Part shown: positions 1 to 64,000 of the stretch, piece after piece
Position numbering within the stretch: position 1 is the stretch's first letter
Layout of the letters: each line of letters opens with the position of its first letter
Origin: Sipunculus nudus
Lineage: Eukaryota; Annelida; Sipuncula; Golfingiida; Sipunculidae
Assembly (NCBI GenBank): GCA_026874595.1
Contig: CM049306.1
Location: 46,626,019 to 46,690,018, forward strand
DNA length: 64,000 nt
Direction of reading: 5' to 3'
Position numbers and translations under genes: made by a program
Notes under the pieces: generated by a model
The model's database searches: none
What the model saw: the letters and a program-made list of their open reading frames with translations, nothing else
What the model was told of the DNA's origin: nothing

Positions 1-1160
1 ATTCCTGACACAGAGCCTGCTGACATTCCTGACACAGAGCTGGTTAGATATCTTTAACAGAACAACAACCCTAAGCATTATACCTTGATACGCCTGAAAA
101 CAACCACGGGAAAACAACTGGAGCCCATTCAGCCCTTGACAATGGCCTGTTCATTGGTCAAGAAAACTTTGCCACAGAGGCCTATAAAGTCATGTAAATA
201 CCCTTTTGTGGGTGGTGTCACACACGGGGCCATAATGGCCGAGAGTATAAACATCAGCCTAAGTGTTATCGTTGTGGGAGTGCTGACCACTAAACCAGAC
301 AATGCCAAGCTGCATCATACATATGTGGAAATTGCCATGGAAACCACTTAACATCATACAAGAGACACATCATTCCCTTATGATGCCTGGCCTATTTGTA
401 ATTAAAAGTTACAGCACCTGTTTTATCTGCCATGACTCCAGTGAATGACAAACCATCAAGTTTGGCCACCCATCTCCCGCAGCCACGAACAGCGTAGTCT
501 AGACAATAGCTTATGCCACAAAAGCAAAGAAAACTCAAACAGAAATTACAACTACCAGGAAAACCAACTCGTCAAGAACACCAAGACCAACAACAAAACA
601 ACTGAGAAAATTTCAAACAGAAGCCAAGCTGTTTATTGCAACAATCGCCACTCAAAAAGATTTGCCAGTAACAAGCTCCAGTACCAGTACCCAGACCATA
701 CCAGAAGTAGTCCTGCCATCTGCTCAAGATGTCGCCCCTTTTAACTAGATGTAGCCACAGCGTTTGCAGATACAGACCTTGAACCAGAACATATTGCATT
801 CCTATAGAAGTTTACTTATCTAATTGACAGATCAGGAGACCCAGACATGGAAACAGATGAACCAGATCAACAACTAGAAGTAGAACCAGAACAATTACCA
901 ACCAAGCCACCGACTCAAGACTCTTAAACCCAGGAAGAAGAAACCGAAGTTCAAGAAATTCAAAAACCAGCATCACTCCCGAGTTAAATACCCAAAAGGA
1001 TACAGCCACCAACACCGCAGAAAATCTATCGACTCAGTGAACAACTTCCAAATTTGTCACAATTTGTCCGTTATAGCAGGGTGTCCACCTCAGAAGGGGT
1101 CAAGGCCTTCCGTGAATTTTATCTTATGTATCACAAATGTTAGATTGTTTATACAAAGAC
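1..1160 (+). mobile_element. Decayed non-LTR retrotransposon ORF1 (zinc-knuckle gag-like) remnant
   Basis: Read across frames, 200-350 gives three cysteine knuckles in a row: CGWCHTRGHNGREY (last Cys replaced by Tyr), CYRCGSADH followed by a stop and TRQC, and CGNCHGNH. Three consecutive knuckles are typical of ORF1 gag-like proteins of Jockey/I-type LINEs. Downstream, about 450-1030 is rich in Gln, Lys and Asn codons, and a more hydrophobic piece (LSQFVRYSRVSTSEG) follows near 1050-1110. Stops and frameshifts break the frame throughout, so this is a fossil. No reverse transcriptase follows. The first 43 bases hold a tandem repeat of the ATTCCTGACACAGAG type. An LTR-element gag is the alternative. 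Confidence 0.5.
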
Positions 1161-2627
1161 TTCCCAATCTTGTTGTATATTTAATCCGTTCTGGGTCGTC
1201 CATCTTATATGATATGTATAGCATGCACGACCAGCTTGCCAGCCGTTTTGTTCAGGTATCTCTTACCTCTGACCTTTACTTTTGACCTACTCTCCAGATC
1301 AAAACTTACGTGCTATACTACAGCAAGGTTCAACGTACATATAATATGTGAATGAATTTTATAACTAATTTTTAAAAAATTCCCCCCAAAATTTATGAGG
1401 CTGTAACGTGAATTTTATTTGGGTCATTTGCGTCATTATTTTTCACAGAATACATAGAATTTTTCAACATTGACTGAATAGCAGGACTTACACATATATA
1501 TGCAGGGTGTTGTCTGGACATATTTCCTATATTTTCCTGAACATTCCTATTTACTCTTTTCCTTATCTTAAATGATCCTAAATCACAGATTAAATTTAAC
1601 GATTTTTTACCAATCTGTATTTTCTTATTCATTGCTATTAACATCTGACTTTACCACAAAGTTAAAGTGAATATAAAAAACAAATGAAGATTCGATATGC
1701 TATGCCCCTTGTGATTGGTCAGTGTGATTTGCATTCATGAGGTGTCTGTTACATTATCAATGATTGGTTCCTGTAAGGGTCATAGGTCACGGTTTTATCC
1801 ATACAAGAAACATCTGTTAAAACTGACACTTTAGAAGCTACCAAAATAATTAAAACTCATCATTCTGAGCTGTTACTGACCATATAAGTCACCTGTCATT
1901 TTAATAATTAATGTCTTTGATTACCTTTGATCTATAGCCCAAGGCCCAACTGAGTCCCCTGACACTCTCTGGTGATAGGTCATGAAGCATAACCGCTTAT
2001 ATGTTAAAACACCTAGCAACGCAATTACATTATTATCCTAGGTTCAGAACCCATGATAGAATGATGTGGCCCACAATTAGGATGACAATGTCACTTGAGT
2101 GAAGTGTGGCATAATGGATACTCAGCAAATAACTGAACTTTTGGGATAAAGCTTTGAATAATAATTTAAACAAACATATAAAAGTCGCAGGTTACAAACT
2201 CGAAGGTAAATGGAGTGCATATGTCTTTTGTCTTCTTGCCATTGCTACCTCTCTAAACAATGAGATTAAACTTTTGAGAGGAGTGAGAAGCATACAAGAA
2301 GCATACAAGAAGTATACAAGAAGCATACAAGAAGCAAAACATATTTCCAGTTACACAAGCTACCTTTGGTCACACCATATTTCTAGAGAATACAAGCTTT
2401 AACTTGAAAACATACGTAATATAGCAACTCCAATTTTCTAACATTTCAGCAGATAACAGTTACAATTAAATCACATAACAAATCCCTGTCTATATTCATG
2501 TTTATAATATCCATCAGTCACTTTGCATCAAATTTAAACATTTAAATATTGAAATTTTCATAAAAACACACATAAGAACAGATTCACTCTATCTTTTTGC
2601 AAATCGGCATGCCCTGCTGTCACTTAC
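1161..2627. other. Gene-free stretch, no supported feature
   Basis: AT-rich DNA downstream of the last ATP6AP1 exon seen here. I looked on the minus strand for the missing C-terminal exon (the FSYxxDC-like segment and transmembrane helix) and did not find it, so this is probably intron with the final exon off the left edge. A short imperfect direct repeat of ACAAGAAGCATACA type lies at 2290-2340. Confidence 0.5.
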
Positions 2628-2850
2628 CTGTGTCTTATTGTACTTCAAGATGACATAAATATCACTGGCATTTGTTTGGACAATGGCCTCTGGGTCAGTG
2701 CAGTGGTAAGAGAACTTGCGTGCAGCTCCAACATCCCCAATGTCCATAAGGTGGTTCCCTGATTGCTTTTGACCCTTATCATCTGTCACAGCGTAGTCTA
2801 ATGTAAAGTTCTCCACTTTCCACTCAAACCTCCCAATTGCAAAATCCATG
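2628..2850 (-). CDS. ATP6AP1: ATP6AP1 exon 9
   Basis: Encodes MDFAIGRFEWKVENFTLDY to VILKYNKTQ and contains FSYHC, the counterpart of human SFHCEYV, plus sequons NFT, NAS and NKT. The acceptor is TTGTAG and the donor CAG|GTAAGT, ending in phase 0, so at least one more exon follows outside the window. Confidence 0.88.
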
Positions 2851-5800
2851 CTACAATATTATGAATACATTATAATTCAACCTATTACCACAGCACTCCA
2901 TGTTACTAAAACGCTCTTTTACATAAGAGTTTCAATTTAAATAAGAGTAATTTTTTTATAGTGACATCAGCAAAAATAATTGTGAAGTACAATGCCAACA
3001 GGTAGAGGGGAACCTTATTTAACATCATACCATTTAGGTAATTAAAATTTAAAACACATTACTTAAGATTAAATCCTGTCTACGGGTCTACAATAACAAT
3101 AAGAAATACAGTGCCAAATATAAATATATCCGTCTATGGATAGATGAAGATAATTATTAATTACACAGCAAAACTGCTACATGACTGCAATTTTGTTTCT
3201 CTCTAATTCCTATTAAACTTGTCAAAATTATTGTAAAAATTGTGGGATTTTAGGTTACTATTTTTAAATGAAATCATATCCATGATAAAGTCATCCAAGA
3301 TCAATAGCTTTTGAATGAAATTATATGGACAATATGGACTTATTACAATGAACTTTCATTCAACTGCTGGTGAGATATCTAAATAACTGTTTGGCTAGTG
3401 CTGTACACAGGGTGCAAGTTATATGTGGCAAATTATTTCAATGTAAATTTTTATGAAAAAAAACACTGAACACAAGGAACAGTTATGCATTCAAGGTACT
3501 CAAAATCATGAATTTTGTCAAGCAGTTCACATAATGTAGGTAACAATAACCTAATTTCCAGACTCCTGGGAGATTTTGCAGGACATCTCCTGAACATGAA
3601 TTACAAGTTGTAAGGTTGAACTGTTACAATTTGGCATCCAGATGGGCAACACATGAAGTGCCATCAGTCCTGTTTTTTAAAACATCAGGTCCTTTTATGC
3701 CACCTTTAGTTGTATTTTCAGCTTTACGGCCTCTGTCAGGAGGTTACGCATTCATTCCTGTTTGTGTGTTTGTTCACAACAAAACTCACAGAATCACGAA
3801 CTTAATCCCATGAAATTTTCAGGCCACCTCTAGAATGAGCAGATGAAGAATGGATTAGATTTTGGTGTGAGTTCAGCTCATGATACCAATCTAGGAAGGA
3901 CATCCAGGAATATTCCTAAACGTGCAGTCACATATGATGATTGGACAATGGAATATGGGCCAAATATGTGAATGCAAACACTTGTTGGGGAACATATGCT
4001 CCAATGAACCTAGAACTATGGGCCATTAAAGGATTAAAAGCACAGGTTGCCTAGTAGCCCACATTAAGGACAGCCTACATGGCTGAGGCCTGCAATCACG
4101 AGAATGTATATTTCTAGTTATATATTTAATCAGGAATCTGTATATACACGTGGTAACAATAAGAAATGTGTTGGTCTGTAACCTACAGATTCTACTCTGT
4201 ACTGACCTGACTCTGAATGTCTCAATGGATTCACCACTGGCCGTAAAAGACAATCTGTGAATATAAAATATAATATAAACAACAAATATCACTTTTTGGC
4301 CTTCCCATGAACAAAGTAAAATAAATTTATATTGTTTATTTACCAGGCCATCAAAGATTATCATAATTCAACTACCCTCAGACAACTGTCCCATGAAAAC
4401 TCTGTAACCCCAGAGGTTTGAATCACATGTACTATGAAATATAATTTTCCGTTTTTACAATGACTGTCCTCTTAAGTACCCTTCTGTAACATGACCATCC
4501 ACAACCCTGCTTAAAGCAGGAACAAACCTAATAGAGTACAGAATGACTCTAAATAAGTCTCCCCATTTCATTTAAGACTCTGGTATAGACTTGTAGTCTT
4601 ACACAAACTACTTAATTTTGATCAACAGGAATGGTAGAACAGAACTGTTTAATTACAGAAAGACAAAAGTGGTTAGATTTGGCTGTAAATTCCCATTCTT
4701 AGATTGAAAGAAAAAAAAATAATTGATAATTTTATGTAAAGAATTATACCTAAATGTTGACTGAATAAACTAAGTCTGAGTTGTACATCATGCTGAAAAG
4801 TAAAAGTAATGGCTGTTTTTTTACACTTTATTAATAAAGTTTTAATGCCGTTTGCTTTTTTATGCCCGTCTTTCTCTTATCTCTGACAGAATAACAATAT
4901 TTTAAAAGATAACATGACTTCTTTGGTTATGCTATGTGCATATATAATCGTTTGTGATTGATTATGCAAAAGTGCAACCGAATCAATCAGGTATGAAAGA
5001 AAGGACCAATCATCAATACAATCTATTAATCAGCACACCACTAGAAAACAGTACTCACTTTGCTGTCTTATTGCCACATCTACCCGTGTAGTCCAGTGTA
5101 GTTCCATTGGCGACCAGAAATATCCTGTACAGGACCTCTATTGTTTCTTTGGATTCACCTTGGGCTGGTTTGCGCTTTACCAAAGTGAACTCCAGGTCTC
5201 TCATGTAATGAAACAGGCAACCACTCACGTTGAAGAATGAATGGTTTTTGCCTGCAGCAGTTACACTCTGCTCCAGCAAGTGGCGCCCAAAGTACAATGT
5301 TTCTGGAGCAGCACCTCCCTACAAAAAGAGTACAAATACAAAATAACATATTTTCTATATTTTTTTATTTTTCTTTTGCTGTAAAAATATGATTAAAAAT
5401 TAAAAAAAAAAACTTACTTTGTCTCTGTTTGCTACATAGACTTTCCCCTCAGGAAGGAGCCAGTTTTGGACTTTTCATGGCCATACAAAAATAATTGAGT
5501 ACCTTTGAACATGATCATTGTTATATACGGTAACTCCTGCTTTTGCTCCACAGCTCCATCTAGTATTAAAACTTTGAACTATTTAAAAGTTTAAGATATT
5601 TTTTATTAAACATTAACTTTAATCATACTTCAGCTTCATGCAGTGAAATGTTAGGTATTCTTGTTGGTGTTCCACTCATATGTATAAGAATACAAAGGAA
5701 TTATCCAGTTTTAATGCCTTTTAATGTCATGTGTTTCACTAAATGAACACTAGATAGATGGCAGTGCTTTGCAATTGTGGTTTACTGTAATTTAGAATGA

Positions 5801-8800
5801 AGACATATGCTGAGGTACCCCATTATTGCTCTATGGACTATGGGAACAAAACATGGTGCAAGCAGGTGAATTCTTTTTTCACTTGTCACAATATGCAGAA
5901 ATTTACCAGCTTATATAGAAATTATAACAATTTATATTTGATCAACACAAAATTGAACACTTTTCAATACCTTTAAGAAGTACTTTTTAAAGTATTTGTG
6001 CCATAGCACAAATTAAAAATATTACAATACAATACAAAAGATGAGGTTATAATTTACAAAACATTTTATCCACAATAAAAGGGGGCAGTGAATACATTTT
6101 TTTTATGGTCTAACTTGTGTATCCTATTAGTTACTCCTAGCCAGCCAACCTTTACTTAAATATCTGGATGTACCAGGTTCCTACTGGAGACAGTGACACG
6201 GTGAAACATGCAAACTGTCATCTCTCTAGTCTCATTATGACGTTACTGCTCACTGTCAGGGCTAGAGCAAACCTAACTTCTATAGATACACCTTAAAACT
6301 GTTTAAAGGGTCCATGCATTTTTTGATAAAATATTCCCCCCCCCCCCAAAGTTCTCCATGATGATTTTTAAAAATCAGAGGAACATTATTTGACCTATTT
6401 CCATAAATAGGATGGGCGTAACATTCTGCTTAATGTCAGAGTTCAAATGCTTGTTATTATAGTGTCAGCCTAACATTCTGGTTGATGTCAGAGTTCAAAT
6501 GCTTGTTACCATTGTTGTGTTGGTATGTGGGTGACTAACCACACAGTTAACAGCACAGCGGTTTACATGGTTTTATTCCAACCCCAAGCCATGGCCGCCA
6601 TCATGGGCCTACATATGTAGTGGACTACTTCGCCACCAGGGGGCGTTATATGTGGGTGCTAAGCTCCCATCATGAGACCATATTAAGAGCATGTTTGAGT
6701 ATATAACATCCTCCTGTTCACAAAAGAAAATTAAAGCAGAATTATACAAGTATGAAATATGGATATTGAAGCTTTTAACTTTTAAATAAACCATTAAATT
6801 TGTTCAATGAGTCTCTCTGGTTTCTTAAAACTACAGTTTGATTTCCTCATGGTTTGGTATGCCACTTTACTGATGTCACTGAACTGTATATTGTCATTAA
6901 ACCTTACATTTTATTGTTCAATAACTTTCTGAGCAACAGGCTCAGGTTCACAGGAAGTATCATGAGAACTAAACAAGAGTCTAGTTGTTGCATAAGGGCT
7001 TATCTCCTTCAGGTATCTCCTGTTTCATCGAATTACATTTCATTTGGGGTTTCTACCATGTATGAGCGGGGCTCATCACACAAAGATTTCACGGTACCAG
7101 GTGTCCACAGTGCCTGACCTGGTTGTTCCTGAATTATTACTTTCATTTGGCAACAAATTAGGCAGCTCTGCTTCGACATGCATATTATACCGCTGTTGGG
7201 AATCTTGCTTCTTGGCAGAGAGCCTTTCACATACAAAGACATCAGTTGGTTTGGGGTCATTTTTTACAGGTAGATTTAACCTTACTTTTCTGTTGTACAA
7301 AATTTCAGCTGGACTCGGCAGACCAGTCTCTAGTGGTGTTGTGCGCAAGCACAGCAATGCAAGCTTTGGATCAGTGTTGCTTTGTTTAGCTTTTTTAAGG
7401 ACAGGTTTTACTACACCTACCATCCTTTCACAAAATCCATTACTTTGTGGGTATTTGGGACCAGATGTAATGTGTTCAAAGTCTTAGTCCAGGGCAAAGT
7501 TACGAAATTCGGCACTGCTGTACTGAGGCCAATTGTCGGTCATGAGCCTTTTGGGGATGCCATGTACTGACCACAAGTCCTTTAAGAATCTGATCACTTC
7601 AGAGCTAGTTTGGGTTGTCAGGGCTCTAACAAATGGCATCTTACTGAAATGGACTTCGACGAGCACATATGTATCCATGTAGATCGAACAAATTGCTTGA
7701 CAGGATTTCCCATGGCTGGGAAGGTACTACATGTGGCTGCATTGGCTCTTTCACTGTACTGCGTGCGTTCTGTAGGCAGATGATGCAGTCTTGGCATAGC
7801 TTCTCTATCTCTGACATCATGATCGGCCAATATACGCAACGGTGCCTAAGTAATTCCCAGGTGACCAGCATGTATTCTTTCAAGAAACTCTTTGCACATT
7901 GAGCTGGGGATGATTATCCTATTACCCGTGTACAGTATCCTGTTTTCCACTGAAATATGACCAATAGCCTCTGGCTATCTTAGGAGTTATCTTTACGTTT
8001 TCTGGCCAACCAATCAAGACTTGTTTTTGTAATGCAGATAGCTCAGTGTCTCCATTTACAGCATCATGTATTCTGCTCATCTTGCCTGTTGAAATCTGTA
8101 CCATATGTATGGTGCACTCTAGTTTAAGTTCTGGGCCCTTTGATGGCTCAACTCGAGACAGGTAATCAGCGTACATAACTTTAGGGCCTGGTCTCCAAGT
8201 TACTGTGGCATCATAAGGTTGTATACAAAGGAGCATCCTTTGCAAGTGTGGAGGTGCTTCACTAAGCTGCATCTTTTGTTGGATATTTTCCAGTGGTTTG
8301 TGGTCACTGTGGTTGTTACATGTTTTCCATATATGTATGAATGGAATTTTTCAACTCCGAAGACAACTTCTAGTAGCTCCTGTTTGATATTAGCATATCG
8401 TGTTTCTGCTGGAGAGAGGGCTTTTGACGCAAAAGCGATCGATTTGTCATCCTGTATCAGTGTGGTGCCTATCCCACTGATTATGCATCTACCTCGATGT
8501 CTGTTGGTTTATGGGGGTCAAAGAATCTTAGCAGCATGTTCTCATGTACAGCTTCTTTCAGAGCTTCAAAAGCTGTATTGTGTTCTGCATAACACATCCA
8601 TTCAGTGTCCTTTTTAAGCAGCTGACGGAGTGTATGCCTCTTGTCTGACAGGCGTGGTATAAACTGAGCAAGGAGCTGGACCACACCTAAGATACTTTTA
8701 TAAGTCTTTGACGGAATGAGTTGGAGGAGTATGTCATCACATTTTTTTTTATCTGGGCTCATGCCTTTATCTGACCAGATCAGACCAAAGAATTCAATGC

Positions 8801-11800
8801 TTGGCTGGCAAACATGACATTTTTCAAGTCTAAGAATCAGTCCATGCTCTTTAGCAGCTGTCATGAATCTATGCAGGGCTTCATCATGTTCAGCTTCATC
8901 TTTTCTGTGAACACAAATGTTGTCTGCAATTCCTAAAATTCCTGACCTAGCTTTGTGTATTATATTGTCCATGTGTCTCTGAAAGTCGTTTTGAGACACT
9001 GACAAGCCAAACGGAAGTCTCAGGAATCTCATTTTACCCAGGGGGCATTAAAATGTGCATAGTTTACTGCTTTGCTCATCTAGCAATTTACCCCAGTAAC
9101 AATTTTTTTGGTTGAATTTAGTGCAAATCTTGGATCCACTGAACTGATCACTTATTTCTTTAAGCATTGGCGTTTTTTAGTATGTGCGCTCTAAAGCTTC
9201 GTTAAGCGCCTTTGGTTCAAGGCATATACATAATTCTCCATTTGCCTTGAGCAAAAAACGAGGGAATTCACCCAGTCAGTAGCTGCATCATCAGCACAAT
9301 TTGCAATAATACCCATTTTTTCCATCTCAATGGGCGTTTCTTCTATCTTTTGTTTGAGCAGAATGGGATATCTACGCATACGGGTGACTACAGGTTTTGC
9401 GTCATTCTTCAGTTCTATGTCAAACTGGGTTGGTAAGTGTCCACAGCTTTTAAAACACTCTGGGTATTGGTGCTGTAGCACATCTCAGTCAGGGATTGGC
9501 AGTTTAGGATCAGAGCGCTGACTCTGTTTCTCTGCAGAAGTTGCGAATATGTTATGACTGCTTGTTACTTGAATAATGCCTAGTTTTTCTGTAGCATTGC
9601 AAGACAAAATAGAAGGGCCCTCTGTATTGCATACATAGAACCTTAATAAAATCAACTCAGAATCTTCAAACTGCACTCACATGTCAAATGTACCAAACTA
9701 TGGTATGTCTGTGCTATTGACTACAGTAAGCTTTACATCACTTGGTATCACAATTGATTTTTGGACATTTTGATCTGGGTACATTTGCTTTAGAAAACTT
9801 AACGGTATTATGTTGCCATTTGACCCTGTATCTGATTTAACTCTGAGTGTCACTTTTCTCTGTACTCCAGGGGGTTTAACACTGAGCTTAGCCATGATTG
9901 ATTGTCTCTCGCATTCAATTTGATCAATATTGACCAATATTCTGCCACAGTCTAATGGCTGGTTTTCTGTTTCCGTAGGTATATCAACAGTGTTTACTGC
10001 ACAATCTCTGCTTCTGGATCGTGGCCTTCGGCTATGTCTGTTAAAATGTCTTTGCAGTTTGTTGTGTGGTTTTACACTACTTGTATCATTTAGCTTGCAA
10101 ACAGCAGCAAAATGGTTCATTTTGTGGGACTTTGCACACTTCTTTCCGTAAGCTGGGCATTCCTGTGGCTGGTGTTTTGAACCAAAATACCTGCATTTAC
10201 CCTGTTGTGGTCTACTTGCAATAGAATCACCTTTAATGCCTGCGCTTAAGGTATTTGTGTTTCTCAGTGTGGCCTGAAATGTCTGAGCTTATTTTATTGC
10301 CTCAGCTAGTGAGAGTTCATTTCCCTTAGCTATGGGGGATTTTCTTTCCTCGGGCCACACAATTCCTTTAATCAGCTGGAATGTGATCATCTCATCATGT
10401 GTCTCGGCATTAGAAAATTCATAGGTCTTGGCTTTGGCTTCAAGTTGGCATATAAAACTTTCCTCTGGTTCCCCTTCTTTCTAAATGAGAGTGGCTAACT
10501 CTAGGCAGGCGACCCATTTATTTGGATTTCCAACTAGGTGTGCTTTGAATTGGTCAAACACATTATCTGGGTTTTCTTTCTCAGGGGCTGTCATAGCCCA
10601 AGTGTTCCATAGTTCACGACCCTGCGACCCCGATGATAACAATATGTAGAGCCACTGGTGAACTGTAGTTACTTCATTGATTACAAAGTAACTGGTCAAG
10701 AATTCATGCCTTACTGGAGCCATCCAGTCTAATATGGGCATCTGAACTCCGAGGGCAGCCATTTTGATAAAAGTGCACGTGAAACAAAGATCAAAACGTT
10801 ATTGTTTACACAATTGTGCCGTTACTCCTAAGAGGCTAGGACAACAGTCACTGCACTGATAAGAAATCAACCTGAATTTAGTGCCAGTGTTATATCATAA
10901 CAATAGTATCAGCAAAGAGCTTTACACTTAATTTACAGTTATGTAAATGAACCCTGACCTGTGATGTCTTGCCTGTGTAGAGGGCTGTGTAAGGCTTGCC
11001 TAGTGCTGCCAAATGGGCTGAAATTTCACCCATAATGCCATCTGTAATACATATACAAAAATAAACCTGCAATGATTTAATTTTGGCTTTAAACAAAATG
11101 TTTTTTAAGTGGTTATGATCAACTTTTGTTTATTAAGAATAAAATGCAAATCCATACATCTAATCTTTACTCAGTTTCATTCATTTGTGGTGACATGTGA
11201 TAATGATTTACTTTAACTGACACACAGTGAAGAAGATTACATACAGAGATTAAAGACTCATTTGCATTCTTACCTCTAAATAAGGTAAAATTTCAAACCT
11301 TTCAAACAATTATCATTGTTATCACAGTAAATTGCAGCATGTGAGAGCATTTATGAAAAAAAAATAAATTCATAGCACAGGTATTCAAAAAGAAATTGTA
11401 GGATTTAGAGCAGGTAAAAAATTGTGCAGATGTCATGGCATATCCCAATCACAGAAAATCAAAGGCATTTTTAGGAAATTGCAGTGCCTATGGAGTGGTC
11501 ACACAACATAGTGGACAGCTACTCACTATCCAGAGTAAACAACTGTCAGGTTCCAGTACCTTACCCCTGTGCCATACATGCCAGTCACAGAAATTGTCAG
11601 GTTCCAGTACCTTACCCCTGTGCCAAACATGCCAGTCACAGAAATTGTCAGGTTCCAGTACCATACCCCTGTGCCATACATGCCAGTCACAGAAATTGCC
11701 GGGAAGTTTTATTTCATTCCATGCTGAGGTATGCTACAATATATTGTGGCTGTTTACAACTGTCTACAGAAAAGATTTAATTGTAGAACATCACAGCTAT

Positions 11801-14315
11801 TAAAAATCCACAGGAAAACACTGCACCTGTTTCATAGACACTTGCAGGTGCAATGAAAAATATAATTATATCTCACCATTTCTCTGTAGTGACTTCCTCA
11901 GCTCATCTGCAATGTCATTTGTTGGCAGATGTATAATCACCAAATGTCGAGTGGCTCCATCTAGTGGCAGTTTCTTGGCATCAGCAGGATCAACCACTTC
12001 ATGCACTTTTCCCTTGAACTGCTTAGAAAGGTCATTGATGGTATTGGCTACATCATGGACTGACGGCAGTTCTATTGATGAGTGACTTTCTATTGCTCTC
12101 TGCAAATAGACATGGGGAAGTAGCAACATTAGACACTGGATATAAAAGCCATGGAAAAATATCAATAACATTTGATATTCAACATTTACATGATCCCATT
12201 AATCATTCCAAACAAATTTAATGAATAATTATAAGTCTCAAAACAATAGACAATATACACTCTGTTTTCTCAATAAACTGTGTCATGCAATCATAGCAAG
12301 TTTAAGATTATCAGGAAGATAAAGATAAAATTATGTCCTTTTTTTTGTAGCTATACATAATACATTATATTACCCAAACTTTACAATATATCAATGACAC
12401 TACTCTATATTAATGATATTATGAATTTTGGATTCATGAACAAGGATAAAAATCAGACTTCTCTGATAGCTGCAAACTTGTTTCACATCAATAATTTAAT
12501 CATATTTACTTATGTTTTGATGTTATTTTCTTTATTTAGTGAGGTAAATTATCTGTCACTCACCTTAAGGTTATGGAATGCATCACCATTACTGTTTTCA
12601 TCATACACTCCTGCATACTTTGTTATATCATTCATGTGAAGCTATAACAAAAATTGGTACATGAAAAACATATTGCCAAGTATATGGGTAATATGTACAC
12701 ACATGATAACATTCATATCCGAAGTTTGCAAAACATCTGTATGTTACTCAAACTAAAGTAAAATTTCTGTTAATCAATCTCTTGTAACAGAAAATAGGAC
12801 TTTGCTGTTGACCTTGTTATGATCCTGAAACTACGATTCCTCTTACATTGTTGTGGCTGCAGTTCGATCATGGTTGCGGATAGAGTCAAAACTATGATAT
12901 TAGGAACAAACTTCTTTTTTATGAGGTGGCAGTATGCATCAGACATGTCAATCAACAAATTTTTTGTTGCATGATGTAGTGACAAATTCCACATAAAATT
13001 TTAAAATGGATGGGGTCGGACAATAAATTCCACTAATGTGTATATGTCACATAAGGAAAAACATTCCCTACCTGAAAACACTGATTTAAATCACTGTTAA
13101 TATGTGAAACATTTGCCTGCAATTCATTGGTTAGTCATCTTTCCAATTCATGTATCTGTTTTGATCAAAGCAGCTGGTTTCTTAATCTTTTGCTGCCACT
13201 TTTCACAATGCAGAGATACAAATATATAATATATATCACACATACATATTATATATATACTAAATGTAAAAATTATGTATATTACACGTACAAAAATATA
13301 CATTTTATCTGCAATTGTATTAAAGGAACTGGCCTTGCTGCAACTGCATATAGCGACTGCCACCGTGTAAAAGGAATCATAGCTTGATTCTAAACTACCA
13401 GTATACTCAGTTTTTACATACAGGTGTTTATGTCTATATAATACATACTTTAAACATGTAAACCAGAGTTAGGCACAATTTGAATACTGACATAATTACA
13501 AATTAACATGCACAATCAGGTAGATCAGCATATTACAATTTTGGAGTTATAGCTATATGTGTTCATTATAAAGTTGTTTGCATATCTGTTTAGACTATAA
13601 GGAAGACGGACAAGAGATCCCTGATTTATGTTATAGCAATCACTGTAATAAACTGTCTGTTTAAGAAAATCACACCTAAACATTTCTATTCCAGTTTTGA
13701 TAATCATTCTTGAAAATGCAAATTGCCGTAAGCATTTTATGGAACAAAATGAAAAAAAAAAAATTAAAACCAAAATCAATCTATGGTTAACCATAAAATG
13801 CTTAGACCTTTGAAATACAGTTAAACACATGCAGCTGCTACAACTCACCAAAGCTTTCCAGGTCTCTTTAAAGCAACATTGTGCATTTTTATCAGTAATT
13901 ACAATTCCATCAAACTATAATGCATATATATAAGATTCAAAAGAGCACATGTTCAATCCATTACTCATTCATTTTGTCAAGGCATTTCACACACAATATT
14001 AACAGCACTCACCTTATCTTGTAAGAATGCAACAATGTTGCCTTTAGCATTTTCTAAATGGTTGATTACACTATCTTTAAAGCTGGACTGACTTAAATGC
14101 TGACCTACTGGTGGCACTTGGACCTTGGGTAGAGTACTGAAACAGAACAGAAAATAATATAGGTAAAACATTCAGGTAATCCCTGAAATCACAATATGCC
14201 TAATGGTTCATCCGCATTATTGATTTACTGTGGTCCAAAATACATCACCACAGCCTGAATGTTGGCCAGGGCTATGTGGACACTGTCAAGAAATAAAATT
14301 TAAGGAATTTGAATA

Positions 14316-14411
<96 letters not shown>

Positions 14412-17400
14412 TTCTACTATATATATATATACACACACAGTAGAAAAGCAGAACCTTAAATTTCTGCATATTGTTTTTCCAATAATATGTTTTTCCAAAA
14501 TTGAAATTGAGGGACCGAAATATGACATTTGGAAAATATATTTTCCTAAATTACGAATGTGATTCTGAGAATAACTGGCTGAGTATCGTTCACTCGCCCA
14601 TGAAGAATAACAAACTGCCCTATCAGCTCATCTAATTCAGCTAAATGGGTTATTAAGACTTAAGAGCTTTTGTCACCAAGTTATTGTGCATGCATTCATT
14701 CAATCACCTATACATGTACTGATGTAACGTCCATGTGCGGCTATAGTAAAAGTATATTTATTGAGAAAAATTGTGTACCTTGCATATCCGTAACCTCAAA
14801 TATCCAAACAAAATTTATGTCCCCTAAACTATTTGGATATTTGAGGTTCTACTGTATATATATATACCAGAAGAACAATATAGATTTGACGTATAATCAA
14901 TAATCAACAGATCTTAATAGAAAACTATAGAACAGATCTGAAGTACTGTATTATGTAATCAATTAAAGTTCAAATCTGAATAATTGTATAATTAACAAAT
15001 ACCGGTATATATATATGTTATTTGTTAGCAATAAATAGCACAAATTTTAAGTATTAAGTAATCATTAAACTTAGTAAATCTAAAGTATATTATAAACCAT
15101 ACACATAGTACATAATCAGTAATTAATACAGAGAAATAATTTAAAACATGTATCGTATATTTTAAAATCTTAAGGATTGTGTAATGAAAAAAAACCAAAC
15201 ATTATAAATGTGATAATATTATTGTATTATTGATAAACAGTACTATTAATGAGTTGGTGTTATATCTACTCCTGGGTACCAAGTGCATATAACACTGACA
15301 GTAGTTATTTCATAGTATCAGCAACCTTATTTAGAACAGAAAGTTTCCTGTCAGAACAACAGCAATATCAGTTGGTCAGAGCCAATTTGTGTTGCAAGAT
15401 GTGGGACAGGAGGTGGATCTAGGTCAAGTTGTATCAGAGAGGTTGATGGGAAGGTTATGACAGCAGATCAATAACTCTGCCCCACATTACCATAAATGAT
15501 CTACAAATTAATTTTACCATAAATGTTCTACATAATACACATACACCAACAGGTCCATTACTCTACAATGTAACCTTTAACCTCTTAACCACTTGATACA
15601 GACATATGGTTCTTATGATCTGGGCATACACATGATAGTTTAATTTTAAACAGGAAACAGAGGCATTAGAGCCTATATTTTGGATAATATAATGTATCCT
15701 CAGTTCAGCAACACCTTGCCAGTTACAGATACCTCTATATACTTATACATTCTTTTTTATTGTTCTCATTAAGCTTGTACCAGTAAAATTTCAAAATAGT
15801 AAACTTTGGTATTAAACAAAAGTACAACAGAGTGGCGCTTCATTGTGGGATTACCTATCAATTACAGGTAAATTAATTTCATAAAAAGTTCCCTAAATAC
15901 CTTTCTTGTTAATAAATTACTTCTAATTAACAATATATGTGCATTTTAGTTGAATTTCTAAACTCGGAAAATCCCTATATCCCTGACTACTAGTGCTACG
16001 GCTATTATTGTACAATTATTAGTGGAGACAAATACATGACACAGAGTGGTTATTCTAACACAGATCCTTTACAGGGGTAACCACTACTGATCTGTCTTGT
16101 GATTAGCAGAATCACTGTGCAACCAGAACACTTGTTCCTTGTTCATGTGTACTACTGTGTATGGGTTTGACTAAATCAACTGAGATTTGCAACCATACTG
16201 AAAAGCTTATTTTAAGGATATGAATTATAAAACCAGATTTTCCTCATTTTATCTCAACAAATGTAAGGCTGTATTCCTCCTTTTATTTGGCATCTACCAA
16301 CTATTTATGATTTCTGTAAAGTAAGCCTTTTGTTAATTTCTCAAAAGCATGTTTCAATATACATTGCTCTTAAGTCCTAACAGACTCAAAAGCTCTAACT
16401 GTTTAATAGTTTAATTAGAAGTGCATTATACTGTTCATATATTTATATTTATGCTGATCTTCCTCCATACACCAGTGCTATCTCCTTATCAGAGAGCTTC
16501 CATCAAAATTCTTTTAATATTATGGAATATAGATCACATGAAAAGTGATAATGGGTCAGTTACTTTCACATTTGGCTGAAAATGTGCCCTAAGTGAGAAG
16601 TGAACCATTATTTGACTATGGTTGTTAGCAGAAAATGTTTTGTGAGACTTCCACCAACCTGTGTTTCAACCTTCTGAAATAACTCACTAAATATAATTGG
16701 TGACTTCATACAAAATTTCAAATTTTGGACTTAAATTTTCTCATTATAAACTAAGTGTTAAATTTAAAGATAGGTAAGCAAGACAAATCATAAATTCAAA
16801 TTTCATGAAGGATACTTATTAAAAAAATTTCTATAAAACCTTGTCATTCACAGAGACAGCAAAAATAAAACCAAAGATAATTAACCTAATTCTATATTTG
16901 AAATAAAAATTATATTATTTTGATTGAATCTGGATTACAGCAAATGAAAATGTAATTTCTGGACATACAGAGCCATGCATAAAAGCAAATGGACCATTTT
17001 TATAATTAATATATTGCTTTTCTCTAAAGCAATTTACAAATTTCAAAAATACATTTTGGCATATTCTTATAAAATAACAAGTTGTCTTTTTGATATTCCC
17101 AAAACATCAAACTATTATGATCAAATGATCATATTATTATAGACATGTTCTGAGCTGCAACAATGTTGTTGTATTTATTTGTTTTATTGCGCAAAAAAAA
17201 ATTAACAATAATGTTTCTCAGACATGGAAAATGATGAGGGCAGGCAGCCTTTTAATTTTATTTTCTTTATAGCATAAAATATAATTATTTATCATGCACT
17301 GCCATTAAAAATGACAACCAATGGTTAAAATGTGAGGTAATAAATGATGTATACATTAAAATAGTTGAAAAGATCTTCAAAGTATGTGAAATTTCTATTT

Positions 17401-20400
17401 CTATGTTAACCTGCAAACCAGATTATATTGGGCTACGGATGTCAAAATCTTGCTGTGTAGCCCGGAACACAAGGCTCCACTGAGGGTCATGATATGGGGA
17501 TTCCCCATCAAAATGCATGATGGTCATGCTTTGTTGAAACAAGATGCGAGATAATTTAGTGAAGAAATACAAATTCAATAGAAATTTCTATAAGTCTAAT
17601 ATAACCTTTGTTGATATTTCTTATTTAAAATTCAATTGCAAAATAAGTTTATTGGAAGTTTGTTAATAATGATACCTGCAGACTGGTCACCATGGCGGCC
17701 ATGTTTATTCTCATCAAATGGTCAAGAAGCATGAAAATAGTGACAACAAGTAAATTTCTCGAATTTATGTTCCCGGTTTCCACCTCTTGTTATTTTAGCT
17801 TCCTGTGATCTTCATGCTTGCCTTCTAAATATGTTTTAGTTTTTATTTTCCCCTGAAGATGTCTCCATAAATCATAGTACATGTGTTTTAGCTTTCATTG
17901 TTTCCTGAAGATGTCTCCACATATCATAATTTTTTTGTTGTGAATTGGGAACCAAAGGGAAAATAAATTTTCCGACAGACACTAAAAAACCAATACCAAC
18001 CCAGGTATGCGTGAAAGCAATCACTGACCTAAATTTGAATGAAATCGGATAATATTTAGAAAAGTTATCACACAGAAACAACAAGGGACCCACGGGTCAC
18101 GGCGCTCAGCTGATCGTGATTGGACTATAAATGTTTCTCCACTGTGATACTATATTGAGTCGATAAAGCTTATGAATATCATGGACATGTTGGGCTATTA
18201 TAAAGGAATGTAATGTAATATGTGAGTAAATGATAAATGAAATAACCTGACTGATGGATTAATAGAGTAAAATATAGTGGTTTATTTTTTATTTATTTAG
18301 GAGGGGTTGAAAATTGTGATATATTTGAGCAAATACGAATGCAATGACAGCAGTAATAAGCAGTAGTAGAATGATGATAAGGCTATTTGTTGAAGGATCT
18401 AAAGTGTATGGAAGTCTGCAAGCTTTCAATTTGACAGATATGAAGTTATGATTAACTATGCTGATGAAGTGATTTATGAATTTGTGACTGTATGACACAA
18501 TATCTCTTAAGTCTTGACAAGGTACATTATTGTGATGCCCACTATGTCTACATATTACACAATATTGACATAATTTCTGGCATGTACATAGGTACCTATG
18601 GACGAATAGTTATACAAAATATTAAAGTATGAATATATCTGATTCATCTTGTTCTTGCTTACTGAGGCTGACTTTGGGATGGGTTCGGAGAAGGGAAAAG
18701 TGAGGGCAGCACGAAGGTGGATGTAGAAATATTCTATTGTAATGTTTTTCATTTATATTAAGAATATGAAATGCTAAGAGGAAAGGGGCCCTCCTACTTG
18801 GTTATAGTAAAGTTCTAAATATATGATTGCAAACTAATACTCTGACAAGACTCAGAAGACTGTCATGAAGAAAAACAGTAAATGCAAGCTTTTAATTTGA
18901 CAGATATGATGTTATGATTAACTATGCTGATGAAGTGATTTATAAATACGTGACTGTATGACATAATATCTCTTTAGTCTTGACAAGGTAAATTATTGTG
19001 ATGCCCACTATGTCTACATATTACACAATATTGACATAATTTCTGGCATGTACATAGGTACCTATGGACGAATAGTTATACAAAATATTAAAGTATGAAT
19101 ATATCTGTTTCATCTTCTTCTTGCTTACTGAGGCTGACTTTGGGATGGGGTTCAGAGAAGGGAAAAGTGAGGGCAGCACGAAGGTGGATGTAGAAATATT
19201 CTATTGTAATGTTTTTCATTTATATAAGAATATGAAAAGCTAAGAGGAAAGGGGCCCTCCTACTTGGTTATAATAAAGTTCTAAATATATGATTGCAAAC
19301 TAATACTCTGACAAGACTGTCATGAAGAAAAACAGTAAAAGTTTTGAGATACTGTAATGCATATGAAAATTTACAGATGGACAGGCAAGTGGACAGAATG
19401 GACTAATACCTTTTTTTCACTTTCAAGGGAATAATGCATTTAAGTTTATATATAAGCCTATTTTTTTAAGCATATCCACTTTTTCCATTAAGAAGTTTGT
19501 ATCTGAATCATTTTTTTTTATTTACAGGTTTTATAACTTTTTAATAAAAAAACCTGAAAATATAAGTTAAAATATTAGAATTGTTGCAAAAGCTGCAATC
19601 ATTATATATACAGAGTAAAAAACTGAAACTATAAGTTAAAATATTAGAATTGTTGCAAAAGTTGCAATCATCATATATCCAGAGTGTAGCTCATATTGGG
19701 TCATATTATGCATACACATATATTTTATTATTTTAAATCATAAATGTTTAAACTGAATTTAAAAGAACATAATGCCACAACATGGCATCTACAAGAATAT
19801 TCCTTGAATCACTATTAAAAAGTTTTGCACATTGGAGTTTTCAGTACATGCTTAATTTTATTCACCAAAATAAAATAAAAGATTAAGTAAATTTGATAAA
19901 ATAAAACATCTTTTCAAATAAAGTATACACACTGTTGGTTGAATGAGGGACAAACAATATCATTGTTTTAATAATAATAAATAATAATGAATAGTACTTA
20001 TATAGCGCTGAACTCCAAGATCAGACTCACAGCGCTTGCATTTTTACACATCAGTTACACAATATATAAATATATAAGCACACTCACACACACACACACA
20101 CACACACCTACTCACCCACACACACCCGAGATTACATGTATGGTAAATGTTGCTAATTACAAAATGCCTGCAGAAATAGGTATGTTTTAAGATTAGTCTT
20201 AAAAGTATTGATAGTGGGGGATTTTCTAAGTTCAGCTGGAAGGGAATTCCAGATCTTAGGGGCAATATAACTGAAAGAACGTTCACCGACTTTCGTACGG
20301 CACTTAGGCAATATTAGAAGACTTTCGTTAGAAGAGTGTAAGGTGCGCACCGGCCGATAAATACATAGTTTTGACGAAAGATATGGTGGCAGTGATCCAT

Positions 20401-23400
20401 CAAAATATCAATAAACAAGGACTGCGAGTTTGTATTGTATCCGATGCTGAACTGGCAGCCAGTGGAGTTCCTTAAGTAACGGCGTAACGTGGTCCCTTTT
20501 TCGTTTTTTAAGAATAACACGGGCTGCATTATTTTGAAGCATTTGCAACCGTGAGATTTGTTCTAACGGTAACGGTAACGGTTTTAATTACTATCCCAGT
20601 TTTAATTTATTACTGGAATTAATAGTCAATTTCACACCTGGTTAAGTTTTTACTCCTCTGAAGTAAGGAAATACTTATCTCATGAACATCCACACTTTCA
20701 TAGCAATACACCACTTTGTGGACACAATTAAATGTACACTTTAATCATTGTAACCCTGGTGGTACAATACAAAATCTAAAATGTAGCATAGCCTGAAATA
20801 AAAATGAATCAAATACAGAAAATAATAACATTCATCTAGTTTATGCACCATCTGGGGGGGGGGGGGGGAGGGAGTGCAGGGCAGGGGGGAAGCCTGCTGG
20901 TAGTGGCCAAGCTGACCCAAGGCAAGCTGCCTGGGGTGGGTTACATAATGCAAGTGAAGGCTGTACTACCAGGTGGGCTAGATGTAAACAACACTTGACA
21001 TGGTGTATGAAAACATGAATAAAAGCTATTCTTTCCAATCAATATCTTTGAAATTTCAGATTTAAAAGATTAAATCCTTATGTATATATGCTGTGAAAAT
21101 TAAATCAACAGTGCCAAAGTTGGACAAAATTTAAGGTATTGATTTTTTATTTATGCTAATAACTTGAAAAATTTGCAAAATTCAGATCTAATTTTGGGTA
21201 AACAATTGAATCTTGATTAAATAAAGTTATATTCCTGAAAAAAAAGTCTCTAGGTTCAGCAATTCTCATGTGAGGTGAGTAAATATATTTCCTGATTTTT
21301 TAAATTATTTTTTATTATTATTGCATTATGTTTTGGCCCATAACTTCAAAATAATACCCAATATTAAACTAATTTTTGGTAAGTTCATAGAAAATGTATG
21401 AAAGAATGTGAATACTATATACGATCAAAAACAGATCAGTGGTTTTGATATTAGGCAGCCTTGAAGTGTAACAATGGCTTTTTTTTCATGGAAATGGAGT
21501 TTTTTATCTTAATATCTCGAAGGAACGAAGTCCAAATGACCCAATTTTCGGTATGGTAGGAGATTTTGGGGACATCTAAAATTATGGCAACAGCCTGGGG
21601 AGCATAGAGATGTGCACTGAATGACCTACAGTCATCGAAGTGGACTGCTTGACAATGTAAGGGAATACAACAAGAGCCTCCAAAAAAAATTCAATAACTA
21701 GCCTAATTTTGCAGCTTTTATTTTCAAATTTCAGATTTGAACAGATTAAATCCTTATATATACATGCTGTGAAAATTAAATCCACAGTACTTACAGGAAA
21801 AAAATGTGCCGCGGCCAAAGTTGGGCAAAATTTAAGGTACCAATTTTATATTTTTGCCAATATTAAAAAAATTTAACAGATTTTGATCTAATTTTTGGTA
21901 TACAATTAAATTTTGATTAATTAAAGTTGTATTACTGGAAAAAAAGTCCCTACCTTTAACACTTTTGGTCTTAAGTGACCAAATATCTTCCTGATTTTTT
22001 TACAAAGTCCATTATGTTTGGGCCCATAACTTTTTTAAATTATATAATACTGACTTAATATCTGGCATGTACATAGGAACTATATAGAGGAACATTTATG
22101 GTAAATATGAAGAAAACCAGATGAGTGGTTTTGATATTAGCCAGTCCTGAAGTGTGAAAATAGATTTCTAATAAAAAATTGAGGTTTTTCTTTAATATCT
22201 CGAAGGAACCAAGTCCTATTGACCTAATTTTCGGCATGGTAGGAGATTTTGGGGACATCTAACAGTATGCCGAATTTAAGATTCGTAGGTCCAACGGTGT
22301 CGAAACGTGCCAGTCTACGGACGGACATCAAGACGGACAGACAGATGGACTGACAGGCAGACGGACGACGGACAATGGACCACGACTATAGCTCAGATGA
22401 CTTATAGTCAGCTGAGCTAAAAACCTGATGGACAGACAGACAGAGACAGACGGACCAAAATCAATGTCCCAAGTTCTGCAGAAGCAGGAGACAATATGCA
22501 GATAATTTTTCTCTGTGAGACTTAATTTTACTTTTAAATTCTATCACATAAATTTTAGACCAATTCTAAGTGTTTACTTCAAGATAAGTACAGTTTGTTT
22601 ACAGGACATTGTTAGCTATGAAAATAGATCACAAAGACTGAAATATGAGATATAATAGTCATAATAAAAGATATTAAGGGCAAACTGGTCAAAAGTTTTA
22701 GAGGATTATCAATGTATTTAAGTATATTCATGGTTAAATGGTTTATCATTATGAGCAAAAAGAACAGACTTGGGAGTCATAGATTTTTTTAAGTAGCCAT
22801 CAAGCACATTACCAGATCACAATGTGACACATGGACAATAAAAACATTTGACTAGGAAGGGGGGGGGGAAGTGTTAAAATGATGTGGGCAGTATCTGAGA
22901 AACATATAATTAATTTTTTGCCCTTAGTCTTTTACAGCCTCTATGATCAGTGTACACTCAAGGTTTCTATTTACTTTTTATTCTGCAAGGGTTGATAAAC
23001 ACATGTACTACCTGATGGATGTGGACTGTTTTTTTGATGACTAATGGTGCTTTCGCTACCGCTGGGAAATATGGCAATTACCAGATGTCAAGTGGTGTGA
23101 ACTACTTGCTATTGTTCAGTACCCGACAAAAGGCTGATTTATTAACATTATTTATTAATTCAATTAATTTATTTAAATATTAAGATGAAAATATAAAAAA
23201 AATATTCAAGAAGTAAAAACTTATATTTAAATGAATTTTATGGGGTCAAGCTACTTTCGTAGGGAAATGAAATGTACTAAAATTTTTTTCATCACAGATT
23301 TAAATTACTAATATAGAACGCAGGCTTCAGCCCAACAACCATAGTTTACTGCTGCTTGCATCTTAATTTTGCCACTTATTTTTATCTGCCACTAACACTC

Positions 23401-23977
23401 TCCTCCTTTACATAAATCCTAAAGATCATTACGTCTGTCCGGATACACTCATACCTCGTCAAGACAGTGTGTGAGTGATCCTACATTCACTCTGAAGCCT
23501 GCCCTTTATAGTGGCTCCACAGATTTACACTTACATCCACAAAAAGATTTATGAACAATTATTTAATATTATTATTAAAATTAAAATTGTACTACTATAG
23601 TTCTATATTAAATTCAGGTCTTATAACAAAGCTCTGATATCCCACATTTGAACTTATACAGTTTACCAAAGTTAAACGGACCGTTAAATCTACATCCACG
23701 GGAAAATAGAAACGAATAGCATGGGGCCATGAGTCTGACTCGTGAGTGTGACAAATGACACTTGACAGTTCAACACCGGTTTGACATCTCATTGAAAAAC
23801 AACTTGAATGAGTGTTTCTGGAAATATGATTGTATTTTTTGTTTGATATTAGGCAAGAATTTCCTACCTTTCTGTCGTCCATAGGAAAACTGGGGTTTTA
23901 TCTGCACCAACAAGACATGTTAGGCAAGCACCAAGGAGAACAGAATACACCCACTTCGATCGGTCCATCGCGGCCAT
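2628..23977 (-). CDS. ATP6AP1: ATP6AP1, V-type proton ATPase accessory subunit S1 (Ac45), 3' end missing
   Basis: Accessory subunit of the vacuolar proton pump; a type I membrane glycoprotein of endolysosomal and secretory compartments. Nine minus-strand exons (23868-23977, 14013-14136, 12564-12641, 11877-12099, 10959-11041, 5418-5447, 5059-5318, 4207-4254, 2628-2850) have GT-AG borders and join without a phase error into 393 residues. Residues 1-25 are a signal peptide (hydrophobic YSVLLGACLTCLVGA); VFLWTTE follows, like the VPLVLW start of the mature human protein. FLQDKLHMNDITKYAGV matches the human FLQDKLSIEDFTAYGGV region. Exons 7 and 9 carry seven N-glycosylation sequons (NHS, NVS, NGT, NKT, NFT, NAS, NKT), as expected for a lumenal domain. 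The transmembrane helix and cytosolic tail, about 70 residues in human, lie beyond the left edge. The gene shares its promoter region with RPS23. Family assignment is strong; the 10-residue sixth exon is the weakest part. Confidence 0.9.
2851..4206. other. ATP6AP1 intron 8, nothing else supported
   Basis: AT-rich intron. The part 3690-3990 (around GTTTGTGTGTTTGTTCACAA) looks like a piece of a dispersed repeat, but I could not find its ends. Confidence 0.5.
4207..4254 (-). CDS. ATP6AP1: ATP6AP1 exon 8 (48 nt)
   Basis: A short exon encoding LSFTASGESIETFRV between TTCACAG and CAG|GTCAGT. Its phases (1 base in, 2 bases out) fit exons 7 and 9 exactly, which is the main evidence. Confidence 0.75.
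4255..5058. other. ATP6AP1 intron 7, nothing else supported
   Basis: AT-rich intron with no repeat, RNA or coding signal that I could recognise. Confidence 0.5.
5059..5318 (-). CDS. ATP6AP1: ATP6AP1 exon 7
   Basis: Encodes GGAAPETLYFGRHLLEQS through GRCGNKTAK, with sequons NHS, NVS, NGT and NKT. It corresponds to the human lumenal segment starting APRILFWAQNFSV. The acceptor is TTGTAG and the donor AAA|GTGAGT; it ends in phase 2. Confidence 0.88.
5418..5447 (-). CDS. ATP6AP1: ATP6AP1 exon 6, candidate 30-nt microexon
   Basis: Between CTTCCTGAG and AAA|GTAAGT lies a 30-base segment encoding GKVYVANRDK. Its phase (0/0) fits exons 5 and 7 exactly and its donor is consensus. Homology to human is weak here, so its inclusion is inferred from splice signals and phase. 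Skipping it also keeps the frame. Confidence 0.55.
5448..6512. other. ATP6AP1 intron 5, 3' part, with a 52-bp duplication
   Basis: Mostly unremarkable AT-rich DNA. At 6419-6510 a segment beginning TAACATTCTG is repeated in tandem with a 52-bp period (TGTCAGAGTTCAAATGCTTG in both). The LTR starts directly after the second copy. Confidence 0.6.
6513..6708 (-). repeat. 3' LTR of the Ty3/gypsy element
   Basis: A 196-bp segment that on the minus strand starts TGTTATATAC and ends CAACACAACA. It is preceded by a purine run (AGGAGGA, plus strand 6709-6715) that fits a polypurine tract. It contains GGAATAAAACC, a possible poly(A) signal, on the same strand as the host gene. The borders are inferred from the TG...CA ends, because there is no partner LTR to compare. 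Confidence 0.65.
6716..7032. other. 3' untranslated part of the Ty3/gypsy element
   Basis: Lies between the integrase remnant and the polypurine tract on the minus strand. I see no coding signal. It is long for such a spacer and may include some degraded integrase tail. Confidence 0.45.
7033..8272 (-). pseudogene. Ty3/gypsy RNase H end and integrase remnant
   Basis: The frame at 7922-8272 holds the region after RNase H (ATVTWRPGPKVMYADYLSR). At 7641-7883 is the zinc-binding part of integrase (KLCQDCIICLQNA). At 7484-7678 is the core around the second catalytic Asp (HGIPKRLMTDNWPQYSS). At 7076-7423 is the C-terminal part (LCLRTTPLETGLPSPAEIL). Four frames are used, so this is a pseudogene. 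Confidence 0.88.
8219..9481 (-). pseudogene. Ty3/gypsy reverse transcriptase and RNase H remnant
   Basis: The N-terminal part is at 9191-9481 (IELKNDAKPVVTRMRRYP, ATDWVNSLVF). After a break the palm and thumb follow at 8481-9032 (MRFLRLPFGLSVSQNDFQR, LRLEKCHVCQPSIEFFGL). The catalytic YxDD box reads IADNICV, so the second Asp is Asn. RNase H sequence continues to about 8219 in a shifted frame. The reverse transcriptase is inactive by these breaks. Confidence 0.88.
9485..10120 (-). pseudogene. Ty3/gypsy protease region remnant
   Basis: The frame at 9698-10120 ends gag with MNHFAAVCKL and a basic stretch (HSRRPRSRSR). It then enters a retropepsin-like domain with the active-site word DTGSNGNIIPLSFLKQMYP. 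The domain continues in another frame at 9485-9676, so it is frameshifted. Confidence 0.75.
10481..10762 (-). pseudogene. Ty3/gypsy gag N-terminal remnant
   Basis: An open frame starting MAALGVQMPILDW and running through LWNTWAMTAPEKENP and VFDQFKAHL, a typical gag-like segment. It stops at 10481, and the rest of gag continues out of frame towards 10120. Confidence 0.75.
10959..11041 (-). CDS. ATP6AP1: ATP6AP1 exon 5
   Basis: Encodes DGIMGEISAHLAALGKPYTA to TGKTSQ, matching the human [20 protein letters not shown] segment. The acceptor is TTACAG and the donor CAG|GTCAGG. It lies only 196 bp upstream of the gag start of the intronic Ty3/gypsy element. Confidence 0.87.
11042..11876. other. ATP6AP1 intron 4 with a 51-bp tandem repeat
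   Basis: AT-rich intron whose only notable content is the 51-bp tandem repeat described separately. Confidence 0.6.
11544..11696. repeat. 51-bp tandem repeat, three copies
   Basis: Units start TGTCAGGTTCCAGTACC at 11544, 11595 and 11646 and differ by only a few bases; a fourth start (TGCCGGG) degenerates at 11697. Because 51 is a multiple of three, the array stays open in two frames (QVPVPYPCAIHASHRNC repeated), which imitates a coding region. Confidence 0.92.
11877..12099 (-). CDS. ATP6AP1: ATP6AP1 exon 4
   Basis: Encodes RAIESHSSIELPSVHD to LRKSLQRNG, including ATRHLVIIHLP, the counterpart of the human LPALLLIRLP strand. The acceptor is TTGCAG and the donor ATG|GTGAGA; it ends in phase 1. 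Confidence 0.88.
12100..12563. other. ATP6AP1 intron 3, nothing else supported
   Basis: AT-rich intron; no repeat or RNA signal recognised. Confidence 0.5.
12564..12641 (-). CDS. ATP6AP1: ATP6AP1 exon 3
   Basis: Exactly 26 codons, LHMNDITKYAGVYD to FHNLK, between acceptor TTATAG and donor AAG|GTGAGT. It continues exon 2 without a gap relative to the human protein (LSIEDFTAYGGVF to FSNLE). No long open frame marks this exon; homology and splice sites reveal it. Confidence 0.88.
12642..14012. other. ATP6AP1 intron 2, nothing else supported
   Basis: AT-rich intron with short TA and CA runs at 13215-13310. Open frames here are short and match nothing I know. Confidence 0.5.
14013..14136 (-). 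CDS. ATP6AP1: ATP6AP1 exon 2
   Basis: The acceptor is TTTCAG and the donor AAG|GTGAGT. It encodes STLPKVQVPPVGQ through KGNIVAFLQDK; the end matches the NVLLFLQDK segment of human Ac45. It ends in phase 0. Confidence 0.88.
14317..14408. repeat. (TA)n microsatellite
   Basis: About 46 uninterrupted TA units, followed at 14420-14441 by shorter TA and CA runs. The matching YIYIYI open frames on both strands are artefacts of the repeat. Confidence 0.97.
17830..18110. repeat. Dispersed repeat, relative of 54074-54472
   Basis: The segment around CCAATACCAACCCAGGTATGC and the following GAATGAAATCGGATAA also occurs, slightly changed, at 54310-54390. It ends near the small palindrome GACCCACGGGTC (18087-18098) and CGCTCAGCTGATCG. 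I read it as one member of the hairpin-ended repeat class described in the findings. Confidence 0.55.
18417..19339. repeat. 466-bp tandem duplication
   Basis: The block starting TGCAAGCTTT at 18417 is repeated from 18883 with few differences (small deletions and single-base changes). Both copies run through ACAGATATGA, GCACGAAGGTGG and GGAAAGGGGCCCTCC to AAAACAGTAAA. There is no coding content. The high similarity points to a recent event. Confidence 0.93.
19548..19686. repeat. 70-bp tandem duplication
   Basis: The segment ATAAGTTAAAATATTAGAAT followed by TGTTGCAAAAGCTGCAATCA occurs twice in a row, around 19560 and 19630, with a period near 70 bp. Confidence 0.85.
20086..20129. repeat. CA microsatellite
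   Basis: CACACA run with interruptions (CTACTCACC), lying at the 3' border of the minus-strand LINE fragment. Confidence 0.9.
20153..20565 (-). mobile_element. LINE reverse-transcriptase C-terminal fragment (CR1/L2-like)
   Basis: On the minus strand one frame reads NNAARVILKKRKRDHVTPLL, then KELHWLPVQHRIQYKLAVL, a stop codon, GSLPPYLSSKLC, and finally RSFSYIAPKIWNSLPAEL and INTFKTNLKTYLF. The LHWLPV...RI.YKL and APK.WNSLP...FK..LKTYLF words are characteristic of the end of LINE reverse transcriptases. Only the C-terminal end remains and it holds a stop, so it is a 5'-truncated dead copy. Confidence 0.85.
20840..20900. repeat. Poly-G tract
   Basis: A run of about 15 G interrupted once near 20854-20871, in a locally GC-rich patch that extends to 20945. 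Length may be unreliable in sequencing. Confidence 0.9.
21053..22270. repeat. Two copies of a ~540-bp AT-rich repeat
   Basis: The segment starting ATTTCAGATT and containing CTGTGAAAATTAAATC occurs at 21053-21590 and again at 21729-22270. Both copies end with TATCTCGAAGGAAC and TGGTAGGAGATTTTGGGGAC. The spacing is about 676 bp. The second copy continues into a GGACGGACAGACAGATGGAC-type tail. Confidence 0.85.
22312..22419. repeat. GACGGACA-rich tail and terminal hairpin
   Basis: A GACGGACAGACA-type low-complexity tail is followed at 22389-22419 by a near-perfect palindrome: TAGCTCAG and TGAC on one side, GTCA and CTGAGCTA on the other, around TTATA. This looks like the right end of a dispersed repeat of the same design as those at 52194, 54444 and 58505. 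Confidence 0.65.
22600..22925. repeat. Degenerate copy of the GTGCCTGAGAAC MITE (tentative)
   Basis: The end GGGGGGGAAGTGTTAAAATG followed by ATGTGGGCAGTATCTGAGAA resembles the right end of the MITE at 35941 and 52829, but the left end is not clear. Confidence 0.35.
22926..23867. other. Distal part of ATP6AP1 intron 1, nothing else supported
   Basis: AT-rich sequence next to exon 1; no named element or RNA was recognised. Confidence 0.5.
23868..23977 (-). CDS. ATP6AP1: ATP6AP1 exon 1 (start codon and signal peptide)
   Basis: Starts MAAMDRSKWVYSV. The first ATG (23977) was chosen because it is in frame and opens the signal peptide; a second in-frame ATG at 23968 is possible. The donor is AAAG|GTAGGA, leaving two bases of a split Ser codon. 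Confidence 0.88.
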
Positions 23978-24022
23978 ATTGAATTAGCAGAAGTCACATG
24001 ATGCACATCTCGATCTATTCTC

Positions 24023-24293
24023 GGCAATAAATAAAACTCGGAAGTCGGAAGTCGGAAGCCTTCGGAAGTCGGAAGCCGTTATAATTTTTGATATAATGTT
24101 AAAAATAACGATCATACCAACACTTTTTCGTGTTAAAATGGAAGATATAGACCCCCTTTGCAAAACCAGAAAGTCGCACAAACGTATATTCCCATATATG
24201 AAAATCAAAGCATTTTTAATGCGTCGGAAGCCTCTCGGAAGTCATCCTGAGGTGACAGATGATGTTCAAAATGCATAAAACTCGGAAGTCAAG
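24023..24293 (+). repeat. Left terminal inverted repeat with CGGAAG clusters
   Basis: Pairs with 26023-26284 in inverted orientation. It contains eight CGGAAG words: five in the first 60 bases, two near 24225-24240 and one at 24283. Confidence 0.9.
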
Positions 24294-25802
24294 ACCATAT
24301 AGCAAGAACCAAAAATGACACAGAAAAAGTCTGGCATAATTCCAAATTTAATTTAAGTTATATTTATGTATTTGAATGAAACCATAATGTATATTACTAA
24401 TTAAACATAATAATATATAAAATAGAAAAAATAAATGTTGAAATATACATTCAAATGTAATACATTATATATCATATCGCGACGTAATATTTTAATATGG
24501 AATGTTATTTCTAATAAATATAATATAAAAGCATTTAAAATTTCGTAATTTTATCAAAATGGTGTGATAATTTTTTTCCTTATATAACAAAATAGATAAG
24601 AATATTTTATCATATAAAAAAGTTAAGTATTCTACATTAATTTGTATTATAATATTTTTACATAATAATATTCAAATATTTGATAAATACATAAATTTGT
24701 ATATTAATGTAAAAAACTAACAAATTATCAAACTGTCGCATCCTTGCAGGAACTGGTAAAACCGTAAGAAAAGTCCATTAAGTTTTGTATTAATAAAACT
24801 ATTCTTCTTTATCCATTAGGGTGCTATATACATATAAATGAAACTAATTTTTATCCATGCATTAAGTTGCTTTATATGGAACGCATATAACTCTCCAATG
24901 CTTGTTGAATACTGATCACCCAACGTATCAGGAAACATTTTTAGTTCATTGCACAGACAATTTGCATAAACCATTATAAAAACACTTCCAAAATATTTCG
25001 AAAATTTAAAAATATGTAAAACTGCATAACTGTGAAAGATTGAAAAAAAAGCATGTGATGTTGCAAAAATATTGATATAAATTATAACAGTATCTTTATA
25101 TTTCAATTTTAGCTTAATCAAAATAATTTATGTAGGAAGGATATTACATTATTATATGATTCCAGAGATCATTTTTAAATTTTACACTTTAAAGCCACAT
25201 ACTGTTTCGGAAACATTTTAAGAACAGTTTCATAAAATGTTTGTGCTAACTGGGGATCAGGCAATAAGAACAATGAAACGCGTGTGCCTTTAAGGTAACG
25301 ACATAAACTATCTTTAGATAATTATCAGTTACAACTAATAGGAGGAATCGCCATCTAAATTCTTTTCTGCCATCTGTTATCCTTTTTATTTGTTAGAATA
25401 ACTTCCTAGGTGGAGGAGATAAATTATCACATACATGAATGGATATATAAATAATCATATTATATACAATTTAATCATTTCATATATTAATTTATATTGA
25501 CTTATATAATTTGGTCTTACTTAATATAGGAATATTGATTATAATGTACTTTTTTAATATTTATTTTATCATATAATATAATTTAATATCAAATTATATC
25601 GATGTTGAATGAATATATAATTATATCGTCATCTGTGTTATTTAACACATTATGTATACATTTTATTATACTTGTATTATGTAATTATATTTTGCATCAT
25701 ATATGTATTTGTTCAATGAAAAAAATAGAGAATACCAAAACAAATCTGTATTGTATTATACTTTTTTTTTATTTATAATTATAGTATTTTATATTCATGT
25801 TT

Positions 25803-25980
25803 TATATTTTAATATGAATTTATATATTATGTTGTTAGTTATATACATTATGATTTTATTCAAATACATTAATATCACTAAAATTAATTTTTGGGTTAAT
25901 GCATATATTATTTTGTTAGTTATATACATTATGATTTTATTCAAATACATTAACATTACCTAAATTAATATTTGGGTTGA
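25803..25980. repeat. 90-bp tandem duplication inside the promoter element
   Basis: The segment TTGTTAGTTATATACATTAT, then GATTTTATTCAAATACATTA, occurs twice about 84-90 bp apart, followed each time by an AATTAATWTTTGGGTT stretch. Confidence 0.85.
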
Positions 25981-26022
25981 TGCAAGACCCTTTTTGTGTC
26001 GTTGTCGATTGGTATACTGTGG

Positions 26023-26284
26023 CTTGACTTCCGAGTTTTATGCATTTTGAGCATCATCAGGATGACTTCCGAGAGGCTTCCGACGCATTAATTATGCTTA
26101 AATTTTCATATATATCAATATATATCTTTGAAACTTTCTCGTATGAAAAAGGGTGTCTATATCTTCCGTTTTAACACAAAAACTTGTCGATTTGTTCGTT
26201 ATTTTAAAAATTATACTAAAATATAAAACGGCTTCCGACTTCCGAGAGCTTCCGACTTCCGACTTCCGAGTTTTATTTATTGCC
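26023..26284 (-). repeat. Right terminal inverted repeat with CTTCCG clusters
   Basis: Inverted partner of 24023-24293, with eight CTTCCG words in mirrored positions. Its outer end lies 9 bp of target duplication plus 57 bp from the RPS23 start codon. Confidence 0.9.
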
Positions 26285-26324
26285 TCTATTCTCGGAGGTT
26301 ATCGGAGGAAGTCACGTGGCCGGT

Positions 26325-26350
26325 CTCTTCCGCTCGAACCGACCACCATC
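26325..26350 (+). promoter_or_regulatory. RPS23 transcription start and 5' TOP tract (predicted)
   Basis: CTCTTCC followed by GCTC lies 20-26 bases before the ATG. Ribosomal-protein mRNAs begin with a C followed by a pyrimidine tract (5' TOP) and have very short leaders, so transcription most likely starts at C26325. No TATA box is visible, as usual for this class. Confidence 0.6.
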
Positions 26351-26354
26351 ATGG
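26351..26354 (+). CDS. RPS23: RPS23 exon 1 coding part (ATGG)
   Basis: Supplies Met and the first base of the Gly codon. I found no other ATGG|GT upstream of exon 2 with a pyrimidine leader. An RNA read crossing 26354 to 28717 would settle it. Confidence 0.75.
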
Positions 26355-29300
26355 GTACGCAAGCCATGTGGTCCTCAACAATTTTATCAATATTATTGCC
26401 TTATCTGAGTTCTAATTATATATTTAACTAATATTCAAATAGAGTTAATACATTTGAAGATTCTTAAACTACCATCAGCAGCATAGTATTTATTTTAAAA
26501 ACAAAAATGACTGTGGCTTTTGTAATGTGGCGATTCCTTCTAACTCAGTTGAAATATCGGACTGGGGTTGATTGCATCTGCACTGTGGCTTCTTGTGCAA
26601 GTCGAAATATACCTTTATGCAAGTTATGCGAATTATTAAAAGAACTGAGTTCAGTTTACGTAAATTCAGTGCAGTTTACGTAAATTCAGTGATAAAAGTC
26701 CATGAAGCTTGACACAAACTGATTACGCATGATCCTATGCCTAGAAGGGATAAACAAACTCGTCTAAAGTACATTATATTTATTATAGTTTATACATATC
26801 GAGCCGTCTGACCCGATTCGGCTGTATTATTTTTTATGAAAATTATCTTTAAAAAAAACAGGTGCACAGCAGGTTACAGGACTAGGTATATCAGTTAATT
26901 TTTCAAAATAAAAATTTACATCAAAGAAATGCCCGGCAAGGTAGATTTTTGCTTCAGGACTATTACTAGTATTAGTACTATGACTACTATTACTATTGTA
27001 TTACGTAGCTGTAACCTTACTCTTAATTTAATAAAAAATACTGATAGGTGGAATTATATTCCCACTTCATTAACTTGTTATAACATTAAAGGGGCCCAAT
27101 CACGTACAAAGCATGTTGAGTTTATACAAAATATAGGTTCTTCCTTTAAAATAAATCTGTACCTGCTAAAATATTGCCTTGAAATCATTAGCTTACACCT
27201 GTAAACGAGTGTTAAAATCATTGGATCAGGTGCAATCGCAGATGTCAACATAAATACTGCGTTTGGCGGTGCGCATCATGCAGCCCCAACTCATTTCAAT
27301 CAGGAGATACCTGACTGACTTGGCCCAAAAAATGTAATACATGTTTCTGCTGGCTGAAACAATGTGTTGCCCCTCATAATCAGACCTCCAATTACGCGGC
27401 CTTGATATGATAAACAGACACAGGTGGACTGTTTTAACCAACACGCAGGGCCATAACAATGTGTTTAACAGCTGTATGGGAGGAACTGAGACTGTGTGCC
27501 GGTCTGGTTTTGCTGGGAAACTTTTTTATAGAGCAAAACTGAACTTGTAGTGTGAAAGACTAGACATAATATGTCTCCTGATTATGTCCCTTTAAGACAT
27601 TTTATCATTGCCATGTTCATATCTCCAGAACAATTAGAATATGTCACCAACAAGTTGTGAGCCAAGCAAGGAACACCCTTCTTGTTTTAATACACTAGCT
27701 TTAAGGTGGGCTTCATTGGGTTGGTATCCGTTTTGCTAGGGACAGGAACATGGCTATGATAAAAGTCTCAATGTCATAATATTTATCAGGGGACAAAGTG
27801 GGAGCGTAATATGAACTTTTATTTAATAAGAGTATGACCACCTTAGAATCACATTTCGCTCACACTCCGTGGACGCATAGACATATGCTGCTATGCTTTC
27901 AGTGTTAACACAAAATGTGGCAACATTGGCTCTGAGGCGGTCCTTGCTGGGCTGTGTTTTGCTAGAGACGGGCACATGGCTACAATTAGTCTTTAATGTC
28001 ATGATTGATCAATGAAGCAGGAACAAATTACAAAATAGGTGCATAATATGAACTATTATTTAATAAGAGTATAAAATCCTGAAACCCAGTAGTGGCTCTG
28101 TGGAATACGCAGACCTGGGGCTTCAGTTATCTAGTGGACAGAGCACACAAAACAGGTGTCTGACCGAGTGTATTGGGTGCCTGTTTGGAGTGTCAAATGA
28201 ATTCGCCAGTGGACATGCAGGCCATCATTCCAGCCAGCAGTTATTCATATTAAATAAAAGGTCATCTTATACCTGTTTATTCTTGCTCATCCACTGATTA
28301 TGGCTACATTTTGCTTACAGGTATTAGCAGCTTTATTGTCTGTTGTAGGTTAAATTATGGTTAAGTGCTAAACCCTTAAAAAATACAAATAGATGGTTTT
28401 ATAAATGATACCAACAACTTGCACTCTGTGCCACAGATACTTTACTAAATGTGTTGGGTTACCATTAGGGTGGCATTGGTAAGCACCTTCCGGGCATGAG
28501 CCTGTATTAAAGTGACAGGTATCCTAATCAAGGAAGGTTACATCAAATCCCTTGTTTAATCCCGGGGACCTCCATGTAATGTGGTATTCCGGTTCATGCC
28601 TTGGGAACAGGTTTTGAACTTTTCTAGATTATTACTTGTACATTAATTATACTATTCATGCAAATTTCCAAATATGAGTCGCCCACTTGACCTGATATTG
28701 TTTCCTCTATTTTCAGGAAAGCCTAGGGGTCTTAGAACAGCTCGCAAACTTAGGAGCCACCGTCGTGACCAGAAATGGCACGATAAGGATTACAAGAAAT
28801 CTCACTTGGGAACACGTTGGAAGGCTAACCCCTTCGCTGGTGCCTCTCATGCCAAAGGAATCGTTCTTGAGAAAGTGTGAGTAATTAAGTCAAACAAGGC
28901 TTTTAAGATGTGTTGGACACAAGTCCAAAAAATGGCAATAAAAAAATTTTTCCTACAATTGTTTTTTAAATATCCTTATATTATTTTACTACCGTTTCGA
29001 ATGTTTTATTAAAAATTCTTTCTTTTTACAGTATATACATCCTTTTTCTGAAATAATAGTGACTAAGGATTATTAAGTAATGACTGGATTTTATAACACA
29101 AAAAGTGTTGCCTTGCCAGACGTAAGGGACTTTGATATTTTTGCTAAGCATGTTGGACCTTCCGGGCATGAGCCTGTTTAAAAATAGCAGGTATTCCTAA
29201 TCAAGGAAGGTAACATTAAATCCCTTGTTTAATCCCAGGGGCCTTTGTGCAGTGAGGTACTCTGGTTCATGCCTTGGGTACATGTAAGAATTAAGATCAT

Positions 29301-31721
29301 TTGGACAATTTCAGTAGAATCTACTGATATTAAAAGAAATAATTATCTGTAATTTAGAGATTTTTTTTATGAATGGAATTTTTATTTTGCTTCATTCTTC
29401 TGTCAGCTGATGCATTTCTCTTAAAATAGAAGATACAGGATAATGCCATTGAGACATATTTATAGGAGCAGCAAAAGAAAATGCTACCATTTGATATTTC
29501 TGGAAGACCATTAATGTACGTCAAGGACAATGTATCTTTAAACAAATGAAAATCTGTTGGTAGTATAATATTACCTGGTTGTTACTCTGTTGTTTTAGTG
29601 GTGTTGAGGCCAAGCAGCCTAACTCTGCCATCCGTAAGTGTGTCAGGGTGCAGTTGATCAAGAATGGCAAGAAAATCACAGCTTTTGTCCCCAGAGATGG
29701 TTGCTTGAACTACGTTGAAGTAAGTAAACCAGTAATGTGTATCAACATGTAAATTTTTTTATAACTATAGCTTTGTTGACAAAATATTATAAAAAGGGTG
29801 ATATTATCTCTCACATAAAGCACAGTTCAAGTTGTCAGTATTCTGTTTAAGATCACAGGTTTTTGTGATCAGGGCAGAGTAATGCTGCAAAAGGCAATTT
29901 TTTATGTAAATGAAAGGTCATTATGTATAACACAAGCAAACACAGTATTGTGAATATCATGTTATTATACTGTTAAAGTTTGAATCTGGTATACAAAATC
30001 CATTCTTTCAGTGTTAGGGTGCCTTTCCATACATGTGGATTTTCACCTGCATGCGGAGTGCCCCTTCCATATGTGCGGGTCCCAGCATGTAGGAGACCCG
30101 TTAGTTTGGATAAATGCATGCACTAATAATCCTAATTTCTCAAATTGTAGTGCATGTCCTTAAAAAAATATTGAGTGTAAACATTTATACTAACTGATGA
30201 GGCAGATTGAAGCGGATTAATATCATATCTCACCAGCCAGGCTTAAATGGCGGCTATTTCCTGTCACACTCTATCTTGAGCTGGCCCTGGGCCGCATCTC
30301 AATGAAGACCCGTGGTATATTTTTTTATGCAGTCGAATAGCTTTATCAACTGCTTCTTTTCAAAGACGAGGACATGTGCCTGCTATTGATATAACATTAA
30401 GCATCCGCAGGTACTTGTTTGATTTCAACCATGTGGGACATGCGTGGGGGCCGCATGTATGGAAAGACAATGTTTAAAACTGCAGCACAAGTGCCCTGTG
30501 AGGGCTTCATTCAGCTGTTTGTTGACTAAATCCCAGAATTTTTCTGATGTTCAACTAAATTTGGATTTGACAAATTATTGGAACAAAGCCTTATATATCA
30601 TAACCTTAAATACCAAGGTTTCATATAGAATGCTTAAAAAAGGGTCTTTATTGCAGTGAATTATAATAAAGCAGTATTATGAAAAATTGTAACCTTCCGG
30701 GCATGAGCCTGAATTAACATGACAGGTATCCTAATCAAGGAAGGTTACAGCAAATCCCTTGTTTAATCCCGGGGACCTCCATGTAATGGGGTATTCCGGT
30801 TCATGCCTTGGGAACAAATATTACTGTGCTGTCATGTTGTAAGGCAAGAAGTTAAAAGATTCTCATTAGTTAAGATCTTGCAGTTCTGTCATAATATTTT
30901 GTATCATTTGAATTTGCTAAATTGTTAATGCTTGTTAGCTTTACCAGAAACCCTGATGTCTGTACCGTCAGACATTAATAGTTGACCATTGTTTGTACAT
31001 ATTGAGTCCAAAAAGAATATGCAGGTTCAGTTCAGTTATGGTTCCTTTGAAATAATTAGACTTTTGATGCTTCCTTGTAGGGCTGAAAGGAGTACTCGAG
31101 TCTGGGTAATACTTACCGAGTACTCGAGTCCAAAATTTGGACTCGAGTACTCGTGTTTGTACATGTTAGCATGCATATCTGAATATTACTGCAAATTTAC
31201 CGGCAGTCTGTAGGCCTATTTATTCATTATCATAGCCTGGCATATGGCCCTAAACATATGCTAGTCAAATTAACACAGGTCTTGTTATGACATATATCTG
31301 TTTCTTCGTTGGGATAAAGTTAAATCGTCACAAAGTCAAATATATGCATATTTTGCATCGGTAAACAGATGTCCGTTTTATCTTACAGCGTTGCCATGGT
31401 AACGGGTACTCGAATCCAAAAATTTGTACCCGTTTCAGCCCTACTTCCTTGTACTCATTACACTACGCTTTATGTGCTCTGATTTTTAATTTTACCCTGT
31501 GCACTTGCAGGCGCATGCCTATGTAGTAGGTGATATTTATCTGCTTAAACATTTTGAATTCTTGTATGTTTCAGGAAAACGATGAAGTCCTTGTAGCTGG
31601 ATTTGGTAGAAAGGGCCATGCCGTCGGTGATATCCCAGGTGTCAGGTTCAAGGTCGTCAAAGTGGCCAACACATCCCTGTGGGCGTTGTACAAGGAGAAG
31701 AAGGAGAGACCGAGGTCTTAA
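26351..31721 (+). CDS. RPS23: RPS23, 40S ribosomal protein S23 (uS12)
   Basis: Protein uS12 of the decoding centre of the small ribosomal subunit. The exons 26351-26354, 28717-28876, 29599-29719 and 31575-31721 join into 432 nt, 143 residues plus stop, the exact eukaryotic length. The sequence [62 protein letters not shown] and KKERPRS is nearly identical to known animal S23. The PNSAIRK motif contains the proline that is hydroxylated in other eukaryotes. Exon 1 is only ATGG and was placed at 26351 from phase, the flanking pyrimidine leader and an ACCATCATGG context; its donor GTACGC is weak. Each of the three introns carries one copy of an H/ACA snoRNA, so this is also a snoRNA host gene. 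Confidence 0.95.
26355..28484. other. RPS23 intron 1, 5' part
   Basis: Holds a short direct repeat (TCAGTTTACGTAAATTCAGT type, 26650-26692), the MITE at 27086-27595, and two diverged copies of a 125-bp segment containing TTTTGCTAGRGACRGG (near 27740 and 27960). No exon was recognised. Confidence 0.65.
27086..27595. mobile_element. TTAA-flanked MITE, copy 1
   Basis: Starts TTAAAGGGGCCCAATCAC and ends ATTATGTCCCTTTAA; the ends are imperfect inverted repeats and include TTAA, the target of piggyBac- and Kolobok-type elements. A related copy is at 36090-36591. No coding capacity. Confidence 0.75.
28485..28612 (+). ncRNA. H/ACA-box snoRNA, copy 1 (RPS23 intron 1)
   Basis: 128 nt. Hairpin 1 is closed by ACCTTCC/GGAAGGT; the H box is ACATCA (28540-28545); hairpin 2 is closed by TCCC/GGGA; the ACA box is at 28607-28609 with three bases after it. 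In hairpin 2 the upper stem CCGG/CCGG is flanked by TTTAATC (left) and TTCATGC (right), and the right pocket starts 14 nt before ACA, the canonical spacing. These loops pair with 28S rRNA GCATGAA-UG-GATTAA, predicting pseudouridine at the U of UG. Hairpin 1 gives no convincing guide pocket. It ends 104 nt before exon 2. Confidence 0.9.
28717..28876 (+). CDS. RPS23: RPS23 exon 2
   Basis: Residues 2-55, [20 protein letters not shown] through [11 protein letters not shown], between TTTTCAG and AAAGT|GTGAGT. Confidence 0.96.
28877..29156. other. RPS23 intron 2, 5' part
   Basis: AT-rich; nothing recognised before the snoRNA. The part after the snoRNA (29286-29598) also shows nothing. Confidence 0.5.
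29157..29285 (+). ncRNA. H/ACA-box snoRNA, copy 2 (RPS23 intron 2)
   Basis: 129 nt, same structure. The H box is ACATTA (29213-29218) and the ACA box 29280-29282. The upper stem of hairpin 2 changed from CCGG/CCGG to CCAG/CTGG, a compensated pair change, while the guide loops TTTAATC and TTCATGC are unchanged. It is the most diverged copy, especially in the apical loops. Confidence 0.9.
29599..29719 (+). CDS. RPS23: RPS23 exon 3
   Basis: [15 protein letters not shown] through GCLNYVE, between TTTTAG and GAA|GTAAGT. Confidence 0.96.
30020..30469. mobile_element. Candidate MITE with 16-bp inverted ends
   Basis: TGCCTTTCCATACATG at 30020-30035 is inverted at 30454-30469 (CATGTATGGAAAGACA, one mismatch). 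The sequence between them is locally GC-richer than the intron. I found no clear target duplication, so the class is open. Confidence 0.55.
30692..30819 (+). ncRNA. H/ACA-box snoRNA, copy 3 (RPS23 intron 3)
   Basis: 128 nt. The H box is ACAGCA (30747-30752) and the ACA box 30814-30816. Both closing stems and both guide loops are as in copy 1, to which it is closest. It lies 755 nt before exon 4, a distance partly due to the hAT MITE inserted between them. Confidence 0.9.
31078..31443. mobile_element. hAT-type MITE with perfect 8-bp target duplication
   Basis: 366 bp, starting TAGGGCTGAAA and ending TTTCAGCCCTA. The flanks are CTTCCTTG at 31070-31077 and 31444-31451. An 8-bp duplication and TAGGG-type ends are hallmarks of hAT elements. 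The interior has ACTCGAGTACTCG palindromes and no coding frame. Confidence 0.9.
31575..31721 (+). CDS. RPS23: RPS23 exon 4 and stop
   Basis: [19 protein letters not shown] through KKERPRS and TAA, after acceptor TTTCAG. Confidence 0.97.
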
Positions 31722-31756
31722 ACATCAACCCCTGGCACTCTTTGTATCATTATGTG

Positions 31757-31762
31757 AATAAA
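31757..31762 (+). terminator. RPS23 poly(A) signal AATAAA
   Basis: AATAAA 36 bases after the stop codon gives a very short 3' UTR, as is usual for ribosomal-protein mRNAs. Confidence 0.85.
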
Positions 31763-33640
31763 TAATATCCAGATGGTAAAAGGTCTTCCGTCTTCTTTCT
31801 ATATGTTGGTAAATGGTATCTCCTTTGGAACTATGTGTGTAGTGTGTTGACAGGGGTATCAAGTCAAAGTACCTTATCGACGTAATGAGCAAACCAGGTG
31901 CCCTCAAAAATTGAATTTAAACAAATCTTATTTTGTACCGCAAAAAGCACCCACCACGCGCAAAACGGTCATTTTGTATGATTGTAGCAATCCGCTTGAC
32001 ACTTGTTTGACATCGCGGCACATTCCCGGTGATTCAGGGGTACCAAAAGGCCGAACGATGATGGTTTAACAATAAATCAATAACTAACCAAACTATGAAT
32101 TTAGTTTATTCCTCATCTTAATGCCTAGATGATCTACATGCACAGTACTTTAATAGCAAATTTATACACCATCTGGTTCTGCTACAGTTTGAACTGCTGA
32201 CATTTTGATCGAAGTTCGGGCGCCATCTTCCGCTTATCTAGGGATAGAAAATGCCACAAATTAACGCCAACGAAGCCAAGGATCATTATTATTTATATAT
32301 CCCCATGAATAAGCAGTCACAAGTGTAACGATTTCTCACAAGTCGCAAATGCCGTCCGACGAGCTCTTGTCTTTGCTGACCTGCAGTGCAAATTAGCAGG
32401 AAATATACCCAATATGTTCTTCATAGCCGGTGCTCCAAATTGAAAAAAAAATACCAGGGTTTTCCCGTGCATACAGTAGAAACCTGTACTACTGGGGAGG
32501 TCTGAAAAATCGCGCATCGCACGATGTAGATTTCACACGCGCGCGTGAACGTGTGCATGGAAAAGGTTTTTTAGTATATGATTTACACTAGCGCAATTTT
32601 TCGCACGGAAACGCGCCCGTGCGCATGGAAAAGGGCCCTCAGCCAGTTATTTTCCATCGGCTTTAACGACTGTCAGGCTCGGTCATTCGAAACACCACAA
32701 TCGACCGTTGCCATTATAGCATAATTCGCGGGAAATACACTGGGTTGCCATTTCTACTGACTCGTCCGGAAAAAGATCACAGTTTCCACAAAGAAAAGGC
32801 CTCCATATATTTCCCGTAATAATGTGTTTTATATGGGCTCGATATGTTGTTGCTAAATATCAACTGCGACAAGGTATTCGACAGTAATTTAACTAAAAGG
32901 TTCAGTTTAACACAAATGCGACATACATCGCCTACTGGGATGGGACTTCCTGACGTGAACTGTAAACTAGTGCGGCCATAATAAATGTACCTGGGATTTT
33001 CTCCTCATTTTTTTTTTCAGTGTTGAATAAGTAGAACATGTGAGGATTGGCAGTCCCTGTACACAATATACATTGTTTTCAAAATTTGCTTATACAAAGC
33101 GCACTACCGGTGTGCAGTTGACCTGACCTCGCTTGCCGGAATACTTTCCATTGCGGCCCCAGATGTACATCCGAGGCTATAAGCCAACGGATTGGACGAG
33201 GAGTTCGAATGAGGCTTTGCAAAAGCCGAAGCTACCCAAATATGAGCTCCGTTGACACGGTTAAAACGAAAGGACCAGGAGGCAATTCATATTCTAAAAT
33301 TTCTTAGGGACTCTGCAGTCTGAGGTCAGCTGTTATTTGCTGGAAATATAACATGGTTTCCATGTATCAAAACATACAAACATCGATGAGGTCTGGAGGT
33401 GCTGGAAACATTGAAATTCCCTTACACGGTACAGATTGTTTAGATATGCATGTATTTAGAACGAAAAGCGACGGTGTAAATACTGTATCAATGTTTTGCT
33501 GTTCTAGGCTAAAATATGACTTTTTGGGAGTATCTGGGGGAATTTATCAGGTGTTAATTTAGGGGAAATTTCCTTTAGTTAGCCAATATACGATGGGCTT
33601 TTGAAACCCTGGTATAATTTCATGCCTCAGAAACATCAAG
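31763..33640. other. Intergenic, GC- and CpG-richer patch downstream of RPS23
   Basis: Unique-looking sequence with many CpG dinucleotides at 31930-32350, 32500-32650 (GCGCGCGTGAACGTGTGC) and 33100-33250. It may hold an unrecognised promoter. The only open frame of note is the 69-codon one at 33353. Confidence 0.4.
33353..33562 (+). CDS. Small open frame, unrecognised
   Basis: An ATG-started frame of 69 codons, beginning MVSMYQNIQTSMRSGGAG and containing LHGTDCLDMHVFRTK, free of repeats and downstream of a CpG-rich patch. I do not recognise the protein. It could be the first coding exon of a plus-strand gene or chance; no further exon was found to the right. CAG|GTGTTAA at 33550 could serve as a donor. 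Confidence 0.2.
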   Translation: MVSMYQNIQTSMRSGGAGNIEIPLHGTDCLDMHVFRTKSDGVNTVSMFCCSRLKYDFLGVSGGIYQVLI

Positions 33641-33751
33641 TGAGGTGCTATAAGGGTGACCCTAAGTAATGCCAAAGCTTTTTGGGTAAGAATGGCTTAC
33701 TAGTATTCCTTCCTATTTCTAAGAGCCCTAAGAAAAAATTCATATGTGTGT

Positions 33752-33998
33752 ACGTGTGTGTGTGGGGGGGGGGGGGGGGCTCATTACGTTGATTACTGTA
33801 ATGGGCGGGGGGGGGGGGGGGCAAGAGGAGGGACAGCAACACCACCCACAGGTGCAACGCCTACTTACGGATGTTCCGGTTACTGCGTTGTACCGTAATG
33901 TACGTTGATTACTGTAATGGGCGGGGGGGGGGGGGGGGGAGGGACAGCAACAGCACCCACAGGTACAACGCAGTTACCGGAACATTCGTAAGCAGGCA
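33752..33998. repeat. Poly-G tracts with direct and inverted duplications
   Basis: Three G runs (near 33763, 33808 and 33923). A block TACGTTGATTACTGTAATGG + poly-G + GAGGGACAGCAACA occurs twice (near 33786 and 33902). The segment following the first copy (ACTTACGGATGTTCCGGTTA) returns inverted at about 33970-33995 (TTACCGGAACATTCGTAAGC). The result is a complex palindrome that may also trouble assembly. Confidence 0.8.
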
Positions 33999-33999
33999 C

Positions 34000-35330
34000 A
34001 GCGGCAGACAATGTCCCCACTAGGACACTTCGAGGTTGGCATCGCCAATATCGTCATCAGCTAGAGTAACCAGGACATTGCTCATTACTCCAATACTCCG
34101 GAAGCAAATAGATGTTATGGCTGTGTGGAAACCGACCTGCTTGCTCTGTATGTCAGTCAAAAATACAACTAAAATGCAATAAGATGAAGGTACTGCAAGT
34201 TTCACCACAGAAACCGCTGATTTGCTTCCATGTTTAGTCGTTAGTCCGCTGGCATTTATGAGGGAGGACTTATAAAATGTCCGTCCATCCTGCCCTGTTC
34301 TTTTACCAAATATCTCTAAAAAACCCTCATGTTTTCCTCACCAAATTTTGCAGACCTACTCTGCACATGAGTGACATGATTTTAACATGTAGGTAGCACA
34401 ACCTGTTTAAACTACTTTCTGCGATCCAAAAAACTTTTTCGACATTCCTTCAGATAAGCATAACACTTGGCCTTCGAACGTATGGAATGATTCCTGCACT
34501 AGGGGAACTGCAAAAATACTATAGTGAATAGAATTCATTTCAAACTGATGTTTGAAGACTGCACTTTGCAGATCACGAAATTTTCTGATTTCACGTTTGC
34601 ACATACGTTGTGAAATCTTTTACCCTATCTCATGAACTGCTGCATCAATCATTACAGAATTTTCAAGACAAATTGACCACATGACTAACTGCCACCTGTT
34701 TAATGACTTTCTGTGATCCAAGATGGCCTGTCTGTTACTTTCCTCCAGTTACGTTGGTAAATAAAAACACCAGGTATTTGAAGAACGATTACTTGGAGCT
34801 AGGGAAATAAATGAACAATAATTGAAAGGAATTATTTCAGAAATTTTCAACCGGAATTATGTTGTTCGCAAAATTTTATATTTTCACGTATATGCATGTA
34901 TATTGTAGCACTTGTTACCTTTATGATAAATTATCTGAGGAACTGTTGTACCAATCATAACCCACTTTGGCAAACTTATCAATTCTGTTTGATCATCTGA
35001 CGGCTATGTGATTTTAGCCAGCTGCAGATGGTGCAAATTTGTGATGACTTGCTCTCATGAGGCGAGAAATGATATTATCTGCTTTATTCTGACAAGTTAA
35101 GCCCTACCTATCATGATCATCTGTACCTTATAAAAGATAAGTTAAATATATGCGTCATTTTCTTTTTAAATTGCATCTTCATGCATGTAGATTTTACCAA
35201 TCGTAAAATATTATTTATTTCAGGGGCTTGTATTTTTAAGGCAAAACGAAATAACCATGCAATTCTGTTAGATCTAAAATACTGAATCCAAAGTCGAGTT
35301 ATCGTCACGAATGAAATTTGTCGATGGATG
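34000..35330. other. Intergenic, repeat-like but unresolved
   Basis: Contains phrases typical of degraded dispersed repeats (for example TTTAAACTACTTTCTGCGATCC near 34410 and TTTAATGACTTTCTGTGATCC near 34700, about 290 bp apart), so it is probably a diverged two-unit array. No gene was seen. Confidence 0.45.
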
Positions 35331-35940
35331 ACCCCTGTGACCTTGACACCCCAGATTAAATAGGGTTCTTTCACTATTGGTAGGCGAGTTAAATGTGCAA
35401 GAAAAAGGGTTTGTGATGAAAGGTTCCTCTAACAATGCAACCACAATGTTTTTAAAGAAGTTGGTCCTGTGACCTTGACTTCAGGACCCCAAAATGTACT
35501 GAGGTCTTATTATATTTGGGAGAATCAGATCCAGGGTGTCCGGACCCCCCCCCCCCCCCCCCCCCAACCTCCTTTTTTTCTGTCGCCGCAACCTTTTAAA
35601 GGGTTTCCGACAAAATTTCGCAGCCTGGTTCCCCCTTTTTCGAACCTGGGTGTGTTAAGGTTTTTTATTACCCCCCCCCCCCCCCACGTGTTGAACGCCC
35701 CTTTTCCTAAATCCTGGGTCCGCCCCTGGTGGAATTAGATGTACAAGTCCAGTTTGAAACAAATACGTAAATCCAAACAGATGTAACCATTCGGAAACAA
35801 ATTAATGGACAGATGGCCCCTGTGACCTTGAGCTTTATACTTGTTACCCAAAAAATAACAGGCTCCTCCTATTGGTAGGTGAGCTACATGTTCAAGATGG
35901 AAGGTTTGGGATGAAAAGTTAGGCTTAAAATGCATGCTTA
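35331..35940. repeat. TGACCTTGAC repeat units and two poly-C tracts
   Basis: Diverged units of the TGACCTTGAC family at 35335-35500 and 35815-35940 flank an insert with two long C runs (35545-35563 and 35672-35686), which ends in CCTGGGTCCGCCCCTG. Confidence 0.7.
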
Positions 35941-36722
35941 AGGCCAAAAAAAGGTATGGTTCTTAGGCACTTTTTTTTTAAATCAGCTGGCGATTTTTAA
36001 CCCTTTTTTTATGTTCCGATCAAAAGTCATATGTTCAGGGAAAAGCATGATAATAACAGATTTTTTGGCTAAACAAGTGAAAGCACTACTTAAAGAGACC
36101 CAATCACCTATTAAGTATGTTGAATTTACACGAAAAATGGCCTCTTCCCTTTAAAATGTATTGGTACCTGCCAAACTAATGCCCTGAAACTGTTGCTCAG
36201 TCCGGTAAACGAGTGTTAAAAACAGTGGACCGGGCGCGAACACAGGTGTAAACATAAACACAGTTCATGCATCGCCTGGCTACAACACGTGTCAATCTGG
36301 AGATTCCCTGAATGACTTGGCCCAAAAATTAAATACATGTTCCTGCTGGCTGAAACATCGTGTTGCGACTCACAATCAGACCTCCGGTCTCGGGAGATTG
36401 TTTTGGTAAACAAACACACCTTGACTGTGTTTACCAACACGCAGAGCCATAACAAGGTGCTGAACCGCCGTATGCGAAGTACTGAGCCTGTATGCTGGGA
36501 AGTTTTTGCTGGTAAACTTTTGGATAAAGCAAACTGAACTGTTAGTGTGGAAGAGTAGGCATAATGTTACTCCTGGTTATGTCCCGTTTACAAAGGAAAT
36601 TTTTTTATCAAAATTGTATTATTTTATCTTCTTGGTGGATGAAAATAAAAATAAAAATTATTGTGGCGGGGGGTTAAAATTGACGCGGGTGGTGCCTGAG
36701 AACATTGCCTTATTTTGAGCCT
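35941..36722. mobile_element. GTGCCTGAGAAC MITE, interrupted by another MITE
   Basis: The left end AAGGTATGGTTCTTAGGCAC and right end GTGCCTGAGAACATTGCCTT are inverted ends of the element also seen at 52829-53152. Its left part runs to 36089, and the rest resumes at 36592 (TTTATCTTCTTG...GGGGGTTAAAATTGACGCGG). The 500 bp between is the TTAA-type MITE. Confidence 0.75.
36090..36591. mobile_element. TTAA-type MITE, copy 2 (nested)
   Basis: Runs from TTAAAGAGACCCAATCAC to GGTTATGTCCCGTTTAC and shares most of its length with 27086-27595 (for example ACTTGGCCCAAAAA and CCAACACGCAG.GCCATAACAA). The right TTAA has decayed to TTAC. Confidence 0.75.
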
Positions 36723-37175
36723 ATCTTTTAAAAATATGGTTCTAGTGACCTTGACCTCATGACCCCAAAATCAAAAAGATTCTTCATTTAGTGGTGGCTC
36801 ATGCATAAGTTCAGTTTTGTTTCCAATGTCAATCCGAACAAAGTTGTAATCCGGAAACGTTGGCTAGATGGCCCCTATAACCTTGTGACCCCTTCATCAA
36901 TAGATATGTTACCCTAGTGGTAGATGATCTATAGGTGCAAGATGGATGGTTTGGGATGAAAAGTTTGGCTTAAAATGCATGCAAGCAGTGAAAACATTGA
37001 CCTTGAACTCTGGACCCAAAATTGACATGGTTCTTGCTTTAGTTCTTGGGCCATATATAAGTCAAGTTTGAAATCCCTGTATGTCAATCCAAACTGGAGT
37101 TATCATCCGGAAACAAATTGGTGGCCAGATGGAGACGGTGACCTTTGACCTTGTGACCCCAAAAATATTTTTATG
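36723..37175. repeat. TGACCTTGACCT repeat units
   Basis: Two to three diverged units (TAGTGACCTTGACCTCATGACC, then GTGACCTTTGACCTTGTGACC) of the same family that forms the large array at 49780-51640. Confidence 0.8.
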
Positions 37176-39779
37176 GTAACATTTTATTTTACAATTTACA
37201 ACAATACAACCATCACATTAATGAATTATGCAACAAAATCGTTGCATTCTTTTTATAAAAAATTATTTTATAAAGATTATAAAATTGCATAATTATCTGT
37301 CAATCACATGAATTAAGCTCATTAAAAATTTCTTTCAATCAAAAATCTATCTGCATATATAATCACTGATAAACAAATAACAAAATAATATAAAATATAT
37401 AAAAATATTCATCAGACACCATTATAAGTATATCTGCTGCTTATAATACAAAACATTAAATACACAGGGGTTAAAGCCTTTATATATGCTAATTCTTTGT
37501 TATGTTCAAAGTCGTCATACACGCTAACTGTTGCTGTTCTTTGCCTGGCATATTTACACTTTACTTGAATTTAAAGTATTTCTCCAAGACTAACTACCAT
37601 AAAACTGGAACTTGTAAATTATGACTGTCATACAAACTAATGAAATTATTCATACAACCTGTTGTACTAATGTTCTTATTATCTGAATTCTTAATTATTT
37701 CTAATTAGGAGTGCAGATAATTCATACAATTCTGTTATTTCTATATTTCTGTCAAACAATATTGGGGTAAATCTGAAGGGTGTGTGTTACAATACTGCCT
37801 TCTCTTAATGGGAGATATTACCCATTGTTTTTCAATATATTTTTAAAAGAAACTCCCTCCCCTTCTGGACTGGATTTGGTGTATTTTTCCATGTTTGAAA
37901 GTGTAAACCAATCCTTTCCTAAACTCTAATTGTGCCTCTGAATATGACATATTCATGTGTGGCTATGACATTTACATGAATGAAGTCAGCCCGTACCAAA
38001 AAAAAAAAAAAAAACTGAGTCTCAGGTAAGAAATACATTCAGGACTCTTTTGTACATGTAATGTTACAAAATACATATAATTTCCATTAAATACAAAATT
38101 ATATCAATCATTTAGTGATAATATATTTGTCCTCTGTCTAAACATTATGCTGAGTGTAACAACTTACTCTGAACACCACTTTGATCATCAATTCTACATG
38201 ATTTAGTTGATAAATCATTTTTATTCATATCTGGAAATAATTTGGACCAGTTTCATTGTCTGACTTTTCAATGAAGTATATGGCAGTTTTTTGTACATGC
38301 ATTTAAACAGCTGAGTACATCTGAGCATTTAGTGCAAAATGCGATCATTCCTTGATAGTCTAAGGTATCATCATAATTAGTAACTACTTGTACTTGGAAA
38401 CAAAATGAATGACAAAATATGACTTGAGTAATTGATACACAAAATACATCCAGTGTTACAGTAACTGATTATGCCTATTAAAGATCTGGAAAAGTGACCT
38501 TTCAGTTTGCTTTAAGTGAGATATCTAGCATGTTGTGTTATTTTGCTCAGTTAAAATACAAGGCACTATAACTGCTGTTCAAATCATAAAATTTTCAAGT
38601 TATAGTGAATTAGTAATATATTCTACCACTAGATGGCAGCAACAATCGCTGAACAGCCTTGAATCTGAACATTCATCTGAACATGACAACTTTTCCTGTC
38701 TAATAGCACCAGCTGACCTGAATTTCAGATGTTCCGCCAAACAGCTGTATCTACCAGTAGGTATAATTATATTTTTAATTTAAATGCACTGCCTTCAATT
38801 TGATCATGAAATGCACAGTAGAACCTATGCACTGAAATTTACATCATTTACACAAACATCAAGGATCAGCATCTGAGTGTGACTGGTATATACCTATCAG
38901 GGATTTATACCTTTCGCTGGAAATATCATTCACAAAGACTAATGCTCAAAGCTTACAATGCACCGACCCCTATTGTGGTTTAGACATGCATATGTTATTC
39001 TACATGTTTAATGTAAAGTAAATCTGCTATATGCAGGTGGTTCCCTTGATTTAAATGCCCTATTAAGTGCAGTTCAAATTCCAAGCAATTTCAAAATCTC
39101 CAATAATATTTTGCATTTGCAAACATGACACGTGACATAGTGAATCATTGCACCAAAGGGATCTTGAACATTTGTGAAGGTGTCATGTACGACAGAATCT
39201 ATCGCAAAAATTAACATAATTTTACAATGTTTTTATTAAAATGATGGCAACCAATGAAGAGCCATGCACTTGGATTGAGTAAGACAATTTCATATCCTGG
39301 AGGCAATTGATTTCTTTATCACCTATTGGTTTTGTCTCTTGTGTCAAGGTCATTGATTATTTGTATGATTAGTCACAAGATAGATACTGAGTGTAAATCT
39401 TACAGAATTATAACAGGCCTAATGTGAACCTGTGCAATGGAATATACATCAGGTATAATTCTTCCATAATAACATGCTTGACCATTATTTGAAAAGTTCT
39501 TGATTACTTTTCAAGTACATGTGTAACATGTACATGTACAATGTAAGTCCTAAATATCTGAACCCAAGTAAAAGCACCAATTACACAAATGTAATTCCTG
39601 AAATACTGGCATGAATGCACACAACAGATGCCACTGGACTTGTGTATGATGAACCCATGGAAGATGTATGTACATGCCAAATTAAACCATTCAGCTTGAC
39701 AGCTTCATCATGAAATATTTTTAATGTAGAAGCTGAAACGGGCTAAAACTATTAGGTTTTTGCCCATAAAAAGGCTGAT

Positions 39780-40390
39780 GTAGGTTGCCTCACAAAACTT
39801 CAATTTCAAAATAAAAAAAAAAAGTCTGCAGAAAAATGCTAGCTCCTGCTGTTCCTGAGAAATAATGGGTTAATGGATGATGTTGACCCCCGTACAAAAA
39901 AGGTTGATGCAGATGGCACCACCAATACCTCAATTTCAAATATGATTTATGTAACGAACATTTGCATAAAATTTTGTGATGAGAGCTCCAGCCATTACTG
40001 AGATTGTAATTGCAATATGCTTTTTTTGGCCAAATGACTAAGTTCAGCTTCTTGTAATTTGGGCAAAAGTTACTGAACTGAAACCATTCTAACAAACTTG
40101 AGAGAGATTATTTCTCAGATTATTTCTGTGAAATATTAAATAATTTGGCTGGACAGTTTCGGAGAAGTTTTAATTTATTCTTTGCTTTTTCCCTATGAAA
40201 ATCTTAGTCAAAGTAGGTAGCCAAAAAAATAAGCTCAGTACGATAAGGTTTTTTAGATGACTGATTTTTTTTCATAAAACTTGGTGATGCTAGTTTCTGC
40301 CTTTTTTTATAGATCATTTAGGTTAATGTACAGATGTTTGACAACAGATGATGGACAATGCCACACCGTCGCATAAGCTCACAAGTTGCT
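39780..40390. repeat. Dispersed repeat ending CGCATAAGCTCAC
   Basis: Holds two related sub-units (CAAAACTTCAATTTCAAA and TACCTCAATTTCAAA, about 140 bp apart) and a tail with GATGATGGACAATGCCACAC followed by CGTCGCATAAGCTCAC. I recall such tails from bivalve repeats; the exact family is not identified. Confidence 0.5.
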
Positions 40391-40688
40391 AAAAGAGTTC
40401 TTTTCTTTATATCATTCAGTCCTATCACATAACACAGTATCATCCAGAAAAATGTACTTTTTAAAGTGTAAAATTACAAAGATAATGCATTAAAATACTT
40501 TCCTGTGTAACCATTAAAACCAATATAGTTATCCATGGTCATTTCAATAACAAATTAATGATAAACACTGTCATGTATACACTCCATACTTGTGGACTGT
40601 TCACATGTTTATAATTCTCATTTCACATATCAATCATTTACAAAGGCATTATTTTTCCTATATGACTGCCAGGGACATTTGAATGTCC

Positions 40689-40689
<1 letters not shown>

Positions 40690-40731
<42 letters not shown>
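40690..40731. repeat. (GA)n microsatellite
   Basis: About 21 uninterrupted GA units. Confidence 0.97.
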
Positions 40732-40736
<5 letters not shown>

Positions 40737-41511
40737 AATGGTCTCCTTTTTTTTACAAGTTTCTTCTTATAAATAACTGCAATACCTTGCATTCCTTTGG
40801 TCCATACAATCTAGGCCCATGGCAAATGCTGCCATGACAAGCAGTAGGTGAGAGAAATAGAGTAAATGTAATATGACCACTGTATCAGAAGTGAAGCCAA
40901 TTGATATTATAATCTAATGGTTATGTAAACATAAGAAAAAACAGTGCTACACTGTGTATACAGATGATATAAATATCAAATTTACCTTAAAGTTATCATT
41001 GGCACAAACGTTTTAGTCATCAAAATGTAAAGTGTATTGTATGAATCATAGTCTATATAGTACATCTGCAGACTGGAACTTATTAATAGGAAAACACCTT
41101 TTATTAAAACAGCAATGAAAATATTACTCTTAGCAATATTAATAAAATACAACTGTATATATATAATCAAAACAGTACTTCCATGAAAAGTATACAAAGT
41201 AGAGGTTTATCAAATTCAATATCAATAGCAATGTATATATTTTTGTGTAATATTTTTAATGTAGCAATACCGGTATATATTTTTCTTTACAACATAGCAA
41301 ATTGATTTAAACATTCTCTGACCATTCTCGAAAATAAAGTTTTAATAAAAATCAGATCACTTGAGACACACACTCTTTCAATCAATTATATGACATCCAA
41401 ATGATTTTTTTCTAGAAGAGAGATTGATGTCAAATTACACACGCAAAGCTTAAAAAGAATAACAAATAAATGCTGGTTTTCAAAGTGATGAGATCTGCTG
41501 AAAATGACATT

Positions 41512-64000
<22,489 letters not shown>

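Follow-up and report, generated by a model that had tools for sequence, protein, structure and literature searches.

The recurrence of one snoRNA in several introns of a single host gene has been described in chicken, where one snoRNA occupies three introns of RPS3 (introns 4, 5 and 6) and another introns 2, 5 and 6 of RPL4, and where intragenic duplication has been proposed as the main route of snoRNA expansion (PMC2653536). Introns of 27 Drosophila ribosomal-protein genes house snoRNAs (PMC2246290), and the mitochondrial ribosomal-protein gene MRPL3 has gained SNORA58 in one of its introns (PMC3511168). The locus considered here resembles the chicken RPS3 (U15-type) and RPL4 sets in that one snoRNA recurs in several introns of one ribosomal-protein host, an arrangement termed intragenic or cis-duplication, but the chicken sets are box C/D, unlike the blocks in RPS23; the H/ACA multi-intron case among the entries examined in that paper is NAP1L4, introns 7 and 9 (PMC2653536). 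RPS23 does not occur in the main text of the same paper (PMC2653536), and among the records returned by our literature searches, one of which used a term ('H ACA') that may miss the printed form 'H/ACA', we found no report of RPS23 as an H/ACA host. The earlier note on this DNA knew of no description of the arrangement for RPS23; for that gene none was found in these sources, but three-intron copying is already in print for chicken RPS3 and RPL4 (PMC2653536). RPS23 as host, this particular set of copies and the guide variant described below look new, whereas the copying of one snoRNA within one host gene is known.

We analysed a window of 64,000 nucleotides from Sipunculus nudus, to which the positions below refer. 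With a probability that we put at about 0.87, each RPS23 intron in it encodes the same H/ACA guide, with its 3' pocket on the equivalent of human 28S U3797, the copies having arisen by duplication within the gene and being held by purifying selection. The window contains a complete RPS23 gene (26351-31721, + strand), laid out as follows.

26325-26331, + strand: pyrimidine tract CTCTTCC, about 20 bases upstream of the RPS23 ATG, which we take to be a TOP-like motif (predicted only)
26351-26354, + strand: coding part of RPS23 exon 1, ATGG, with a GT donor directly after it (putative splice site)
26355-28716, + strand: RPS23 intron 1, holding putative snoRNA copy 1
28717-28876, + strand: RPS23 exon 2
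28877-29598, + strand: RPS23 intron 2, holding putative snoRNA copy 2
29599-29719, + strand: RPS23 exon 3
29720-31574, + strand: RPS23 intron 3, holding putative snoRNA copy 3
31575-31721, + strand: RPS23 exon 4, including the stop codon

The joined coding sequence of 432 nt gives a product of 143 amino acids, which scores 162 bits against Pfam Ribosom_S12_S23 and 187.9 bits against NCBIfam uS12_E_A, and aligns end to end with solved S23 chains (best E 2.2e-86). The splicing pattern, with its three introns, is a prediction read from the DNA letters; for exon 1, which a stricter donor pattern misses, a search of the window found ATGGGT to be unique between 18680 and 28716.

The surroundings of the gene hold several other elements. 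An inverted-ended element at 24023-26284, with 228-nt arms that are 84% complementary and further inner arms, stops 40 nt upstream of the TOP-like tract. Within intron 3, the stretches 30020-30469 and 31077-31444 each have 19-nt inverted ends (89%), and the second of them contains a perfect 18-nt inverted pair with one base between. Remains of an LTR-type retroelement lie on the - strand at 7076-10288, with an RVT_1 match of 42.5 bits at 8481-9047; the gag-like and integrase-like frames nearby were named by eye, and the frame at 9698-10288 has no Pfam match.

The three introns share one kind of block, of 128-129 nt, present once in each (3/3).

28485-28612, + strand: putative H/ACA snoRNA copy 1, RPS23 intron 1
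29157-29285, + strand: putative H/ACA snoRNA copy 2, RPS23 intron 2, the most diverged copy
30692-30819, + strand: putative H/ACA snoRNA copy 3, RPS23 intron 3

Global identity is 94.5% between copies 1 and 3, 84.5% between copies 1 and 2, and 82.2% between copies 2 and 3, and the similarity stops at the predicted RNA ends. In the six comparisons of 100-nt flanks, the observed identity was reached by 26 to 191 of 200 shuffles, so that the flanks, being no closer than shuffled DNA, are not detectably related. A 19-nt motif from the 3' end has three matches in the window at up to 3 mismatches (shuffled mean 0.06), and a covariance model built from the blocks recovers the three copies at 153-162 bits, the next four window matches having E values of 0.3-2.4 and two of them lying antisense to copies. 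The earlier claim of one block of about 128 nt in every RPS23 intron is thus borne out by the coordinates together with the ATGG of exon 1, as is, by the flank comparison, its description of the surrounding intron DNA as unrelated.

Each block carries the boxes expected of an H/ACA RNA, and a two-hairpin plan can be laid over all three.

28540-28545, + strand: H box of copy 1, ACATCA
29213-29218, + strand: H box of copy 2, ACATTA
30747-30752, + strand: H box of copy 3, ACAGCA
28607-28609, + strand: ACA box of copy 1
29280-29282, + strand: ACA box of copy 2
30814-30816, + strand: ACA box of copy 3
28552-28561, + strand: left guide strand of the 3' pocket, copy 1, of which the 6 nt nearest the stem would pair 3' of the target U
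28593-28599, + strand: right guide strand of the 3' pocket, copy 1, 7 nt that would pair 5' of the target U

The H boxes match ANANNA in 3/3 copies, and in all three a trinucleotide, variable at two positions, follows the ACA before the similarity fades at what is predicted to be the 3' end. In H/ACA RNAs the guide pocket places the target uridine about 14-16 nt from the box. The 3' hairpin agrees with this spacing, with 14 nt from the upper stem to the ACA in every copy, and the 5' pocket lies outside it, at 20, 21 and 20 nt. Differences among the copies are distributed unevenly: none of the 20 positions of the 3' pocket varies, 1/22 in the 5' pocket, 0/14 in the 5' lower stem, 1/8 in the 3' lower stem and 0/3 in the ACA, with 2/10 and 5/21 in the 5' and 3' upper stems, 5/9 and 5/10 in the terminal loops, 3/9 in the hinge and 2/3 in the tail. 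The variation between copies is located at sites where a guide RNA tolerates change. The two-hairpin plan with its H box and an ACA three bases from the end, as the earlier note had drawn it, is consistent with the boxes found in all three copies, and its reading as an H/ACA snoRNA is supported by boxes, spacing, pocket conservation and the predicted rRNA target; the blocks are most likely genuine H/ACA snoRNA copies, functional by prediction.

The same comparison bears on whether all three copies are functional. One or two of them might be functional and the remainder decaying, and certain features point this way: copy 2 stands furthest from the others (82-85% identity) and has lost one pair of a lower stem (U-U at columns 65/123), in copy 3 the 5' upper stem lacks the pair that closes its loop, and in copy 1 the 3' upper stem lacks its tip pair. 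Yet the 3' pocket strands and both boxes are intact in 3/3 copies, and copy 2 itself carries a compensated change from G-C to A-U, and we therefore regard decay as unlikely, though it deserves to be kept in mind. Under the preferred reading of three maintained guides, the proportion of paired cells is 96.2% in the proposed structure, compared with 26.3-60.3% when one side is slid. Covariation amounts to one compensated pair and four pairs that vary on one side only, a result equalled by 173/500 shuffles; since there are only three sequences and shuffles score equally, it was dropped as proof of structure.

Folding of the naked RNA gives a more complicated picture. The unconstrained minimum-energy fold merges both hairpins, gaining 5.3-8.0 kcal/mol in stability over the two-hairpin plan, and the fold z-scores are modest (-1.63, -2.44 and -2.34, for stretches at most 1 base off the blocks). 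Folded alone, the 3' hairpin shows its pocket, with a lone G-C pair spanning it, and the 5' hairpin has its pocket partly closed. The duplex across the two hairpins is matched in strength by only 3, 35 and 4 of 1000 shuffles; this pairing is strong because the left strand of the 5' pocket holds GCAUGA, the core of the rRNA sequence bound by the 3' pocket. In all three blocks the 5' hairpin strand GGCAUGAG imitates the target core of the rRNA and complements the 3' guide strand. This likeness possibly arose by chance. One could also speculate that it constitutes a built-in target mimic, by which the naked RNA would be masked by its own 5' hairpin and opened by snoRNP proteins only, with a copy in each intron of the single host gene; we consider this very doubtful.

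What the preferred guide would modify can be predicted from its 3' pocket, which can form 7+6 bp on the two sides of the 28S uridine that corresponds to human U3797. SNORA48 is assigned to human 28S-3797 (PMC6466398), and U3797 is a 2'-O-methylated pseudouridine listed with snoRA48 (PMC5597630). The rRNA stretch used for the prediction, L002, came from a scan of prokaryotic contigs with a 28S stretch, which returned five contigs; by Rfam L002 is eukaryotic LSU (1778.7 bits), and the other four have no match at gathering level. A scan confined to the 823 U positions of this LSU stretch, L002, placed this site first at 13 bp, the next reaching 9 with a one-pair arm, and 13 bp was attained by 8/2000 shuffled guides. 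The register of the top site corresponds to human 3797, as 16/16 of the other modified human positions compared (15/15 before C3680 was added) show the expected letter, the best other register giving 11 (PMC5597630). It is thus predicted that the 3' pocket guides the U3797 equivalent. No target for the 5' pocket stood out in L002, where 211, 109, 154 and 100 of 300 shuffled guides did equally well in four stem registers. Patterns for 28S and for the snoRNA had 0 matches each in viral contigs.

The other four contigs (L001, L003, L005 and L004) join a 28S stretch to non-rRNA DNA at TAGCCAAATGCC, and the first three come from an assembly titled endosymbiont of Escarpia laminata. Escarpia laminata is a tubeworm, and the junctions presumably resemble R2-type insertions. 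These contigs are apparently eukaryotic R2-type retroelement junctions contaminating bacterial assemblies.

The guide and the rRNA appear to differ together at one base. At the human SLCO5A1 site, a primer in a stretch of vertebrate type reads GAUGAAC after the target U (PMC4915809), and a grass 25S primer reads GAUUAAC (PMC3292489). The five fetched contigs also have GAUUAAC after the target U, having been retrieved with a pattern that already contained the U by which this form differs from GAUGAAC. Human 28S, we assume, reads GAUGAAC there as well. The left arm of the window guide forms 6 pairs with GAUUAA and 3 with GAUGAA, and that of the SNORA48 consensus forms 10 contiguous pairs with GAUGAA and 3 with GAUUAA; in the six pairing left-strand bases the two guides have one difference, at the base matching the G-to-U difference in the rRNA. 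Farther along, the window strand contains an additional U, and pairing does not continue at the two positions that follow the six. In the organism's own genome, a broken 28S relic (L010 and L011, on C4) reads GCATGAATGGATTAAC / GCATGAATGGATTAACCAG, the U form that fits the guide; it was found by an LSU query, independent of the U base, in 3 weak places of which L010 and L011 overlap. The relics of this region (L009-L011, C4 near 20.55 Mb) are broken and interspersed with other DNA, and nearby parts match LSU by Rfam at 81.2 and 71.2 bits, probably one region counted twice. An exact 24-base pattern for the intact 28S site had 0 matches in the organism's assembly. To judge from these letters, guide and rRNA would have changed together relative to the SNORA48/vertebrate form.

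Assignment to a known family is less clear. At gathering threshold no Rfam family matched anywhere in the window, blocks included, and a search of 26300-28490 with E up to 1 gave none either; the matches that follow come from a relaxed threshold. Copy 2 aligns end to end with SNORA48 (26.9 bits, E 0.013), its lowest-E Rfam match, below the gathering score of 50 bits for that family (RF00554), among whose relaxed matches copies 1 and 3 are absent. The family call is not specific, because copy 2 also weakly matches SNORA40 and SNORA49. With SNORA48 (ACA48) the block shares the predicted target uridine, an identical 7-nt right guide strand and a similar left strand; it differs by the one compensating guide base, by the extra U lower on its left strand, and by its host, RPS23 as against SENP3-EIF4A1, which is listed for human SNORA48. 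The block may thus be called SNORA48-like in its predicted target, with membership not proven because no block attains the Rfam gathering score. SNORA35 (RF00566) aligns end to end with all three copies (27.3 bits for copy 3, and 23.8 and 18.5 bits), under its gathering score of 39; its pocket letters differ in the alignment, for which reason it was rejected as a functional relative.

It is conceivable that the blocks act as structured intronic RNA in the control of RPS23 splicing, their likeness to a snoRNA being secondary: the element is present in all three introns, and an intronic snoRNA can affect splicing of its host, as SNORD2 does in EIF4A2 (PMC10324135). The canonically placed H and ACA boxes, the 14 nt between pocket and ACA and the fit of the pocket to a known pseudouridylation site argue against this, as does the position of the 3' splice site, which lies at widely differing distances behind the block (104, 313 and 755 nt in the three introns), and we hold it to be highly improbable.

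In favour of guide copies duplicated within RPS23, a search of the organism's own assembly (1.43 Gb, 153 contigs) with a 216-nt query (copy 1 and its 3' flank) gave three matches only, at 100%, 96% and 84%, all of them the RPS23 copies. The search scores the best candidates, skips very common words, and scored 3/3 candidates here; more diverged relatives outside RPS23 may exist. Scattering of the block through the genome as an ordinary repeat, the outcome named beforehand as contrary to the snoRNA reading, was sought in this assembly and not found. Of the marks of snoRNA retroposons (poly(A) tail, target-site duplication, scattered copies), none was seen at the blocks, though tail and duplication may have decayed if the insertions are old: the 40 nt downstream contain no tract of 7 A, and no word shared by the flanks exceeds 5 nt. 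Because A-run, repeated flank word and scattered copies are all lacking, the blocks are unlikely to stem from a retroposon that is recent or still active. That the blocks are a snoRNA-derived mobile repeat dispersed through the genome, to which the sharp stop of similarity at the RNA ends, the unrelated flanks and the closeness of the non-adjacent copies 1 and 3 might point, is the least credible reading of all, its already small odds having shrunk further because the own-assembly search found the RPS23 places alone (n=3), and the missing A-runs and flank words speak against it too. The same search and the reading of the 28S relic raised our estimate for the preferred reading from 0.85 to its present value. 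As to how the copies arose, old DNA duplications with decayed flanks and old RNA-level insertions both fit the blocks; duplication in cis, as first proposed, is the simplest history, but copying at the RNA level is also compatible. The closeness of copies 1 and 3, which lie in non-adjacent introns, points to gene conversion or to a later round of copying.

In the mechanism that we envisage, RPS23 pre-mRNA would be transcribed from a TOP-type promoter and spliced, and the debranched introns would, in line with established snoRNA biology, be cut back by exonucleases to a protein-protected RNA of about 128 nt. The proteins that bind stable H/ACA RNAs are dyskerin, NHP2, NOP10 and GAR1. The 3' hairpin pocket would then pair 7+6 bp at the U3797 equivalent, where dyskerin would make pseudouridine, while the 5' hairpin, with no target beyond chance in the scanned LSU stretch, is probably a scaffold. 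Duplication within the gene may have given the three copies, and purifying selection would hold guide, boxes and stems, so that one RPS23 transcript could yield up to three guides. The locus would thus supply a guide, apparently undescribed, for the 28S position modified by SNORA48 in humans, and, with every intron of a small ribosomal-protein gene filled, it may offer a clean setting in which to ask whether selection for dosage acts on the number of snoRNA copies.
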